A stretch of 64,000 nt of DNA from Butyrivibrio sp. AE2015 (GTDB taxonomy: Bacteria > Bacillota > Clostridia > Lachnospirales > Lachnospiraceae), in contig NZ_ATVR01000009.1 in assembly GCF_000420825.1 (NCBI RefSeq), forward strand, positions 1-64,000, written 5' to 3'. The notes under the pieces were generated by a model that saw only the letters and a list, made by a program, of their open reading frames with translations, ran no database searches and had not been told where the DNA came from. A program made the position numbers and the translations under genes. Positions 1 to 64,000 of the stretch are shown here, piece by piece (positions within the stretch are counted from its first letter, which is position 1; every line of letters starts with the position of its first letter).

Positions 1-1
1 C

Positions 2-2692
2 GGAACAACTGACATGGGACTTGCCATAGATCAGTTCACCAATACAAATGCAAACTTCGAGAATGTAACATTTAATGTAACTGATGGTGCAATAACAATC
101 AATCCTATAAGCGTAACAGTTACAATTGAAGGCCACAAGGGTTCTGAGGTTTACGATGGCGAAGCACACACAGTAACAGGATATGATGTAAAGCCAATCA
201 GCAATCCTCTTTACACAGCAAATGACTTTACATTTAGCGGAGATGCAACAGCAACCAGAACTGAAGTTGGAACGACAGGTATGGGACTTGAAGCAGATCA
301 GTTCACTAACACAAATACAAACTTCGCTGTAACATTTAATGTAACTGATGGTGAGATTGAGATCACTCCTGTAACAGAAAAGGTAACGGTTACAATTACA
401 GGTAATACGAAAACTGAGGATTATAAAGGAAGTGAGTGGGAAGTAACCGGCTATACATTTGAAAGTGATAATGCTCTTTATACAGAAGACAGCATAGAAT
501 TTACAGGAACTGCCAAGGCAGCAGGAACGAATGCTGATACATACCAGATGGGACTTGCAAAAGAGCAGTTCTCCAACACAAGTGATAACTTTACAAATGT
601 AGAATTTGTAGTAACGGATGGCTGGCTTAAGATTAATCCTATCAAGGCGACAGTAACGATAGTTGGTAATCACGATGCAGTGCCTTTCGACGGAGAAGAG
701 CATGAAGTAAGCGGATTTGAGAGTATCACATACAGCACTCCACTCTACGAGAGAAGCGACTTTAGATTTGACGGAACAGCAGTTGCTAAAAGAACTGAAG
801 CTGGCACAACCGACATGGAACTTAAGCCGGATATGTTCGTTAACCTGAATGACAATTTTGAAGAAGTAGAATTTGCTATAACTGATGGTTATATCACGAT
901 TGTTCCTGCTGGAGAGGTTGTAGTAACAGTTACAGGTAACCATAACACCTATGACTACGACGGAACCGAGCATGAAGTATCCGGTTATACATTTACATCA
1001 AGCGATCCTCTTTACACAGAAAAAGATTTCACATTCGAAGGAAATGACAGTGTGACAAGGATTGATGCAGGAACTGAATACATGGGACTTACAGAAGAAG
1101 ATTTCACTAACATAAGTGAGAACTTTGAGAAAGTAACCTTTGTAGTAACAGACGGATACATTACTATAAATCCAATAGCAGTAACAGTAACGATCACAGG
1201 AAATAACAACACTTACGTATATAACGGAAGTGAACAGGCTGCAGAAGGATATGAAGCAAAAGCTGATAATGAGCTTTACAGCGCAGATAGTGTGATCTAT
1301 AGCGGAAATGCCATAGCTCAGCGCACAGACGTTGGTACAACTCCAATGAATCTGGATGCCGGATTATTCGAAAACACAGATGCTAACTTCGCAGACGTTA
1401 CATTCGTAATTGAAAAAGATGGATTCGTTACAATAACTCCTTTGGAAGTAGTAATTACAGTAACAGGTAATACTAAGGAAGAGACTTACGACGGAAAAGA
1501 AAAGGAAGTAACAGGATACGAAACAAAGGCTAATAATGAACTGTACCAGCTTTCAAAGGTTAACATGACCGGCCAGGCACTTGCTAAAGGAACACTTGTT
1601 GGAACATACAACATGGGACTTAAGGCAGAGCAGTTCACAAATACTGATGAAAACTTCAAGGCAACCTTTGAAATAGTAGATGGTTATCTGACAATCAAAG
1701 GCAGAGGTGAAGGCGAGAAATTCCTTGTAACACTTATTACCGATGATGTAGAAAGACCATACACAGGCCAGGTTTACAGCGGATTTGGATATCATGCAGA
1801 AGGCGGCAAGAGTGTAAACGCAGCGGCAGCAGCTCTTAACAGAGTAGTAGATTTCATAAGCGGAATTATTACACCAATATCAGCAGGAGCAGCAGATGGA
1901 ACTTCTTCAGATCCTGATATCACGATCGACGGAGTAACTTATAAGGTAACCGGACTTTCTGTAAAGGTAGCAGAAAGAGATGCAGGCAAGTATCCACTTA
2001 CTATCAGCGGCGACATGGTAATTCTTGATGAAGCCGGAAATGATGTAACAGATCAGTTTGCAGAAGCTACTAAGAAGGAAGGAACTCTTACTATCACTCC
2101 AATGCCTATCACAGTAACATCAGGAAGCGCAAGCAAGACTTATGATGGAACAGCTCTTACTAACAGTGAGATCACAACAGACAGGCCATGGGGCGAAGGC
2201 GACGCAGTTGGATACAATATTACAGGAAGACAGATAGAGGTTGGCGAAAGCGATAATACATTCGATGTTATCGGAGCAGGTAATACAAACCTTGAAAAGA
2301 ACTACATAGTAACCAGGGTTTACGGAAAACTTACAGTAAGTGATGCTGTAGTTCCTCCGACACCTACACCGACACCTACACCAACACCTACACCAACTCC
2401 AACTCCAGATCCAACACCGGATCCAACACCTACACCTATTGATGACACACCTACTCCAACAGCACCAGCACCTGCACCAGTAGCACCTGCACCGGCACCA
2501 TTACTTACAGGAACACCTGATCCTGCAGTACTTGGAGCACAGAGAGCAGCCAATCAGGCAGCAGTTCTCGGAGCAAGAAGAGCTAAGACAGAAGATTCTA
2601 CAAACGATGCAGCAAGGCTCTTTGCAATAATCATCGCGGCAGCAGTGGCTATAACACTTATGGCTACCAAGAGACGCAAAGAAGAGGAATAA
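2..2692 (+). CDS. Large repeat surface protein with MBG-like repeats, C-terminal anchor (5' end missing)
   Basis: The reading frame is already open at the window edge, so the N-terminus lies outside; 896 codons are visible. About seven imperfect tandem repeats of roughly 85-90 residues are seen, each with a start like VTVTITGN, a central YDGxEHEVSGY, then LYT..DF.F.G, an AGTT.MGL turn and a closing NF..V.F.VTDG.ITI.P. This layout resembles MBG/YDG bacterial adhesin repeats. A Thr-Pro and Ala-Pro linker (about 785-835) follows, then VLGARRA, one hydrophobic segment and a KRRKEEE tail. It is therefore a wall-spanning, membrane-anchored surface protein, probably for adhesion (inference). There is no LPXTG motif. 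Very regular third-position A/T codon use suggests high conservation among repeats. Confidence 0.85.
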   Translation, partial: GTTDMGLAIDQFTNTNANFENVTFNVTDGAITINPISVTVTIEGHKGSEVYDGEAHTVTGYDVKPISNPLYTANDFTFSGDATATRTEVGTTGMGLEADQFTNTNTNFAVTFNVTDGEIEITPVTEKVTVTITGNTKTEDYKGSEWEVTGYTFESDNALYTEDSIEFTGTAKAAGTNADTYQMGLAKEQFSNTSDNFTNVEFVVTDGWLKINPIKATVTIVGNHDAVPFDGEEHEVSGFESITYSTPLYERSDFRFDGTAVAKRTEAGTTDMELKPDMFVNLNDNFEEVEFAITDGYITIVPAGEVVVTVTGNHNTYDYDGTEHEVSGYTFTSSDPLYTEKDFTFEGNDSVTRIDAGTEYMGLTEEDFTNISENFEKVTFVVTDGYITINPIAVTVTITGNNNTYVYNGSEQAAEGYEAKADNELYSADSVIYSGNAIAQRTDVGTTPMNLDAGLFENTDANFADVTFVIEKDGFVTITPLEVVITVTGNTKEETYDGKEKEVTGYETKANNELYQLSKVNMTGQALAKGTLVGTYNMGLKAEQFTNTDENFKATFEIVDGYLTIKGRGEGEKFLVTLITDDVERPYTGQVYSGFGYHAEGGKSVNAAAAALNRVVDFISGIITPISAGAADGTSSDPDITIDGVTYKVTGLSVKVAERDAGKYPLTISGDMVILDEAGNDVTDQFAEATKKEGTLTITPMPITVTSGSASKTYDGTALTNSEITTDRPWGEGDAVGYNITGRQIEVGESDNTFDVIGAGNTNLEKNYIVTRVYGKLTVSDAVVPPTPTPTPTPTPTPTPTPDPTPDPTPTPIDDTPTPTAPAPAPVAPAPAPLLTGTPDPAVLGAQRAANQAAVLGARRAKTEDSTNDAARLFAIIIAAAVAITLMATKRRKEEE

Positions 2693-2740
2693 CAGAAATT
2701 GGTACTGAGGAAGTGCATATTTATAACTAAATAAGTGAAA

Positions 2741-2777
2741 GAGCTATCGGCCAAAATGCTTGTCGGTAGCTCTTTTT
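2741..2777 (+). terminator. Rho-independent terminator after the repeat protein
   Basis: A GAGCTATCGGC / GTCGGTAGCTC stem with G-T wobble is followed by TTTTT. It lies 49 bases past the stop codon. Confidence 0.8.
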
Positions 2778-2909
2778 ACGTAAAGATTTGTCAGAAAACG
2801 TATTTAATAACGAATATATATTTACTTAATAGTATGTTTATAATTATAGGTTATGCTTAAATGGAATGACGATACAACGTATTTTAATACATTTATCAGG
2901 AGGTTATCC

Positions 2910-4958
2910 ATGGGTGCAAAATCAGAAAATAAGACCACATCTTCGCCAAAGGCTATAAGCACTAAACTTTCAGTTCTGTTTGTGGCAATGCTTGTTGTTA
3001 CAATTCTTGTGTCGGAGGCCATTACATTTTCTCTTGGCTATTCCATGATCAAAAAACTTATTTACAGTTCACTTCAAAATGAAGTTTCGGTAGATGCCAG
3101 TAGCATTAATAGAGAGCTTAATTCGACATTCTACTATTTAAATGGCGTTGCCGATTCTATTGAGCAGAACGAATTTGCTACAAATGAGGATCTTATGCAG
3201 TATCTTACAGGAACAGTTGGAAGATATGATCTGATTCCGACAGGAGCATACGTAATGCTTAATGACAAGACATTTCTTTATGCGGCAGATCCTACCTATT
3301 CTATTGAAGATTGTACGGATAATGTTATGTATAAGGCGGCTATGCAGTATACTAACAGCTGGTTTTACTATTATGATGTACCTTACTTTGACAAGGTTAC
3401 CGGTGCACTTTGCGCATCTGTAATAAGGCATGTTCATCTTAAGGATGGGCGCGAAGGAGCTTTTGCGGCTGATCTGTTCTTGTCTTTTGCCCAGGAATCA
3501 CTCAATAACGTCAAGGTCTATGATACGGGCGGAGCCATGATGGTCACCAGCCAGGGATTGATCCTTACATATAGGGATAATCCTGAAGTTTGTGGAACTC
3601 TTATCGCCGATAATGCTGATAATAAGTTCCTGACTGCGATTGGAAAATATGTAGCTGAGGAATCAGGAAAAGAAGCTCATGAAGTTGTAAGTACCAAGAT
3701 AGGCGGAGAAAAATATTATCTTATAAGTGCCGATGTAAGTGGTACTGACTGGTATGTAATTCTTTATGCTAAGCAAAGTGAAGTTTTGGCAACACTGTTC
3801 AAACTTGTTATAATCCTGATACTTGTTGCAATAATAGCAGTTGTAGCAGTAATCGTTATAATGAACATTGTGCTCAGGAAACTTATTAAGAATCCTGTTA
3901 CAAGTCTTACTGATAATATTGAGAAAATTTCGGGCGGTGACTTTACAGTCAGCATATCATCAGATGGTAATGATGAGATCGCATATATGAACAATGCGAT
4001 GGGTGACTTTGTAAATGGTATGAGATCGTCTCTTAGCGAGATCATGGATGTATCCGGAAGGCTTATGGGAGATGCCCAGACTTCAAAGAGCACTGCTGAA
4101 GACCTTGAAGATGCAGCTAATGAGCAATCTTCTAGTATGTCACAGGTTCGTGAGAATATCGACAATATGGCAAAGGCAGTAAATGAAGTTGCTGAGAATG
4201 CTACCGTTCTTGCACAGACAGTTGCAAATGTAACTGAGCAGGAGCAGCAGATTGAAGAGACTATGAATGAACTTGTTTCAAAGGCAGATTCCGGTCAGCA
4301 TGAGATGGCAAGCGTTGCCAATGGAATGAATGATATAGTTGAGTCCATGAAAGACATGGCTGATGCGGTTTCAAGCGTAGATGAAGCAGCTGATAAGATC
4401 AATCAGATCGTGGATCTTATCAATTCTATTTCTTCACAGACGAACCTTCTGTCACTTAATGCCAGCATTGAGGCTGCAAGAGCAGGAGAGGCAGGAAAAG
4501 GCTTTGCAGTTGTTGCTCAGGAGATAGGCCAGCTTGCACAGAACTCTGCAGATGCTACCAAGCAGATCGCGGATATTATTAAAGATATGTCTGGAAGAGT
4601 TCAGCAGCTTTCTGAGAAATCAGAGACCAATACACAGCTTATCAATAACAGTGCAGAATCAGTAAATACAGCTGCAACTACATTTAAGGAAATCACTCAG
4701 CAGTTGTCGGATGCCAATGTTACACTTTCTGCTATGGCAGAGCATATGGAGAAGGTTAACGATGTTGCGACCAATATGGCTTCCGTATCTGAGGAGCAGT
4801 CAGCATCTACTCAGGAAATCGCTGAGAATGTTGAAAAAGTAACAGAGGCTGCCAAGGGAGTAGCTACATCTTCAGAGCTTGTTGCTAGTGCAGCATCATC
4901 AGTTTCTGAAGCAGTTGATACGATCAATGGAAACCTTGAGAGATTTACGATTCAATAA
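2910..4958 (+). CDS. Methyl-accepting chemotaxis protein
   Basis: Transmembrane chemoreceptor of 682 residues that would signal to CheA/CheW. The order is: N-terminal membrane helix (about 20-42), an extracytoplasmic Cache-like sensor (about 45-295), a second helix rich in Ile/Val (about 305-330), a HAMP domain, and a long cytoplasmic coiled coil. The signalling tip has the invariant stretch NLLSLNASIEAARAGEAGKG. I chose the ATG at 2910 because AGGAGG sits 7 bases upstream; an earlier in-frame ATG at 2853 has no ribosome binding site. The ligand is unknown; Cache sensors usually bind small organic molecules. It is monocistronic, with terminators on both sides. Confidence 0.95.
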   Translation: MGAKSENKTTSSPKAISTKLSVLFVAMLVVTILVSEAITFSLGYSMIKKLIYSSLQNEVSVDASSINRELNSTFYYLNGVADSIEQNEFATNEDLMQYLTGTVGRYDLIPTGAYVMLNDKTFLYAADPTYSIEDCTDNVMYKAAMQYTNSWFYYYDVPYFDKVTGALCASVIRHVHLKDGREGAFAADLFLSFAQESLNNVKVYDTGGAMMVTSQGLILTYRDNPEVCGTLIADNADNKFLTAIGKYVAEESGKEAHEVVSTKIGGEKYYLISADVSGTDWYVILYAKQSEVLATLFKLVIILILVAIIAVVAVIVIMNIVLRKLIKNPVTSLTDNIEKISGGDFTVSISSDGNDEIAYMNNAMGDFVNGMRSSLSEIMDVSGRLMGDAQTSKSTAEDLEDAANEQSSSMSQVRENIDNMAKAVNEVAENATVLAQTVANVTEQEQQIEETMNELVSKADSGQHEMASVANGMNDIVESMKDMADAVSSVDEAADKINQIVDLINSISSQTNLLSLNASIEAARAGEAGKGFAVVAQEIGQLAQNSADATKQIADIIKDMSGRVQQLSEKSETNTQLINNSAESVNTAATTFKEITQQLSDANVTLSAMAEHMEKVNDVATNMASVSEEQSASTQEIAENVEKVTEAAKGVATSSELVASAASSVSEAVDTINGNLERFTIQ

Positions 4959-4980
4959 ACTAATTAAGAAATGACTTTGA

Positions 4981-5020
4981 AAATGCTTTGAGGGCAGTGT
5001 TCCTCAAAGCATTTTTTTTG
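4981..5020 (+). terminator. Terminator after chemoreceptor
   Basis: AAATGCTTTGAGG pairs with CCTCAAAGCATTT and is followed by a run of T. It starts 22 bases after the chemoreceptor stop codon. Confidence 0.9.
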
Positions 5021-5118
5021 TTTTATTTATACAATAATGATAGTTTATTTGACTTGGGACAAAAAAGCTTATAGAGTTAAATTGAGGTAGTTTATTTATT
5101 TTAGGGGGTTTTTATTCT

Positions 5119-5583
5119 ATGAGTGAAGCAAAACAGATGCTATTTGCAAGAAATGTGATATGTATTTGCATTGAAAAAAAAGAAAGCGGAGATTATATTG
5201 GTTTATTGTGGCACCAATATTCTGATGAGCCCATTGAGTTCAACGGAGTTAGCGATATGCTTATGCTCATGGATGATCTTTATGATGAGTGGGATTTTCC
5301 ACAGAGGAGCCTTGAAAAAAGAGAATTCAATAAGACAAGGGACCATGAAGAGATGAATGGTGATCCTGACAACCTTGTGATCGATAAGGTTCAGGCTGCG
5401 TCAGGAGTTAAGAATGTCCAGAATAAGAAGGGAAGCCTGGGGACATTTTTTGTTCAGGTTAAATTCAGACAGAATGCTACATGGCAGGGAACCGTGATCC
5501 ATGAAGAGTCCAACAAGAAGTTTGATTTTACCAGTGCAATGGGACTTGTTGAAATTATAGATAGGTCTATGAGTAGTAATTGA
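5119..5583 (+). CDS. Unknown 154-residue cytoplasmic protein
   Basis: I do not recognise a family. The protein has no signal peptide or membrane helix. The C-terminal part (TFFVQVKFRQNATWQGTVIH, then a FTSAMGLVEIIDRSM ending) reads like a compact alpha/beta domain, and an N-terminal half repeats the logic (GLLWHQYSDEPIEFNGVSDMLMLMDDLYDEW). So it may be an internal duplication of a small fold. AGGGGG lies 9 bases before the ATG. The next gene starts 10 bases downstream, so the two are probably co-transcribed. Confidence 0.75.
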   Translation: MSEAKQMLFARNVICICIEKKESGDYIGLLWHQYSDEPIEFNGVSDMLMLMDDLYDEWDFPQRSLEKREFNKTRDHEEMNGDPDNLVIDKVQAASGVKNVQNKKGSLGTFFVQVKFRQNATWQGTVIHEESNKKFDFTSAMGLVEIIDRSMSSN

Positions 5584-5593
5584 AGGGTTAGGA

Positions 5594-6361
5594 ATGAAAA
5601 AAAGATTTAAGAAAATTGCGAAATGGGTCGTATTAGCTATTATTGCTGTGATAATTGTCGCAGCGATAGGCTTCAAGATTTATACCCAGGGTTATTATAA
5701 AGCTGATATGGAAACCATAACTGCTATTGAGACAAGGCTTGAAGCAAGCGTGAATTCGTACTCGGATGAGAACGGAACTGTATTTCTTCCGGAGACATCC
5801 GTGCCCAAGGCAGTCATAGTTTTTTATCCCGGAGGCAAAGTGGAATACAAGGCATATAGCGGCCTTATGTATGAGATTGCAAGCCGTGGATATATTTGTA
5901 TTTTGCCGAGAATGCCAGAGAACCTTGCCTTTTTGAGAATAAATGCTGCTGAAAAGATTACTTCCAAATACACGGCAGATGTGGAATCGGTCAAAAATCT
6001 TGACTGGTATATTGCAGGGCACTCCTTAGGCGGAGTTGCAGCATCTTTGTATCTTGAAGATAAGATAGATGAGTATGCAGGTATTATCCTTTGTGCGTCA
6101 TATCCTAATGCGGATTTTTCAGATAAAGATATAAGACTTTTGTCCATTTACGGGGAAAATGACGGAGTTATAAAGGCTGATGCCTACGAGAACAGTAAGG
6201 CATATTGGCCGAAAGATTCTGAGGAATATATCATTGCTGGTGGAATCCATTCATATTTTGGATGCTATGGGATTCAGAACGGGGACGGAACTCCCGCGAT
6301 ATCCAATACAGAGCAGATTGCTGAAACAGCGGATATGATAGCTGCTTGGATAGATGACTGA
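5594..6361 (+). CDS. Membrane-anchored alpha/beta hydrolase
   Basis: 255 residues. A basic N-terminus and one hydrophobic helix (about 11-30) suggest a membrane anchor with the enzyme outside. The nucleophile elbow is AGHSLGGVAAS (Ser near 143), the likely acid is the Asp in GENDGVI (near 190), and the likely base is the His in GGIHSYFG (near 219). This matches the dienelactone hydrolase / BD-FAE-like lipase class of alpha/beta hydrolases. The substrate is unknown; an esterase role on plant polymers would fit the next gene, a pectinase, but this is only inference. Confidence 0.85.
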   Translation: MKKRFKKIAKWVVLAIIAVIIVAAIGFKIYTQGYYKADMETITAIETRLEASVNSYSDENGTVFLPETSVPKAVIVFYPGGKVEYKAYSGLMYEIASRGYICILPRMPENLAFLRINAAEKITSKYTADVESVKNLDWYIAGHSLGGVAASLYLEDKIDEYAGIILCASYPNADFSDKDIRLLSIYGENDGVIKADAYENSKAYWPKDSEEYIIAGGIHSYFGCYGIQNGDGTPAISNTEQIAETADMIAAWIDD

Positions 6362-6387
6362 AAATAAGAATATATTAGGAGAAGAGT

Positions 6388-7962
6388 ATGGATTTTACAA
6401 TTGTAGAAGTATTTAACAGAAGCGTGACTATTGAGCTTGTTTCCGATGCTATTTTTAAGCAGGAAAAGAGCTTTGAAGTACTCATAGATGGTGAGAAGGT
6501 GCTTGAATCTGACAGAAATGTGGTTTCAGTTTCAGGTCTTTTACCTGACAGAGAATATAAGATCGCTGTTGTATTTGATGGCGAGAAGGTTGAAAAGAGC
6601 TTTACAACAAAGCATGAGGCAGTATTACTTGATGTCACAAAGTTTGGCGCAAAGGGAGATGGAAAGACTGTAGATACAGCGGCACTTCAGGCAGCTATTT
6701 GCTCATGTCCTGTAGATGGAACTGTTTATCTTCCAAAGGGTACATATTTGACAACAGCTCTTTTCCTCAAGAGCAACATGACCTTCTGGCTTGGCGAAGG
6801 CGCTGTTCTTCTGGGAGATACTGAAAGAGATCATTATCCTATTCTCCCTGGTATGACATTTACTACAGATGAAAAAGATGAGTACAATCTTTCAAGCTGG
6901 GAGGGCAATCCGCTTACTAGTTTTGCATCCCTTATTACAGCAATTGACGCGGAGAATCTTGATATCATCGGTCCCGGCGTCCTTGATGGAAATGCCCAGA
7001 ATTCAGACTGGTGGGTTAATCCTAAGGTAAAAAGAGGTGCATGGAGACCAAACACTCTTTATCTTTGCAGATGCAAGAATGTGAGGGTTCAGAATATTAC
7101 AGTTCAGAATTCACCTTCATGGACAGTTCATCCATATTATTGCGAGGATATTTCATTCCTTAATCTCTATATCCATAATCCATCAGATTCACCTAATACT
7201 GACGGCCTTGACCCAGAAAGCTGCAACAACACACTTGTTCTTGGAACTGTTATCTCTGTTGGTGATGACTGCATGGCAATCAAGAGCGGTAAGTATTACA
7301 TGAGCCTTGAGCATCATAAAGAGACAGATAATTGTATTATCAGAAACTGCAAGTTTGAAAGAGGCCATGGCAGTGTGACAGTGGGCTCCGAGGCAGCAGG
7401 CGGTGTTAAGAATGTTCGCGTTTCACAGTGTATTTTTGACGGAACAGACAGAGGACTTCGTATCAAGACAAGACGTGGCCGCGGTGAGAGATCAGTTCTT
7501 GATGACATTCTTTTTGAAAATATTGATATGAACGGCGTACATATGCCATTTACTGTAAACATGTTCTATTTCTGCGATCCTGATGGACACAGTGATTATG
7601 TTCAGAATCAGAATCCGGCACCTGTCGACGAGATGACACCTGTGATCGGTTCTATCACCGGAAGAAATATTAAGTGTGAAGGCGTTTCAGCATGTGTACT
7701 TTGTGCAGTGGGACTTCCTGAGAGACCTATTGGTGAGCTTAGATTTGAGAACATTACAGCTTCATTCCTTCCTGAATCAGAGCGTGTTCCTGAGCGCCCT
7801 GTAATGATGGACAACTTTGACGAGATGAGCGGCAGAAGCGTTTATGCCAAGAATGTTAAGTCACTGGTATTAAAAAATGTTGCTATCAGCGGAAGCGTTG
7901 ACAAAGAGCCTGAGTTTTACGGCGTTGAGAACAGTGACCTTGATAATGTGAAGTATGAGTGA
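6388..7962 (+). CDS. Glycoside hydrolase family 28 (exo-)polygalacturonase
   Basis: 524 residues. It hydrolyses alpha-1,4-galacturonic acid bonds in pectin. A short fibronectin-III-like N-terminal region (1-80) precedes a right-handed beta-helix opening with FGAKGDGKTVDTAALQAAI. The family catalytic motifs are present in order: NTDGLD (about 270), GDDC (about 291), GHGS (about 325) and RIKT (about 357), covering the three catalytic Asp residues and the substrate-binding His, Arg and Lys. No signal peptide is visible, so it should act in the cytoplasm on imported oligogalacturonides, probably as an exo-enzyme. The ribosome binding site AGGAGA lies 6 bases before the ATG. Confidence 0.95.
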   Translation: MDFTIVEVFNRSVTIELVSDAIFKQEKSFEVLIDGEKVLESDRNVVSVSGLLPDREYKIAVVFDGEKVEKSFTTKHEAVLLDVTKFGAKGDGKTVDTAALQAAICSCPVDGTVYLPKGTYLTTALFLKSNMTFWLGEGAVLLGDTERDHYPILPGMTFTTDEKDEYNLSSWEGNPLTSFASLITAIDAENLDIIGPGVLDGNAQNSDWWVNPKVKRGAWRPNTLYLCRCKNVRVQNITVQNSPSWTVHPYYCEDISFLNLYIHNPSDSPNTDGLDPESCNNTLVLGTVISVGDDCMAIKSGKYYMSLEHHKETDNCIIRNCKFERGHGSVTVGSEAAGGVKNVRVSQCIFDGTDRGLRIKTRRGRGERSVLDDILFENIDMNGVHMPFTVNMFYFCDPDGHSDYVQNQNPAPVDEMTPVIGSITGRNIKCEGVSACVLCAVGLPERPIGELRFENITASFLPESERVPERPVMMDNFDEMSGRSVYAKNVKSLVLKNVAISGSVDKEPEFYGVENSDLDNVKYE

Positions 7963-8012
7963 TCACTGAAATAATCTGTTGGTAAGAACCAATCATTTAT
8001 TTGGAGCATTAA

Positions 8013-8537
8013 ATGAATCGGATCAATGGGCAAATAATTGTAACTGCATTATTATTTGTTATGCTCACACTTTTTGGATGTGGAAAGTCTGAGATAAGTG
8101 AAAACGCTATTTCCAGTGCAGCTTCTGTTGCGGAAAAATCAGAAGCTGTACTAGAAAAATATATAGTTTCTGCAGATGAAGATTCATCGAAGGCTTTAAT
8201 TGATGAATACGGAATCTATGACAGCAAGGATGAAGTAGCTCTTTATATTGTGACTTACGATAAACTTCCATCCAATTACATTACCAAGAAAGAGGCCAAA
8301 AAGCTTGGTTGGAGCGGTGGCTCTTTAGAAAGCTATGCTCCGGGGAAGTGCATTGGTGGAGACTACTTTGGAAACTATGAAGGAAATCTTCCAGAAGATG
8401 CAGAATATCATGAGTGTGATATAGATACTCTTGGGAAAAAGAGTCGTGGGGCTAAACGCATAGTTTATTCTGATGACGGATATATTTATTACACAGAAGA
8501 TCACTACGAGACGTTTGAACTTTTGTATGAACCATGA
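8013..8537 (+). CDS. Barnase-type ribonuclease with lipoprotein signal
   Basis: 174 residues. Residues 1-23 form a lipoprotein signal peptide (LTLFGC, Cys near 23), then a Ser/Glu-rich spacer to about 60. The rest aligns by eye with Bacillus barnase: YDKLPSNYITKKEAKKLGW, APGKCIGGDYFGNYEGNLP, and the end AKRIVYSDDGYIYYTEDHYETF. The catalytic residues are all there: Lys of NYITKKEA (barnase K27), Glu of HECDID (E73), Arg of AKRIVYS (R87) and His of EDHYETF (H102). It is therefore likely an active guanyl-preferring RNase tethered outside the cell. The barstar inhibitor gene follows 108 bases downstream. Confidence 0.92.
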   Translation: MNRINGQIIVTALLFVMLTLFGCGKSEISENAISSAASVAEKSEAVLEKYIVSADEDSSKALIDEYGIYDSKDEVALYIVTYDKLPSNYITKKEAKKLGWSGGSLESYAPGKCIGGDYFGNYEGNLPEDAEYHECDIDTLGKKSRGAKRIVYSDDGYIYYTEDHYETFELLYEP

Positions 8538-8645
8538 AATCTATTTATTTGGTAGCTTTATGAACTGAATGACATGAGGATATGTGCAGCATCTTTTAAT
8601 TGAATGTTGAGAAAAAATTCTGCTAATAAATTATGAGGTTTTGTC

Positions 8646-8921
8646 ATGGAAAAGGTCTTCTATATTGATTTATCCGGAATAGAAAGCAAAGAAGAATTCC
8701 ATAAGGTGTTAGAAAGAGAGCTGCCTCTTCCTGATTATTATGGAGGAAATCTTGATGCATTGTATGATGTGCTGACAGATGTTTCCGATGAATGGAACAT
8801 TATTTTTTACAATTCTACAGACCTTAAGCTTGGTATGGAGAAATATTTCAGTAGCTTTGAAAAGCTTTGCAGGAATGTGACCAAAGAAAACGAATGGGTA
8901 AGAATACGCATATATCCTTAA
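8646..8921 (+). CDS. Barstar, barnase inhibitor
   Basis: 91 residues, the usual barstar length. The inhibitory helix PDYYGGNLDALYDVLTD carries the residues that plug the barnase active site: barstar Tyr29, Asp35 and Asp39 all have counterparts. It neutralises any barnase that stays in the cytoplasm. Its location just after the lipoprotein barnase makes a cognate pair nearly certain. TATGAGG lies upstream of the ATG; the gap to the barnase gene (108 bases) is long enough for its own promoter. Confidence 0.93.
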   Translation: MEKVFYIDLSGIESKEEFHKVLERELPLPDYYGGNLDALYDVLTDVSDEWNIIFYNSTDLKLGMEKYFSSFEKLCRNVTKENEWVRIRIYP

Positions 8922-9000
8922 AAATGCCTGAGATTAAATACCTGTTATATGCGGATAATATATAAAGTAAACAGAATTACCTCTGTGAGGAGTTTTTTGT

Positions 9001-9029
9001 TTGACTTTGCACGCTAAGTCTCGTAAACT
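9001..9029 (+). promoter_or_regulatory. Promoter of the Mn2+ riboswitch transcript
   Basis: TTGACT (9001-9006), 17-base spacer, TAAACT (9024-9029). The aptamer would begin about 10 bases after the predicted start of transcription. Confidence 0.6.
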
Positions 9030-9045
9030 AAATACAGTTAATTGG

Positions 9046-9204
9046 TAAGAGGGAGTAGCTGGCCGATGTTTTGTTGGCAGCCAGATCCGTCAGGACGATG
9101 CGAGAGCATCCGAATCTGGCATAAGGTTACATTTTCGCGTAGCGATTTGAACTGACAGCAAGACTTTTATCATAGCTGCTTGCTATGGTAAAGGTCTATT
9201 TTTA
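9046..9204 (+). ncRNA. yybP-ykoY (manganese) riboswitch with terminator
   Basis: The closing stem TAAGAG (9046-9051) pairs with CTTTTA (9164-9169). It is followed by the family signature GGGAGTAGC and closed by AGCAAGACTTTTA. A middle arm, GCCAGAT with CGTCA on one side and a CCG and ATCTGGC on the other, matches the second conserved metal-site loop of the family. The 3' strand of the closing stem is also the 5' strand of a terminator hairpin (9161-9197: AGACTTTTATCATAGC with GCTATGGTAAAGGTCT, then ATTTTT). Mn2+ binding should stabilise the aptamer and turn the downstream permease on. This region fills the 339-base gap between barstar and the permease. Confidence 0.92.
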
Positions 9205-9260
9205 TGTCTGCTGACAAGGCCTTTACAGCTGTTTTTACTTATCAATGAAGGGAGATTATT

Positions 9261-10529
9261 ATGAAAACACTAGCTATTATTCTTTTTATTCTCATGTATG
9301 TTCTTTTAATAATATTTAAAAAGCATCGTGCGAAGATTGCAATTGCAACTGCAATTATCTTTGTAGTAACAGGAATTCTTCCTTATACTCAGGTATTTGC
9401 TGCGATTGACTGGAACATTCTTCTTATGCTATTTGGTACTATGGTAATCGTTGATTATTTCATAGAGTCCAAAATGCCTAATCTTATTGCAGATAAACTT
9501 CTTGATCTTGCCCCTAATGTAATGTGGGTAACAATCCTGATGTCTCTGTTTTCCGGTATCATATCTGCATTTATCGACAATGTGGCAACACTTCTGATGG
9601 TTGCTCCTGTTGGACTTGCTATTTGTAAGAAACTTAAGATTTCACCGGTTTCAATGATCATCTGTATTGCGGTTTCATCAAACCTTCAGGGAGCTGCAAC
9701 ACTTGTAGGTGATACAACATCTATCATGCTTGCAGGCGCTGCTAAGATGGACTTCAATGACTTCTTCTGGATGCAGGGAAAACCTGGTATTTTCTTTGCA
9801 GTTGAGCTTGGCGCTCTTGCAACTGTACCTATCATGATGATTCTTTTCCGCAAGGATAAAGAGCCTGTTCATTCAGACGAGCACACAGTAGTAACAGATT
9901 ATATCCCAACAATTACAATGCTTGGCCACGTTATTTTCCTTGTTATTGCTTCATTCTTCCCTAACAAGCCTGAGCTTACAAACGGTATCATTTGTATGGT
10001 ATGGGGAATCATCAACATTGTTTGGGAGATCATTGTTTCAAAGGGAACAGACAGTATGTGGCATTCTCTTAAGGCTATCGACTATGACACAATGCTTCTT
10101 CTTGCAGGTCTTTTCTGTGTAATCGCTGGTATTACAAATGTAGGCCTTATCGATGATCTGGCTCACATCATTGCCGGTGCAGGAAAGGATAACGTATTCC
10201 TTTTGTATACTCTTATAGTATTTGGATCTGTAGCGATATCTGCATTTATTGATAACATCCCATATGTAGCAACAATGCTTCCGGTACTTGCTAGCCTTGC
10301 CGGAGTAATGGCAGTTAACCCGCTTCTTTTATACTTTGGACTTCTTATCGGTGCTACACTCGGCGGAAACCTTACTCCAATCGGTGCTTCTGCAAATATC
10401 GCAGGTGTTGGTATGCTCCGTAAAGAGGGCTATGAAGTTTCTTTTGGTGACTTCATGAGAATCGGTGTACCATTCACACTTACAGCAGTAGTTGTCGGAT
10501 ATCTGTTCATCTGGATCGTATACGCATAA
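9261..10529 (+). CDS. ArsB/NhaD/SLC13-superfamily permease, probable Mn2+-controlled ion exporter
   Basis: 422 residues with about 11 hydrophobic segments. Two similar halves carry the re-entrant motifs SAFIDNVATLLMVAPVG (about 105-121) and SAFIDNIPYVATMLPVL (about 322-338), and two matching short motifs NLQGAATLVGDTTSIML and GATLGGNLTPIGASANI. These are typical of the ion transporter superfamily that includes ArsB, NhaD and SLC13. Substrate cannot be told from sequence alone. The Mn2+ riboswitch upstream makes export of Mn2+ or a response to Mn2+ excess the best inference. Start supported by GAAGGGAG 7 bases upstream. Confidence 0.88.
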   Translation: MKTLAIILFILMYVLLIIFKKHRAKIAIATAIIFVVTGILPYTQVFAAIDWNILLMLFGTMVIVDYFIESKMPNLIADKLLDLAPNVMWVTILMSLFSGIISAFIDNVATLLMVAPVGLAICKKLKISPVSMIICIAVSSNLQGAATLVGDTTSIMLAGAAKMDFNDFFWMQGKPGIFFAVELGALATVPIMMILFRKDKEPVHSDEHTVVTDYIPTITMLGHVIFLVIASFFPNKPELTNGIICMVWGIINIVWEIIVSKGTDSMWHSLKAIDYDTMLLLAGLFCVIAGITNVGLIDDLAHIIAGAGKDNVFLLYTLIVFGSVAISAFIDNIPYVATMLPVLASLAGVMAVNPLLLYFGLLIGATLGGNLTPIGASANIAGVGMLRKEGYEVSFGDFMRIGVPFTLTAVVVGYLFIWIVYA

Positions 10530-10601
10530 ACAATAAAGACACAGAAATAATACGCCTTGTTTTCTTTCATGATTATTTATGAGAGAAAACAAGGCTTTTT
10601 T
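10530..10601. repeat. Palindromic repeat, terminator-like, partial copy of the element at 56072-56258
   Basis: GCCTTGTTTTCT (10554-10565) pairs with AGAAAACAAGGC (10584-10595) and is followed by TTTTTT, so it also works as the permease terminator. Read on the minus strand, about 70 bases (including the flank with TGTGTCTTT and CGTATTATTT) match the inner part of the element at 56072-56258. Confidence 0.8.
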
Positions 10602-10637
10602 ATGACAATATAATCAATATGTTAGCAAGTAATTGTC

Positions 10638-10680
10638 TTGTGTTTTGCATGTGTTATCATTTATAATGTAAGCACTTACA
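10638..10680 (+). promoter_or_regulatory. GH105 promoter with cre-like operator
   Basis: TTGTGT (10638-10643), 18-base spacer, TATAAT (10662-10667). The sequence TGTAAGCACTTACA (10667-10680) directly follows and overlaps the expected transcription start. It differs from an ideal CcpA/LacI-family site (TGTAAGCGCTTACA) by one central base, so catabolite repression or a LacI-type regulator is likely. Confidence 0.6.
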
Positions 10681-10710
10681 TATTGAGTTTATAAAGAAAT
10701 GGAGATTCTT

Positions 10711-11853
10711 ATGACAAGAGAAGAAACCTTTAAGATGCTCAATGAATATGTGGATTATCTTCTTGAGAAATCCGATGCTGAGCACCCATATTGGAACATT
10801 GAAAATGTCCTTAGTGGAAAGCCAAATAAGTGGAACTACATTGATGGATGTATGATCACAGCTGTTTTATCACTTTACGAGCAGACTTCAAACAAGAAAT
10901 ACCTTGATTTTGCTGATAAATTTGTTGGCTGGTTCGTGCAGGAAGATGGTCAGATCAAGACTTACAGCACAGAAGAGTATAATCTTGATAATATCAACCC
11001 ATCCAAGAATCTCTTTAAACTATACGAGCTTACAGGCAAGGAAAAATATAGAAAAGCCATGGATACTGTAAGAGCGCAGCTTGATACAATGCCAAGGACC
11101 AAAGCAGGAAACTTCTGGCACAAAAATATCTATCCTTATCAGGTATGGCTTGATGGAATGTATATGGCACAGCCTTTCTACATGGAGTATGAGAAACGTT
11201 TTAACAAAATGCAGGGCTGCCTTGATTCTTTCAAGCAGTTTAAAAATGTTGAAGCACTTATGAAGGATGAAAAGACAGGACTCTATTATCATGGATATGA
11301 TGAGAGTAGAGAAATGTACTGGGCTGATAAGGAAACAGGATGCAGTCCTAACTTCTGGCTTCGTGCTCTTGGATGGTTCACGGTAGCTTTAGTTGATACA
11401 GCAGAAGCAATAGATGAGTCTATGTACTACGAGAAGCGTTACCTTCAGACAATGCTCAAGAACCTGGCTGACAGCCTTGTTCCTTTCCAGGATGAAAGCG
11501 GAATGTTCTATCAGGTTGTAGATAAGGTAGACGATGAGAGAAATTATCTTGAGACTTCAGGAACAGCACTTATTGCCTATGGACTTTTGAAGGGCGTGAG
11601 ACTTGGATATTTGCCTGAACGTTTCAAAGATGTTGCTATCAAGGCTTTTGATGGAATTGTTAACAAGTATCTTTCTCGTAACGAAGATGGTTCACCAAGA
11701 CTTGGCGGAATCTGTCTTGTAGCAGGACTTGGCGGAGCACAGCACAGAGATGGCTCACTTGAGTATTATTTCTCAGAGCCTGTTGTTGAAAATGAAGCAA
11801 AAGGTGTGGCACCACTCATTCTTGCATACACAGAGCTGCTTCGTTTGAACTAA
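10711..11853 (+). CDS. Unsaturated rhamnogalacturonyl hydrolase (GH105, YteR/YesR type)
   Basis: 380 residues. It removes the unsaturated galacturonyl residue left at the non-reducing end by pectate or rhamnogalacturonan lyases. GH105 features: the (alpha/alpha)6 barrel pattern, WNYIDGCMI with the catalytic-type Asp (about 49), YPYQVWLDGMYMAQPF (about 147-162), FWLRALGWFTVALVD (about 216-230), and a C-terminal SGTALIAYGLLKG. There is no signal peptide, so it is cytoplasmic, like the GH28 upstream. The ATG at 10711 is chosen because GGAG lies 7 bases before it; the in-frame ATG at 10699 has no such site. Confidence 0.93.
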   Translation: MTREETFKMLNEYVDYLLEKSDAEHPYWNIENVLSGKPNKWNYIDGCMITAVLSLYEQTSNKKYLDFADKFVGWFVQEDGQIKTYSTEEYNLDNINPSKNLFKLYELTGKEKYRKAMDTVRAQLDTMPRTKAGNFWHKNIYPYQVWLDGMYMAQPFYMEYEKRFNKMQGCLDSFKQFKNVEALMKDEKTGLYYHGYDESREMYWADKETGCSPNFWLRALGWFTVALVDTAEAIDESMYYEKRYLQTMLKNLADSLVPFQDESGMFYQVVDKVDDERNYLETSGTALIAYGLLKGVRLGYLPERFKDVAIKAFDGIVNKYLSRNEDGSPRLGGICLVAGLGGAQHRDGSLEYYFSEPVVENEAKGVAPLILAYTELLRLN

Positions 11854-11880
11854 TCTAATACATCAATTTGTTTATATGCG

Positions 11881-11911
11881 GCACACCCTTATGGGTGTGC
11901 TGTTTTTTTAG
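11881..11911 (+). terminator. Terminator after GH105
   Basis: GCACACCC ATA-type loop GGGTGTGC, then TGTTTTTTT, 28 bases after the GH105 stop. Confidence 0.9.
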
Positions 11912-11938
11912 TATGATCTGGAATTTCTAAACGGAAGG

Positions 11939-11962
11939 ATGTCACTTGTGACATTCTTTTTT
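11939..11962 (+). repeat. Perfect inverted repeat ATGTCAC-TT-GTGACAT
   Basis: Two 7-base arms separated by two bases, followed by a T-rich stretch (TCTTTTTT). It may be a second weak terminator or an operator for the downstream aminopeptidase gene, which starts 78 bases further on. Confidence 0.5.
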
Positions 11963-12031
11963 CTATATCAAATTTATAATTGTGTGGTATACTGTTCTGA
12001 TGAAATTATTATGAATTGAGAGGTATTTGAA

Positions 12032-13300
12032 ATGGCAGATATTACAAATAAAATGCTTGATTTTATAGACGCTTCACCGACTTGTTTTCATGTTGTTGAT
12101 AACCTGAAAAAAGAGCTTGTAAAAAACGGTTATGTAGAGCTTTCTGAGAAGGAAGAGTGGAAGCTTAAGGCAAAGGGAAAATACTTTGTTACAAGAAATG
12201 ATTCTTCTATTATTTCATTCAGAATTCCTAAGAAGGATTTCAAGGGCTTTTATATGGTCGCAAGCCACAGTGATTCTCCTTCCTTTAAGATCAAAGAGAA
12301 TCCTGAGATGGAAGCAGCAGGAGCATACGTTAAGCTCAACGTTGAAAGATACGGTGGAATGCTCTGTGCACCATGGTTTGACAGACCACTTTCTGTTGCA
12401 GGAAGAGTGTTTGTAAAGGGTAAAAAAGGAATTGAGAGCAGGCTCGTTAATGTTGACAGAGACCTTGTTATGCTTCCTTCACTTGCTATCCACATGAACC
12501 GTGAGGCTAATGATGGTTACAAGTACAATGCGCAGACAGATATGCTTCCAATCTTTGGAGATGAAGCATCAAAGGACAACTTTTTTGATGTTATTGCAAA
12601 GAGCGCAGGAGTAAAGAAAGACGACATCTTAAGCCATGATCTTTTCCTGTACAACAGAGTTAAATGGACAACCTGGGGAGCAAACAACGAGTACATTTCA
12701 TGCTCAAGACTTGATGACCAGGAATGTGTTTACAGCTCTTTTGACGGATTCCTTAAGGGAAAAGAAAAAGAGAATGTGCCGGTTCACTGCGTATTTGACA
12801 ACGAGGAAGTTGGAAGCGGGACCAAGCAGGGCGCAGCTTCAACATTCTTAAAGGCTACACTTGTAAGGATCAATGAGTGCCTTGGAAGAACTACAGAGCA
12901 GTACTACACAGCACTTGCAAACAGCTTTATGGTCTCTGCTGATAACGCACATGCAGTTCATCCTAATCATATTGAGAAGGCTGATCCTGTGAACAGACCT
13001 GTAATGAACAAGGGTATTGTTATCAAATATAATGCTAACCAGAAATATACTACAGATGCTTTCTCTGCTGCATTCTTCAAGAATGTCTGCGAAAAAGCAA
13101 AGGTTCCTTATCAGACATTTACTAATCGTTCTGATACAGTTGGAGGCTCAACACTGGGTAATATTTCTACAACTCAGGTTGCAGTAGATACAGTAGATAT
13201 CGGACTTGCACAGCTTGCTATGCACTCACCTTATGAGTCAGCAGGTGCCAAGGATCCTGAGTACCTTGCAAAGGCATCAAAAGAATTTTATTCATTATGA
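12032..13300 (+). CDS. apeB: M18 family aminopeptidase
   Basis: 422 residues. A dinuclear zinc aminopeptidase that trims N-terminal residues, often acidic, from peptides in the cytoplasm. Typical M18 motifs are visible: ASHSDSPSFKIK (zinc His and Asp), VFDNEEVGSGTKQGA (catalytic Glu pair), SADNAHAVHPN and SDTVGGSTLG. The length fits bacterial M18 enzymes. GAGAGG lies 9 bases before the ATG. The SseB-like gene starts 25 bases downstream with its own ribosome binding site, so the two are probably in one transcript. Confidence 0.95.
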   Translation: MADITNKMLDFIDASPTCFHVVDNLKKELVKNGYVELSEKEEWKLKAKGKYFVTRNDSSIISFRIPKKDFKGFYMVASHSDSPSFKIKENPEMEAAGAYVKLNVERYGGMLCAPWFDRPLSVAGRVFVKGKKGIESRLVNVDRDLVMLPSLAIHMNREANDGYKYNAQTDMLPIFGDEASKDNFFDVIAKSAGVKKDDILSHDLFLYNRVKWTTWGANNEYISCSRLDDQECVYSSFDGFLKGKEKENVPVHCVFDNEEVGSGTKQGAASTFLKATLVRINECLGRTTEQYYTALANSFMVSADNAHAVHPNHIEKADPVNRPVMNKGIVIKYNANQKYTTDAFSAAFFKNVCEKAKVPYQTFTNRSDTVGGSTLGNISTTQVAVDTVDIGLAQLAMHSPYESAGAKDPEYLAKASKEFYSL

Positions 13301-13325
13301 TAAAGCGTAGAGGAGATAGGTTTTA

Positions 13326-14657
13326 ATGGGATTATTTGATTTATTTGGTGGGAAAAAGAACGGGGCTGATGATGAAGCTTCCAAGGAACAGGAGCTTTTA
13401 TCCAGTAAGGAAAAAGAAATAGAGGCAGCCAGAAAAGCTCATGCTGAGCTGACATGGCCTACTATTCCAAGGCTCAACCCTGTGAATATAAAGGATGCTG
13501 AGACTCATGAGATGGAGGAAACAGTGTCTCCTGAGAGAAAGAGCGAGGTTGGACAGCTCATTTATGAGCCCGATATCTCAATTGATGCTCTGGTTGATCT
13601 TTCAGGGCAGGAATTGTTATTTCTTTTGACAGCTATGGAAGTCTTTAATAAGACAGCACCTTTACCTGATTTTGAAAAGAATCATAGAAAGGTTTACAAC
13701 GAGATTCTGGGAAGACTTCGTGATTCAAAAGAGCTGTATGTTCTTTATGATACATCTACAGGTTATCCTTTCATTGACCACGGATTTGCAAATGTTTATT
13801 TTGAGGAAGAACTTGCTGAAAAAGCAAGAAGCATGTTTGAAGGCCAGTACAGAAAGCTTGTTGTCAGAAAAGTAAAGGTAGAAAATGAAGAAGCGCCTGC
13901 AAGTGTAAGACGCGGATTCTTTGATTATCTCTACTACATTGGTATTGAGAATCTTATTGTGGATAATGGTGCTTACAGAGCAAGATTTAAGAGAAATGAG
14001 ATAGTTGTTTCTCCTATGGACTGGAACAGCGAGAAAAAGGACGCTTCACCTGTTAATCCAGAGCTCAATTTTGCTATGATCGACTTCCTTGAGGAACTTC
14101 GCTGGCCTGTACAATACGAGAAAAGAGCTGACGTATTAAAGGCAAAAGAAGTGAGAATGCTTTCACTCATCAGAAATGCTAATTACATCATTCCTATGCA
14201 GCATGAAGGCCCTGCAGAAGTCATGGAAGATGGCAGGATCAGGATGGGCAAGGACACTAAGCTCAAATTCCTTGTTATGAAGACCAAGGATGATAAGCAG
14301 TTCCTTCCTGTTTATACTGATGCCATTGAGTTTAGCAAAAAGCTCACTGGCACAGAATGGAATGCGGCAGTGTTCAAATATCAGGATATCCTTAAGTTTG
14401 TACAGGACAAGGAAGGAATAAGGATCAATCCAAACGGACAGGGCATTGTCCTTCCAAAAGACAGAATGATGGCCATCGAGATCGCGGCTCAGCAGGCAGC
14501 CATTATGAGAGGCAAGGCCGGTGTTAAGCCTCAGCAGTCGGGGCCTGCGGCTTCAATGAGCGAAGATGCAGCAGTTCAGGCAGCACTTAACCAGGCAATG
14601 GCCAAGATGAACGAAAAAAGAAATACAGAAGATTTTAAAGAGTCTGAAGAACAATAA
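13326..14657 (+). CDS. SseB-domain protein
   Basis: 443 residues. A low-complexity, charged N-terminus (GKKNGADDEASKEQELL) leads to a middle region without clear family, then the C-terminal segment KLKFLVMKTKDDKQFLPVYTD...FKYQDILKFV (about 315-370), which matches the N-terminal domain of SseB. The tail is Gln/Ala-rich. SseB-domain proteins are poorly understood; a role in stress or secretion has been suggested for some. No signal peptide or membrane helix. Its position between an aminopeptidase and CheX/CheY-like genes gives no firm hint. Confidence 0.75.
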   Translation: MGLFDLFGGKKNGADDEASKEQELLSSKEKEIEAARKAHAELTWPTIPRLNPVNIKDAETHEMEETVSPERKSEVGQLIYEPDISIDALVDLSGQELLFLLTAMEVFNKTAPLPDFEKNHRKVYNEILGRLRDSKELYVLYDTSTGYPFIDHGFANVYFEEELAEKARSMFEGQYRKLVVRKVKVENEEAPASVRRGFFDYLYYIGIENLIVDNGAYRARFKRNEIVVSPMDWNSEKKDASPVNPELNFAMIDFLEELRWPVQYEKRADVLKAKEVRMLSLIRNANYIIPMQHEGPAEVMEDGRIRMGKDTKLKFLVMKTKDDKQFLPVYTDAIEFSKKLTGTEWNAAVFKYQDILKFVQDKEGIRINPNGQGIVLPKDRMMAIEIAAQQAAIMRGKAGVKPQQSGPAASMSEDAAVQAALNQAMAKMNEKRNTEDFKESEEQ

Positions 14658-14670
14658 TAAGCTTGTTAAT

Positions 14671-14727
14671 AAACGGATAATAGTCTACAATAGTAGTATA
14701 GTAGGCTATTGTCCGTTTCCTTTTTTA
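14671..14727 (+). terminator. Terminator after SseB-like gene
   Basis: AAACGGATAATAGTCTA pairs imperfectly with TAGTAGGCTATTGTCCGTTT, then CCTTTTTT. It ends just before the CheX-like ribosome binding site, so that gene probably uses read-through or a promoter hidden here. Confidence 0.8.
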
Positions 14728-14741
14728 TAAGGAGTGGTGTG

Positions 14742-15611
14742 ATGTTAGACAGACTTATGGGTGCTTTCATGGTTGAGAGAGGGTTGATGACAAAGAATCA
14801 GCTCGATCAGGTCATTAAGGCGCAGGAATCTAATAGAGCTAAACTTGGTGTGGTAGCGGTATCTGAAAAGCTGATGACAATTGCTCAGGCTGAGCAGGTC
14901 AATGCACTTCAGGCTTCTATGGATATGCGTTTCGGAGATATTGCCGTAGAAAAGGGATATCTTACTGATGCACAGGTTGAGCGTCTTCTAAAGCTTCAGG
15001 GAAATAGTTACATGGCATTTGTTCAGGCTGTGGTTGACCTTGGAATTCTCCCAATGGAGAAAATATCTGAAATTGAAAAAGAATATGAAACATACGTCGG
15101 CGCTACTGCCATAGATATGGTTGAGCTTAAGACGGGGAATATCGACAATATAATCCCGCTTTTTTTGCATACAGGAAATGAAAACTATAGAAACATTTTT
15201 GGCATGGCTGTTAAAGCTTTATACAGACTCGTGGATACCCATGTTTATGTGGGCAAAAGCTATACTGTCAATTCCGTGAGAGACGAAGTGATAGGCTATC
15301 AGCATTTTAAGGGAGACATTAGTGGAGTGGTGGCTATCTCCGGAAAATATGACAGTATAAAGAAAATGGCAATTGCCTATACCAAGGAAGAATTTATTGA
15401 AACCAGGGAAGATGCGCTGGATGCGATCTGTGAGCTGATCAACTGTATAAATGGTCTGTATGCTACAGAGGAGAGCAAAAAGGAGATTCAGCTTGAAATG
15501 AGTCCACCGGATTTTTCCGTGGCTTTTCAGGGAATAGATTATGAGGGTATTATCGTGCTGCCGGTTTATATAAGCGGTGGCGAGATAAAGTTAATAGTTC
15601 GTTTAGTTTAA
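14742..15611 (+). CDS. CheX-like chemotaxis phosphatase-domain protein
   Basis: 289 residues. The N-terminal half (1-120) has paired helical motifs (VERGLMTKNQLDQVIKAQ, VEKGYLTDAQVERLLKLQ) like the small domains of type II secretion GspE N-terminal regions. The C-terminal half (about 150-289) has the CheX/CheC fold: YVGKSYTVNSV, GDISGVVAISG and a DALDAICELINCINGLYA helix corresponding to the ExxN phosphatase motif (Glu, Asn). Such proteins dephosphorylate CheY. Directly downstream (25 bases) is a CheY-like receiver, its likely partner. ATG at 14742 chosen because AAGGAG lies 8 bases upstream. Confidence 0.8.
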   Translation: MLDRLMGAFMVERGLMTKNQLDQVIKAQESNRAKLGVVAVSEKLMTIAQAEQVNALQASMDMRFGDIAVEKGYLTDAQVERLLKLQGNSYMAFVQAVVDLGILPMEKISEIEKEYETYVGATAIDMVELKTGNIDNIIPLFLHTGNENYRNIFGMAVKALYRLVDTHVYVGKSYTVNSVRDEVIGYQHFKGDISGVVAISGKYDSIKKMAIAYTKEEFIETREDALDAICELINCINGLYATEESKKEIQLEMSPPDFSVAFQGIDYEGIIVLPVYISGGEIKLIVRLV

Positions 15612-15635
15612 GCATAGACTTTGGAGGCGAATTAA

Positions 15636-15989
15636 ATGAAAAGTGTTTTGATAGTAGATGACTCAAGAACTTCCAGAAGATTTTTATCGGATATACTTGA
15701 AAGAGCAGGATACAAAATAGTTGGAGAAGCTGTTAACGGTCAGGAAGGCTTTGATCAGTATGTAAAGCTTCGCCCGGATATTGTGACAATGGATATAACA
15801 ATGCCTGTTATGGACGGCATTGATGCCCTTAAACTTATCAAAAGAAATAATCCTGATGCGAAGGTTGTAATGATAACTGCAGCGGGGCAAAAAGAAAAAA
15901 TGATGGAAGCACTGAAAATAGGCGCAGTTGAGTTTGTTTCCAAACCTTTTATTGAAGAAGCTGTTTTGGATGCACTTAAACGCTGCTGA
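15636..15989 (+). CDS. CheY-like single-domain response regulator
   Basis: 117 residues, receiver domain only. The acidic pocket is DDSR near the start, the phospho-acceptor Asp in IVTMDITMP (near 53), the Thr/Ser in MITAAG and the Lys in FVSKPF (near 105). No output domain, so it works by protein contact, such as on the flagellar switch or on the CheX-like protein encoded just upstream. GGAGG precedes the ATG. Confidence 0.93.
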   Translation: MKSVLIVDDSRTSRRFLSDILERAGYKIVGEAVNGQEGFDQYVKLRPDIVTMDITMPVMDGIDALKLIKRNNPDAKVVMITAAGQKEKMMEALKIGAVEFVSKPFIEEAVLDALKRC

Positions 15990-16005
15990 TACTTTGAGTC
16001 TATAG

Positions 16006-16046
16006 AGCATATAAAAGCGCTGAAATGCGTTTTTATATGCTTTTTT
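16006..16046 (+). terminator. Terminator after CheY-like gene
   Basis: AGCATATAAAAGCGC pairs with GCGTTTTTATATGCT, then TTTTT. Confidence 0.9.
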
Positions 16047-16098
16047 CATGTGAGAATGTAATATATAATGTAACCATGTTTTTGAAAGGGTTTTGCTT

Positions 16099-16821
16099 AT
16101 GAACAGAAAAGTATTGATAACAGGTGCTTCAAGGGGAATTGGCAGAGAAATCGCTATTTCTTTTGCAAGTAAAAAAGATGAGCTGTTTCTGACCTGCATA
16201 AACAGCATAGATGAGCTTAAAAGCCTTGGGGATGAGCTCACAGAGAAGTACGGCGTCATCTGCCACGTATTTAAATGCGATGTGGGAAGCTATGAAGAGG
16301 TAAAAGAGCTCTTTTCACAGATAAAGGACATTGATATAGTGGTAAATAACGCCGGGGTTGCATGGATAGGTCTTTTGACAGACATGGAAAAAGAGGATTG
16401 GAAGAGACTTATGGAGACCAATCTGGATGGGTTGTTTAATACTTCCAAATTTGCTGTGCCCCTTATGGTTAAAAAACATTGTGGAAGGATCATCAATATC
16501 ACGTCGGTGTGGGGAAGTGTCGGTGCCTCATGCGAAGTGGCTTATTCTGCTTCGAAGGGCGGAGTGAATTCTTTTACCAAAGCCCTTGCAAAAGAGCTTG
16601 CGCCCAGTAATATTCAGGTTAATGCCATATCCTGCGGCGTGATCGATACAGATATGAACAGAAGGCATCTTACTAGTGAAGATCTGGAAGAACTTGAAAA
16701 TGAGATCCCCATGGGTAGAATGGGACAGGCCAGGGAAGTTGCAGAGCTTGTTTTAATGGTTTCTGAGGCGCCTTCTTATATGACAGGACAGATAATAACA
16801 ATTGATGGTGGATGGATTTAA
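16099..16821 (+). CDS. Short-chain dehydrogenase/reductase (FabG-like)
   Basis: 240 residues. NAD(P)-binding TGASRGIGREIA, NNAG at about 82, and the catalytic Ser...YSASK (Tyr near 150, Lys near 154) define a classical SDR. The C-terminal MTGQIITIDGGW is typical of 3-oxoacyl-ACP reductases and related sugar or steroid dehydrogenases. The role is not fixed by context: it stands alone, 80 bases before trxB and far from other fatty acid genes. ATG at 16099 chosen because GAAAGGG is placed 8 bases upstream; an earlier TTG at 16093 has no good spacing. Confidence 0.9.
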   Translation: MNRKVLITGASRGIGREIAISFASKKDELFLTCINSIDELKSLGDELTEKYGVICHVFKCDVGSYEEVKELFSQIKDIDIVVNNAGVAWIGLLTDMEKEDWKRLMETNLDGLFNTSKFAVPLMVKKHCGRIINITSVWGSVGASCEVAYSASKGGVNSFTKALAKELAPSNIQVNAISCGVIDTDMNRRHLTSEDLEELENEIPMGRMGQAREVAELVLMVSEAPSYMTGQIITIDGGWI

Positions 16822-16829
16822 AAAAGTAC

Positions 16830-16857
16830 TTTACAAAAAAGAAAAAGGTGTTACAAT
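16830..16857 (+). promoter_or_regulatory. trxB promoter
   Basis: TTTACA (16830-16835), 16-base spacer, TACAAT (16852-16857), about 45 bases before the trxB start codon. Confidence 0.5.
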
Positions 16858-16901
16858 TAAATTGTACACAATCAAATGTATTTATGAATAGGAGGTATTC
16901 T

Positions 16902-17840
16902 ATGTACGATTTAGTAATTATTGGTTCTGGCCCTGCTGGTTTATCTGCTGCAGTATATGCAAAAAGAGCAGGTTTAAATATGATCATTATAGAAAAGAAT
17001 CCGGTGAGCGGAGGACAGATCATAGACACATATGAAGTTGATAACTATCTTGGTGTTCCAGGGGTGAATGGTTTTGATCTTGGAATGAAGTTCAGAGAGC
17101 ACGCTGACAAGCTTGGTGCTGAGTTCGTTGATGGAACAGTTACAGGAATTGAATGCGTTGACAAGGGCTCAGATGATAAGGCTCCTATTTACAAGGTAAA
17201 GACTGATAACGGCGAGTATGAGACTCACACAGTTATCATTGCATCAGGAGCACATCACTCAAAGCTTGGTGTTCCGGGTGAAGACGAGTATATCGGAAAG
17301 GGCGTTTCATACTGCGCTACATGTGACGGAGCATTTTACCGTGACAAGGTTACAGCTGTTAACGGCGGCGGAGATGTAGCTGTAGAGGATGCTATTTTCC
17401 TTGCAAGATTTAGTAAAAAAGTATATCTCATCCACAGAAGAGATGAGCTCAGAGCAACTAAGATCCTTCAGGATGAGCTCTTTGGTCTCGATAATGTAGA
17501 AGTTATCTGGGACAGCGTTGTAAAAGAGATCAAGGGTGAGGACAAGGTTACTCACTTAAAGGTTGAGAATGTTAAGTCAAAAGAGATGAAAGATGTAGAT
17601 GTTGATGGTATTTTCATTGCCATAGGTATACATCCTTCAACAGATCTTTTCGCTGATATTGTTGAATGTGACGAAGGCGGCTACATTATCGCAGGTGAGG
17701 ATGGCAGAACTTCAGCACCCGGCATATTTGTAGCAGGTGACTCCAGGAAAAAGAGGCTTCGCCAGATAGTTACAGCCGTTGCAGATGGCGCAAATGCAGT
17801 AACCAGCGTACAGGATTTCCTTGTCGGAAAGGAAAAATAA
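16902..17840 (+). CDS. trxB: Thioredoxin reductase
   Basis: 312 residues. Flavoenzyme reducing thioredoxin with NADPH in the cytoplasm. FAD site IIGSGPAGLSAAVYA at the N-terminus; redox-active CATC followed by DGAFY (about 137); NADPH-domain GGGDVAVEDA and HRRDELRA, whose two Arg contact the NADPH phosphate; C-terminal GIFVAGD for FAD. I chose ATG at 16902, with GGAGG 6 bases before it; earlier in-frame starts lie inside the end of the SDR gene and have no binding site. Confidence 0.95.
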   Translation: MYDLVIIGSGPAGLSAAVYAKRAGLNMIIIEKNPVSGGQIIDTYEVDNYLGVPGVNGFDLGMKFREHADKLGAEFVDGTVTGIECVDKGSDDKAPIYKVKTDNGEYETHTVIIASGAHHSKLGVPGEDEYIGKGVSYCATCDGAFYRDKVTAVNGGGDVAVEDAIFLARFSKKVYLIHRRDELRATKILQDELFGLDNVEVIWDSVVKEIKGEDKVTHLKVENVKSKEMKDVDVDGIFIAIGIHPSTDLFADIVECDEGGYIIAGEDGRTSAPGIFVAGDSRKKRLRQIVTAVADGANAVTSVQDFLVGKEK

Positions 17841-17907
17841 GTACTGATGTGGGTGTTCCAAAAAGTCCACAAAAAGCAAGCGTTTAATGATTAAAAATTG
17901 ATAAAAT

Positions 17908-17936
17908 TTGACAAAAATGGATAAAGGGCGTATATT
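17908..17936 (+). promoter_or_regulatory. Promoter of the NlpC/P60 gene
   Basis: TTGACA (17908-17913), 17-base spacer, TATATT (17931-17936). The leader holds GTAACAATT twice (17959 and 17971) right before the ribosome binding site. Confidence 0.75.
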
Positions 17937-17990
17937 GTTAAAAGATGTGAATTTTTTTGTAACAATTTCTGTAACAATTGGAGGCCCATT

Positions 17991-19322
17991 TTGAAAAAAG
18001 CTAGCAAGCAGCTAATGGCTTTTAGTGTTGTAGCTGCGATAACCTTTTCAAGTTTGAGTATAGATGCTTATGCATCTTCCAACAAGGTGACAAGTGTTCT
18101 GCCACAGGCAGGAATAACATATGCTCTTGGTAATAATCAGGTATCCCTTTCAAATCTTCAGCAGTCTGCAAGTGAGGAAACTTCTGATGCAGAGTCCAAA
18201 GAGGAATCTTCAGTAGAGTCTGTAAGCAGCACAGCTGAAAAGGATATTGAAGCTTCTTCAGCTGTAACTAATGAGACACCTAGTGCTTCTACAATTACTG
18301 ATAATATTCTTAAGGATATTCAGAACGCCACAGGCGCAGTTATCAGTAATAAGGAAGGCAGTGAAGGAGAGGAATCCGAAGAGGTTTCTGAGGAAGAGAG
18401 TTTTAAGTCCCTTGTTATTGCTAAAGTCAATGATTATGTCAATGTTCGTGATCTTCCAAGTGAGGAAGATGGCGAGATAATCGGTAAGCTGTACGATAAG
18501 TCAGTTGGTTATTTTATCGAAGAGGAGAATGGCTGGTATAAGATCAAGTCAGGATCCGTAGAAGGATATGTAAAGGCTGAATACTGTGTTACAGGTGATG
18601 ATGCAGTAGAGCTTGCCAAGGAAGTAGGAACCAGAATCGCAACAGTTACTACTACAACTCTTAAAGTAAGAAGCGGCCCAGGACTTGACCAGGAAGTACT
18701 TGGTCTTGTGCCTATCGAGGACGAACTTGTTGTAGAGGAAGAACTTGACGGTTGGGTTAAGGTTAGTATCGAGGAAGGTGATGGTTATGTATCACTTGAC
18801 TACGTAACACTTTCAACCGAGTTCGTAGAGGCTGAGTCCAAGGCAGAAGAGGAAGCTCGTCTTGCCAAGGAGAAGGCAGCAAGAGAAGCAGCTAATGCAG
18901 CAGCTAAGACAGGTACATCCAAGTCATCAGGTTCATCAAGCTACAATGCAGCAAGCTCATATACAACTGCTACAAGTTCAATCGGATCTGCAGTTGCTCA
19001 GTTTGCTCAGCAGTTCGTTGGTAATCCTTATGTATATGGTGGCACATCTCTTACAAACGGTGCTGACTGCTCAGGCTTTGTAATGAGTGTATATGCTAAC
19101 TTTGGTGTAAGTCTTCCACATTCTTCCGGTGCCGATAGAAGTGTTGGTTCAGCGGTTGATGGACTTGCCAATGCACAGCCTGGTGATATTATCTGTTATT
19201 CAGGTCATGTAGCTATTTATATTGGTGGTGGACAGATTGTACACGCTTCAACAGCTAAGACCGGTATCAAGATTTCAAGCGCAGATTACCGTACAGTACT
19301 TGCTGTAAGAAGAATCTTCTAA
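17991..19322 (+). CDS. Secreted cell-wall hydrolase: two SH3b domains plus NlpC/P60
   Basis: 443 residues. A signal peptide (1-29, AYASS end) is followed by a Ser/Glu-rich spacer, two bacterial SH3 domains (about 135-195 and 210-270: KVNDYVNVRDLPSEEDGEIIG and TTLKVRSGPGLDQEVLGLV), a Lys/Ala helix, a Ser-rich linker and an NlpC/P60 peptidase (about 330-443). The catalytic triad is Cys in GADCSGFV, His in SGHVAIYIG and His in IVHAST. It cuts D-Glu-diaminopimelate bonds in peptidoglycan and likely acts in cell separation. Start is TTG at 17991: GGAGG is 6 bases upstream and the signal peptide begins exactly there. Confidence 0.95.
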   Translation: MKKASKQLMAFSVVAAITFSSLSIDAYASSNKVTSVLPQAGITYALGNNQVSLSNLQQSASEETSDAESKEESSVESVSSTAEKDIEASSAVTNETPSASTITDNILKDIQNATGAVISNKEGSEGEESEEVSEEESFKSLVIAKVNDYVNVRDLPSEEDGEIIGKLYDKSVGYFIEEENGWYKIKSGSVEGYVKAEYCVTGDDAVELAKEVGTRIATVTTTTLKVRSGPGLDQEVLGLVPIEDELVVEEELDGWVKVSIEEGDGYVSLDYVTLSTEFVEAESKAEEEARLAKEKAAREAANAAAKTGTSKSSGSSSYNAASSYTTATSSIGSAVAQFAQQFVGNPYVYGGTSLTNGADCSGFVMSVYANFGVSLPHSSGADRSVGSAVDGLANAQPGDIICYSGHVAIYIGGGQIVHASTAKTGIKISSADYRTVLAVRRIF

Positions 19323-19344
19323 GGATGAGAAATGCATAAATATA

Positions 19345-19393
19345 AAGAAGTGACAATATGAGCTTGCTCATATATTGTCACTTCTTTTTATTT
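19345..19393 (+). terminator. Terminator after NlpC/P60 gene
   Basis: AGAAGTGACAATATGAGC pairs with GCTCATATATTGTCACTTCT, then TTTT. A long, near-perfect stem. Confidence 0.92.
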
Positions 19394-19452
19394 ATATATG
19401 GCGAATGAAATGGAACGAGACTTGCCACAAATTTCAAAATATTGTACAATAA

Positions 19453-19467
19453 ATAAAACGATTAACC
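19453..19467 (+). promoter_or_regulatory. LacI-type operator half-match upstream of the regulator
   Basis: ATAAAACGATTAACC shares the right half CGATTAAC with the perfect palindrome at 20682-20695. Probably autoregulation. Confidence 0.45.
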
Positions 19468-19513
19468 CCTCATAAATTGAGGAAATAGCATTAAAATATA
19501 TACGGAGGTTAAT

Positions 19514-20545
19514 ATGATAACCTTAAAAGATATCGCAAAAGAGTGTGGCGTATCAACAGCCACTGTATCCAATATACTAAATGGCAAAAATAAAGTAAGT
19601 GAAGAGACCAGGAACAGAGTCCTGAAGGTGGTTAACGACAGGGGCTATAAGCTCAACTATGTAGCCCAGGGACTTAGGAAACAAAAGACCCAGACTATTG
19701 GCGTAATAGCAGAGGATATAGCCCAGTTCACAACTCCTGAGATTATAGAGGGTATCATGGAAGTATGCGAGGAGAGAGGCTACAGGACAATAGTTCAGAA
19801 CCTCCGTCTCTATGCCAGATGGCAGGACCTGTGGTTTGACAACGACAAGATGTATTATTCTGTCATGAACCCTGCAGTGCAGGAAATGGCTTCCATCAGA
19901 GTTGACGGAATAGTATATGTTGCAGGTCATGCCCGTAAGATACATCGCTTCCCTAATGACAATCAGATACCTTCAGTTCTTGCATATGCCTATTCCCAGG
20001 AAGAGGAAGTTCCATCTGTAGTAATAGATGATGAAGAGGCAGCAAGGGTAGCTGTTGACTATCTTATCAAAAGAGGACATACCAAGATCGGCGTTATGGC
20101 GGGTGAACAGGAAAACATCCACACCAAGCTCAGAATCCTTGGCTATCAGAAAGCTCTTTATGACGCAGGTATTTTGTACAATCCTGAACTTGTGACATAT
20201 GCAGGTTGGGGGAAGGAGCTTAGCTATAATGCAGCAGAAGCTCTTTTGCAAAAAGATATCACTGCAATATTCAGTATGAGTGACAGAAATGCCGGTGGAA
20301 TTTATAAATACCTCTTTGAACATGGTAAACAGGCAGGCAGAGACATTTCTATAATAGGATTCGACGATGAGATGATCTCGGATTTCATGACTCCCGGACT
20401 TACCACTATGAGGATCGATCTTCTTGGAATCGGCAAAAAAGCCATAGAGATGCTCTTTGACAAGATGGAAGGCAAGGAAGTATCAAGAGAGATCAAGATG
20501 CCTTGTCGCTTGATTGAAAGGGCTTCAGTAAGCAGTATTTTATAA
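19514..20545 (+). CDS. LacI-family transcriptional regulator
   Basis: 343 residues. The N-terminal helix-turn-helix (TLKDIAKECGVSTATVSNILNGKNKVSEETRNRVL, then the hinge YVAQGLRK) precedes a sugar-binding periplasmic-protein-like domain (TIGVIAEDIAQF ... GIIGFDD near 285, TTMRIDLLGIGKKAIEML). It most likely controls the adjacent ABC importer and GH51 gene and binds an oligosaccharide such as an arabinan product. Operators of the form GTTAATCGATTAAC occur before this gene and before the importer. GGAGG precedes the ATG. Confidence 0.93.
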   Translation: MITLKDIAKECGVSTATVSNILNGKNKVSEETRNRVLKVVNDRGYKLNYVAQGLRKQKTQTIGVIAEDIAQFTTPEIIEGIMEVCEERGYRTIVQNLRLYARWQDLWFDNDKMYYSVMNPAVQEMASIRVDGIVYVAGHARKIHRFPNDNQIPSVLAYAYSQEEEVPSVVIDDEEAARVAVDYLIKRGHTKIGVMAGEQENIHTKLRILGYQKALYDAGILYNPELVTYAGWGKELSYNAAEALLQKDITAIFSMSDRNAGGIYKYLFEHGKQAGRDISIIGFDDEMISDFMTPGLTTMRIDLLGIGKKAIEMLFDKMEGKEVSREIKMPCRLIERASVSSIL

Positions 20546-20546
20546 T

Positions 20547-20562
20547 GGTTAAACGATTAAGC
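20547..20562 (+). promoter_or_regulatory. Second LacI-type operator
   Basis: GGTTAAACGATTAAGC, centred on CG, sits 2 bases after the regulator stop codon. It matches the 20682-20695 palindrome in most positions. Confidence 0.5.
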
Positions 20563-20640
20563 ATTGTGCATAAAGCACAATATCAAAAGAGATAAATCGT
20601 ACTTTATTAACAAAATACACATTAAAATACAGAAAATATG

Positions 20641-20695
20641 TTGACAACTCAGATTGAGTTGTCTTATATTTTAATCAGCAAGTTAATCGATTAAC
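20641..20695 (+). promoter_or_regulatory. Importer promoter with perfect LacI-type operator
   Basis: TTGACA (20641-20646), 17-base spacer, TTATAT (20664-20669). GTTAATCGATTAAC (20682-20695) is a perfect 14-base palindrome at about +6 to +19, ideal for repression. A second inverted repeat, GACAACTCA (20643-20651) and TGAGTTGTC (20655-20663), lies between and over the -35 box. Confidence 0.8.
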
Positions 20696-20739
20696 AAAAA
20701 ACAGAATAGTGAATATCAGTTGCACATATGGAGGATGCT

Positions 20740-22398
20740 ATGAAAAAGAAAATTGCTTCTTTATTACTAAGCGCAACAACTGCAGCTATGATCTTCAGCG
20801 GATGTGGAAGCGCGGCAACACAGACACCTGCTCAGAGTGATACTCAGACTACAAAGCAGGAAGCTACTGAGCAGTCAAATGCAGAGCAGAAAGATGACGA
20901 GGGAAGCAGCGAGGCTGCGTCAGATAAGGCTGCTCAGGCTATAGCAGACAGAAAAGCCAAGGCTGAGAAGGATGGCAAGTACGAGAAGGTTGTCATTGCA
21001 TTTTTTGACTGGACAGGAAGACCTGCGGGTCTTGATAGGATCAACGAAGCATTGTCTGCTTATACAGAAGAGACCCTTGGTCTTGATGTAGAGCTTATGA
21101 TCATAGACTCAGCTGCATATGGAGAAGATATGAAGCTTATGCTTTCATCAGGTGAGCAGGTAGATCTTTTCTCAACATGTATCCTGGGATATAACCCATC
21201 AATAAATAATGGATATGTTCTCGACCTTGAAGAAGATGGAATGTTTGATGATTACTGCAGCGGAATAAAGGAAAAGATAAGAGCTGATTACCTTGATGCC
21301 TGCAGAGTTGGCGGCGTATTATACGGAACACCTCCAATTAAGGACTATGCTATTGAGACAGCTGCTGTATGTGTAGGTCAGGAATATCTTGATGCTATCG
21401 GATACGATGTTACTGCACTGCCAACAGGTGAGCTTGGATATCCAAAGGCTACATGGGATGATATCAATGATATTTTCACACAGCTCCATGCTCAGTTCCC
21501 TGACAAGTATGTAATGGCTATTCAGGATAATGAACTTACACAGGGAAGCTCAGTTGATAACATTGCAGGTGACTATTTCGGAACACTCCTTGATCCTCAG
21601 AACTCACTCAAGATTGAAGATGTATATGCATCTGATACATTCAAGGAATGGGCGCAGAGAGCTTATGACTGGAACCAGGCAGGATTCATTTCACAGGATG
21701 CTCTCACAGATACAACAGGTGCTTCTGCAAAGGTTAAATCAGGAGCTTACATGGCTATGATGGCTTGCAGTAAGCCTGGTTACAAGACTCAGATCTCAGG
21801 TGAGTGCGGAAGAGATATGGTTGTATTTGATGTTGGTGAGAGCTTTATGAGTTCTTCATCAGTATCATCATTCCCATGGTGTGTTAACCAGAACACAGAA
21901 GATCCTGTAGCAACACTTCAGGTTCTTAATGCTCTTTATACAGATTCAACAATTGAAACTCTTATGTGTTGGGGACAGGAAGGAAAAGAGTTTAAGGTTA
22001 ATTCTGACGGAACAATCACTTACGCAGATGGCGTAGATGCCAATAATTCTGAGTACTATCCAAACGTTCTCTGGCTTATGCCAAACCCATATGTAACATA
22101 TGTATGGGAAGGTGATCCGCTTGATCTTGGACAGCAGATCGCAGATTTCAATGACAATTGCACATGTAAGTCAAAGGCTCTTGGCTTTACATGGGATAAC
22201 ACAGATTATGCATCTGAGTACACAGCTCTTAAGAATGCATATGACGAATTTGGACCTAAGGTGGTCTATGGCTTTGTTGAACCGGAAGCAGGAATTGCAG
22301 AACTTGAGCAGGCTCTTAAGGCAGCAGGACTTGACGACTATATGGCTGGAAAACAGGCAGCTCTTGATGCTTGGGCAGCTGAGAACGGAATTAACTAA
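20740..22398 (+). CDS. Extracellular sugar-binding lipoprotein of an ABC importer
   Basis: 552 residues. A lipoprotein signal (IFSGC, Cys near 23) is followed by an acidic, Gln/Thr-rich linker and a family 1 solute-binding domain with LplA-type length. It captures oligosaccharides outside the cell and hands them to the two permeases encoded downstream. ATG at 20740 chosen because GGAGG lies 4 bases before it; an earlier ATG at 20728 lacks one. No ATPase gene is nearby; a shared MsmX-type ATPase elsewhere is usual for this class (established knowledge). Confidence 0.92.
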   Translation: MKKKIASLLLSATTAAMIFSGCGSAATQTPAQSDTQTTKQEATEQSNAEQKDDEGSSEAASDKAAQAIADRKAKAEKDGKYEKVVIAFFDWTGRPAGLDRINEALSAYTEETLGLDVELMIIDSAAYGEDMKLMLSSGEQVDLFSTCILGYNPSINNGYVLDLEEDGMFDDYCSGIKEKIRADYLDACRVGGVLYGTPPIKDYAIETAAVCVGQEYLDAIGYDVTALPTGELGYPKATWDDINDIFTQLHAQFPDKYVMAIQDNELTQGSSVDNIAGDYFGTLLDPQNSLKIEDVYASDTFKEWAQRAYDWNQAGFISQDALTDTTGASAKVKSGAYMAMMACSKPGYKTQISGECGRDMVVFDVGESFMSSSSVSSFPWCVNQNTEDPVATLQVLNALYTDSTIETLMCWGQEGKEFKVNSDGTITYADGVDANNSEYYPNVLWLMPNPYVTYVWEGDPLDLGQQIADFNDNCTCKSKALGFTWDNTDYASEYTALKNAYDEFGPKVVYGFVEPEAGIAELEQALKAAGLDDYMAGKQAALDAWAAENGIN

Positions 22399-22401
22399 GA
22401 T

Positions 22402-22450
22402 CTTTTAAAGAGCTCCGGCTATCGGGGAAGGATAGCCGGGGCTTTTATAG
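22402..22450 (+). terminator. Attenuator-like hairpin between binding protein and permeases
   Basis: GAGCTCCGGCTATC (22410-22423) pairs with GATAGCCGGGGCT (22430-22442), followed by TTTTATAG. Position and strength suggest partial termination, giving more binding protein than permease. Confidence 0.7.
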
Positions 22451-22470
22451 CATTTGGGAGCGAAAAACGT

Positions 22471-23385
22471 ATGAAAAATAAAAGGAAAAACTTTAAGAGG
22501 TATATTCCTCTTTATATCATGGCTTTTCCGGGATTGCTGTATCTTTTTATAAACAATTATCTGCCATTGCCCGGACTTATTCTTGCTTTCAAAAAGTTTA
22601 ATGCCAAGAAAGGAATATATGGTTCTCCCTTTGTTGGCTTTAAGAATTTCAAATATCTTTTTGCCACAAAGGATGCCTTTGTAATTACGAGAAATACTAT
22701 TCTTTATAATCTGGTGTTTATTATCGTTAATACCATTATGGCAATCTTTGTAGCGATTCTTCTGGCAGAGATGACTTCCAGGATAAAAAAGGCTTATCAG
22801 TCATTTATCCTGTTGCCCTATATGATCTCCATGGTAATCGTAAGTTATCTTGTATTTGGCTTTTTATCCACGGAAAACGGATTTATCAACAATTCAATAT
22901 TAAAGCCAATGGGACTGGACCCGGTTTCCTGGTACATGGAAAAGAAATACTGGCCCTTTATCCTTGTGTTCGTAAGCGCATGGAAGGGCGTTGGATATAA
23001 CTGTGTTATCTATCTGGCGAGCATTTTGGGGATAGACAGAAGCATCTATGAATCTGCCTCAATAGACGGTGCATCCAAGTGGCAGCAGATATTCAAGATC
23101 ACTATTCCTCTTTTGAAACCGACAATTGTGATGCTTACTCTTTTGGCAATTGGAAGAATATTCTACTCGGATTTCGGGCTCTTTTATCAGGTGCCTCAGA
23201 ATCAGGGAGCACTGTTTAGCGTGACAAATACAATTGATACCTATGTTTACAGAGGCCTTTTGGAGCTTGGCGATATGTCCATGTCCTCGGCAGCAGGTCT
23301 TTATCAGTCGCTTGTTGGATTTATTTTGGTTCTTGGTTCTAATCTGATCGTGAAAAAGATAGACCCGGATTATGCATTATTCTGA
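22471..23385 (+). CDS. ABC sugar permease, LplB/YtcP type
   Basis: 304 residues with six membrane helices. The cytoplasmic EAA loop ESASIDGASKWQQIFKITIPLLKP (about 190-213) contacts the ATPase. The N-terminus (YIPLYIMAFPGLLYLFINNYLPL) is typical of LplB-type permeases for complex oligosaccharides. GGGAG lies 11 bases upstream. Confidence 0.93.
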   Translation: MKNKRKNFKRYIPLYIMAFPGLLYLFINNYLPLPGLILAFKKFNAKKGIYGSPFVGFKNFKYLFATKDAFVITRNTILYNLVFIIVNTIMAIFVAILLAEMTSRIKKAYQSFILLPYMISMVIVSYLVFGFLSTENGFINNSILKPMGLDPVSWYMEKKYWPFILVFVSAWKGVGYNCVIYLASILGIDRSIYESASIDGASKWQQIFKITIPLLKPTIVMLTLLAIGRIFYSDFGLFYQVPQNQGALFSVTNTIDTYVYRGLLELGDMSMSSAAGLYQSLVGFILVLGSNLIVKKIDPDYALF

Positions 23386-23406
23386 GCATTAAAGGGGTGA
23401 GTGACA

Positions 23407-24303
23407 ATGAGAACAAGAGAAGAGAGAAACTTTCAAATATTTGCGCATGTTGTGATGATCATATTATCGCTCCTTGCTGTGGTTCCGTTTGTGCTGCTGG
23501 TTATTTCTTCGTTTACTGACAACGATGTACTTATTGCTAACGGATATTCTTTTACTCCGGCAAAATGGAGCACCTATGCGTATGAATATATTTTTAAAAC
23601 AGGAAATTCAGTAGTTCATGCCTATGGAATATCGATAGTGCTTACCTTGGTGGGAACAGCGCTGGCTCTTTCCATCACAACGCTTTTGGCCTACGCTCTT
23701 TCGAAACCTGATTTGCCATTTAGAAGTGTCCTTTTGTTTCTGGTATTCTTTACACTTTTGTTTAATGGCGGACTGGTTCCAACTTATATCGTGTATTCAA
23801 ATATGCTGAACATTAAAAATACTTTTTGGGCACTGTTGGTTCCGGGACTTTTAATGAATGGCTTTAACGTAATGCTGATGAAATCATATTTCTGCAGCAG
23901 TATACCGACTGAGATCCTGGATGCAGCTTACATTGACGGCGCTTCTGAATACAGGACATTTTCGAGTGTGGTATTGCCTTTGTCAAAACCAATAGTGGCT
24001 ACAATAGGTCTTTTTGCAGGAATCGCTTACTGGAATGACTGGATGAACGGATACATCTATCTTACAAAGAGGACGGACCTGTATTCTGTTCAGAATCTTC
24101 TTAACAGAATGATGCAGAACATCCAGTATCTGTCACAGAACAGCGCAAGAGTGCAGGATGCGGGAGTTGGCCTTGCGTCCATCCCATCAGTTTCGGTCCG
24201 CATGGCCATGGCCACAGTTGGCGTATTGCCTATACTTGTATCTTACCCGTTTATTCAGGGGAATTTTGTGAAAGGTATAACTCTTGGTGGAGTTAAGGGT
24301 TAA
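23407..24303 (+). CDS. ABC sugar permease, LplC/YtcP type
   Basis: 298 residues, six helices, EAA loop DAAYIDGASEYRTFSSVVLPLSKP (about 178-201). It forms the channel with the product of the preceding gene. I take the ATG at 23407 because AGGGGTG lies 8 bases before it; a GTG at 23401 is too close. The gene follows the first permease after 21 bases. Confidence 0.93.
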   Translation: MRTREERNFQIFAHVVMIILSLLAVVPFVLLVISSFTDNDVLIANGYSFTPAKWSTYAYEYIFKTGNSVVHAYGISIVLTLVGTALALSITTLLAYALSKPDLPFRSVLLFLVFFTLLFNGGLVPTYIVYSNMLNIKNTFWALLVPGLLMNGFNVMLMKSYFCSSIPTEILDAAYIDGASEYRTFSSVVLPLSKPIVATIGLFAGIAYWNDWMNGYIYLTKRTDLYSVQNLLNRMMQNIQYLSQNSARVQDAGVGLASIPSVSVRMAMATVGVLPILVSYPFIQGNFVKGITLGGVKG

Positions 24304-24313
24304 AAGGGGAACG

Positions 24314-25822
24314 ATGAAATTACATATTAACGAGAACAGAAAATTAAGTCATATTGAGCCTGAGGTTTACGGGCATTTCAGCGAGCATCTTGGAAGATGC
24401 ATATATGGAGGCCTCTATGTCGGTGAGAATTCTCAGATAAAGAACGAGAACGGCATGAGAAAGGACGTTGTGGATGCACTAAAAGAGATAAAGGTGCCGG
24501 TGCTCAGGTGGCCTGGAGGAAACTTTGCTGATGAGTACCACTGGATGGATGGTATCGGCCCAAAAGAAAAAAGAAAGAAAATGATCAACACTCATTGGGG
24601 CGGAGTAATTGAGGATAACAGCTTTGGCACACATGAGTACTTTGAACTTTGCAAACAGCTTGGGTGCAAAACTTACGTAAATGGCAACGTTGGAAGCGGA
24701 ACAGTAAGAGAAATGAGCGAATGGGTGGAGTACATGACGTTTGACGGCGTTTCACCTATGGCAGAGCTCAGAAAAGAAAATGGCCATGAAAAACCATGGA
24801 CTGTGGATTACTTTGGCGTTGGCAATGAAAACTGGGGATGCGGGGGTAATATGACCGCAGACTATTATGGCAATAAGTATAGGAATTATCAGACCTATGT
24901 GCGTTGCTACAATGGAAACAAACCCATAAAGAAGATCTGCTGCGGCCCAAATGCCGATGACTATAAGTGGACAAGTGAAGTTATGGAAGTGTGCTTCAGA
25001 CACCCTGCGCCAACGGCTGCCCATGGCTTTATGGATGGGCTTTCTGTTCACTACTATGTTGTTGTCAACAACTGGGAGCACAAGGGAAGTGCAAAAGAGT
25101 TCTCGAAAGAAGAATATTACAGGGCCATGAGAAAGGCTGTGTACATGGATGAAATCATTACAAGAAATGACCATATCATGTCTGAGTACGATCATGAAAA
25201 GAAAATTGCGATGCTGGTAGACGAATGGGGATGCTGGCACGATGTGGAAGAAGGAACAAATCCGGGATTTTTGTATCAGCAGAATTCCATGCGCGATGCA
25301 CAGGTGGCAGGTGCTACCCTTAACATATTTAATAAGCATTCAGACAGAGTAAAGATGGGATGTCTTGCCCAGATAGTAAATGTACTTCAATCGGTAATCC
25401 TTACAGAGGATGACAAGATGGTTCTTACACCGACCTATCATGTATTTCATATGTTCCGCCATCATCAGGATGCAGATCTTCTGGATAGCTATATTGAGGG
25501 AGCAGAGAAGGTAGGAGAAGGTGAGGATATCGTTGAAAATGTAAATGAATCTGTTTCTGTGGACAAAGATGGAATTGTGACAGTCACTTTGAACAATATC
25601 GATGTGGAAAAAGAAAACATTGTGGATATCGATTTTAGAACTTCTTCGATAGGTGAAGTTACAGGAACAATTCTGTCCGGAAAAATGGATGACTATAATA
25701 GCTTTGATGAGCCTGAAAAAGTTTTGGAAAAGAACTTTGAAGGCTTTGGAAATAGCGGAAATAAGCTTAAAGTTGCCCTTCCTCCCTGCAGCCTTGTCTC
25801 GCTTAGGATAAAACTTTCCTAA
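24314..25822 (+). CDS. Alpha-L-arabinofuranosidase, GH51
   Basis: 502 residues. It removes arabinose from arabinan or arabinoxylan oligomers. Marks of GH51: VYGHFSEHLGRCIYGGLYVG near the start, RWPGGNFADEYHW (about 75), acid/base Glu in FGVGNENWGCGG (about 172) and nucleophile Glu in LVDEWGCW (about 303). No signal peptide, so it acts on imported sugars. The ATG at 24314 has AAAAGGGGA 2-10 bases upstream; the frame extends back to 24284 over the permease end without a good start. It closes the importer operon. Confidence 0.94.
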   Translation: MKLHINENRKLSHIEPEVYGHFSEHLGRCIYGGLYVGENSQIKNENGMRKDVVDALKEIKVPVLRWPGGNFADEYHWMDGIGPKEKRKKMINTHWGGVIEDNSFGTHEYFELCKQLGCKTYVNGNVGSGTVREMSEWVEYMTFDGVSPMAELRKENGHEKPWTVDYFGVGNENWGCGGNMTADYYGNKYRNYQTYVRCYNGNKPIKKICCGPNADDYKWTSEVMEVCFRHPAPTAAHGFMDGLSVHYYVVVNNWEHKGSAKEFSKEEYYRAMRKAVYMDEIITRNDHIMSEYDHEKKIAMLVDEWGCWHDVEEGTNPGFLYQQNSMRDAQVAGATLNIFNKHSDRVKMGCLAQIVNVLQSVILTEDDKMVLTPTYHVFHMFRHHQDADLLDSYIEGAEKVGEGEDIVENVNESVSVDKDGIVTVTLNNIDVEKENIVDIDFRTSSIGEVTGTILSGKMDDYNSFDEPEKVLEKNFEGFGNSGNKLKVALPPCSLVSLRIKLS

Positions 25823-25894
25823 TTTCTCCAATGTGCACATAAAGCTAAAAGTCAACAAATATTAATAAATATTTTATAGTTTGTTTATAAAAAG

Positions 25895-25964
25895 TTATCC
25901 ACAGGGTGCTTTTTAAGAATGGCTATTTTTCGACTTATACACGAACTTATCCACATTGTCCACA
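25895..25964 (+). promoter_or_regulatory. Cluster of four DnaA-box-like 9-mers
   Basis: TTATCCACA (25895-25903), TTATACACG (25935-25943), TTATCCACA (25947-25955) and TTGTCCACA (25956-25964), all on the same strand; the last two abut. Two match the consensus exactly. The flanks are very A/T-rich, and GTTTATAAAAAG occurs on both sides (25881 and 26044). The rest of the 323-base gap (25823-26145) shows only a promoter. Confidence 0.6.
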
Positions 25965-26080
25965 TAAAGGGTGTTTTGCAAGTGAATTTTACACAATAGA
26001 AAGCAACAGATATTTTTTTGTGCATTATTGCTAAAATGAAGTTGTTTATAAAAAGATTAGGATTCAAAGTGTGTTATGTG

Positions 26081-26110
26081 TTGGATAAATTGTCAGATAA
26101 ATGCTATAAT
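26081..26110 (+). promoter_or_regulatory. hpf promoter
   Basis: TTGGAT (26081-26086), 18-base spacer, TATAAT (26105-26110), 36 bases before the hpf start codon. Confidence 0.6.
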
Positions 26111-26145
26111 ATGTTATACATTTTAGTAGCAAAGGGGATGATTGC

Positions 26146-26676
26146 ATGAAATTTACAATCGTAGGAAAGAACATTGATGTTACACCAGGGCTACGTGCAG
26201 CGGTCGAGGAGAAAATAGGTAAGCTTGAAAAATATTTTACTCCTGATACTAATGCCAACGTCACACTAAACGTCGATAAGGAGCGACATAAGATTGAGGT
26301 GACCATTCCTGTAAAAGGCAAGATCATTCGTGCTGAGCAGATCAGTAACGATATGTATGTTTCAATCGATCTTGTTGAAGAGGTTATTGAAAGACAGCTT
26401 AAAAAATACAAGAGCAAGCTTGTTGATAAGCAGCAGGCAGAAGCCAGCAACTTCAAAAAAGAATACATTGAGAGTGAATACGTGGATGAGGATGAGATCA
26501 GGATCGAACGTATGAAAAAATTTGATCCAAAGCCAATGTATCCGGAAGATGCCTGTGTACAGATGGAACTTTTAGGACACAATTTCTTCGTATTTGTTAA
26601 CGCTGAAACTGATCAGGTAAGCGTAGTTTATAAGAGAAAAGGAAACACATACGGAATAATTGAACCTGAAGTATGA
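26146..26676 (+). CDS. hpf: Ribosome hibernation promoting factor, long form
   Basis: 176 residues. The N-terminal RaiA/HPF domain (about 1-100, KFTIVGKNIDVTPGLRAAVEEKIGKLEKYF) occupies the decoding site; a linker leads to the C-terminal dimerisation domain (about 118-176, MYPEDACVQMELLGHNFFVFVNAETDQVSVVYKRK). The long form joins two ribosomes into 100S dimers in slow growth. Monocistronic, with AAAGGGG 7 bases upstream. Confidence 0.96.
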   Translation: MKFTIVGKNIDVTPGLRAAVEEKIGKLEKYFTPDTNANVTLNVDKERHKIEVTIPVKGKIIRAEQISNDMYVSIDLVEEVIERQLKKYKSKLVDKQQAEASNFKKEYIESEYVDEDEIRIERMKKFDPKPMYPEDACVQMELLGHNFFVFVNAETDQVSVVYKRKGNTYGIIEPEV

Positions 26677-26731
26677 ACTTGTTAATTAAATAACAATTCG
26701 TTAATTTAATATCAATTTATTGAGATTTTAT

Positions 26732-26763
26732 AAAATAGCTCCCTGAGGGGAGCTATTTTTTAT
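26732..26763 (+). terminator. Terminator after hpf
   Basis: AAATAGCTCCCTGAGGGGAGCTATTTTTT: 9-base stem and T run. Confidence 0.93.
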
Positions 26764-26887
26764 TGCATTTGACTATATGGTGTGCTAAAATTATTCTGTT
26801 CTGATAAAAATTTATCAAGCGATTCTAAAGTCAAAACTAAATAAAATATGGACATAGACATGTCCCAAAAAACGGAGGTAATACTTT

Positions 26888-28078
26888 ATGGCACAGAAAG
26901 TAGTTTTAGCGGGTGCAGTGAGAACAGCTATCGGCAAAATGGGTGGAGCCCTCAGCAACACTCCTGCAGCAGAACTTGGTTCAATCGTAATCAAGGAGGC
27001 ACTTAACCGTGCAGGTGTTAAGCCTGAGATGGTTGACGAGGTACTGATGGGATGCGTTATCCAGGCTGGACTTGGACAGAACGTAGCAAGACAGGCTTCA
27101 ATCAAGGCTGGTCTTCCAATTGAGACTCCTGCAGTTACTATCAACGTAGTTTGTGGTTCTGGTCTTAACTGTGTCAACATGGCAGCTGATCTTATCAAGG
27201 CTGGCGAGGCTGATATAGTTGTTGCTGGTGGTATGGAGAACATGTCTATGGCTCCTTATGCACTTCCTAATGCACGTTTCGGATATCGTATGAACAACGG
27301 AACAGTTGTAGATACAATGGTAAACGATGCTCTTACAGATGCTTTCAATCATTATCACATGATGATCACAGCAGAGAATATCTGCGATAGATGGGGACTT
27401 ACAAGACAGGAACTTGATGAGTTCTCAGCAAACTCACAGCAGAAATGTGAGAAGGCGCAGGCATCCGGCAGATTCAACGACGAGATCGTTCCTGTTCCTG
27501 TAAAGGTTAAAAAGGAAATGGTTGAGTTCAAGGTTGATGAGGGTCCTCGTGCCGGCACAACAGTAGAGACACTTTCAAAGCTTAAATGCTGCTCTGGTAA
27601 AGAGGGCGGACTTGTAACAGCTGGTAATGCTTCAGGTATCAATGATGGTGCTGCTGCAGTAGTTGTTATGAGCGAAGAGAAGGCAAAAGAACTTGGAATC
27701 AAGCCTATGGCTACATGGGTAGGCGGAGCTCTTGCAGGTGTTGAGCCAGAAGTTATGGGTATCGGACCTGTTGCAGCTACAAAGAAAGTTCTTAAGAAGA
27801 CAGAGCTTTCACTTGATGATATCGATCTTATCGAGGCTAACGAAGCATTCGCAGCTCAGTCAGTTGCAGTTGCTAAGGACCTTGGATTTGATATGAATAA
27901 GGTTAACGTTAACGGTGGCGCTATTGCACTTGGACACCCTGTTGGAGCATCAGGATGCCGTATCCTTGTAACTCTTCTTCATGAGATGCAGAAGAGAGAA
28001 GATGCTAAGAAGGGTCTTGCAACACTTTGCATCGGCGGCGGAATGGGCTGCGCTACTATAGTAGAGAAATATGAGTGA
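26888..28078 (+). CDS. thl: Acetyl-CoA acetyltransferase (thiolase)
   Basis: 396 residues. Condenses two acetyl-CoA to acetoacetyl-CoA, the first step to butyrate. The nucleophilic Cys is in [12 protein letters not shown] (about 88), the His in [14 protein letters not shown] (about 350) and the second Cys in CIGGGMGC (about 383). First gene of the butyrate operon. GGAGG precedes the ATG. A paralogue with very similar sequence lies at 36075-37256. Confidence 0.97.
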
Positions 28079-28095
28079 TAAAGGGATTCAAACTG

Positions 28096-28131
28096 AATCA
28101 GTCTGTCGTGCTTGCACGATACAGACTGATT
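28096..28131 (+). repeat. Strong stem-loop between thl and crt
   Basis: AATCAGTCTGT-CGTG-cttg-CACG-at-ACAGACTGATT; 15 paired bases, no T run after it. Because it lacks a U tract it is more likely an mRNA processing or stability element than a strong terminator. Confidence 0.75.
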
Positions 28132-28168
28132 TAGCTTGAAGACCGAACATACATGAGGGCTGTAAACA

Positions 28169-28240
28169 CTTGGCGAAGTTTTTTTGAGCCTAGTGTGCGC
28201 GTGTTCCAGCGAACAAATGTGAGAGCTGGAACTACCTTAT
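28169..28240 (+). ncRNA. Two-hairpin intercistronic RNA motif, copy 1
   Basis: Hairpin A: CTTGGC (28169-28174) with GCCTAG (28188-28193). Hairpin B: GTTCCAGC (28203-28210) with GCTGGAAC (28225-28232). About 75% identical to copy 2 at 29085-29155, with several paired changes that keep the stems. Confidence 0.7.
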
Positions 28241-28284
28241 GAAGTCATGCGTATATCACTAATAAATATAAAGGAGAATGAAAA

Positions 28285-29079
28285 ATGGGATTTGTTAATT
28301 GTGAGTTAAAAGACAACGTAGCAATCGTTACAATCAATCGTCCTGAAGCACTCAACGCTCTTAATTCACAGGTTCTTGATGACCTTGCTGCTACATTCGA
28401 TGCAATCGATACAAATGTAGTAAGAGCAGTTGTTCTTACAGGCGCAGGAGAGAAATCTTTTGTTGCCGGTGCTGATATCGGAGAGATGAGCACACTTACA
28501 AAGGCTGAAGGCGAAGCTTTCGGTAAAAAAGGAAATGATATCTTCCGCAAGATCGAGCAGTTCCCTGTTCCTGTAATTGCTGCAGTAAACGGATTTGCTC
28601 TTGGCGGTGGATGCGAGATCTCAATGAGCTGCGATATTCGTATCTGCTCAGAGAACGCTATGTTTGGTCAGCCTGAGGTTGGTCTTGGAATCACACCTGG
28701 ATTTGGTGGAACACAGAGACTTGCTCGTCTTATAGGTGCAGGAATGGCTAAGCAGCTTATTTACACAGCTCGCAATATTAAGGCTGATGAAGCTCTTAGA
28801 ATTGGTCTTGTTAATGCAGTTTATCCACAGAAAGAGCTCATGGCAGCAGCAGAGAAGATGGCTTCTCAGATCGCAGCTAATGCTCCTATCGCTGTTCGTG
28901 CATGCAAGAAAGCAATCAATGATGGACTTCAGACAGATATAGATGAAGCAATCGTTATCGAAGAAAAGCTCTTTGGCTCATGCTTTGAGACAGAGGATCA
29001 GAAAGAGGGAATGGCTAACTTCCTTAGAAAGAAAGATGATCCAGCAAAAGTTAAAGTTGTTGCTTTTAAAAATGGCTGA
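28285..29079 (+). CDS. crt: 3-hydroxybutyryl-CoA dehydratase (crotonase)
   Basis: 264 residues. Dehydrates 3-hydroxybutyryl-CoA to crotonyl-CoA. Crotonase motifs: TINRPEALNALN, oxyanion-hole VAGADIGEM, GGGCEISMSCDIRI with one catalytic Glu (about 112), and QPEVGLGITPGFGGTQRLARL with the other (about 132). AAGGAG lies 8 bases before the ATG. It is separated from thl by 206 bases that hold two structured RNA elements. Confidence 0.96.
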   Translation: MGFVNCELKDNVAIVTINRPEALNALNSQVLDDLAATFDAIDTNVVRAVVLTGAGEKSFVAGADIGEMSTLTKAEGEAFGKKGNDIFRKIEQFPVPVIAAVNGFALGGGCEISMSCDIRICSENAMFGQPEVGLGITPGFGGTQRLARLIGAGMAKQLIYTARNIKADEALRIGLVNAVYPQKELMAAAEKMASQIAANAPIAVRACKKAINDGLQTDIDEAIVIEEKLFGSCFETEDQKEGMANFLRKKDDPAKVKVVAFKNG

Positions 29080-29084
29080 GAGAA

Positions 29085-29155
29085 CCTGGCGAAGTATTTT
29101 TGAGTCTGGTTCGAACGTGTTCCGGCGAACGAAAGTGAGAGCGGAACTTCCTTAT
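29085..29155 (+). ncRNA. Two-hairpin intercistronic RNA motif, copy 2
   Basis: Hairpin A: CCTGGC (29085-29090) with GTCTGG (29104-29109). Hairpin B: GTTCCG (29119-29124) with CGGAAC (29142-29147). It starts 5 bases after the crt stop. Shared core with copy 1: TGGCGAAGT, TTTTTGAG, CGTGTTCC, GCGAAC, GTGAGAGC and CCTTAT. Confidence 0.7.
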
Positions 29156-29189
29156 ACACATAAAAAATTATTTTTAGGAGGATTTTAAA

Positions 29190-30065
29190 ATGAAGGTAGC
29201 TGTTATTGGCGCAGGTACAATGGGTTCAGGAATTGCTCAGACATTTGCTCAGGCTGAGTCTGTAGAGAAGGTTTATCTTTGCGATATCAAGACTGAGTTT
29301 GCTGAGGGCGGATTTGCAAAGATCAAAAAGGGTCTTGATAAGCAGGTTGCTAAGGGAAAGAAAACTCAGGAAGAAGCTGATAAGATCATCGGCAAGATCC
29401 AGACAGGTCTTAATGACATCTGTGCTGATGCTGATCTTGTAGTTGAGGCTGCTCTTGAAGTTATGGATATCAAGAAGAACCTTTTCAAGGAGCTTCAGGA
29501 CAACATCGTAAAGAATCCTGATTGCATCTTTGCATCAAATACATCATCTCTTTCAATTACAGAGATCGGTTCAGGTCTTGCAAAGCCTATCATCGGTATG
29601 CACTTCTTCAATCCAGCTCCTGTTATGAAGCTCGTTGAGGTTATCCAGGGTGCTAACACTCCTGATGACATGGTAGAGAAGATCAAGAAGATCTCAGAAG
29701 ACCTTGGTAAGACACCTGTACAGGTTAATGAAGCAGCAGGATTCGTTGTAAACAGAATTCTTGTTCCTATGATCAACGAAGGTATCTTCGTATATTCAGA
29801 AGGCGTTTCAGATATCCAGGGTATCGATACAGCTATGAAGCTTGGATGTAACCACCCAATGGGACCATTAGAGCTCGGCGATTATATCGGACTTGATATC
29901 GTTCTTGCTATCATGGACGTTCTTTATTCAGAAACAGGCGATTCAAAATATCGCGCATGCCCACTTCTTCGTAAGATGGTTCGTGGTAAGAAGCTTGGCG
30001 TTAAGACAGGAATTGGTTTCTACAATTATGCAGATGGAAACAAGGTTCCTACAGACCGCGCCTAA
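29190..30065 (+). CDS. hbd: 3-hydroxybutyryl-CoA dehydrogenase
   Basis: 291 residues. Reduces acetoacetyl-CoA to 3-hydroxybutyryl-CoA with NAD(P)H. Rossmann motif [29 protein letters not shown], and the catalytic His in [18 protein letters not shown] (about 138); C-terminal AGFVVNRIL and [19 protein letters not shown]. The catalytic Glu is in KLVEV. AGGAGG is 6 bases upstream. Confidence 0.97.
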
Positions 30066-30111
30066 CTACATTATAGATTTAAATGATTAATATGATTCGG
30101 AGGAAAAAATA

Positions 30112-31272
30112 ATGGATTTTCAGCTTGATCAGCAACATGAAATGGCTAGAGCTCTTTTCAAAGAGTTTGCAGAAAAAGAAGTAAAGCCACATGCAATAGA
30201 CGTTGACGAGACAGAAGTTTTCCCTAGGGAAACAGTTGCAAAAATGCAGAAATATGGATTCATGGGTATTCCGATTCCAAAGGAGTACGGTGGACAGGGT
30301 TGTGATCCTCTTACATACGTTATGTGTGTAGAGGAGCTTGCAAAGGTTTGTGGTACAACAGCAGTTATCGTATCTGCTCACACATCACTTTGCTGCGATC
30401 CTATCATGACTTATGGTACAGAAGAACAGAAGCAGAAATACCTTGTACCTCTTGCTAAGGGTGAGAAGCTTGGTGCTTTCGGTCTTACTGAGCCTATGGC
30501 TGGTACAGATGCTCAGGGCGTTCAGACAAAGGCTGTTCTTTCAGAAGATGGTAAAGAGTGGATCCTTAACGGTTCAAAGTGCTTTATCACAAACGGTAAG
30601 GAAGCTGATATTTATATCATCATCGCTTACACAGATATCGTAGAAGATAAGAAGGGCAGAAAACAGAAGAAGTTCTCAGCATTCATCGTTGAGAAAGATA
30701 CTCCTGGATTCACTTTCGGAACAAAAGAAAACAAGATGGGTATCCGCGGTTCATCAACATATGAACTTATTTTCCAGGATTGCCATATCCCAGCAGAGAA
30801 CCTTCTTGGTGCAAGAGGAAAGGGATTCCCTATCGCTATGCACACTCTTGATGGCGGACGTATTGGTATCGCTGCTCAGGCTCTTGGTATTGCTGAGGGC
30901 GCACTCGACAGAACAGTTGAGTATGTAAAAGAGAGAAAGCAGTTCGGAAGATCTATCGGAGCATTCCAGAATACACAGTTCCAGCTTGCAAACATGGCTA
31001 CACAGTGCGAAGCTGCTAAACTCCTTGTTTACCAGGCTGCTGATGCAAAGAAGAATAAAGACTACTATGGCGTTGAAGCTGCAAAGGCAAAACTCTTTGC
31101 TGCAGAAGCTGCTATGGATGTAACTACAAAGGCTGTACAGCTTCACGGTGGTTACGGATACATCAGAGAGTACGAAGTAGAGCGTATGATGCGTGATGCT
31201 AAGATCACAGAGATCTACGAAGGTACATCTGAAGTTCAGAGAATGGTTATTTCCGGAGCATTACTTAAGTAA
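30112..31272 (+). CDS. bcd: Butyryl-CoA dehydrogenase
   Basis: 386 residues. FAD acyl-CoA dehydrogenase that reduces crotonyl-CoA to butyryl-CoA, working with EtfAB in an electron-bifurcating complex in anaerobes. Signature segments: [47 protein letters not shown] and, near the end, [28 protein letters not shown], whose EGTSE holds the catalytic Glu. Followed 35 bases later by etfB. Confidence 0.96.
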
Positions 31273-31307
31273 TCAGTTAGCGAAGAAAAATATAAGGAGA
31301 AAATACA

Positions 31308-32099
31308 ATGAAAGTAGTTGTTTGCATTAAGCAGGTCCCTGATACAAAGGGCGGCGTTAAGTTCAAACCCGATGGAACATTGGATAGAGGTGCAATGCTC
31401 GCTATCATGAATCCTGATGACAAAGCAGGACTTGAGGCAGCACTTAGATTAAAAGATCAGTATGGAGCAGAGGTTACAGTTCTTACAATGGGACTTCCTA
31501 AGGCTGATGCTGTTCTTAGAGAAGCTTTTGCTATGGGCGCAGACAAGGCAATCCTTGTCACAGATAGAGTACTCGGCGGCGCAGATACATGGGCAACATC
31601 TTCTACTATTGCTGGAGCACTTAGAAATCTTGAGTATGATCTTATCATCACTGGCCGTCAGGCTATCGATGGAGATACAGCTCAGGTTGGTCCTCAGATT
31701 TCTGAGCACCTTCACCTTCCTGTAATCTCATATGCAGAAGAGATCAAAGTTGATGAGAAGGCTCGTACTGTAGAAGTAAAGAGACAGTTTGAAGACAGAT
31801 ATCACATCGTAAAGGCTAAGATGCCTTGCCTTGTTACAGCTCTTTCTGAGCTCAATGAGCCCAGATATATGACTCCTGGCGGAATTTTCGATGCTTTCGA
31901 AAAGGAAGTTACTGTTTGGGGAAGAGCAGATCTTAAGGACGTTGACGATTCAAACCTTGGTCTTAAGGGATCACCTACACAGATCGCTAAAGCTTCTGAT
32001 AAGGTTAAGAAGGGTCAGGGAGAAAAAGTTGCTCCTGATTCAGCTGAAGAAGCAGTAGATTATATCGTAGGTAAGCTTACAGAAAAGCACGTCATCTAA
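31308..32099 (+). CDS. etfB: Electron transfer flavoprotein, beta subunit
   Basis: 263 residues, full length for EtfB. CIKQVPDTKGGVKF at the N-terminus, DLIITGRQAIDGDTAQVGPQI near 110-130 (the conserved NAD/AMP contact loop of the family) and LPVISYAEEI. Forms a heterodimer with EtfA, the gene 27 bases downstream. Confidence 0.96.
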   Translation: MKVVVCIKQVPDTKGGVKFKPDGTLDRGAMLAIMNPDDKAGLEAALRLKDQYGAEVTVLTMGLPKADAVLREAFAMGADKAILVTDRVLGGADTWATSSTIAGALRNLEYDLIITGRQAIDGDTAQVGPQISEHLHLPVISYAEEIKVDEKARTVEVKRQFEDRYHIVKAKMPCLVTALSELNEPRYMTPGGIFDAFEKEVTVWGRADLKDVDDSNLGLKGSPTQIAKASDKVKKGQGEKVAPDSAEEAVDYIVGKLTEKHVI

Positions 32100-32126
32100 T
32101 ATTTTTAATTGAAAAGGAGAAAAGTC

Positions 32127-33176
32127 ATGTCTTTAGAAGAATATAAAGGTGTATTTATATTTGCTCAGCAGGTAGACAATGAACTTTCAAGTATCGCACT
32201 TGAACTTCTGGGCAAAGCAAAGAGTCTTGCAGAAGACCTTGATGAGAAAAAAGTTACAGCCGTACTTCTTGGTAGTGATGTTAAGGGGCTTGTAGACAAG
32301 CTTGCTGAGTATGGTGCAGATAGAGTAATCGTTGTTGATGATCCTGCTCTTAAGGATTACAGAACAGAACCTTATACACATGCTCTTGCATCTGTAATCG
32401 ATGAGTTTAAGCCTGAGATCCTTCTTGTTGGCGCTACAGCTATCGGAAGAGATCTTGGTCCTAGAGTATCATCAAGAGTACATACAGGTCTTACAGCTGA
32501 CTGTACAAGTCTTGATATTGGTGATTTCCCTCTTGAGCCTTCACCAGTTAGAGAGACAAAGCACAAACAGCTCCTTATGACAAGACCTGCATTTGGTGGA
32601 AATACAATCGCAACAATCGCTTGCCCTGATTTCCGTCCTCAGATGGCTACAGTTCGTCCTGGTGTTATGCAGAAGATTGATCCTATCAAGGGTGCTAAGG
32701 CAGAAGTTGTTGAATTCAATCCTGGATTCGAAGAGAACGACTGCTACACAGAAATCCTTAAGATCGTTAAAGAGGCTTCTTCAGTTGCTGATATCCAGGC
32801 AGCTAAGATCCTTGTATCAGGCGGTCGTGGAGTTGGCAGTGCTGAGAACTTCAAGATCCTTGATGATCTTGCAGAAGCTCTGGGCGGAACAGTTTCCTGC
32901 TCACGTGCAGTTGTAGATTCAGGCTGGAAGCCAAAGGATCTTCAGGTTGGACAGACAGGTAAGACAGTTAGACCTCAGCTCTACTTTGCAATCGGTATTT
33001 CCGGAGCTATCCAGCACGTTGCAGGTATGGAAGAGTCTGATATCATCATTGCTATCAACAAAGATGAGAATGCTCCTATCTTTGATGTAGCTGATTATGG
33101 TGTAGTTGGAGATCTTAACAAGATCGTTCCTGCTCTTACAAAGAAGATCAAAGAAGCTCTTGCAGCAAAGAACTGA
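32127..33176 (+). CDS. etfA: Electron transfer flavoprotein, alpha subunit
   Basis: 349 residues. The C-terminal FAD domain is clear: ILVSGGRGVGSAENFKILDDLAEALGG, SRAVVDSGWKPKDLQVGQTGKTVRPQLYFAIGISGAIQHVAGM and IIAINKDENAPIFDVADYGVVGD. ATG at 32127 chosen because AAGGAG lies 8 bases upstream; an in-frame ATG-like start at 32109 overlaps that site. Last gene of the butyrate operon. No butyryl-CoA:acetate CoA-transferase or butyrate kinase is in the window. Confidence 0.96.
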   Translation: MSLEEYKGVFIFAQQVDNELSSIALELLGKAKSLAEDLDEKKVTAVLLGSDVKGLVDKLAEYGADRVIVVDDPALKDYRTEPYTHALASVIDEFKPEILLVGATAIGRDLGPRVSSRVHTGLTADCTSLDIGDFPLEPSPVRETKHKQLLMTRPAFGGNTIATIACPDFRPQMATVRPGVMQKIDPIKGAKAEVVEFNPGFEENDCYTEILKIVKEASSVADIQAAKILVSGGRGVGSAENFKILDDLAEALGGTVSCSRAVVDSGWKPKDLQVGQTGKTVRPQLYFAIGISGAIQHVAGMEESDIIIAINKDENAPIFDVADYGVVGDLNKIVPALTKKIKEALAAKN

Positions 33177-33189
33177 TAAATTGATCATT

Positions 33190-33226
33190 AAAGGCCGGTG
33201 CCAATTTGGTGCTGGTCTTTTTTTAA
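33190..33226 (+). terminator. Terminator of the butyrate operon
   Basis: AAAGGCCGGTGCC pairs with GGTGCTGGTCTTT, then TTTT; 14 bases after the etfA stop. Confidence 0.92.
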
Positions 33227-33270
33227 TGATTTTTTGATTAAATTGTTTAAAATATAACCCCCCAGGGGGC

Positions 33271-33300
33271 TTGTGAGCCGGTTTTCCGCTCTACTATAAT
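33271..33300 (+). promoter_or_regulatory. Promoter of cbiMN
   Basis: TTGTGA (33271-33276), 18-base spacer, TATAAT (33295-33300). A CCCCCCAGGGGG repeat lies just upstream of the -35 box. Confidence 0.6.
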
Positions 33301-33319
33301 AAAACCTATAGCCAAGGAT

Positions 33320-33367
33320 AAGGCAAGCGTAAAGGTGCGGAGTTCTTCCGACTTTTGTGCTTGCCTT
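33320..33367 (+). ncRNA. Large stem-loop in the cobalt transporter leader
   Basis: AAGGCAAGC (33320-33328) pairs with GCTTGCCTT (33359-33367); inside, AAAGGTGCGGA pairs with TTCCGACTTT. It fills nearly the whole leader between promoter and the cbiM ribosome binding site. No cobalamin or NiCo riboswitch signature is recognisable, so its role is open. Confidence 0.6.
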
Positions 33368-33401
33368 CCCCTTAAAAGAATTCCAATTGGAGGAGAAGAG
33401 T

Positions 33402-34403
33402 ATGCATATGGCAGACGCCCTTGTGGCACCGGCAGTAGCTGGAACAATGTATGTATTATCAACAGGAGCAGCAGGTGTTTCTGTAAAAAATGTGAGGGAA
33501 GAAAATGATCCAAAAAAGATTCCTGTTATGGGGGTAATGGGAGCTTTTGTATTTGCAACACAGATGCTTAATTTTACAATTCCGGGCACAGGTTCTTCGG
33601 GACATCTTTGCGGAGGCATGATGCTTTCAGCAATGCTTGGACCTTACGCAGGCTTCCTTACAATGATAGGAGTGTTACTTGTTCAGTGTCTTCTTTTTGC
33701 TGATGGTGGACTGTTGGCACTAGGATGTAATATATGGAATATGGCCTTTTACGGGTGCTTTGTGGGAGCACTGTTAATATGGCGTCCTTTCATGAAAAAA
33801 GGCGCATCAAGAGCTAAAATAATCGCAGCATCAATAATCGGATGTGTTTTGACACTTCAGATGGGAGCATTCTCTGTGACAATTGAGACCCTTTTGTCAG
33901 GAATTACAGAACTTCCATTTTCAGTATTCTTAGCAACAATGCAGCCAATCCATCTTGCAATCGGCTTCGTTGAGGGACTTATCACTTCAGCAGTTCTTAT
34001 ATTTGTAAATGAAGCAAGACCTGAACTTTTGTGGGGAGTTGGCGAGAAATCCTCAAATGAAGGAAAGCTTTCATTTAAGAACACTATTATTGCCATTGCA
34101 GTTGCAGCAGCTATTTGTGGCGGTGTAGTTTCTCTTTTTGCATCTGCATTCCCGGATGGCCTTGAGTGGTCTATGGAACAGGTAGCAGGAACTACAGAGC
34201 TTGAGGCTGATGGCGGAGCATATGAGACTGCATCAGCAATTCAGGATACTACATCACTTTTTCCTGATTACGCTTTCAAGGACAGCGAATCAGCTGTTGG
34301 AACAAGCTTTTCCGGAATCGTTGGAGCGCTTGTTGTAGTTGGAGTTACTGTTGGTGCCTGCTACGCATTTAAGTTTTTTAAGAAAAAAGAGAGTATTGCC
34401 TGA
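33402..34403 (+). CDS. cbiM: Cobalt/nickel ECF transporter, CbiM-CbiN-type fusion (substrate-binding)
   Basis: 333 residues. The N-terminal MHMADAL is the metal-binding start of CbiM/NikM, where the second-position His ligates the ion; this fixes the start at 33402 (GGAGGAG is 6 bases upstream). Membrane helices through about 220 carry the GTGSSGHLCGGMM and MQPIHLAIGFVEGL motifs. The rest (about 225-333) is a CbiN/PDGKE-like domain with PDGLEWSMEQ and a final membrane helix. So CbiM and CbiN functions are in one chain. It imports Co2+ or Ni2+; the ion cannot be told from sequence. Confidence 0.93.
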   Translation: MHMADALVAPAVAGTMYVLSTGAAGVSVKNVREENDPKKIPVMGVMGAFVFATQMLNFTIPGTGSSGHLCGGMMLSAMLGPYAGFLTMIGVLLVQCLLFADGGLLALGCNIWNMAFYGCFVGALLIWRPFMKKGASRAKIIAASIIGCVLTLQMGAFSVTIETLLSGITELPFSVFLATMQPIHLAIGFVEGLITSAVLIFVNEARPELLWGVGEKSSNEGKLSFKNTIIAIAVAAAICGGVVSLFASAFPDGLEWSMEQVAGTTELEADGGAYETASAIQDTTSLFPDYAFKDSESAVGTSFSGIVGALVVVGVTVGACYAFKFFKKKESIA

Positions 34404-34411
34404 TAAATGCT

Positions 34412-34440
34412 TTGACCATAAGCTTTCGTTGGAATATACT
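34412..34440 (+). promoter_or_regulatory. Internal promoter giving a leaderless cbiQ mRNA
   Basis: TTGACC (34412-34417), 17-base spacer, TATACT (34435-34440), and the ATG begins 6 bases later at 34447. There is no ribosome binding site between. Confidence 0.7.
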
Positions 34441-34446
34441 TGATAC

Positions 34447-35211
34447 ATGAATTCGATTGAAAAAAATTTACTTGAACTAAATAGAATAGAAAATCTGCAG
34501 CAGCGTTCTCATTGGATGAATAGACTTCATCCTTTGGGAAAGCTGCTTCTTAGCGTTTTATACATTTTTACCGTGGTTTCTTTTGACAAATATAAGGTGA
34601 CGCCCCTGATACTGATGTCAGTTTATCTTATATTTGGTTTTATCATAGGCGAGCTTTCATTCAGAGAAGGAATTTACAGGGTAAGACTTGTTCTTCCCCT
34701 CGTGATCTTTGTGGGGATCCTGAATCCTTTTTTTGACAAAAGAGTTCTTTTTTACCTGGGGACATTTGCTGTTACGGGTGGCATGGTGTCTATGCTGACC
34801 TTGATGCTAAAAGGATTTTATGCGGTACTGTCTTCGTATATCCTCATAGCTACAACTTCCATAGAAGACATTTGCTATGCTCTGCGGTGCGTTCATGTAC
34901 CTAAAACGGTAGTGCTTGTTATCATGCTTATTTACAGGTACTTTGATGTTATGGCAAAAGAGGCGGACAGGATAATGACAGCTTATACCCTAAGGGCGCC
35001 GTCTCAGAAGGGTATTCATTATAAGGCCTGGGGAACTCTGGTAGGCCAGTGGCTTTTGAGAAGCATGGACAGGGCGGAAATGGTGTATGAGAGCATGCTT
35101 CTTAGGGGATTTAACGGTGATTTTAAAATGAGGAGAAAAGAGGTTAAGAAGATAGATGTTTTGTACCCTCTTTTTTGGATCATTGTTTTTATTATAATCA
35201 GACATTTTTGA
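34447..35211 (+). CDS. cbiQ: ECF transporter transmembrane protein CbiQ
   Basis: 254 residues. Coupling subunit of the cobalt/nickel transporter: helices at about 30-50, 55-75, 85-125 and 235-254. The coupling motifs contacting the ATPase are seen: TAYTLRAPSQKG (about 178-190, usually A-R-G) and YESMLLRGFNGD (about 216-227). The gene has no Shine-Dalgarno sequence; see the promoter just upstream. Confidence 0.94.
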   Translation: MNSIEKNLLELNRIENLQQRSHWMNRLHPLGKLLLSVLYIFTVVSFDKYKVTPLILMSVYLIFGFIIGELSFREGIYRVRLVLPLVIFVGILNPFFDKRVLFYLGTFAVTGGMVSMLTLMLKGFYAVLSSYILIATTSIEDICYALRCVHVPKTVVLVIMLIYRYFDVMAKEADRIMTAYTLRAPSQKGIHYKAWGTLVGQWLLRSMDRAEMVYESMLLRGFNGDFKMRRKEVKKIDVLYPLFWIIVFIIIRHF

Positions 35212-35220
35212 GGAAAAGAT

Positions 35221-35967
35221 ATGCACACAGGAGTATGTGGAGAAATACTGAAAATAGAGCATTTGAGCTTTGGATATGAAAAGGGTGAGAAGGTTCTGAC
35301 TGATATCAGCTTTGAAGCTCATGACAAGGAGAGCATTGGTATTATCGGCTCAAACGGAATAGGAAAATCGACGCTTATGAAGCTGCTGGTGGGACTGTAC
35401 CTTAATTACGAGGGCAGGCTTGAAGTTGCAGGTCATACCATGGATAAAAAGAACTTAAATCACATCAGAGAGCATGTTGGCTATGTGTTCCAGGACTCTG
35501 ACAGTCAGCTCTTTTTGTCCACAGTTGAGGACGATGTGGCCTTTGGACCACAGAACTATGGGCTTTCCGCTGAAGATGTTGAAAAGAGAGTGACTAGTGC
35601 TCTTCAGAGGGTTCATATTGAAGCTTTGAGGAAAAAGCAGACCTATAAGCTTTCAGGCGGTGAGAAAAAGCTTGCGGCCATAGCAACAATCCTGGCTATG
35701 GAGCCTGATATTATAATTATGGATGAACCCTCAGTTGCGCTTGATCCAAGAAACAGGAAAAACCTCATTGGTATTTTGAATGAAATCGATGCTTTAAAAC
35801 TCATTACTTCCCATGATCTTGACTTTGTCATGGATACTTGTGAGAGAACTATTCTTATTGACGATGGAAAGATCATTGCGGATGGAAAAACAGATGAGAT
35901 ATTAAGGGATAAAGAACTTTTGGAATACCATGGTCTTGAGCTGCCACTTAGGTTTGGTGGATGTTAA
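35221..35967 (+). CDS. cbiO: ECF transporter ATPase CbiO
   Basis: 248 residues. ABC ATPase powering the metal importer. Walker A GSNGIGKST (about 41-49), Q-loop VGYVFQDSDSQLF, signature LSGGEKK (about 144), Walker B IIIMDEPSVALD and switch His in TSHDLDF. Start at 35221 fits GAGGAAAAGAT. Only 9 bases separate it from cbiQ. Confidence 0.95.
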   Translation: MHTGVCGEILKIEHLSFGYEKGEKVLTDISFEAHDKESIGIIGSNGIGKSTLMKLLVGLYLNYEGRLEVAGHTMDKKNLNHIREHVGYVFQDSDSQLFLSTVEDDVAFGPQNYGLSAEDVEKRVTSALQRVHIEALRKKQTYKLSGGEKKLAAIATILAMEPDIIIMDEPSVALDPRNRKNLIGILNEIDALKLITSHDLDFVMDTCERTILIDDGKIIADGKTDEILRDKELLEYHGLELPLRFGGC

Positions 35968-36021
35968 AAAGGGAAAAAATATATTATATTACGTTGAGTA
36001 CGTGTGATTATAATGATAAAA

Positions 36022-36051
36022 TAGAAGTGGTGTACACTACTTCTTTTTATT
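36022..36051 (+). terminator. Terminator after cbiO
   Basis: TAGAAGTGGTGTACACTACTTCTTTTTAT: a stem AGAAGT-ACTTCT with an inner GTG-CAC, then TTTTT. Confidence 0.75.
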
Positions 36052-36074
36052 TATAAAAAAATGGAGGAAAAGTT

Positions 36075-37256
36075 ATGGCAAGAAAAGTAGTTTTGGCGGG
36101 AGCATGCAGAACAGCAATAGGAACAATGGGTGGAACATTATCAACAACACCGGCACCTGCACTTGGAGCAATAGTTATAAAGGAAGCTTTAAAAAGAGCG
36201 GGAGTTAAGCCGGAGCAGGTTGATGAAGTATATATGGGTTGCGTAATCCAGGCAGGCCTTGGACAGAACCCTGCAAGACAGTCAGCAATAAACGCAGGAA
36301 TCCCTGTTGAAGTTCCTGCAACAACAATAAATGTACTTTGCGGATCAGGACTTCACTGCGTAAACCTTGCAGCAAAGCTTATTGGAATGGGCGATGCTGA
36401 TATTATCGTGGCAGGTGGTATGGAGAACATGTCAATGGCACCATACCTTATGCAGCAGGGCCGTTACGGATACAGAATGGGATCCGGAGAACTCCAGGAT
36501 GCAATGATCAAGGATGCGCTTACTGATGCATTTGGCGGATATCACATGGGTATCACAGCTGAGAATATAGCAGAGCAGTGGCATCTTACAAGGGAGCAGC
36601 TTGATGAGTTTGCAGCCTGGTCACAAAACAAGGCTGAGAAGGCAATTGCAGAAGGAAAATTCAAGGAAGAGATTGTTCCTGTAGAAATTAAGAAAAAGAA
36701 AGAGACAATCATTTTTGATACAGATGAAGGACCAAGAAAAGGCGTTACAGTTGAAGGCATTTCACATCTTAAGCCTGCATTCAAGAAGGATGGCGGTGTT
36801 GTTACAGCTGCTAACTCTTCAGGAATCAACGATGCTGCATCTGCAATAATCGTTATGAGCGAGGAGAAGGCAAAAGAACTTGGTGTTAAGCCTCTTGGAA
36901 CATGGATTGCAGGAGAACTTGCAGGTGTTGAGCCAAGCATCATGGGCATCGGACCTGTTGCTGCAACACAGAAGGTTATGAAAAAGACAGGCCTTTCAAT
37001 TGGCGACTTTGATCTTATTGAAGCAAATGAAGCTTTCGCAGCGCAGTCTGTTGCAGTTCAGCACGACCTTGGATTTAGCAGTGACATCCTCAATGTAAAT
37101 GGTGGCGCTATCGCACTTGGACACCCTGTTGGATGCTCAGGCAACAGAATCCTTGTATCTCTTTTGTATGAAATGCAGAGAAGAGACGTTCACAGAGGTC
37201 TTGCTACACTTTGTGTCGGTGGCGGAATGGGATGCGCAGCTATAGTTGAAAGATAA
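36075..37256 (+). CDS. thl: Second acetyl-CoA acetyltransferase (thiolase)
   Basis: 393 residues, closely similar to the butyrate operon thiolase: the same [12 protein letters not shown] nucleophile region, [22 protein letters not shown] and CVGGGMGCA. It stands outside the butyrate operon, after the cobalt transporter, with its own GGAGG site. The two copies use codons differently (the first more CGT, this one more AGA), so duplication is not recent. Probable role: acetoacetyl-CoA formation under a different control. Confidence 0.95.
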
Positions 37257-37288
37257 GTTTTTTGAAAAGCATTTAAATCGGAGGGCAT

Positions 37289-38440
37289 ATGGCGGATCGC
37301 TCAATACTTGTTGTAGATGACAATGAGATAAACAGAGGCATCTTGGGAGAAATATTTAAGGACAAGTACAATATTCTTGAGGCTGGAGACGGCGTTGAGG
37401 CTATGAAGATCATGGAGCAGAATGAGGATAAACTTGCGGCAATTCTGCTTGATATTGTCATGCCTGAGATGGATGGTTATGCAGTACTTGAAGCCATGAC
37501 CAATAAGGACAATTTAAATGAAAGTATTCCTGTTCTTATGATCACGGCAGATACATCTACCGAAGCTGAGAGAACAAGTTACCAGAAAGGTGCAGCGGAC
37601 GTTATACATAAGCCCTTTGACCCTGTTATCGTTGACAGAAGGGTTTCCAGAACCATAGAGCTCTATGATCACAAGAATAACCTCGAAGAGAAGGTCGATG
37701 ATCAGTCCAGAGTTTTGAAAAAGCAGTTTCTATACCTGAAAAAGCAGGAGGAGAAACTTAAAAACAGTAATGAAAGAGTTATTGATACCATAGCAACAAT
37801 AGTAGAATTTAGGAGCATGGAGTCAGTTTACCACTTAAAGCGAATAAAGGGCATCGTACGTATACTGGCTCTTGTTGCTATGAATAATTATCCTGAGCTT
37901 GGTCTTACTCCCCATATGGTGGAGGTTATAACTCAGGCGTCAGCCATGCATGATATAGGAAAAATATCTGTTCCCGACTCTATTCTTTTAAAGCCTGGAA
38001 GACTGACCACAGAGGAATTTGAAGTCATGAAGTCCCATACCACAAGAGGGTGTGAGATTGTAGAGATGCTCAAAGATATCCAAGATAAAGAGTATTATGA
38101 GATGTGCCTTGATATCTGCAGGCATCATCATGAAAGATATGATGGAAGAGGCTATCCTGACGGACTTAAGGGAAAAGAAAATTCCATTGCAGCCCAGCTT
38201 ACAGCACTTGCGGATGTATATGATGCTCTTGTAAGTGACAGAGTGTATAAGGCAGCTTACCCTGTGGATAAAGCCTATGATATGATCAAAAATGGTGAAT
38301 GCGGAGTATTTTCTCCAAGCCTTATGGCCTGCTTTGAATTTGCAAGACCTGATATGGAAAAACTCATTGCTGAGACGAAGGCTGAAGAAGCAGCTGAAAA
38401 GGGCGGCTATTCCCCATATGGAAAACCTGTTGGCAAATAA
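37289..38440 (+). CDS. Response regulator with HD-GYP output (c-di-GMP phosphodiesterase type)
   Basis: 383 residues. A receiver (about 1-125) has DDNE, the phospho-acceptor Asp in AILLDIVMPEMDGY (near 54) and KPF. A short coiled coil then leads to an HD-GYP domain (about 155-350): ASAMHDIGKISVPDSIL, the His pair RHHHERYDGRGYPDGLKG, and LADVYDALVSDRVYK. The full metal-ligand set with GYP suggests an active phosphodiesterase that breaks cyclic di-GMP. No histidine kinase is adjacent. GGAGG precedes the ATG. Confidence 0.93.
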   Translation: MADRSILVVDDNEINRGILGEIFKDKYNILEAGDGVEAMKIMEQNEDKLAAILLDIVMPEMDGYAVLEAMTNKDNLNESIPVLMITADTSTEAERTSYQKGAADVIHKPFDPVIVDRRVSRTIELYDHKNNLEEKVDDQSRVLKKQFLYLKKQEEKLKNSNERVIDTIATIVEFRSMESVYHLKRIKGIVRILALVAMNNYPELGLTPHMVEVITQASAMHDIGKISVPDSILLKPGRLTTEEFEVMKSHTTRGCEIVEMLKDIQDKEYYEMCLDICRHHHERYDGRGYPDGLKGKENSIAAQLTALADVYDALVSDRVYKAAYPVDKAYDMIKNGECGVFSPSLMACFEFARPDMEKLIAETKAEEAAEKGGYSPYGKPVGK

Positions 38441-38452
38441 TTAAAAATATTG

Positions 38453-38481
38453 TTGACAAAGAACTGTGCCATGCATATAAT
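38453..38481 (+). promoter_or_regulatory. tRNA-Arg promoter
   Basis: TTGACA, 17-base spacer, TATAAT: consensus in both boxes, typical of stable RNA. Confidence 0.85.
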
Positions 38482-38506
38482 ATATTTTGTTGTCGATATG
38501 GCACAT

Positions 38507-38580
38507 GTGCGTGTAGCTCAGCTGGATAGAGCGTCTGGCTACGGACCAGAAGGTCGTGGGTTCGAATCCTGTCACGCACA
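38507..38580 (+). tRNA. tRNA-Arg (ACG)
   Basis: Acceptor GTGCGTG with CACGCAC, D-loop AGCTGGATAGAGC, anticodon stem CTGG-loop with ACG, GGTTCGAATC T-loop. CCA is not encoded. Confidence 0.96.
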
Positions 38581-38585
38581 CTGGA

Positions 38586-38621
38586 AGATGCATCTAGTTT
38601 AACATTAGATGCATCTTTTTT
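38586..38621 (+). terminator. Terminator of tRNA-Arg
   Basis: AGATGCATCTA pairs with TAGATGCATCT, then TTTTTTT. Confidence 0.92.
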
Positions 38622-38654
38622 TGTGCTCTTTTGTTTGTTATAATCGGAGTTATG

Positions 38655-39803
38655 ATGAAAAAATATGATTTAATTTGTCCATGCCATTTTGGTTTGGAAT
38701 CCGTTTTAAAAAAAGAAATAATAGACCTTGGCTATGATATTACAGAAGTCTCAGACGGAAGAATTTCTTTTGCCGGAGATGCTGATGCTGTATGTCGCGC
38801 CAATATCTGCCTGAGAACTGCAGAAAGAGTCCTTATTAAAGTCGGAAGCTTTCACGCTGAGACCTTTGAGGATCTCTATCAGGGAGTTAAGGCGCTTGCC
38901 TGGGAAGAGTTTATTCCCGAGAGAGGCAAATTCTGGGTAAAAAAAGCATCAAGCGTTAAGAGTAAGCTCTTTAGCCCTTCTGACATTCAGTCCATTGTGA
39001 AAAAAGCTATCGTTGAAAGAATGAAGCAGAGCTACAATACTGACTGGTTCAAAGAGGACGCTGAGGAATATCCCATCAGAGTCTTTTTAATGAAGGATGA
39101 GGTTACGGTAGCTCTTGATACTACAGGTGATTCTCTTCACAAAAGAGGTTACAGAAAACTTGAGTCCAAGGCTCCTATTGCAGAGAACCTTGCGGCTGCA
39201 CTTATAATGCTCACTCCATGGCACGGAGACAGGATTTTGGTGGATCCTTTCTGCGGAAGTGGAACTATTCCTATTGAAGCAGCCATGATCGCAGCTCATA
39301 TCGCGCCCGGAATAAACAGGCATTTCACGGCTGAGAAGTGGACCAATCTGATTGATCCCAAGAACTGGGAGGATGTTCGTGAAGAGGCAAAAGAAGAGAT
39401 CCTGCCTGACATTGAAACTGATATCCAGGGCTATGACCTTGACCCTGAAATGGTTGAAATAGCCAGAATAAATGCCAGGAAGGCAGGTGTTGATCATCTG
39501 ATACACTTCCAGGCAAGGGATATCGCTGATCTTAGCCACAGGAAAAAATATGGTTTTATCATCACCAATCCTCCTTATGGTGAGAGAATCGGTGATCAGA
39601 AAGAGCTGCCTTCTCTTTATAAAACGATTGGTGACAGGTACAAAGCGCTTGATGCCTGGTCAATGTACCTTATTACAGGATTTGAACAGGCCGAGAAATA
39701 TATTGGCAAAAAAGCTGATAAAAACAGGAAGATCTATAACGGTATGATCAAAACATATTTTTATCAGTTTATGGGGCCAAAGCCTCCGAGAAAGAACAGC
39801 TAA
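38655..39803 (+). CDS. THUMP-domain class I RNA methyltransferase (YpsC/RlmL-like)
   Basis: 382 residues. The N-terminal part (about 1-160) is a THUMP RNA-binding region. The C-terminal catalytic domain has the SAM-binding DPFCGSGTIPIEAAMIA (about 200-216) and motif IV NPPYGERI (about 310), the N2-guanine methyltransferase signature. The likely target is 23S rRNA guanine. ATG at 38655 is chosen 5 bases from CGGAG; ATG at 38652 lies directly adjacent and is also possible. Confidence 0.9.
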   Translation: MKKYDLICPCHFGLESVLKKEIIDLGYDITEVSDGRISFAGDADAVCRANICLRTAERVLIKVGSFHAETFEDLYQGVKALAWEEFIPERGKFWVKKASSVKSKLFSPSDIQSIVKKAIVERMKQSYNTDWFKEDAEEYPIRVFLMKDEVTVALDTTGDSLHKRGYRKLESKAPIAENLAAALIMLTPWHGDRILVDPFCGSGTIPIEAAMIAAHIAPGINRHFTAEKWTNLIDPKNWEDVREEAKEEILPDIETDIQGYDLDPEMVEIARINARKAGVDHLIHFQARDIADLSHRKKYGFIITNPPYGERIGDQKELPSLYKTIGDRYKALDAWSMYLITGFEQAEKYIGKKADKNRKIYNGMIKTYFYQFMGPKPPRKNS

Positions 39804-39840
39804 GCTTTTTGGAGGCCACTTATGATGGGGAAAAAGATCT

Positions 39841-40842
39841 ATGAATAACGAGCAGATGAAAAGGGTGGCTATAAAAGCTGGGATTTTTGGAGCAATTTCC
39901 CTTGTGGTCATGCTTCAAAGGGCTGCCACCAAGCATATTCTGATCACGGATGCCGCAGGAACGCATATAGACAGGGCAACTACTGTGGATTCATATAATA
40001 TTCTGATTGACCGGAATGTCCCAAAAGGACAGTCTGGCAAGCTTATAATACCTTTATCCAAGACTGTAAGCTCTGATGATATCGTACTTGAGGACAGATA
40101 TATAGATCATGAACTGAGGATTTATATAGACAGCAGAGAAGAGGGATTCTATCTCGACAATGCGGTGGTTACGGATATTGATATTTTAAGAAGCGCGGTG
40201 TGCGTTGCTGAAAATGACAGCGGAAGTGTTTGCCTTGATTTTGTACTAGACGGGCTGTATGCCAGTTCAATCTCTCTTACGGAAGCAAGTACTATCGAGG
40301 TTGAGTTTAACAAACCTTCAGATATATATGACGGCGTAGTTGTTGTAGATCCATGTGCCAGCGATATATACGGTATGGGTGGTGCAATAGAGATTGCCCG
40401 TGAGTTAAAAGAAATATCTGCAAAAGATGAAGAAAACAACTTAAAGATATACTTTACAGATCTTTCGGGAGATACTGTTACACAGGAGCGGACAGCGGAG
40501 TTTGTAAATGAAGCTCAGGCTGATCTTTTAATAGCTTTAAATGCTACTAAAAAGGAAGATATGAACGGTGTAAACATATCTGCCTACTATAATAGTCAGT
40601 TCTTTTTACGAAGCCTAAATAACGCGGAATTTGCTGATATGCTTGAAAGAAGCACGGCAGAAAAGCTTGGGGCAGTGGCTGAAGGAATCTATGAGGCCAA
40701 AGAAAACGATATGCTGCTGAATACAGCTACTATACCATCTGCAAGGCTATACATTGAATATGAGTCCAACGGGGATGAAAAAAAGGCAGCTGAGGGGCTT
40801 TATGAGGCTATATTAAAAGCAGAAGCAGCTGTAAATAAATAA
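39841..40842 (+). CDS. Membrane-anchored amidase_3-like protein with degenerate active site
   Basis: 333 residues. One N-terminal membrane helix (about 10-28), an extracytoplasmic beta-rich region, then a C-terminal part (about 158-333) with the layout of N-acetylmuramoyl-L-alanine amidase (amidase_3): VVVDPCASDIYGMGG, ERTAEFVNEAQADLLIALNAT and GVNISAYYNSQ. The zinc-binding residues of the family are missing: the usual PGHGG is PCASD, and the usual SIHAN is ALNAT. So it likely does not cut peptidoglycan and may bind it or regulate another enzyme (inference). Confidence 0.75.
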   Translation: MNNEQMKRVAIKAGIFGAISLVVMLQRAATKHILITDAAGTHIDRATTVDSYNILIDRNVPKGQSGKLIIPLSKTVSSDDIVLEDRYIDHELRIYIDSREEGFYLDNAVVTDIDILRSAVCVAENDSGSVCLDFVLDGLYASSISLTEASTIEVEFNKPSDIYDGVVVVDPCASDIYGMGGAIEIARELKEISAKDEENNLKIYFTDLSGDTVTQERTAEFVNEAQADLLIALNATKKEDMNGVNISAYYNSQFFLRSLNNAEFADMLERSTAEKLGAVAEGIYEAKENDMLLNTATIPSARLYIEYESNGDEKKAAEGLYEAILKAEAAVNK

Positions 40843-40858
40843 TTGGGAGATATCTGGT

Positions 40859-41476
40859 ATGAGGATAGTATTTGCGACAGGTAATAAGAATAAGATGAGA
40901 GAGATCCGCGAGATACTTGGCGGACTTGGTATGGAAATTCTCTCTATGAAAGAAGCAGGCGTAGATGGAGATATTGTGGAGAATGGAACATCTTTTGCAG
41001 AAAACTCCATGATAAAGGCCAAAGCTGTCTATGAAATGATAAGGGAAAAAAGCTCGGAAGAAGCGGGGGAGACAATTGTTCTTGCCGATGATTCGGGGCT
41101 TGAGGTTGATTATTTAAACGGGGAACCCGGAATCTACTCTGCAAGATACATGGGAGAGGATACATCCTATACTATAAAGAATAATAAGATCATTGAAAGA
41201 CTTGAAGGAGTGCCTGATGAAGATAGAACAGCGCGCTTTGTATGTGCTATTTCAGCGGTACTTCCCGATGGAAAGACCTATTCCTGCCAGGGAACCATGG
41301 AGGGCAGAATAGGCTATGAGATTGCCGGAGAGAACGGCTTTGGATATGATCCTATTTTCTTTTTGCCTGAATTTGGAAAGACATCCGCAGAGATTAGTCC
41401 GGAGGAAAAGAACTCTATCAGCCACAGGGGAAAAGCTCTCAGAGAAATGGCAAAGTTACTTGGGGAAGGAATTTGA
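40859..41476 (+). CDS. rdgB: Non-canonical purine NTP pyrophosphatase (RdgB/HAM1)
   Basis: 205 residues. Hydrolyses dITP, XTP and ITP to keep deaminated bases out of DNA. N-terminal FATGNKNKMREI, catalytic VLADDSGLEVD and the GENGFGYDPIF loop, with SHRGKALREM at the C-terminus, are the family motifs. It starts 17 bases after the previous stop and ends 3 bases before the phosphoesterase gene, a common pairing with YfcE/MJ0936-type genes. Confidence 0.95.
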   Translation: MRIVFATGNKNKMREIREILGGLGMEILSMKEAGVDGDIVENGTSFAENSMIKAKAVYEMIREKSSEEAGETIVLADDSGLEVDYLNGEPGIYSARYMGEDTSYTIKNNKIIERLEGVPDEDRTARFVCAISAVLPDGKTYSCQGTMEGRIGYEIAGENGFGYDPIFFLPEFGKTSAEISPEEKNSISHRGKALREMAKLLGEGI

Positions 41477-41479
41477 TTT

Positions 41480-41962
41480 ATGCATAAGTATTTAGTTGTG
41501 AGTGATACTCATGGCAGAGATAATAATTTTTACGATGTTTTAGACCTTGAAGAACCTCTGGATGGGATTATTCACTGTGGGGATTTTGAAGGCTCCGAGG
41601 GTAAATTTGCCATAGCTGCAAACTGCCCTGTATATTTCGTTGCCGGAAATAATGATTTTTTCTCCGACCTGAATAGAGAATTAGAATTTACATTTGATGG
41701 TCATAAAGCCTTTTTGACCCATGGACATAACTATATGGTATCTATGGATCTTGATTATATTCGCAGTGAAGGAATCGCCAGAGGAGCCGAAGTTGTATTT
41801 TTTGGTCACACTCATAAACCTGTTGCCAAGACCATGGGAGGAGTTTACCTGTTCAATCCTGGCAGCTTATCATACCCCAGGCAGGAGGGCAGAAGGCCAA
41901 GCTACATCATACTTACAACAGATGACAGTGGTATAATAAACTATGAAATAAAGTACTTATAA
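41480..41962 (+). CDS. YfcE/MJ0936-type metallophosphoesterase
   Basis: 160 residues. The calcineurin-like metal ligands are clear: VSDTHG (about 8), IHCGDFEG, GNNDFF, LTHGH (about 80) and FGHTHKP (about 113). Small phosphodiesterase of unknown natural substrate. Coupled with rdgB (3-base gap). Confidence 0.94.
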   Translation: MHKYLVVSDTHGRDNNFYDVLDLEEPLDGIIHCGDFEGSEGKFAIAANCPVYFVAGNNDFFSDLNRELEFTFDGHKAFLTHGHNYMVSMDLDYIRSEGIARGAEVVFFGHTHKPVAKTMGGVYLFNPGSLSYPRQEGRRPSYIILTTDDSGIINYEIKYL

Positions 41963-41990
41963 AAACGTTAAAAAAATTGCAAAAAACTTG

Positions 41991-42020
41991 TTGACATTTC
42001 GGTCCGAATCATTATATAAT
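41991..42020 (+). promoter_or_regulatory. Promoter of the six-tRNA cluster
   Basis: TTGACA (41991-41996), 18-base spacer, TATAAT (42015-42020). Confidence 0.85.
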
Positions 42021-42056
42021 AAATCTCGCGTTACGGCGAAAGGCAATAAAGCAAGA

Positions 42057-42131
42057 CGGGGTGTGGCTCAGTTTGGCTAGAGCACCTGCTTTGGGAGCAG
42101 GGGGTCGCAGGTTCGAATCCTGTCACCCCGA
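42057..42131 (+). tRNA. tRNA-Pro (TGG)
   Basis: Acceptor CGGGGTG with CACCCCG; anticodon loop TTTGGGA; T-loop GGTTCGAATCC. CCA not encoded. Confidence 0.96.
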
Positions 42132-42204
42132 CTCAAGTTTTCAACTTGAAACGTCAGCTTTGCCGAAAACGTAAAAGCAAGACAATTTCATTATGAAATG
42201 TTTT

Positions 42205-42275
42205 GCGGGTGTAGTTCAATGGTAGAACACTAGCCTTCCAAGCTAGATACGTGGGTTCGATTCCCATCACCCGCT
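42205..42275 (+). tRNA. tRNA-Gly (TCC)
   Basis: Acceptor GCGGGTG with CACCCGC; anticodon stem CTAGC-GCTAG with loop CTTCCAA; T-loop GGTTCGATTCC. Confidence 0.96.
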
Positions 42276-42279
42276 TCAT

Positions 42280-42353
<74 letters not shown>

Positions 42354-42448
42354 TCTTTTTTATGAGCAGAGTACTTGCCGGTTTTATGGCTAGTGCGAGC
42401 CATTGGTGGACACTGACAGTTCCATCGTTAGTGTAGCACCGCAATATG

Positions 42449-42522
42449 GTGGCTATAGCGTAGTTGGTTAACGCGCCAGATTGTGGTTCTGGAGACCGAG
42501 GGTTCGAGTCCCTCTAGCCACC
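42449..42522 (+). tRNA. tRNA-His (GTG)
   Basis: Encodes the extra G at -1, then GTGGCTA pairing with TAGCCAC, C at 73. Anticodon stem CCAGA-TCTGG with loop TTGTGGT. Confidence 0.96.
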
Positions 42523-42538
42523 CTGCACGAAAGTGCGT

Positions 42539-42610
42539 TGGGCTATCGCCAAGCGGTAAGGCACAGCACTTTGACTGCTGCATACGACGGTTCGAATCCG
42601 GCTAGCCCAG
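42539..42610 (+). tRNA. tRNA-Gln (TTG)
   Basis: Acceptor TGGGCTA with TAGCCCA; anticodon stem CAGCA-TGCTG with loop CTTTGAC; T-loop GGTTCGAATCC. Confidence 0.96.
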
Positions 42611-42662
42611 TTAGGCGTAACAGGATGTGATTTTGCGTCGAAATTTGTTCATAGTAATACAT

Positions 42663-42735
42663 GGGATACTAGCTCAGTCGGTAGAGCACTTGACTTTTAA
42701 TCAAGTTGTCGGGGGTTCGATTCCCCCGTGTCTCA
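42663..42735 (+). tRNA. tRNA-Lys (TTT)
   Basis: Acceptor GGGATAC with GTGTCTC (two G-T wobbles); anticodon stem CTTGA-TCAAG with loop CTTTTAA. Confidence 0.95.
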
Positions 42736-42742
42736 TTTAAGA

Positions 42743-42777
42743 AGCCTTGTAAACGGTATGTTTGCAAGGTTTTTGTT
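42743..42777 (+). terminator. Terminator of the tRNA cluster
   Basis: GCCTTGTAAAC pairs with GTTTGCAAGGT, then TTTTT. Confidence 0.9.
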
Positions 42778-42829
42778 TTGCCACATGCATGTGCATGATT
42801 TAATTGTTCTTAATTTTTTTAGGTGTGTT

Positions 42830-44161
42830 ATGACAAAAGGTTCTATTTCCAAAAATCTGATTTTATTTGCAATTCCACTTTTTTTAGGCCAGCTCTTACA
42901 GCAGCTGTATAATGTAGTCGATTCTGTTGTAGTTGGTAATGTTCTTGGTAAAGAAGCTCTGGCTGCTGTTAGTACCACAGGTAGCCTTATTTTTTTGATG
43001 GTTGGCTTTATAAATGGTCTTTTTATGGGAAGCAGCGTTATCATCGGCAAAAGGTTCGGAGCTGGCGATGAAAAGGGAGTATCAATTGCTGCTCATACAG
43101 GAATAACATTCTCAATCCTTATGGGGCTGGTACTTACAGTATTTGGTTATTTCTTTACACCGGTGCTGCTTGGATGGATGGGAACTCCTGAAGATGTAAT
43201 GCCGAATTCAATCATGTATTTTAAGATATATTTCCTTGGCGGACTTGGAAATGTACTGTATAGTGCTTGCTGCGGCGTATTTCAGGCCATGGGTGATTCC
43301 AAGAGGCCTTTGTACTATCTGATGGTCAGCACAGTACTGAATACGGTACTTGATCTTTTATTTGTAAGAGATCTGGGATTTGGAATCGCGGGAGCAGCTC
43401 TTGCTACAGTTATTGCTCAGTTTGTCAGTGCACTGCTTGCATTTATTAAACTCACACAGGTTCATGGACCTCACAGGATCGATATAAGGAAACTTAAAAT
43501 GGATCCTGAGACTATTAAAAAAGAGCTTATGATAGGTTTTCCTACAGGAATACAGAATAGTGTTATTGCCATCGGAAATGTTGTGGTTCAGTCCAATATC
43601 AACGCATTTGGCTCAGCTGCAATGGCGGGATGCGGAAGCTACTTTAAGCTTGAAGGTTTTGTATTTTTGCCTATAACATGTATGTCCATGGCTTTGACCA
43701 CTTTCGTAAGTCAGAATGTAGGAGCAAAAGAACTTGCGAGGGTAAAGAAAGGCGCTGTTATCGGAAGTGTTATCAGCGTAAGCTGTGCTGAATTTATAGG
43801 TCTTATGGTATTTTTATTTGCACCGATATTTCTTAGAATGTTTTCATCTGAGCCGGAGGTTCTTTTGATAGGTGCAACTCAGGCAAGGACAGAGAGCTTA
43901 TTCTACTGCCTTTTGGCCTTAAATCACTGTCTGGCAGGAATATACAGAGGAGCAGGAAAGACAACAGTTCCCATGGTTGTTATGCTCTCTAGCTGGTGTC
44001 TTCTGAGAATCACTTATATCACTATAATAGTCAGGATAATTCCAGTGGTTAATGTTATTTTCTGGGCTTATCCACTTACCTGGTCTGTCAGTGCAATAAT
44101 CTTTATAATCTACTATTTCAAAGGCAACTGGCTCACTAAGGTTTTTGAGAATAATACTTGA
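42830..44161 (+). CDS. MATE family efflux transporter 1
   Basis: 443 residues, 12 membrane helices in two halves. N-terminal GSISKNLILFAIPLFLGQLLQQLYNVVDSVVVGNVLG is the family signature; the matching second half starts at GFPTGIQNSVIAIGNVVVQ. Exchanges Na+ or H+ for drugs or metabolites; substrate unknown. The start at 42830 has AGGTGT upstream; earlier in-frame codons run into the tRNA-Lys gene. A second MATE gene is at 51162-52532. Confidence 0.94.
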   Translation: MTKGSISKNLILFAIPLFLGQLLQQLYNVVDSVVVGNVLGKEALAAVSTTGSLIFLMVGFINGLFMGSSVIIGKRFGAGDEKGVSIAAHTGITFSILMGLVLTVFGYFFTPVLLGWMGTPEDVMPNSIMYFKIYFLGGLGNVLYSACCGVFQAMGDSKRPLYYLMVSTVLNTVLDLLFVRDLGFGIAGAALATVIAQFVSALLAFIKLTQVHGPHRIDIRKLKMDPETIKKELMIGFPTGIQNSVIAIGNVVVQSNINAFGSAAMAGCGSYFKLEGFVFLPITCMSMALTTFVSQNVGAKELARVKKGAVIGSVISVSCAEFIGLMVFLFAPIFLRMFSSEPEVLLIGATQARTESLFYCLLALNHCLAGIYRGAGKTTVPMVVMLSSWCLLRITYITIIVRIIPVVNVIFWAYPLTWSVSAIIFIIYYFKGNWLTKVFENNT

Positions 44162-44186
44162 AATTAGTTTATAAACTTTGTATAAT
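44158..44186 (+). promoter_or_regulatory. tRNA-Leu promoter
   Basis: TTGAAA (44158-44163, overlapping the MATE stop codon), 17-base spacer, TATAAT (44181-44186). Confidence 0.7.
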
Positions 44187-44212
44187 CAATTTTGTTCGTG
44201 TAAGGCGGATAT

Positions 44213-44293
44213 GCGGATGTGGCGGAACTGGCAGACGCGCTAGATTTAGGTTCTAGTGTCTCCGACGTGCAGGTTCAAGTCCTGTCATCCGCA
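44213..44293 (+). tRNA. tRNA-Leu (TAG), integration target
   Basis: Acceptor GCGGATG with CATCCGC; anticodon stem CTAGA-TCTAG with TAG in the loop; long variable arm. Its last 17 bases are duplicated at 50048-50064, showing it served as the attachment site of the integrated element. Confidence 0.96.
44277..44293 (+). repeat. attL core (tRNA-Leu 3' end)
   Basis: AAGTCCTGTCATCCGCA, identical to 50048-50064. Confidence 0.85.
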
Positions 44294-44302
44294 GTATTAT
44301 TT

Positions 44303-44350
44303 AAGGCTTTTTATGTAGTCTACATTTGATTACATATAAAGCCTTTTTCT
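44303..44350 (+). terminator. Terminator after tRNA-Leu
   Basis: AAGGCTTT..TATGTA pairs with TACATA..AAAGCC, then TTTTT. It is inside the element, so integration supplied the present tRNA terminator. The remaining 44351-44627 holds putative arm sites and a CCCC-ACATGA-GGGG hairpin but no gene. Confidence 0.85.
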
Positions 44351-44447
44351 TTAGAGTTTATCTGTATTTCTTATCCTATCTTTGTTTTATTGAGGTTTAT
44401 TTAAATTCTAGGTAAGATTATTCAATACCATTTCAGATGGTGTCAAA

Positions 44448-44457
44448 AATGATGTCA
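44448..44457 (+). promoter_or_regulatory. Putative integrase arm site, left end
   Basis: AATGATGTCA, found again at 49987-49996 and 49999-50008 near the right end on the same strand. A near copy, GGTGTCA, precedes it at 44439. Confidence 0.45.
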
Positions 44458-44627
44458 GCTATGTGTCAGTAAAAAATGAGTATTTAAGCCCCACATGAGG
44501 GGTTATAGCAGTATGTTAATGATGCCGAGGTTAGCTCTGTGAACACCGAAAAAATAAAAAAGACAATTTCTGAATTTTGGAGAACTAAGCTAATAGTGTT
44601 TATTTATTATAAAAAACTATGTATTTG

Positions 44628-45416
44628 TTAATTATCATTTTTCTTTCTTTTTTGGATTTTGATTTTTGGAATATATCCAAGTCTATCAGGGGGATAAAAA
44701 TTGTATAGGTCTTTCTCTTCTATTAGCTCGGACTTAGTATGATTATCTATAAGACCAATGTTATTTAAGGATTCATGCGTTTTTGGAATATTATTTAATA
44801 AAGAGTCTATATTGTTAGTTATCTGATCTATATAAAAACAGAACTCTCCAAAAGACATTTTTGTATCATTGATAGTGACATTTGTAATTATGACTTCTGA
44901 AATTTCGCTATTTTCTCTTAACTTGCAATGATTATTGTTAAAATTAACACCTTTTAAATCTGAGAAATTGACTGTTTGAGTTATAGAAGCATAGCTAATA
45001 CATGAGCCGCCAACAGATGTTAATTTAAAGGCTTTGGGCTTGATGTCTGAATTGTATATTTTGATAACATGAAATTTGATATTGTAGCCTACGGAAAGCA
45101 TATAAAGGATTAAAAGTTGGTCAGATAGTTCATAACACTCATCCTCTAACGCTTCGAAAAAAAATGCCTTGTTTGGTTCTATAATGTCACTTTTAAGCAT
45201 TATGTAATCTGGGTTTACATCTAATAACTCTGCGTATTCTTTAGCTTTTTCTTGCGATATTTTTCGCTTTCCTGTTTCCAACATACTTACATATTTATCG
45301 GTCACATCGATTTTTTCGGCAAACTGTTCTTGAGTCAGGTTATTACGTTCTCGGCATAGTCTTAACCGTTTTCCTTTTTCTTTGTCAAGTTTTGAATTGT
45401 TTTCTTCTTGTTTCAT
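44628..45416 (-). CDS. XRE-family regulator with long C-terminal domain
   Basis: 262 residues. N-terminal helix-turn-helix (LRLCRERNNLTQEQFAEKIDVTDKYVSMLETGKRKIS, about 17-52), then a C-terminal region that I do not recognise. It has no peptidase motif of LexA/CI type. Divergent orientation to the excisionase-like gene suggests it is the element's lysogeny-type repressor. I take the second ATG (45416) because TAGGGGA lies 7 bases before it; the first at 45422 overlaps that site. Confidence 0.8.
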   Translation of the reverse strand: MKQEENNSKLDKEKGKRLRLCRERNNLTQEQFAEKIDVTDKYVSMLETGKRKISQEKAKEYAELLDVNPDYIMLKSDIIEPNKAFFFEALEDECYELSDQLLILYMLSVGYNIKFHVIKIYNSDIKPKAFKLTSVGGSCISYASITQTVNFSDLKGVNFNNNHCKLRENSEISEVIITNVTINDTKMSFGEFCFYIDQITNNIDSLLNNIPKTHESLNNIGLIDNHTKSELIEEKDLYNFYPPDRLGYIPKIKIQKRKKNDN

Positions 45417-45546
45417 AATCATTCCCCTAAAAAGTTAACAAAATAAGTCTTTGGCAGTTTGTGGTTTCACATAGAGTACCTTGTTAGTATAAAGATATCA
45501 CTTAGGGCCTTAAAGGTGAACTATAAATGAAAGGAAATAATAAATC

Positions 45547-45750
45547 ATGGAAAACACCATATATAAAAGATTAGTAAACGTTACAGAATTAAGAGCTTAT
45601 ACAGGCTTAGGAAAGAACAAAGCAGTTGAGTTTGCAAAAAGTAGTGGCGCAGAAGTAAGGATAGGTAGAAGAGTGTTATTTGATCTGACAAAGCTAAATA
45701 AAGCAATTGATGAGTTAGGAAATAAAGGTCAGGAGAAAAATGATGCTTAA
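45547..45750 (+). CDS. Excisionase-like small DNA-binding protein
   Basis: 67 residues. RLVNVTELRAYTGLGKNKAVEFAKSSGAEVRIGRRVLFDLTKLNKAIDEL resembles the winged-helix Xis/MerR-like fold in excisionases of Gram-positive elements. Position, first in the rightward operon opposite the repressor, fits this role. Preceded by AAAGGAA. Confidence 0.7.
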   Translation: MENTIYKRLVNVTELRAYTGLGKNKAVEFAKSSGAEVRIGRRVLFDLTKLNKAIDELGNKGQEKNDA

Positions 45751-45895
45751 TAATTCTATTATCAAGGCAGCAGAACACTTACGCCAAGAAAAGGGGGAAT
45801 TAAGAATGAATGAGCAGAAAGAAGAAGGAAAGCAAAGGTCTACAGAGCTATTTGTATTATCAAAATCCACTTTCAAATTACGCAAGAATCAGTAA
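45743..45895 (+). CDS. Candidate 50-residue ORF overlapping two neighbours
   Basis: ATG at 45743 sits 6 bases after AGGAGA, which is better placed than the sites of its neighbours. It overlaps the excisionase-like gene by 8 bases and the next gene by 86 bases. Sequence: basic and Gln/Lys-rich, ending KLRKNQ. It could be a real coupled small protein or a translation-coupling device. Confidence 0.4.
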   Translation: MLNNSIIKAAEHLRQEKGELRMNEQKEEGKQRSTELFVLSKSTFKLRKNQ

Positions 45896-46319
45896 TGATT
45901 TGCTAAAAGCAGAGCCATTTAAAAAACTACCAAAAGGTTTACAAGAATTCTACATAGTATTAGTTGTACATTCTTTTTCTGAGGAACAGTTAACATGTCT
46001 ATTTCAAACATTAAAGGAGTATCACAAGCGAACAGGAAAAGAAGTGAGCGATTTTGATTTATCTGTTGAAATAGGAACTTATCAGAGATTAAAGAATTTT
46101 GGGAGCAAGTATTTTGTTTTTCCTGAGAAACATGCAAAGGAATATGGATATTCAAAACAACTTAGCAGCAACAATCTTAAAGCCTTGATAAAAAAAGGTT
46201 TTATAGATGTTTACTGCTTTGACAAAGGTCATTATAAGCAAGGTGAAGATGGGAGCTACACTCATGACTTTGACCGAACACCAACAGTATATCAATTTGT
46301 TGATAAATGGAAAAGATAA
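45810..46319 (+). CDS. Unknown 169-residue element protein
   Basis: No family recognised. Basic N-terminus (MSRKKKESKGLQSYLYYQNPLSNYARISNDLLKAEPFKKLPKG), then mixed helix. The C-terminal segment YSKQLSSNNLKALIKKGFIDVYCFDKGHYKQGEDGSYTHDFDRTPTVYQF reads like a winged helix, so DNA binding, perhaps replication, is possible. AAGGGGGAA lies 12 bases before the ATG. Confidence 0.65.
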   Translation: MSRKKKESKGLQSYLYYQNPLSNYARISNDLLKAEPFKKLPKGLQEFYIVLVVHSFSEEQLTCLFQTLKEYHKRTGKEVSDFDLSVEIGTYQRLKNFGSKYFVFPEKHAKEYGYSKQLSSNNLKALIKKGFIDVYCFDKGHYKQGEDGSYTHDFDRTPTVYQFVDKWKR

Positions 46320-46346
46320 TTTTTCAGTACATTGGTAATGAACTAT

Positions 46347-46448
46347 TAGTACATTCTGAGTGTACTATAAGGATTTTTAGCACTTTGAAAATTTAAGAAA
46401 CCGCATAGATATGGGATTCTGAATTTTGGGCATAGTACATTCAGAGTG
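46347..46448 (+). repeat. Two copies of TAGTACATTCWGAGTG
   Basis: TAGTACATTCTGAGTG (46347-46362) and TAGTACATTCAGAGTG (46433-46448), 86 bases apart in the 193-base gap before the next gene. A third partial copy, CAGTACATTGG, is at 46325. Likely operator sites of an element regulator. Confidence 0.6.
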
Positions 46449-46512
46449 GAATATTTCTATATTTTGGTATCTTCCACAACTATTACAGTCAAGTAAAGGA
46501 GCAAGATGAGTA

Positions 46513-46806
46513 ATGGAAAAGATATATACACATAATGCAGAGGGAGAAAAAGTCCTTATTGAATATACTAAAACAGTTCTAACTGATACAAAACCCAAAC
46601 CTTATATTGTTATTGATGATTCTGAGGATGGATTTAGTCGATTTAAGCTATGTTTACGTCGTGCTGATGAAGAAAAACAATATGCTAATGGAATGGGCGA
46701 TAAATCTTATGCTGCCGCATTAGCTAGGTTAGTAGCCGATAATCATGATTTGTATGTGAAGTTTGTTAAAAGGCTACGTCAGGAATTTGCTGACCAAAGG
46801 AAATAA
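46513..46806 (+). CDS. Unknown 97-residue element protein
   Basis: Reads EKIYTHNAEGEKVLIEYTKTVLTDTKPKPYIVIDDSEDGFSRFKLCLRR and ends with a charged helix. No family, no membrane segment. AGGAG is upstream; the next gene's start overlaps by tight spacing. Confidence 0.6.
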   Translation: MEKIYTHNAEGEKVLIEYTKTVLTDTKPKPYIVIDDSEDGFSRFKLCLRRADEEKQYANGMGDKSYAAALARLVADNHDLYVKFVKRLRQEFADQRK

Positions 46807-46810
46807 GCCT

Positions 46811-47059
46811 ATGTATGATACAGATACTTTAAATCTAATGATTGATGATTATTTGTCTAACTGTGGAAATCATCCAACACGTAAGGGATTAGCTATTTGG
46901 TTGCATATTAGTACATCAACTATTTATCGTGCGCTCTGCGGATTTTATAATGGTAAACCCTACGGAACTGAACCACATGTAACAAGGTGCATTGCTACAA
47001 AAGATTTCATGATTATCAGAGGTTTATTTACTAAGTCCTGTGAGCATATGCAACGCTAA
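46811..47059 (+). CDS. Small helix-turn-helix protein
   Basis: 82 residues. HPTRKGLAIWLHISTSTIYRALCGFYNGKPYG looks like a helix-turn-helix with recognition helix. Start taken at 46811, with AAAGGA 9 bases before; earlier codons overlap the previous gene. The pattern repeats in the next gene, suggesting related roles. Confidence 0.6.
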   Translation: MYDTDTLNLMIDDYLSNCGNHPTRKGLAIWLHISTSTIYRALCGFYNGKPYGTEPHVTRCIATKDFMIIRGLFTKSCEHMQR

Positions 47060-47075
47060 AAAAGGAGTTTGACTT

Positions 47076-47600
47076 ATGAGCAATAAACAAAGTAATTACC
47101 CAACAGCTCAGATGAACAGGAGCATTGAACAGGCAGATGGATTTATAAGTAATACTGTCAGTTGCATATCTGAATTAACTAATTTAGGTAAACCGAAAAA
47201 TGAAGAAGAATTAAAAGAGCGCATAAGGCAGTATTTTAAATTCTGTGCTGAAAAGTCTTTTCGACCAGGGATTGAGTCATTGGCTTTAGCATTAGGAGTA
47301 GACAGAGTTACTTATTGGCGTTGGTGCAATCAAGATATACATGTATCAAGTGAATGGAGTGATATCTGCAAGGTTGCAAGGCAAAGTATTATTGCGTTTA
47401 CCGAGGCAGCAGCTAATAGTGGTCATTTATCGCCACCAATTGCGATATTTGCCCTAAAGAATATTGCTAATTATAAAGATGCGATATCTTTTGAAGATAC
47501 CACACCAACACTACAAGAAAGAAGATATGGACGTAACTATAATGATCTGCCAATGTTTAATAGTTCAGAAGTGATAGAATCGGATACTAAAGATTTATGA
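47076..47600 (+). CDS. Element DNA-binding protein, terminase-small-subunit-like layout
   Basis: 174 residues. RPGIESLALALGVDRVTYWRWCNQ is a helix-turn-helix, followed by SIIAFTEAAANSGHLSPPIAIFALKNIANYKDA, a layout seen in some phage small terminase proteins, which recognise packaging sites. That assignment is tentative because no large terminase is present. AAAGGAG is 9 bases upstream. Confidence 0.6.
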   Translation: MSNKQSNYPTAQMNRSIEQADGFISNTVSCISELTNLGKPKNEEELKERIRQYFKFCAEKSFRPGIESLALALGVDRVTYWRWCNQDIHVSSEWSDICKVARQSIIAFTEAAANSGHLSPPIAIFALKNIANYKDAISFEDTTPTLQERRYGRNYNDLPMFNSSEVIESDTKDL

Positions 47601-47608
47601 GGTGCAGA

Positions 47609-47842
47609 ATGTTTTACTATAACTACAAAAAAAGAGCAAAAGAAATGAAAAAAGCAGTAGGTAAGTATTTTATTCCGAATTTGACTGTCATACATGATGG
47701 AGAAAGACTTCCTGTTGTCACAGGATTTCAAGCTGATTATGAATGGTCATTAGAATTTGGTAGAGCTGAATTTTGGCGCAGAGTAGCAATTGTAGAATTT
47801 ATTATAATTATTACTTTGATAGTGAGGTGCATTGTTATATGA
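47609..47842 (+). CDS. Small protein with C-terminal membrane helix
   Basis: 77 residues. Basic N-terminus, then one hydrophobic helix at the end (FIIIITLIVRCIVI). Start chosen at 47609 with GAGGTG upstream; an ATG at 47597 overlaps the previous stop. Its stop overlaps the next start as ATGA, so translation is probably coupled. Confidence 0.55.
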   Translation: MFYYNYKKRAKEMKKAVGKYFIPNLTVIHDGERLPVVTGFQADYEWSLEFGRAEFWRRVAIVEFIIIITLIVRCIVI

Positions 47843-48177
47843 ATGAATTTGAAAAAGCTATTTCAGAGATAGACGAAAGAACAGGAAAGTCCAATGATGA
47901 AAATGTCTTTGAGTCTGATACTGACAAGGATATTATTGACTATTCTACTAATAGCAAAAAGCTCATGACAGTTTCATTAAGCCGTAAGCGCTGGGTAAAT
48001 AAGGTCAAAGAGTATGCAGATAAGTATCCTAAAGAAGTTACTATTAAGCGTGTTAACAAAGATGGGAGCATAATAGCGCATATTCCTGTTGATTATTTGA
48101 GAATCAATCGACCACCACAGTTAAGTGATGCAGAGAAAAAAAGACGAGCTGAAATTCTACAGAGGATAAAATCTTAA
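47839..48177 (+). CDS. Unknown 112-residue charged element protein
   Basis: Acidic N-terminal half and a basic C-terminal half (KKLMTVSLSRKRWVNKVKEYADKYPKEVTIKRVNKDGSI, then PPQLSDAEKKRRAEILQRI). No known family. The ATG overlaps the previous stop; GAGGTG lies 11 bases upstream. Confidence 0.65.
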   Translation: MNEFEKAISEIDERTGKSNDENVFESDTDKDIIDYSTNSKKLMTVSLSRKRWVNKVKEYADKYPKEVTIKRVNKDGSIIAHIPVDYLRINRPPQLSDAEKKRRAEILQRIKS

Positions 48178-48204
48178 TAAGGCGTTTCTGCTTCGGTACT
48201 ATAG

Positions 48205-48295
48205 GGAGATTTTTACTCAAATTTGAAATTTTACCCAATGAATGGGTAAAACACCAATACTAATATGAAAAGCTGAATTTGAGAAAAAAATCTCC
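48205..48295. repeat. Long nested palindrome (possible structured RNA or single-strand origin)
   Basis: GGAGATTTTT (48205-48214) pairs with AAAAATCTCC (48286-48295) and CTCAAATT (48216-48223) with AATTTGAG (48276-48283). Inside lies a perfect 9-base hairpin, TTTTACCCA (48229-48237) with TGGGTAAAA (48243-48251). It lies between convergent genes. Confidence 0.75.
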
Positions 48296-48324
48296 TGTGT
48301 AGTGCTAAAAGGACAATATCACTA

Positions 48325-48519
48325 TTATTTTTGATTCTGTTCTGATTGCATACGCATGTTTATGGCTTTGCAAATATAAGAGTTTACGCTTTCGTTTGCT
48401 TGATTAGCACACTCTTTAATAATATCTTTAGTCCCTTTTGGCACGGTAACATTTATTCTGTCATATTGCTTTTTGATGTATTTATTTGTTGCTTTCTGTT
48501 GTGATTTGCTAACTGTCAT
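48325..48519 (-). CDS. Ribbon-helix-helix regulator (Arc/MetJ-like)
   Basis: 64 residues. QYDRINVTVPKGTKDIIKECANQANESVNSYICKAINMRM shows the strand-helix-helix pattern of RHH DNA-binding proteins, common in antitoxins and plasmid copy regulators. The ATG at 48519 has GGAG 9 bases before; the TTG at 48534 is less likely. Its probable operator is the set of iterons directly upstream. No toxin partner is seen. Confidence 0.75.
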   Translation of the reverse strand: MTVSKSQQKATNKYIKKQYDRINVTVPKGTKDIIKECANQANESVNSYICKAINMRMQSEQNQK

Positions 48520-48568
48520 TACTTTTATCTCCAATAGTTTTACTTTTACAAAGAGTATAACAGTTTAT

Positions 48569-48654
48569 GTATATTGGTGTAAATATATAATTTGCACATG
48601 TATATTGATGTAATTATATGCAATCTAACAATGGATATAATGATGTAAATATAT
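48569..48654. repeat. Three iterons upstream of the integrase
   Basis: GTATATTGGTGTAAATATAT (48569-48588), GTATATTGATGTAATTATAT (48600-48619) and GATATAATGATGTAAATATAT-type copy (48634-48654), spaced 31 and 34 bases, so on one helix face. Likely binding sites of the RHH protein. Confidence 0.7.
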
Positions 48655-48682
48655 TAAACTATCATTGAAAGGAGAAAAGAAA

Positions 48683-48776
48683 GGACGTAAGTGTTCGCAC
48701 CACCTACGTCCAAGATGAATGATTAACCACACAACCATGCATGATAACCGCTCACTGTTATTATATCGGTTATCAT
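48683..48776. repeat. Two inverted repeats in the integrase leader
   Basis: GGACGTA (48683-48689) and TACGTCC (48705-48711) enclose GTG-TTCG-CAC. ATGATAACCG (48741-48750) and CGGTTATCAT (48767-48776) form a second perfect 10-base repeat. Both lie before the integrase start. Confidence 0.6.
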
Positions 48777-48812
48777 GTAATATTCCAAGAATTTAACATG
48801 AAAGGCGATATT

Positions 48813-49922
48813 ATGGCAAAAAAGAAAAAGAATCAGCGTGCTGATGGAAGATTGCAAAAGTCTTTTACATATAACGGAAAACGCTATTATGTGTATGGGC
48901 ATGATAAAAGTGAAATAGAGCAAAAGGTTTACGAGAAAAAACTAGAGCTTAAGGAAAATAAAGAGCAACATGAAAATCCAACGATTGAAACATTTTTTGA
49001 TAGATGGATGGAAAACAGGCGAGGAAGTATATCATCTGCAACATTACGAGGTCAGCAATGTCACTTTAATACAATTTCAAAGATTGTGATAAATGATAAG
49101 GCTTTTAAAGATTATAGGCTTGCTGAGGTTAAAGCAGATGATATAAGAGTTATCCAAAAAGCTCTTTTGGATTCTGGCAATAAAACTCGAACTGTTAATG
49201 ATAAGGTTTCATTTATTAGTCACATTTTTCATGATGCTTTGATAGAAAGATATATAGATTTTAATCCTTGTATGCCTGTTAAGCCAATTAAGGTGACGGA
49301 AGTTGCTGCAAGAGAAACAATACATAGAGCGTTAACGATTGATGAAACAAAGACTTTTTTTGATAATGCCAAGAATAGTTATTACTACAACATTTTTAAA
49401 ATGGCGATTCAAACAGGAATGAGAATAGGTGAGATTGGAGCATTAAAGAACTCTGATATATATGATGGAGCTATCCACGTTCAGAGGACTATTACTCGTT
49501 CTGAGGATGGAAGTTATTATTTAGGAACTGAAACAAAAACATGGCATGGAAAACGTACAATTCCAATGAATGAAACTATAGCAGAAATTATTGAGAATCA
49601 ACGAAAAATAAACCGCATGTTAGATGGGAATGTTAGCAGTATCAATGATCTAATATTTAAAGCTCCTGAGCGTGGTTTGTTAATGGCAACGCCTGTTGAC
49701 AGGGAAATAAAGAGGATTTGTAAGAGAACAGGGATTAAGCATTTTACATGTCATGGATTTAGGGATACTTTTGCTACAAGATGCATTGAACAGGGAATTC
49801 CTGTTAAAACTATTCAAGAACTGTTAGGGCATGCAGATTTTGGGATAACAATGAATTTATATGGTCACGTTCTTGATGATACTAAAGAACAGGCTATGAA
49901 CCAATTAAATATTGCACTCTAA
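48813..49922 (+). CDS. int: Tyrosine recombinase, Tn916-type integrase
   Basis: 369 residues. N-terminal arm-binding domain (KSFTYNGKRYYVYGHDKSEIEQKV), a central SAM-like core-binding domain (about 60-155), and a catalytic domain with Arg in TGMRIGEIGAL (about 205), His-x-x-Arg in FTCHGFRDTFATR (about 312), His in LLGHADFGITMNLYGHV and its Tyr (about 350). It inserted the element into tRNA-Leu. ATG at 48813 preceded by AAAGGCG; earlier in-frame codons lie in the repeats. Confidence 0.96.
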   Translation: MAKKKKNQRADGRLQKSFTYNGKRYYVYGHDKSEIEQKVYEKKLELKENKEQHENPTIETFFDRWMENRRGSISSATLRGQQCHFNTISKIVINDKAFKDYRLAEVKADDIRVIQKALLDSGNKTRTVNDKVSFISHIFHDALIERYIDFNPCMPVKPIKVTEVAARETIHRALTIDETKTFFDNAKNSYYYNIFKMAIQTGMRIGEIGALKNSDIYDGAIHVQRTITRSEDGSYYLGTETKTWHGKRTIPMNETIAEIIENQRKINRMLDGNVSSINDLIFKAPERGLLMATPVDREIKRICKRTGIKHFTCHGFRDTFATRCIEQGIPVKTIQELLGHADFGITMNLYGHVLDDTKEQAMNQLNIAL

Positions 49923-49931
49923 TACAATGGG

Positions 49932-49960
49932 GCGGTAACACAAAGTTATCGCTCTTTTAT
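49932..49960 (+). terminator. Terminator of the integrase
   Basis: GCGGTAAC-ACAAA-GTTATCGC followed by TCTTTTAT. Confidence 0.8.
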
Positions 49961-49986
49961 TGTCCTAAAAAGTGATAATCTTATAA

Positions 49987-50008
49987 AATGATGTCATAAA
50001 TGATGTCA
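49987..50008 (+). promoter_or_regulatory. Putative integrase arm sites, right end
   Basis: AATGATGTCA twice (49987-49996 and 49999-50008), same motif and strand as at 44448-44457. Confidence 0.5.
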
Positions 50009-50047
50009 GGAGCTTGGAAAGCTAGTGTTTATGCTAAGTGATGGATT

Positions 50048-50064
50048 AAGTCCTGTCATCCGCA
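50048..50064 (+). repeat. attR core
   Basis: AAGTCCTGTCATCCGCA, identical to the tRNA-Leu 3' end. Bases 50018-50047 also show degenerate similarity to the tRNA variable arm region (CTAGTGT..GTG..GG). Confidence 0.85.
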
Positions 50065-50068
50065 TTAA

Positions 50069-50107
50069 AAAAGACTATTCATGATCTTTCATGATTAGTC
50101 TTTTCTT
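50069..50107 (+). terminator. Terminator just past attR
   Basis: AAGACTATTCATGA pairs with TCATGATTAGTCTT, then TTCTTTT. It is probably the original terminator of tRNA-Leu before integration. Confidence 0.85.
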
Positions 50108-50139
50108 TTGCCATTTTTTATTTCTGTTCGTATAAATAA

Positions 50140-50148
50140 TTATCCACA
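50140..50148 (+). promoter_or_regulatory. Isolated DnaA-box-like site
   Basis: TTATCCACA, an exact consensus match, 25 bases upstream of a small ORF. Confidence 0.3.
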
Positions 50149-50172
50149 ATTTTTTTAAAGGGGGTAATTGAT

Positions 50173-50310
50173 ATGAACAACTTTATGACAAATTTTATGG
50201 CAGATCTTTATATGAACACAATATTTGTTATCTCCATGATGATTGATGTTCACAAGTATATGAAAGAGGAAAGAAAAGCAAAGAACAACAGGCTTATTCT
50301 TTCCGTATAA
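50173..50310 (+). CDS. 45-residue small membrane-like protein
   Basis: ATG at 50173 follows AAAGGGGG. One moderately hydrophobic stretch (LYMNTIFVISMMIDVH) and a basic tail (KYMKEERKAKNNR). Unknown function. It lies just outside the integrated element and does not fit a longer reading frame. Confidence 0.5.
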   Translation: MNNFMTNFMADLYMNTIFVISMMIDVHKYMKEERKAKNNRLILSV

Positions 50311-50323
50311 TATAAAAATATGG

Positions 50324-51088
50324 TTATAAACCTTTATATCTTTTTGCCAAATATGCAGACAGAAGTATCAGTCCAAGGGTTTCTGTGAAATGATAAATTA
50401 TGGATGTCCATACTATTCCGATTTCATGACCCATAAGATACACTGTCTGCATTTGTAATATGGAAAAAGACAGTAAAAATAATATCAGTATGATAAGGGA
50501 TGCAATCTTCAGGTACTTGTCGTTAAGAAAAATACCTGTCATAACAATTCCTAAAAGAATCGCCACGAGGATCTCGATATATTTAAATCCATGAGTCATG
50601 TTATATAGGAGAATAAATGTGCTGTCTGTTAAGTCACTGGCCTGATCAAAAAGGCTCATCAGTATAGCGATAAATCTCCTGTACATGATTGAAGTAAAAT
50701 CATAGATCAGTTCCGCACAAATGAAAATTACTGCCCAGAGCTGCAAAAGCCTGCTTACAGAGTTTGCAGATAATGTGGCAAGATTTTTTCCAAGGTACTC
50801 CTGCTGTAAAAGACCTATCTCATTCTGATCATCCTTCGGAACAAGATTCATGTAATGCCAAAGCTTTTTCCAGGATAAATAAAAAATTATAAAAATTAAA
50901 AGAATCTGCAGCATGGAGCTTATTATCTGACAGGTCCAAAGCATTGAATCAAGCATGCTTGGAGAGTCAGATGAATTGCTGCTTAAAAATATCCTTATGG
51001 CACCTTCAATCAGAGCGGCAATTATTTTTATTATGGCAACTGAAAGTATTGCCCTTGAGAGAATGTGCTTTTTTATACTAATGTACAT
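50324..51088 (-). CDS. Unknown polytopic membrane protein
   Basis: 254 residues with about six or seven hydrophobic helices and short polar loops. No recognised family. Start ATG at 51088 preceded by TGAGG. Divergent from the MATE 2 gene, with 73 bases between the start codons. No partner gene. Confidence 0.8.
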   Translation of the reverse strand: MYISIKKHILSRAILSVAIIKIIAALIEGAIRIFLSSNSSDSPSMLDSMLWTCQIISSMLQILLIFIIFYLSWKKLWHYMNLVPKDDQNEIGLLQQEYLGKNLATLSANSVSRLLQLWAVIFICAELIYDFTSIMYRRFIAILMSLFDQASDLTDSTFILLYNMTHGFKYIEILVAILLGIVMTGIFLNDKYLKIASLIILILFLLSFSILQMQTVYLMGHEIGIVWTSIIYHFTETLGLILLSAYLAKRYKGL

Positions 51089-51124
51089 TTTTACAACCTC
51101 ACTATGATTAATCTTACTTCAACA

Positions 51125-51153
51125 ATGTCAAAATGGTCAAACTGTGATAAAAT
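51125..51153 (+). promoter_or_regulatory. MATE 2 promoter, probably leaderless
   Basis: ATGTCA (51125-51130), 17-base spacer, TAAAAT (51148-51153); the ATG begins 8 bases later. No ribosome binding site. Confidence 0.5.
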
Positions 51154-51161
51154 ACATCCTT

Positions 51162-52532
51162 ATGAGAACTAGTGATAAATCAATGAATAAAATAACTGAA
51201 GGACCGATAGTTTCCGGGATGCTTTCTTTTTTTGCTGCCCTCCTGCTTGGAGCCTTTTTCCAACAGTTTTATAACACTGTTGACGCTATCATAGTAGGGC
51301 GCGTAGTAGGCGCAGACGGTCTTGCGGCAGTTGGCGGATCGGCAGCTATGATCGTGAGTCTTTTTGTTGGCTTTTTCCAAGGACTTTCAACAGGAGCTTC
51401 CGTAGTAATTGCCCAGTTCTATGGCGCCTCGAGGGATGATGAGGTCAAAAGAGCTGTACATACTTCAATTGCCATGGCTATCATTGGAGGCATTATAATC
51501 ACCATTATAGGGCTTTTATCTGCCTCATGGGTCATTTGTATTATGAAGACTCCAGAGGAGATTATAGATGCCTCTACGGCTTATTTAAGGATATATTTCC
51601 TTGGTATGGTTGCCAATCTTGTTTACAATATGGGCGCCGGAATACTAAGAGCAGTGGGAGACTCCAAAAGACCTCTTTATGTTCTTATTATCAGCTGCTT
51701 TGTAAATATATTTCTTGATCTTTTGTTTGTTATAGGCTTTAAAATGGGCAGCATGAGCGTAACGATGGGCGTTATCGGCGTTGGTATAGCAACAGTCATG
51801 TGTCAGGTATTAAGTGCTGCGATAGTTCTTTTCATGCTGATGCGAAGTGTTGGTTCTTACAAACTATATCTTAAAGATGTAAGGATTGACCCTGATATGC
51901 TTAGCCGAATTATCAGTATCGGGCTTCCTGCGGGTATTCAGACTACCATGTATACTATCTCAAATATGCTTATACAGACTGCTATAAATGAGGTCGGAAA
52001 AAATGCTACAGCAGCATGGGCGGCATATGGAAAGATTGATGTACTTTTCTGGATGACTATAAGCTCTTTAGGAACAGCGGTAACAACTTTTGCAGGGCAG
52101 AATTTTGGTGCCGGCAAAATTGACAGAGTCCATAAAAGCACAAGGTATGCTTTTGTCATCGCATTTATAATTACAATTCCTTTAAGTACGCTATTGTATT
52201 ATTATGGTGATATCTTCCTTGAAATATTCGTAGCTGATAGAGAAGTAATTGAGGTAGGAATTCAAATGATAAAATATCTTGCTCCGTTTTACTTCACCTA
52301 CATAGGTGTGGAAGTATTTTCCGGAGTGCTGCGAGGGATGGGAACAGCTGTGGTTCCAATGCTCATTACTTTGAGCGGAATATGTGTCCTTCGAGTTGCC
52401 TGGATACTTATCGCATTCCCTCTAAATAAAACAATCGAAACGATAGAATTTAGTTATCCACTAACCTGGATAACAACCACAATCTTATTCACAATTTATT
52501 ATATTTATTACACCAAAAAACACAGACTTTAA
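51162..52532 (+). CDS. MATE family efflux transporter 2
   Basis: 456 residues, about 12 membrane helices. KITEGPIVSGMLSFFAALLLGAFFQQFYNTVDAIIVGRVVG is the family signature; GLPAGIQTTMYTISNMLIQ begins the second half. It is a paralogue of MATE 1 but not a recent copy. No Shine-Dalgarno sequence is seen before ATG 51162; the alternative ATG at 51183 also has none. Either may be used. Confidence 0.93.
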   Translation: MRTSDKSMNKITEGPIVSGMLSFFAALLLGAFFQQFYNTVDAIIVGRVVGADGLAAVGGSAAMIVSLFVGFFQGLSTGASVVIAQFYGASRDDEVKRAVHTSIAMAIIGGIIITIIGLLSASWVICIMKTPEEIIDASTAYLRIYFLGMVANLVYNMGAGILRAVGDSKRPLYVLIISCFVNIFLDLLFVIGFKMGSMSVTMGVIGVGIATVMCQVLSAAIVLFMLMRSVGSYKLYLKDVRIDPDMLSRIISIGLPAGIQTTMYTISNMLIQTAINEVGKNATAAWAAYGKIDVLFWMTISSLGTAVTTFAGQNFGAGKIDRVHKSTRYAFVIAFIITIPLSTLLYYYGDIFLEIFVADREVIEVGIQMIKYLAPFYFTYIGVEVFSGVLRGMGTAVVPMLITLSGICVLRVAWILIAFPLNKTIETIEFSYPLTWITTTILFTIYYIYYTKKHRL

Positions 52533-52541
52533 AAAACTAAG

Positions 52542-52577
52542 AAGACCACCGGATTAACCGGTGGTCTTAATTTTTGA
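52542..52577. terminator. Bidirectional terminator between MATE 2 and PBP
   Basis: AAGACCACCGG-ATTAA-CCGGTGGTCTT with A and T runs on the two sides serves both convergent genes. Confidence 0.9.
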
Positions 52578-52591
52578 AAAGTTTTATGTAG

Positions 52592-55303
52592 TTAGTTGCC
52601 GGCAGCTACGTTTTCCGGTACTGTGTCGACTACAGTTTCCGGTGCAGTTTCTGCAGCGGCTTCTGGGTTTGCTGCTGCGGCAGCGGCCTGTGCTGCAGCC
52701 TGTTCTGCAGCAATTATCTCGTCTATGCCTTCCTGAGCCATAAACTCGGCTGTATGGTGACATGTGTTGAGAACAGTAGTAGTATTACCATTTTCGTCTG
52801 TAATGGTCGTATATGCAGAATTGGTAGGTGTATAATCCACAAATCCTGACTGAAGAGCTGCAGGTACTTCAGGAGTAAGCTCAAATACTCCGGCAGTCTT
52901 AAATGGACAGCTTTCAGTGGATGGACAACCATCTATTGCACACATTGTTCCTGCATAGTGTACATCACAGCTTTCTGTAGGTACTGTGCCTTCTTCAAAA
53001 TACTCAGTATAAAGAGTTCCGTCACATAGGCCTGCAATCGGCTGTTTGCCTGATCTTGAGCAAACCGTTGCTGAAACAATTCCATCAGGTATGCTGAAGG
53101 AGGAGTATGGAAGATCAGCGTGGATCTTTTCCATTACCTTTCTCCACATGGTCTTGGAGAGGTTCTTTTCAGCTGAATTGGTCATCTTTTCGTTGTTGTC
53201 ATAACCGGTCCAGGTTGTTGCAGTGTAGTAGTTAGTAAATCCAGCAAACCATACATCTACATAGTCTGAAGTTGTACCGGTCTTACCTGCTATTGCTGTT
53301 GTACCAAAGTTAACTGAACCACCGGTACCACTTGTAACAACGTCCTGCATTGCGCTTGTGAGAAGGAATGCTGTTGTTTCTTTTAAAATTCTCTTTGAGT
53401 TAGCCTGTGTATTATCGAGGATAACATTTCCATCGTGATCAACAACCTTAGTGTATAACTTAGGCTCAATATAGACACCGCCATTTGCGATAGCAGCGTA
53501 TGCTGCATTAAGTTCAAAGTTCTTAACACCCTTTGTAAGACCACCAAGAGCAGTTGACTGCTGAATATCTGAATATGTTTTGCCGTTGATCACTTCTTTT
53601 TCAACGATAGTTGTGAATCCAAAGTTCTTAAGATAATCAAATGCAAGCTGAGGAGTGATAAGTGTAATTGCTTCAACTGCGATAACGTTCATTGAATCTC
53701 TGATCGCAGCTCTTACGTTGTTGAGTCCTCTGTATTCAGAACCCCACCAGTTTCTTACAAGAGTTCCATTTGAGTAAGCAAACGGAGCATCATTAAATAC
53801 TGTGGCAAGTGTGAGACCTGCACTGTCGATACCAGGAGCATAAGTTGATATAACCTTAAATGTTGAACCGGGCTGTCTGTAGGAATCAGTAGCTCTGTTA
53901 AGGGTTCTGCTGGCTGTCTTGGTACCACGGCCTCCAACCATTGCAACTATATAACCTGTGCTCTGTTCCTCAATAGTAAGTGATACCTGAGGCTGAGGTG
54001 TGAGATTAATCTTTTCACCAAGAACTGTATCGCCATCTGACATGACAGCTGCCTTGTATTCTTCTATAGCAGCGTCTGCTTCTTCTGAGGAATTAAAGAG
54101 CATATTGAAACTGCTCTTTTGCTCCTTGAAGTAGCTTGTAAACATCTCACTGCTGTAGTTTGTAACTGTGCCATCAGCAGACTTGACAGAGAGCTCATAA
54201 GCAAGAAGATACTTAGTTCCTTCAGGGTAGTTACTTTCGTCTGTGTAAACTTCATCACAGATTGCCTGGATCTTTGGATCCTGTGTTGAATAGATCTTAA
54301 GACCGCCGCTGTAAAGAAGTGTATAAGCCTGAGTCTCATTGTATCCGGCCTCAATAAGGTCTTCTAAGACTTCATTTGTAAGTGCATCTACAAAGTAGGA
54401 GTTAACAGTAGAATCGCCGCCAGTCTCCTGATTTACATTCTGGATCCTTGCATATACATCATCTGTCATGGCTGAATCATATTCAACCTGTGAAATATAA
54501 CCCTGCTCAAGCATTTTTCTGAGAACCTTGTTACGGCGCTCTGAGTTGTTTTCAGGGTGAGTAATGGGGTTAAATCTGCTGGGGTTCTGTGTGATTCCTG
54601 CAATAACTGCACACTCTGAAAGAGTAAGCTCACTGACAGATTTATTAAAGTAGCGAAGTGATGCAGCCTGAACACCAAGAGTGTTAGAACCGAGGTTGAT
54701 AGTGTTCATGTAGTTGATCAAAATATCATCCTTGCTCATTTTCTTTTCAAGCTGTATTGCAAGATACTGTTCCTGAATCTTACGCTTGACACTCTGAAGC
54801 TTTGTTTCATTTGTCCAACCTGAGAAAACGTTGTTCTTAAGAAGCTGCTGCGTTATGGTACTGGCACCTTCAGAGAAATTACCGGTTGTGATACCTCTTA
54901 CTGCAGCACGGATGATACCCTGGATATCAATACCATTGTGGTCATAAAATCTTTCGTCCTCAATGGCTACAAAAGCGTGTGCCAAATTCTCAGGAACCAT
55001 ATCCATAGTTACAGGAATACGGTTAGAATCTGTAGAGACAAGCTTGGCAGTCTGGTTTCCTTCTGTGTCATATACAAAAGTTGAGAAACCGGATGGAGTG
55101 ACATCAATGTTGGTGATATCAGGCGCTGTTGCAATAATGCCGTTGAAAACACCTATTCCGGCGCTTGCTCCAATAATAAAGAAGCCTATTATAAGAGAAA
55201 GCAAAATATAGAATCCGAAGAGACTAAATTTCTTTCCCCATTTATCGGTACCGGAGTTAAGCTCTTTTGCTTGATTTACGATACCTCTTTTTCCGTAATT
55301 CAT
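52592..55303 (-). CDS. Class A penicillin-binding protein (PBP1A type)
   Basis: 903 residues. Bifunctional peptidoglycan synthase at the membrane. N-terminal helix (about 28-52), GT51 glycosyltransferase (about 85-280) with EDERFYDHNGID (catalytic Glu near 116) and STITQQLLKN, then the transpeptidase: SxxK Ser in QPGSTFKV (about 478), SMN in RDSMN and KTGTTS (about 673). A Cys-containing C-terminal region (about 755-840: CDGTLYTEYFEEG..., HYAGTMCAIDGCPSTESC) and an Ala/Pro-rich tail follow. The tail is unusual for its conserved-looking Cys residues. Confidence 0.96.
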   Translation of the reverse strand: MNYGKRGIVNQAKELNSGTDKWGKKFSLFGFYILLSLIIGFFIIGASAGIGVFNGIIATAPDITNIDVTPSGFSTFVYDTEGNQTAKLVSTDSNRIPVTMDMVPENLAHAFVAIEDERFYDHNGIDIQGIIRAAVRGITTGNFSEGASTITQQLLKNNVFSGWTNETKLQSVKRKIQEQYLAIQLEKKMSKDDILINYMNTINLGSNTLGVQAASLRYFNKSVSELTLSECAVIAGITQNPSRFNPITHPENNSERRNKVLRKMLEQGYISQVEYDSAMTDDVYARIQNVNQETGGDSTVNSYFVDALTNEVLEDLIEAGYNETQAYTLLYSGGLKIYSTQDPKIQAICDEVYTDESNYPEGTKYLLAYELSVKSADGTVTNYSSEMFTSYFKEQKSSFNMLFNSSEEADAAIEEYKAAVMSDGDTVLGEKINLTPQPQVSLTIEEQSTGYIVAMVGGRGTKTASRTLNRATDSYRQPGSTFKVISTYAPGIDSAGLTLATVFNDAPFAYSNGTLVRNWWGSEYRGLNNVRAAIRDSMNVIAVEAITLITPQLAFDYLKNFGFTTIVEKEVINGKTYSDIQQSTALGGLTKGVKNFELNAAYAAIANGGVYIEPKLYTKVVDHDGNVILDNTQANSKRILKETTAFLLTSAMQDVVTSGTGGSVNFGTTAIAGKTGTTSDYVDVWFAGFTNYYTATTWTGYDNNEKMTNSAEKNLSKTMWRKVMEKIHADLPYSSFSIPDGIVSATVCSRSGKQPIAGLCDGTLYTEYFEEGTVPTESCDVHYAGTMCAIDGCPSTESCPFKTAGVFELTPEVPAALQSGFVDYTPTNSAYTTITDENGNTTTVLNTCHHTAEFMAQEGIDEIIAAEQAAAQAAAAAANPEAAAETAPETVVDTVPENVAAGN

Positions 55304-55393
55304 ACATTAACCTTCCTATACTTAGTCCATTTTAACCAATAAAGTATAACATGAATCCAAGGGATAATAAAGAAATGGGGTGAAAATTAAGAA

Positions 55394-55425
55394 TTGTAAC
55401 AATTATGCCACATTTCTGATATAAT
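55394..55425 (+). promoter_or_regulatory. yigZ promoter, leaderless
   Basis: TATAAT (55420-55425) lies 7 bases before the ATG (55433). A TTGTAA (55394-55399) is 20 bases upstream; TAACAA (55397-55402) gives a 17-base spacer. Confidence 0.6.
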
Positions 55426-55432
55426 TTAGCAC

Positions 55433-56065
55433 ATGAGTGAAAGAGATTCTTATAAAGTAGTAATTTCAAATGGATGCGGAGAGATTGTCGAGAAAAAATC
55501 CCGCTTTATCGCAAATGTTTTTCCTGTGGAAAACCAGCAGCAGGCGGAAGAAAAAATAGCAGAGATATCCAAAAAGTATTGGGATGCCAGACATAACTGC
55601 TATGCTTTTGTTATTGGGAAAAATAGCGAGAATACAAGATGTAGTGATAATGGTGAGCCTTCAGGAACAGCGGGAAAGCCGATCCTTGAGGTGATAAAAG
55701 GGGCAGGCCTTACCAATACCCTTGTTATAGTAACCAGATATTTTGGCGGAGTTTTACTTGGAACAGGCGGTCTTGTAAGGGCTTATACCCAGGCTGCGCA
55801 GGCAGGAATCGCAGATGCCCGGATCGGTGAAATGGTATATTCACAGAAACTCACCTTGGAAGTTGCCTATAACATGGTAAATAATGTTCAGTATTACCTT
55901 GGGCAGAACAATATCGCCATTGCTGACTCCCGCTATGAAGCTAACGTTCAGTTCGATATCTGCGTAAAAGAAGCAGATGTAAAACGCATAACTGACGGCC
56001 TTACCCAAAAATGTGAAGGCCAGATAAGCATTATAGAAGGGGATAAGGACTATTTTCGGCAGTAA
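55433..56065 (+). CDS. yigZ: YigZ/IMPACT family protein
   Basis: 210 residues. The N-terminal impact domain is clear: KKSRFIANVFPVENQQQAEEKI, DARHNCYAFVIG, CSDNGEPSGTAGKPIL and RYFGGVLLGTGGLVRAYTQAA. The C-terminal domain (about 130-210) is ferredoxin-like, as in the YigZ/YvyE family. Function unknown; it may bind nucleic acid or act on translation. The family start fits ATG 55433 exactly, though it has no ribosome binding site. Confidence 0.95.
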   Translation: MSERDSYKVVISNGCGEIVEKKSRFIANVFPVENQQQAEEKIAEISKKYWDARHNCYAFVIGKNSENTRCSDNGEPSGTAGKPILEVIKGAGLTNTLVIVTRYFGGVLLGTGGLVRAYTQAAQAGIADARIGEMVYSQKLTLEVAYNMVNNVQYYLGQNNIAIADSRYEANVQFDICVKEADVKRITDGLTQKCEGQISIIEGDKDYFRQ

Positions 56066-56071
56066 ATCATA

Positions 56072-56258
56072 AATCAAGAAGTGCCCATAACTATGGATAG
56101 AGCGATTTAGTATGAGCAATAGAGACAGTTAAGATAAAATAAAAGCCTTGTTTTCTGTTCTGAATAATCATGAAAGAAAACAAGGCGTATTATTTTATAT
56201 TTACTGTGTCTTTGCGAATACTCCGAGATCTATCCATAGTTATGGACACTTCTGGATT
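56072..56258. repeat. MITE-like palindromic element
   Basis: Outer inverted repeats of 29 bases (56072-56100 and 56230-56258) match at 27 positions; core CCATAACTATGGATAG versus CTATCCATAGTTATGG. The inner palindrome is GCCTTGTTTTCT (56145-56156) with AGAAAACAAGGC (56175-56186). The whole 187-base stretch can fold on itself. It fills the space between the converging yigZ and typA genes and is partly copied at 10530-10601. Confidence 0.8.
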
Positions 56259-56279
56259 TTATTCAATTCGCAGAAAGTA

Positions 56280-58109
56280 TTATTTCTTGAATCCGGCTCT
56301 CTTACGAAGAGTAGGATCAAGGATTCTCTTTCTGATACGAAGGCTTGTAGGTGTTACCTCCAAAAGCTCATCGTTATCAATGAATTCGATGCACTGCTCA
56401 AGAGACATGATCCTAGGTGGAACAAGACGAAGAGCTTCATCAGAAGATGATGTTCTTGTATTTGTAAGGTGCTTTGTCTTGCAGACGTTAACCTCAACGT
56501 CTTCGGATTTACCACTTGTTCCGATAACCATTCCTGAGTAAACCTTATCACCTGTCTTGATGAAGAGCTGTCCACGATCCTGAGCATTGAAAAGACCGTA
56601 TGCTGTAGCTTCACCTGTCTCGAAAGCGATGACTGAACCTGTCTTACGGTAGTTCATATCGCCCTTGTAAGGAGCATATCCATCGAAGATTGTGTTGATG
56701 ATACCATTACCCTTTGTATCAGTCATGAACTCACCTCTGTATCCGATAAGTCCACGTGAAGGAATGTTGAACTCAAGACGAGTGTAACCACCGTTTCCGG
56801 CACCCATGTTTACAAGCTCACCTTTTCTCTCACCGAGCTTCTGGATAACGCTTCCTGAGAATTCATCAGGAACATCGATGTAACATTTCTCCATAGGCTC
56901 AAGTTTGTGACCCTGTTCATCTGTGTGGTAGATAACCTCTGCCTTACTTACAGCGAACTCAAAGCCTTCACGACGCATTGTCTCAATAAGAACTGAAAGG
57001 TGAAGCTCACCACGTCCTGAAACCTTGAATGTCTCTGTTGTATCTGTATCTTCTACACGAAGAGAAACGTCAGTGTTAAGCTCTTTATAAAGTCTGTCAC
57101 GAAGGTGACGGCTGGTTACATATTTACCTTCCTGACCAGCAAGTGGAGAGTCATTAACAATGAAGTTCATTGAAATAGTAGGCTCTGAAATCTTCTGGAA
57201 TGGAATAGCAACCTGATTATCAACTGAGCAAAGTGTATCACCGATCTTAAGATCTTCGATACCTGAAATGGCAACGATTGAACCAATCTTTGCTTCCTGA
57301 ACTTCAACTCTTCCAAGTCCATCATACTCATAGAGCTTGCTGATCTTGGTCTTGATACGTCTGTCTGGCTCGTGGTGGTTAACAACTACAACTTCCTGGT
57401 TAACCTTAACGACACCGTTATCAACCTTACCTACACCGATACGTCCAACGTACTCGTTGTAATCGATTGTGCTGATAAGCACCTGTGTGCTGGCGTCAGG
57501 ATCACCAACAGGAGCTGGAATATAATTAACGATTGTATCAAGAAGTGGCTTCATATCTGTGCCAGGTTCATCAAGTGAAAGTGATGATGTTCCAGCCTTA
57601 GCTGATGCAAATACGAATGGGCAGTCAAGCTGATTATCATCGGCACCAAGATCCATAAGGAGCTCAAGTACTTCATCGATAACATCGTTTGGTCTTGCTT
57701 CAGGACGGTCAATCTTGTTGATACATACAATAACAGGAAGACCAAGATCCATTGCCTTACCAAGAACGAACTTGGTCTGTGGCATAGGACCTTCAAAAGC
57801 GTCAACGACAAGGATTACGCCGTTAACCATCTTAAGAACTCGCTCAACCTCACCACCAAAGTCTGCGTGACCTGGAGTATCAATGATGTTGATCTTGATA
57901 TCTTTATATGTGATAGCTGTGTTTTTAGACATGATGGTAATACCACGCTCTTTTTCGATATCCCCGGAGTCCATAACACGTTCTACAACTTCCTGACCGG
58001 CACGGAATACACCACTCTGTCTTAAAAGTCCGTCAACCAGAGTTGTTTTACCATGGTCAACGTGAGCGATAATAGCAACGTTTCTTACATCATTTCTAGT
58101 CTGCTTCAT
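56280..58109 (-). CDS. typA: Ribosome-associated GTPase TypA/BipA
   Basis: 609 residues. Translational GTPase for ribosome assembly and stress. GTP-binding motifs in order: G1 AHVDHGKTTL, G2 with ERGITI, G3 DTPGHADFGGEVER, G4 NKIDRPEA and G5 FASAKAG. The C-terminal TypA-specific domain has DEFSGSVIQKLGERKGEL and SRGLIGYRGEFMTDTKG. RBS AGAAAGG upstream. Length is normal. Confidence 0.97.
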   Translation of the reverse strand: MKQTRNDVRNVAIIAHVDHGKTTLVDGLLRQSGVFRAGQEVVERVMDSGDIEKERGITIMSKNTAITYKDIKINIIDTPGHADFGGEVERVLKMVNGVILVVDAFEGPMPQTKFVLGKAMDLGLPVIVCINKIDRPEARPNDVIDEVLELLMDLGADDNQLDCPFVFASAKAGTSSLSLDEPGTDMKPLLDTIVNYIPAPVGDPDASTQVLISTIDYNEYVGRIGVGKVDNGVVKVNQEVVVVNHHEPDRRIKTKISKLYEYDGLGRVEVQEAKIGSIVAISGIEDLKIGDTLCSVDNQVAIPFQKISEPTISMNFIVNDSPLAGQEGKYVTSRHLRDRLYKELNTDVSLRVEDTDTTETFKVSGRGELHLSVLIETMRREGFEFAVSKAEVIYHTDEQGHKLEPMEKCYIDVPDEFSGSVIQKLGERKGELVNMGAGNGGYTRLEFNIPSRGLIGYRGEFMTDTKGNGIINTIFDGYAPYKGDMNYRKTGSVIAFETGEATAYGLFNAQDRGQLFIKTGDKVYSGMVIGTSGKSEDVEVNVCKTKHLTNTRTSSSDEALRLVPPRIMSLEQCIEFIDNDELLEVTPTSLRIRKRILDPTLRKRAGFKK

Positions 58110-58164
58110 AAATAAACCTTTCTTATAATTAATACAATTAACAATTATTTCTCAAAACTTTAGT

Positions 58165-58193
58165 AGTATAGCACGCGTTTTTTTCTAGTTCAA
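58165..58193 (-). promoter_or_regulatory. typA promoter
   Basis: On the minus strand TTGAAC (58188-58193), 17-base spacer, TATACT (58165-58170), 55 bases before the start codon. Confidence 0.75.
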
Positions 58194-58269
58194 CCCCATT
58201 TTCATTTCCTTAATAAAGTAATAATAAAATGTTTATAGTGGCTACTTTATTGGAAAACGTGCGACGCTC

Positions 58270-58298
58270 TTGACACGCTTTTTTTCGTGTTGTAGTAT
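58270..58298 (+). promoter_or_regulatory. dapA promoter
   Basis: TTGACA (58270-58275), 17-base spacer, TAGTAT (58293-58298). The lysine aptamer starts 23 bases later. Confidence 0.8.
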
Positions 58299-58321
58299 TT
58301 AAAACAACTAAAGACGGTTTA

Positions 58322-58482
58322 GATAGAGGTTGCGTATTTAATGAGTATTTCTGTGGATGTGTCAGGCACAGATGAATCAGAAAAAAAGGTAAATACGCCG
58401 AAAGGTTCAATTACCTGAAGATTGGATACTTGGGCATGCAGTAAACAGCTGTATGACTGTCATCGAAAGATGGGGCGCTATC
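58322..58482 (+). ncRNA. Lysine riboswitch (L-box)
   Basis: Closing stem GATAG (58322) with CTATC (58478-58482). The conserved core is present: AGAGGTTGCG, AGTAT, ACGCCGAAAGG, TTGGATACTTGGGCA and GACTGTCATCGAAAGATGGGGCGCTATC-type end. It senses lysine and shuts off dapA by the terminator that follows. Covers the 480-base gap between typA and dapA with its promoter. Confidence 0.95.
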
Positions 58483-58511
58483 AACAATACAAATGCTTTA
58501 ACCAGGATTGT

Positions 58512-58548
58512 TATAGGCTCATCAGATTTTCTGTTGAGCCTTTTTCTT
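58512..58548 (+). terminator. Terminator of the lysine riboswitch
   Basis: AGGCTCATCAGA pairs with TCTGTTGAGCCT, then TTTTCTTT, 45 bases before dapA. Confidence 0.9.
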
Positions 58549-58592
58549 TGAAAAAACAGCATTAGCGCACCAAAAGCCAAAAGGAGGGCAAA

Positions 58593-59477
58593 ATGGCTAT
58601 TTTTAAGGGAGCAGGAGTTGCAATTGCAACACCATTTAAGGAAAACGGAGAGGTTAATTACGAAGAATTCGAGCGTCTTATCGAGTTCCAGATCGAGAAC
58701 GGAACAGATGCCATCATCGTATGCGGAACCACCGGAGAGGCAGCGACCATGAGTGAAGAAGAGCACATGGACGTTGTAAAGTTTTGTATAGACAAGGTAG
58801 CAAAAAGAATTCCTGTTATCGCAGGAACAGGTTCTAATTGCACAGAGACAGCTGTCAAGCTTTCAAAGCTTGCCGAGGAGTATGGCGCTGACGGATTACT
58901 GCTTGTTACTCCTTATTACAACAAGGCTACACAGGGCGGTCTCATCGCACATTTCTCAGCAGTAGCAAAAGAGGTAAATATACCGATCATTCTCTACAAT
59001 GTACCAAGCAGAACAGGCTGCAATATCCTTCCTGAGACAGCTGTTAAGCTTGCGCGTGAATACAAAAATATTGTTGGTATCAAGGATGCTACAGGTAATA
59101 TTTCACAGACAACCAAGATGATGCAGCTTGCAGAAGGATGCATCGATCTTTACTCAGGTGATGATGATCAGATTGTACCTATCATGTCAATTGGTGGTCT
59201 TGGTGTCATCTCAGTTCTTTCAAATATCGCTCCACGACAGACACATGAGATTTGTCAGAAGTGTCTTGAGGGGGATTATGCAGCTGCAAGAGAGCTTCAG
59301 TTCAAAGCTTTTCCTCTCGTGAAAGCTCTTTTCTCTGAGGTTAATCCTATCCCTGTTAAGAGTGCCCTTAAAATGGTAGGCTTTGCGGCAGGCCCTCTTC
59401 GCCTTCCTCTTACAGAGATGGAACCTGAGAATCAGGAAAAGCTCCGCGCAGAGATGAAGAAGTTCGGACTTATCTGA
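58593..59477 (+). CDS. dapA: 4-hydroxy-tetrahydrodipicolinate synthase
   Basis: 294 residues. Condenses pyruvate with aspartate semialdehyde in lysine and diaminopimelate synthesis. Family motifs: CGTTGEAATMS (catalytic Thr pair), YNVPSRTGCN with Tyr and Arg, and the Schiff-base Lys in VGIKDATGN (about 162). AGGAGG precedes the ATG. dapB follows 95 bases downstream. Confidence 0.97.
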   Translation: MAIFKGAGVAIATPFKENGEVNYEEFERLIEFQIENGTDAIIVCGTTGEAATMSEEEHMDVVKFCIDKVAKRIPVIAGTGSNCTETAVKLSKLAEEYGADGLLLVTPYYNKATQGGLIAHFSAVAKEVNIPIILYNVPSRTGCNILPETAVKLAREYKNIVGIKDATGNISQTTKMMQLAEGCIDLYSGDDDQIVPIMSIGGLGVISVLSNIAPRQTHEICQKCLEGDYAAARELQFKAFPLVKALFSEVNPIPVKSALKMVGFAAGPLRLPLTEMEPENQEKLRAEMKKFGLI

Positions 59478-59572
59478 TCGCGTTTATCAACAAAAATGTG
59501 CTAAAAAAATAAGATATCCACAATTTATCGGTGTATAAATCAGTTTAAACATACGATTTCAGAGGAGTAAAT

Positions 59573-60328
59573 ATGACAAAAATGATAATGCACGGCTGCA
59601 ATGGCCGCATGGGACATGTGATTATCGACCTTGTTAAGGAAGATAAGGATATAGAAGTTGTCGCAGGAGTAGATGCATATGGAGAGAGCTCCTACGATTT
59701 TCCTGTTTTTAAAAGCCTTGAGGAGTGCAATATGGCAGCAGATGTCATTGTTGATTTTTCAAATGCTTCTGCGGCAGAAGGTCTTTTAGCTTACTGTGAA
59801 AAGACATCAACTCCTGTTGTTCTTTGCTCAACAGGCCTTTCAGAAGATCAGCTTCTTAAGGTAAAAGAGACATCTAAGAAAGTTGCAGTTTTAAAGTCTG
59901 CCAATATGTCTGTTGGTGTTAACGCTCTTATGAAGGTTTTAAAAGAGGTTTCTCCACTTTTTGCGGCAGCAGGATTTGACATTGAGATAGTAGAAAAGCA
60001 CCACAATCAGAAACTTGATGCACCAAGTGGAACAGCAATTGCCCTTGCTGACAGCATCAACGATTCTCTTGGCAATGAATACGAGTATGTATATGACAGA
60101 AGCACAAGAAGAGAAAAGAGACCTGAAAAAGAGATAGGAATTTCAGCGGTTCGTGGTGGTACGATCGTGGGAGATCACGATGTTATCTTTGCGGGACACG
60201 ACGAAGTTGTAACTCTTTCTCACAGGGCTTATTCCAGAGCTATATTTGGAAAAGGAGCTATAGAGGCAGCCAAGTACCTTGCTGGAAAGCCTGCCGGAAT
60301 GTATGACATGAGTGACGTACTTGCCTGA
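59573..60328 (+). CDS. dapB: 4-hydroxy-tetrahydrodipicolinate reductase
   Basis: 251 residues. NAD(P)H-dependent second step of the pathway. N-terminal MHGCNGRMGHVI, the EKHHNQKLDAPSGTA motif with catalytic His and Lys (about 142-156), and GDHDVIFAGHDEVVTLSHRA at the C-terminus. AGAGGAG is 7 bases upstream. Stop is at 60326-60328. Confidence 0.97.
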   Translation: MTKMIMHGCNGRMGHVIIDLVKEDKDIEVVAGVDAYGESSYDFPVFKSLEECNMAADVIVDFSNASAAEGLLAYCEKTSTPVVLCSTGLSEDQLLKVKETSKKVAVLKSANMSVGVNALMKVLKEVSPLFAAAGFDIEIVEKHHNQKLDAPSGTAIALADSINDSLGNEYEYVYDRSTRREKRPEKEIGISAVRGGTIVGDHDVIFAGHDEVVTLSHRAYSRAIFGKGAIEAAKYLAGKPAGMYDMSDVLA

Positions 60329-60333
60329 TGATA

Positions 60334-60390
60334 TGGCTGAAGTTATACTACACACTCTTTTGGGATGTATGTGCAGCAGAACTTCAGCCA
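60334..60390 (+). repeat. Inverted repeat in the dapB-hisA gap
   Basis: TGGCTGAAGTT (60334-60344) and AACTTCAGCCA (60380-60390), a perfect 11-base match around a 35-base loop. It has no T run, so it is probably not a terminator. Confidence 0.65.
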
Positions 60391-60411
60391 TTATTTATGA
60401 AAGGAATGATC

Positions 60412-61203
60412 ATGAAGCTTAGACCATGTATTGATATTCATAACGGAAAAGTTAAACAGATTGTGGGTAGCAGTCTTAGAGATGCCGGAGATGTGGCCAG
60501 TGAGAACTATGTGTCCACAAGGGAAGCGGCATTTTATTCCAATATGTATAGAGAACTGGGACTTACGGGCGGCCATGTGATCCTTCTTAATTCTGTTGAC
60601 AGTCCTTACTATGAAATGACCAAAAAACAGGCTTTTGGAGCTCTTTTGGCTAATCCTGGACTTTTGCAGGTTGGCGGCGGGATAACTGCTGACAATGCAC
60701 AGGAATTTATTGATGCAGGTGCTTCTCATGTTATAGTAACCTCTTATGTGTTTAAAAATGGGAAAGTTAGCTTTACGAACCTGAAGAAGCTGGTTAAGGC
60801 TGTAGGGAAAGAGAGGATAGTTCTTGATCTTTCCTGTAAAGCAGGCGATGAATGCAAGGATGAGCCTGAATCTTACTATATTGTCACTGACAGATGGCAG
60901 AAAATGACTGATGTGAAGCTTTGCAGCGAAACACTTGATGAGCTTTCAGAGTACTGCGATGAGTTTCTGGTCCATGCAGCAGACGTTGAGGGTAAACAAA
61001 ACGGAATAGAAGAGAATGTAGTTAAGCTCCTGGCTGATTGGTGGAAAAGACCTATCACATATGCCGGCGGTGTTGGCAGTATATCTGATATTAAAACTTT
61101 GAAAAAGCTTGGAAAAGAAAAGATAGATGTTACTGTTGGATCTGCGCTTGATATATTTGGTGGGAAGCTGAAGATGGAAGATGTGATCACAGCATGTGAG
61201 TGA
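60412..61203 (+). CDS. hisA: Eukaryotic-type HisA (ProFAR isomerase)
   Basis: 263 residues. Isomerises the fourth intermediate of histidine synthesis (phosphoribosylformimino-AICAR-P). RPCIDIHNGKVKQIVG, GGHVILLNS, LQVGGGITADNAQEFIDAGASHVIVTSY and ITYAGGVGS fit the HIS6-type, more eukaryote-like branch of the family, found in a limited set of bacteria. No other histidine gene is near. ATG at 60412 chosen with AAAGGA 7 bases upstream; upstream codons back to 60328 encode no family sequence. Confidence 0.88.
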   Translation: MKLRPCIDIHNGKVKQIVGSSLRDAGDVASENYVSTREAAFYSNMYRELGLTGGHVILLNSVDSPYYEMTKKQAFGALLANPGLLQVGGGITADNAQEFIDAGASHVIVTSYVFKNGKVSFTNLKKLVKAVGKERIVLDLSCKAGDECKDEPESYYIVTDRWQKMTDVKLCSETLDELSEYCDEFLVHAADVEGKQNGIEENVVKLLADWWKRPITYAGGVGSISDIKTLKKLGKEKIDVTVGSALDIFGGKLKMEDVITACE

Positions 61204-61212
61204 TTCAAGGCT

Positions 61213-61250
61213 AAAAAAGGCCATCTGACTAGTGTCAGATGGCTTTTTCT
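61213..61250 (+). terminator. Terminator after hisA
   Basis: AAAAAGGCCATCTGACtagtGTCAGATGGCTTTTTC-type stem with TTTTT. Starts 10 bases past the stop. Confidence 0.92.
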
Positions 61251-61337
61251 ATTAATCATTGTTACAATCTTGCAAATTCAATATATATATATTAGAATAA
61301 GGCACTTTGTAGTCTGATTAATTGCTCTAATTCAGAA

Positions 61338-61538
61338 TTAAAGCTTGTTTACGTTTACGGCCTGAGGTCCCTTTTCGCCCTGGATTACATCATACTCTAC
61401 AGAAGCGCCCTCTTCGAGAGACTTGAAACCTTCCATGTTGAGTCCTGAATAATGTACGAATACATCATTTCCAGCCTCGTCTGAGATGAAGCCGTAACCC
61501 TTCTGGTTGTTGAACCACTTAACAGTACCTTTGTTCAT
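61338..61538 (-). CDS. csp: Cold shock protein
   Basis: 66 residues. Single CSD OB fold with RNP1 KGYGFISDE and RNP2 [11 protein letters not shown] chaperone. GTGGAGG precedes the ATG. The 230-base gap to the next gene on the right holds its leader and a TTGTC...GACAA inverted repeat (61580 area), but the cold-shock leader structure is not obvious. Confidence 0.96.
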
Positions 61539-61808
61539 TGTAATACCTCCACTAAAAATAAAAAAATATTCGTTCTGTTGTCTAGTCTATGACAACATAT
61601 TTACAATAGCACAGTAAAAAACAAAAGTAAAGCGCATATTTTGTATTTTGCGTATAATCATTACAATTTTTAGTGCTTTTCCGATATTAAAATTACCTCT
61701 TTACTTTACAAATTTAGAGTGATAAAATGTTTAAGCACGAAAGTATTTTATACGAAATATTGATAAGTTGTGGCGACAGAAAAAATATTGAATTGGAGGA
61801 CATGGCAT

Positions 61809-62093
61809 ATGAACAAAAAAATAAGAACAGATGCAGTAGATCACCTGTTTGATGCAATTCTTTGCCTTCAGAATAAAGAGGAGTGTTATAGCTTCTTTGA
61901 GGATCTGTGTACTGTTAATGAGCTTCTTTCTCTTTCACAGAGATTTGAAGTTGCTTCTATGCTGAGAGAACATAAGACTTATCTGGAGATAGCGGAGAAG
62001 ACCGGTGCGTCTACCGCAACCATAAGCAGAGTTAACCGCTCACTTAACTATGGTGATGATGGTTACGAGTTAGTTTTCGAGAGAATGAAATAA
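61809..62093 (+). CDS. YerC/TrpR-like regulator
   Basis: 94 residues. YecD/YerC family, TrpR fold. DLCTVNELLSLSQRFEVASMLREHKTYLEIAEKTGASTATISRVNRSL contains the helix-turn-helix. Target unknown. Start at 61809 fits GGAGGA 8 bases upstream; an in-frame region back to 61770 has no family sequence. Confidence 0.92.
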   Translation: MNKKIRTDAVDHLFDAILCLQNKEECYSFFEDLCTVNELLSLSQRFEVASMLREHKTYLEIAEKTGASTATISRVNRSLNYGDDGYELVFERMK

Positions 62094-62104
62094 AACAAAA
62101 AAAT

Positions 62105-62147
62105 TCGCTTGCCTTGGATGATATCCATAGGCAAGCGTTTTTTTATT
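62105..62147 (+). terminator. Terminator between YerC-like gene and bactofilin
   Basis: CGCTTGCCT pairs with AGGCAAGCG, followed by TTTTTTTATT. It serves the rightward gene. Confidence 0.85.
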
Positions 62148-62153
62148 CTATTT

Positions 62154-62615
62154 TCAGTTGGCTTCTGTCTTATTTTCTTCAGCCGTTTCTTCTTTTGATT
62201 CCTTATCGGCAACAGCTCTTTCTTTTGCTATAGAAGCAGAAGACTTATCCAGACCGGTCATCTCACATTTGCCCTGGAAAACAGCGTTTTCATCAATGAT
62301 TATTCCCTTGCAGGAAATGTCGCCGTAAACTTTACCGGTATCACTTATTTCAATTTTGCCCTGTGGAGCAGTGATATTACCTGTAACCTCACCGGCAACA
62401 TATACGTTAAGTGCTGATACAGTACCGGTAATCTTGCCTTCCTGTCCAACGATAAGTGCACCAGAGATGGTTACGTTTCCTTTAATGATACCGTCAATTC
62501 TGGTTGAATCTTTAGTTGTCAGTGGGCCTTCAATTACAGCGCCGGGGCCAATGATTGTTCCAACCTGTTCCAGTAATGCGTTGTCTTCGGCTGAGTCTTT
62601 TTTGTTTCCGAACAT
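62154..62615 (-). CDS. Bactofilin
   Basis: 153 residues. The central domain is a short beta-helix of repeated hydrophobic-glycine strands (VIEGPLTTKDSTRIDGIIKGNVTISGALIVGQEGKITGTVSALNVYVAGEVTGNITAPQGKIEIS), which polymerises into filaments that shape the cell envelope. Followed by a charged tail. The M23-like gene overlaps by tight spacing upstream in the same transcript, an arrangement common for bactofilins. Confidence 0.94.
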   Translation of the reverse strand: MFGNKKDSAEDNALLEQVGTIIGPGAVIEGPLTTKDSTRIDGIIKGNVTISGALIVGQEGKITGTVSALNVYVAGEVTGNITAPQGKIEISDTGKVYGDISCKGIIIDENAVFQGKCEMTGLDKSSASIAKERAVADKESKEETAEENKTEAN

Positions 62616-62629
62616 GATTATCCTCCGAT

Positions 62630-63412
62630 TTAACCATTAATCTCTATTAGTTCTTCAGGATCGATAAATTTATCATCCTGCTGAATCTGATATCCAAGGG
62701 TGGTATTATCGCTTACCACAAAGATTATGTCACCTCTGTCTATGGCATCACCTTCTGAAACAAGCGGATCACCTGAGTTTCTATAGAAAGTGATATATCC
62801 ATTGCCATGGTCAATGGTGACCATATTGCCAAACTTGGCATCAGTAGTTACTGATAAAACTGTGCCTGTACCTGTTGCAATTACATTGCTGCCCGCTGCA
62901 GCTTCAAATAAAACAATAGGATTGCCGGTAGCGGTATCTTTATTTTCATCTGTAAGCTTGGTAACAGTAGTAGAGTTCGTATCGTCAACAGCTGCAATAG
63001 GTGCTGAAGCTCCTGCTGTAAGTGGAAAACCTGTTGGAACAGCGAGAGTCTCAGCTTCTTCAGCTGACTGCTGCTCGTTTTCCAATCTCAGATTAAGAGC
63101 TGCTCTAAGCTGTTGTTCCTCAGTTACAAGAGTCTCATTCGATGCTTCCAAAGTACTGTTTTCTACTTTGAGATCTTCAATCTGTTTTTTCTGCTCAGCC
63201 TGTATGGACCTGAGAGTATTTATGGTCATTGCTGAGTAGATAATGTAGCAGACCAGTGCAAGAACTATTGCAAAAGAACAGTAGGCAAGCACCTGAGTCT
63301 TAAAATGATTGAGATGGAGACGTTTGGTACTTCCATCAGAATCTCCTGAAATGATCATAAAAGTATAATGTCTCTTATGCCTGTGCTTTCTGGGCTTTTT
63401 ATCTGCGCTCAT
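62630..63412 (-). CDS. Membrane M23/LytM-like protein with degenerate active site
   Basis: 260 residues. A basic N-terminus (KKPRKHRHKRHY), one membrane helix (about 35-57), a coiled coil (about 60-105) and a C-terminal LytM fold (about 165-260). The zinc ligands of the peptidase are absent: the usual HxH near the end is LGYQI, and the YxH segment is FYRNS. So it probably does not cut but guides another hydrolase. The start ATG at 63412 has GGAGG 5 bases upstream. The bactofilin gene follows 15 bases downstream. Confidence 0.85.
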   Translation of the reverse strand: MSADKKPRKHRHKRHYTFMIISGDSDGSTKRLHLNHFKTQVLAYCSFAIVLALVCYIIYSAMTINTLRSIQAEQKKQIEDLKVENSTLEASNETLVTEEQQLRAALNLRLENEQQSAEEAETLAVPTGFPLTAGASAPIAAVDDTNSTTVTKLTDENKDTATGNPIVLFEAAAGSNVIATGTGTVLSVTTDAKFGNMVTIDHGNGYITFYRNSGDPLVSEGDAIDRGDIIFVVSDNTTLGYQIQQDDKFIDPEELIEING

Positions 63413-63507
63413 ATTCACCTCCGACTGACTAAATATTTTATCATATATGCCGGTAAAATGGCAAATTCTGCCCAGTGCCTTCGCTTAACACGGTACTCTG
63501 TCTCACA

Positions 63508-63551
63508 AAAATACTCCCTGCACCTTAGAGCTCTAAGGCGTAGGGAGTATT
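63508..63551 (-). terminator. Terminator of the surface protein at the window end
   Basis: ACTCCCT..CCTTAGAGCTCTAAGG..AGGGAGT forms a long hairpin; read on the minus strand it is followed by TTTTTG. Confidence 0.85.
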
Positions 63552-63555
63552 AGAT

Positions 63556-64000
63556 TTATTTTGTACCTGTTAATGCGGTGCCATTTACATAAAGAGTGTA
63601 GCCATTACTGATGATGCTTGAAGCGTCGCCGTCGAAGGAAGTGATGTAGGTATCGGCAGTAAGTGTCCAGGTGCTGCTTGAGTCGATGCTTACTGATACA
63701 GTGCCGACTTTTGTTGATACTGTTTCGCCGTCTGCGTTTGTTATGTTGCCGTCGATAGCTCCTTCAAAGGTTGATCCGTTTGTGAGGTTTAGCGTGAACT
63801 CGGAATCATCGCCAACGAGAATTGTTCCGGAGAGAATCTGGTCATCTGCATTAAGTGTAGCTATATTATTGTCGCCGGTCCATCCGTCTGCACATACAGA
63901 AAGAAGGATGTTATCTGAATCTTTGTTGTTGATGCTTACGCTTGAAAGATTGATAACTGCGTTTGTATTTGTAACGTGAAATACGTGACCGTTTTTACTT
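63556..64000 (-). CDS. C-terminal part of a beta-helix surface protein (5' end missing)
   Basis: The frame runs open from the window edge to a stop at 63556-63558, 148 codons visible. It has the Asn/Thr/Ser-rich repeats of right-handed beta-helix adhesins (NILLSVCADGWTGDNN, GSTFEGAIDGNITNADGE, STWTLTADTYITSFDG) and ends NGYTLYVNGTALTG. Like the protein at the other end of the window, it is probably cell-surface. No anchor motif is visible in this segment. Confidence 0.75.
   Translation of the reverse strand, partial: SKNGHVFHVTNTNAVINLSSVSINNKDSDNILLSVCADGWTGDNNIATLNADDQILSGTILVGDDSEFTLNLTNGSTFEGAIDGNITNADGETVSTKVGTVSVSIDSSSTWTLTADTYITSFDGDASSIISNGYTLYVNGTALTGTK

Follow-up and report, generated by a model that had tools for sequence, protein, structure and literature searches.

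A yybP-ykoY (Mn2+)-class riboswitch ahead of a CitMHS/ArsB-fold permease in Butyrivibrio: a probable ON switch for a putative exporter of divalent cations

Background

The yybP-ykoY or Mn2+ riboswitches (RF00080) include the leaders of E. coli alx and mntP, both of which are named as Mn-sensing riboswitch genes (PMC9603457), and a leader of L. lactis. In both known structures Mn2+ is described as contacting five phosphoryl oxygens and the N7 of an invariant A (PMC6754395), and the nucleotides of the M_B site of the L. lactis RNA are given as G9, U39, C40, A41, U44 and C45 (PMC9190785). In the account of the latter leader, the 3' part of P1.1 joins a terminator when Mn2+ is missing, and Mn2+ brings about read-through (PMC11087558). 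Known targets of the class comprise MntP, the P-type ATPase YoaB/MgtA (a P-type ATPase is also given for yybP-ykoY in a review on C. difficile), UPF0016/GDT1 and TerC. These share the kind of leader with the gene described here and belong to transporter families that are unrelated to its product.

The leader under study lies in Butyrivibrio sp. AE2015, in a stretch of 64,000 nucleotides (contig NZ_ATVR01000009.1, positions 1 to 64,000) which is called the window throughout. With the leaders of E. coli and L. lactis it has in common the L1 sequence GGGAGUA, the invariant A of L3, the motif AAGAC or GAGAC followed by the 3' strand of P1, and the P2-P3 layout; with the L. lactis leader as described, an overlap between P1 and the terminator; and with the class elsewhere, the same families of downstream genes. 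It differs in having an L3 of the alx type, a weak P4, a score below the RF00080 cut-off, and a CitMHS permease downstream. Our literature search, which did not extend to Dambach 2015, Price 2015 and Martin 2019, found no report of a CitMHS/ArsB-type permease under yybP-ykoY control; an earlier mention is possible.

The leader and its gene

The elements recognized at the locus are as follows, all on the forward (+) strand; R1 is a covariance model described in the next section.

9001..9029, +, probable sigma-70 promoter, TTGACT-17-TAAACT, just 5' of the aptamer (9/12 consensus positions)
9042..9172, +, aptamer of the Mn2+ (yybP-ykoY) class (R1 score, core in 25 leaders, covariation, cross-match to E. 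coli mntP and alx)
9043-9051/9164-9172, +, aptamer P1 (fold of the aptamer alone)
9051-9058, +, aptamer L1, GGGAGUAG (read from the sequence)
9088-9097, +, aptamer L3, CGUCAGGACG (CGUCA-GG-ACG; read from the sequence)
9161-9164, +, aptamer AGAC (read from the sequence)
9161..9203, +, intrinsic terminator serving as expression platform, its 5' arm holding the 3' strand of P1 (hairpin 9161-9197, 16-pair stem, T-rich tail)
9247..9254, +, Shine-Dalgarno sequence GAAGGGAG ahead of the ATG at 9261 (sequence)
9261..10529, +, CitMHS/ArsB-fold permease of 422 aa (Pfam, predicted fold)
10554..10601, +, terminator-like site 3' of the permease (consensus scan)

The stretch 9036-9215 is more stable than its shuffled versions (z -3.8, with 1 of 200 shuffles as good), and in its minimum-energy fold the terminator is formed and P1 is absent. 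At the place of P4 the window has a weak hairpin; 18 of the 25 aligned permease leaders carry no insert there. The region-wide promoter scan that picked out the 9/12 pair at 9001..9029 gave about as many matches as shuffled sequence. Across related leaders, a promoter match of at least 9/12 within 65 nt upstream was present in 24 of 27, against 149 of 1080 base-shuffled windows. The terminator-like site behind the permease suggests that the gene may form a transcription unit of its own.

Directly upstream of the leader is a pair of genes for a barnase-like ribonuclease and barstar (8013-8921), which is also found 5' of the permease in relatives both with and without the aptamer. Elsewhere in the window there is a lysine riboswitch (58316-58488, 110 bits).

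Assignment of the leader to the yybP-ykoY class

The first-pass annotation of this DNA had read a yybP-ykoY aptamer and a transcription terminator ahead of the permease, had proposed a covariance search with RF00080 as a check, and had held that a low score would refute its reading. That search was negative: RF00080 (current model, 177 positions, cut-off 45 bits) gave no match at gathering level in the whole window and none at E ≤ 10 in the 421-nt leader stretch, none over the cut-off in the window's own genome, and none that reached the gathering score at 20 loci from relatives. The positive controls behaved in the same manner. The E. coli mntP leader scored 44.9 bits against the cut-off of 45, and the alx leader went unreported at E ≤ 10. 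The model exceeded its cut-off in two of 14 control genomes and in none of 16 leaders from the window's family, eight of which lie 5' of MntP; the only sub-threshold match among these 16 was L169 with 21.2 bits. Because the controls also fall short, the miss on the window carries little weight either way, RF00080 was dropped as a yes/no test of the class, and the low-score rule is unsafe with the present model. No other Rfam class matched the leader at gathering score, the three matches seen being at chance level. As a separate observation, in five of the 16 family loci, that of a permease gene (L118) among them, RF02617 (SSRC10, a Streptococcus sRNA) gives a match at the leader that stays under its cut-off; the RF02617 RNA may itself be a leader of the yybP-ykoY class.

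In view of the failure of RF00080, we built a covariance model of our own (R1) from 25 leaders, all 5' of homologs of this permease and including that of the window. R1 scores the window, as a training member, at 74.8 bits. It also recognizes the independent E. coli leaders of mntP (32.5 bits, E 1e-6) and alx (26.4 bits, E 5e-5), and over 78 kb nothing beyond the window, mntP and alx was found at E ≤ 10. In the window's genome this leader is its single site. A second model (R2), from 100 leaders of mixed downstream genes, finds mntP with E 3.6e-9 and alx with E 1.5e-5. The core, consisting of GGGAGUAG, CGUCANNACG and AGAC, is kept in 25 of 25 permease leaders, the exception being the two middle bases of L3.

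Covariation was assessed in alignment A1, where the figures are favoured by a structure that was partly derived from the same sequences: 78.9% of cells are paired in the proposed structure, 139 cells carry double changes as against 54.1 in shuffles, and the covariation score is 0.462, compared with 0.118-0.241 when the structure is slid. In helices P1, P1.1, P2 and P3, 24 of 32 pairs are changed on both sides (shuffles 20.0, with 3 of 500 as high). P3 is the weakest helix, with 58.6% of its cells pairing in A1, because MAFFT misaligns it in some rows.

It is nearly certain that the leader belongs to the yybP-ykoY (Mn2+) class. The aptamer of the first-pass annotation is thus borne out by the R1 and R2 cross-matches, the invariant core and covariation, and its terminator by the hairpin at 9161-9197 with 16 pairs and a T tract.

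Genes behind the riboswitch in relatives

The class assignment is confirmed by the set of genes found downstream of such leaders. These were surveyed in genomes with inferred family, genus and class labels. With R1, a family sample of 100 genomes, the window's own included, gave 105 matches in 66 genomes, 102 of them with a downstream ORF of at least 75 aa. These 102 code for P-type ATPases (28), MntP (23), Na+/Ca2+ exchangers (17), OAD-beta (10), a 140-aa family (6), SPFH proteins (4), CitMHS permeases (3), ABC ATPases (3) and singles (8). R2 was applied to a class sample of 196 genomes, with matches in at least 126. Among the matches listed, 107 outside the genus were classified, leaving aside 40 others (20 selected, 1 of a tandem pair and 19 weaker); the 107 precede P-type ATPases (35), exchangers (21), OAD-beta (19), MntP (12), UPF0016 (8), ABC proteins (2), and other genes or none (10). 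CitMHS accounts for none of these 107 listed matches. Pfam was run on 10 proteins, one from each main cluster plus some singles, with the ATPase cut to 600 aa; the remaining downstream genes were assigned by BLAST, and UPF0016 by a motif pattern. Regulon members of known function move mostly Mn2+ or Ca2+. Of the targets expected beforehand, MntP, cation ATPases and UPF0016 were recovered; the list proved too narrow in that Na+/Ca2+ exchangers and OAD-beta are frequent.

Several of these genes deserve a record of their own. The OAD-beta proteins are beta subunits of Na+-transporting decarboxylases (PF03977) and are a frequent target in both samples (10/102 in the family; 19/107 in the class, among the matches listed); the family loci are L117, L120, L121, L128, L133, L172, L175, L176, L212 and L213. 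SPFH/Band_7 and flotillin-like proteins stand under the same riboswitch at L137, L138, L168, L205, L166, L264, L356 and L358. At L245 and L288, two class-level loci of one genome, the downstream protein resembles HtpX-type proteases by eye. Tandem aptamer matches about 300 nt apart precede a UPF0016-like gene at G267:C199:16058-16581.

The permease

The gene product matches PF03600 (CitMHS) with 209.9 bits (cut-off 31.9) and PF02040 (ArsB) weakly, with 35.8 bits (cut-off 22.2), and is 99% identical to the permease of B. proteoclasticus strain P18, a species to which this Butyrivibrio stands close. It misses the NCBIfam cut-offs of the ArsB subfamilies (48.7/415, 53/457 and 48/760), of NhaD (NF038006, 31.9/80 bits) and of DASS/SLC13 (72.2/198.6), as well as that of the MamN model, and is therefore filed under none of these. 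Among proteins with a solved structure, those related to it in sequence are VcINDY with its variants (6.8e-12 to 6.7e-11), SLC13A1 (4e-5) and ArsB (7.5e-5). An AlphaFold model (pLDDT 83, pTM 0.80) resembles ArsB (10tp) most among solved folds (Z 43.1 and 2.7 Å over 408 residues), with Z 38.6 for the best SLC13 members and about 35 for VcINDY. The assignment to an ArsB/NhaD/SLC13-type permease of the ion transporter superfamily, made in the first reading, agrees with the PF03600 score and the ArsB-like predicted fold.

Two motifs set the protein apart. Asp106-Asn107 and Asp331-Asn332 are invariant in 39 homologs and, in the predicted model, lie at or beside helix breaks at 105-106 and 328-331. 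The first SNT site of VcINDY reads Ile-Asp-Asn-Val in the permease, and the MNNMP site of ArsB reads IDNIP. Compared with ArsB, an arsenite efflux permease, the protein thus shares the nearest solved fold and a Pfam match above cut-off, but it has 16% identity, lies far from the subfamily cut-offs and has IDNV/IDNIP in place of ANDG/MNNMP. Similarly, it shares sequence similarity and fold with DASS/SLC13 symporters such as VcINDY, but carries Asp-Asn at the first SNT motif and stays below the DASS cut-off. The SNT loops of VcINDY bind carboxylate and Na+. With an acid at each of two such loops, a cation or H+ is a more fitting cargo than a carboxylate.

Recurrence of the riboswitch-permease linkage

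The link between riboswitch and permease seen in the first reading recurs. The aptamer stands directly 5' of the permease in 25 of 80 close relatives and reaches it through an operon in two more, L092 and L102 (1052-4269), in the order aptamer, Na+/Pi-cotransporter-PhoU, permease; at L122 an aptamer is likewise followed by a Na+/Pi-cotransporter-PhoU gene. The training set of R1 supplies 15 of the 27 matches, and at least four more are copies of training leaders; L110 (altered L3), L041 and L039 are the weakest or oddest. In two of the 80 relatives the upstream DNA is too short for a call. No aptamer match was found in 51 of the 78 assessable relatives, and most permeases therefore lie outside this switch. 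The search for neighbouring genes in these 80 relatives used nine reference proteins as queries.

Mapped onto a tree of the 80 permeases, the aptamer label requires 15 changes, of which at least 11 fall on branches with good support; shuffled labels need 22.7 on average, and none of 500 shuffles needed as few. Aptamer-linked permeases occur in each main branch. The linkage is often gained or lost. A single origin was rejected on the same count, in which gains and losses are not told apart. Among loci where the permease stands behind barstar, L034-L036 lack the aptamer and the window, L032, L033 and L037 have it, which suggests that the leader may have been gained or lost at one and the same place. 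At family level CitMHS makes up the 3/102 given above, and together with its absence from the 107 class-level matches this indicates a lineage-specific linkage.

In the genus, 35 matches were found in 28 of 41 genomes, with the permease (19), the exchanger (6), MntP (5), flotillin-like proteins (3) and other membrane proteins (2) downstream. With kinship ignored, 19 of the 28 genomes have the riboswitch ahead of the permease, six ahead of the exchanger, and none ahead of both. This exclusion suggests a divalent-cation task for the permease, and it fits a task that permease and Na+/Ca2+ exchanger share in the genus. The permease was also considered as a replacement of MntP; this was rejected, as MntP is present in 33 of the 41 genus genomes. 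These include the window's own, where MntP lacks the aptamer, and the permease is therefore not the sole possible Mn2+ exporter there.

Predicted switching mechanism

The 3' strand of P1 (9164-9172) sits within the 5' arm of the terminator hairpin (9161-9197). Calculated with energies that have no ligand terms, the terminator state (-57.6 kcal/mol) is preferred to a state with P1 enforced (-45.9 kcal/mol). A terminator-like hairpin overlapping P1 was present in 23 of 27 related leaders, as found with a lenient pattern that has no shuffled control. From this arrangement the leader is very likely a transcriptional ON switch. In one review the Mn2+ riboswitches are termed 'OFF' switches (PMC11477304); we prefer the ON polarity because the L. 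lactis account is experimental.

By this scheme, in the absence of metal the P1 3' strand would pair into the terminator and transcription would halt ahead of the permease. Binding of Mn2+ between L1 and L3 would dock the aptamer and hold P1, the terminator would be blocked and the permease made. The latter would be an elevator-type, ArsB-like secondary transporter with Asp106 and Asp331 placed at two pseudo-symmetric helix breaks, and would most likely expel Mn2+, or Mn2+ among other divalent ions, in exchange for H+ or Na+.

L3 types and the ligand

With spacing taken from residue numbers, the letters of the window match U39, C40, A41 and C45 of L. lactis at equal spacing, A41 corresponding to A9092; the place of U44 is taken by an A, as in E. 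coli alx. Mn2+ is the probable ligand of the RNA.

The aptamers fall into two L3 types, CAACAUACUG as in E. coli mntP and CGUCANNACG as in E. coli alx, which were called with patterns drawn up after the rows had been seen (L171 and L147, both ahead of MntP, versus L119, L129 and L118 may serve as examples). Among the matches listed, the mntP type is found in 36 of 39 MntP leaders (21/23 in the family sample) and 6 of 8 UPF0016 leaders. The alx type is found in all 21 CitMHS leaders (family 3/3, genus 18/18) and in most leaders of Na+/Ca2+ exchangers and OAD-beta; ATPase leaders have both. Possibly the split reflects a different ligand.

Two further groups were noted. Aptamers also stand ahead of genes for a family of proteins some 140 aa long (L151, L160, L178, L181, L183 and L194), and five of these six leaders fit neither L3 type (e.g. 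CGUCAAUCG and CGUCUUCUUG); L151, the one member scanned, had no Pfam match. L357 and L359 (G011:C75), which lie 4 kb from each other and on opposite strands, are aptamer-like leaders whose L3, UUCGACUAAGG, is unusual; they stand ahead of two other membrane proteins. Perhaps they are a variant with another ligand.

Substrate of the permease

Judged by its regulation, by the exclusion of the exchanger and by an ArsB-like fold with two Asp-Asn motifs, the permease has an even to somewhat better chance of exporting Mn2+ or a divalent cation; the first reading, which had pointed to a new type of Mn2+ exporter or an ion pump answering Mn2+ excess, is to that extent supported in part. The elevator fold of ArsB/CitMHS permeases is known for anions and arsenite. 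A wider proposal, which we put just short of even, is that CitMHS/ArsB-fold permeases with the two invariant Asp-Asn motifs are a separate family of exporters for Mn2+ (or divalent ions) and, in Butyrivibrio, hold the riboswitch place that the Na+/Ca2+ exchanger has in sister species.

The strongest competitor, still unlikely, keeps Mn2+ as the signal and makes the permease an NhaD-like Na+/H+ (or K+/H+) antiporter which answers the pH or ion stress of metal overload without being a carrier of Mn2+. E. coli alx also responds to alkaline pH. That gene has the same L3 type and is described as Mn-sensing (PMC9603457), and OAD-beta, a family of Na+ pump subunits, is part of the regulon. The similarity to the NhaD model is weak, however, its 31.9 bits falling short of the 80 needed, the regulon members whose function is known point mostly to Mn2+ and Ca2+, and the mutual exclusion of riboswitch-controlled permease and exchanger in the genus suggests a task with divalent cations.

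Less probable again is an aptamer tuned to another divalent ion, e.g. Ca2+, which the permease would expel. The L3 types partly track the downstream gene, the CitMHS leaders of the family and genus samples being uniformly of the alx type, which most exchanger, ATPase and OAD-beta leaders also fit. One review considers it likely that some yybP variants sense other divalents (PMC7266159), and another reports tighter binding of Ca2+ than of Mn2+ by the mgtA aptamer of pneumococci (PMC9495176). Against this, the alx type is that of E. coli alx itself, which is described as Mn-sensing (PMC9603457), the invariant A and the neighbouring contact letters are kept in the window, and the tracking is not strict, as the mixed ATPase leaders demonstrate.

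Export of an anion or a complex, such as Mn-carboxylate or phosphate, would be in keeping with the CitMHS/SLC13 relatives of known function, whose cargo is mostly anions, with the Pfam name, with VcINDY and its variants as the best sequence relatives, and with the operons in which a Na+/Pi-cotransporter-PhoU gene stands between aptamer and permease. We regard it as very unlikely, as Asp-Asn at the first SNT motif and again in the second half of the protein suits an anion badly, and the DASS score is 72.2 against a cut-off of 198.6. That the leader is no riboswitch, or one of another class, and resembles yybP-ykoY by chance is scarcely credible: RF00080 is silent on the window, the genome and the relatives' loci, but it fails on the E. 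coli leaders too, and the independent cross-matches, the covariation and the regulon speak against coincidence.

To the computed support, namely the RNA class, the recurrent linkage, the P1/terminator overlap, the fold and the Asp-Asn motifs, we add a ligand, a polarity and a substrate that we infer; the whole reading, of a Mn2+-class ON switch driving an ArsB-like exporter of Mn2+ or divalent cations, is one that we favour moderately.

Conclusions

RF00080 misses many leaders of its class in the family of the window, and counts made with it are therefore probably too low in that family. If the reading of a Mn2+-responsive exporter is true, a family named for citrate and arsenite would join the transporters under Mn2+ riboswitches, and two residues, Asp106 and Asp331, together with one leader would become testable handles.
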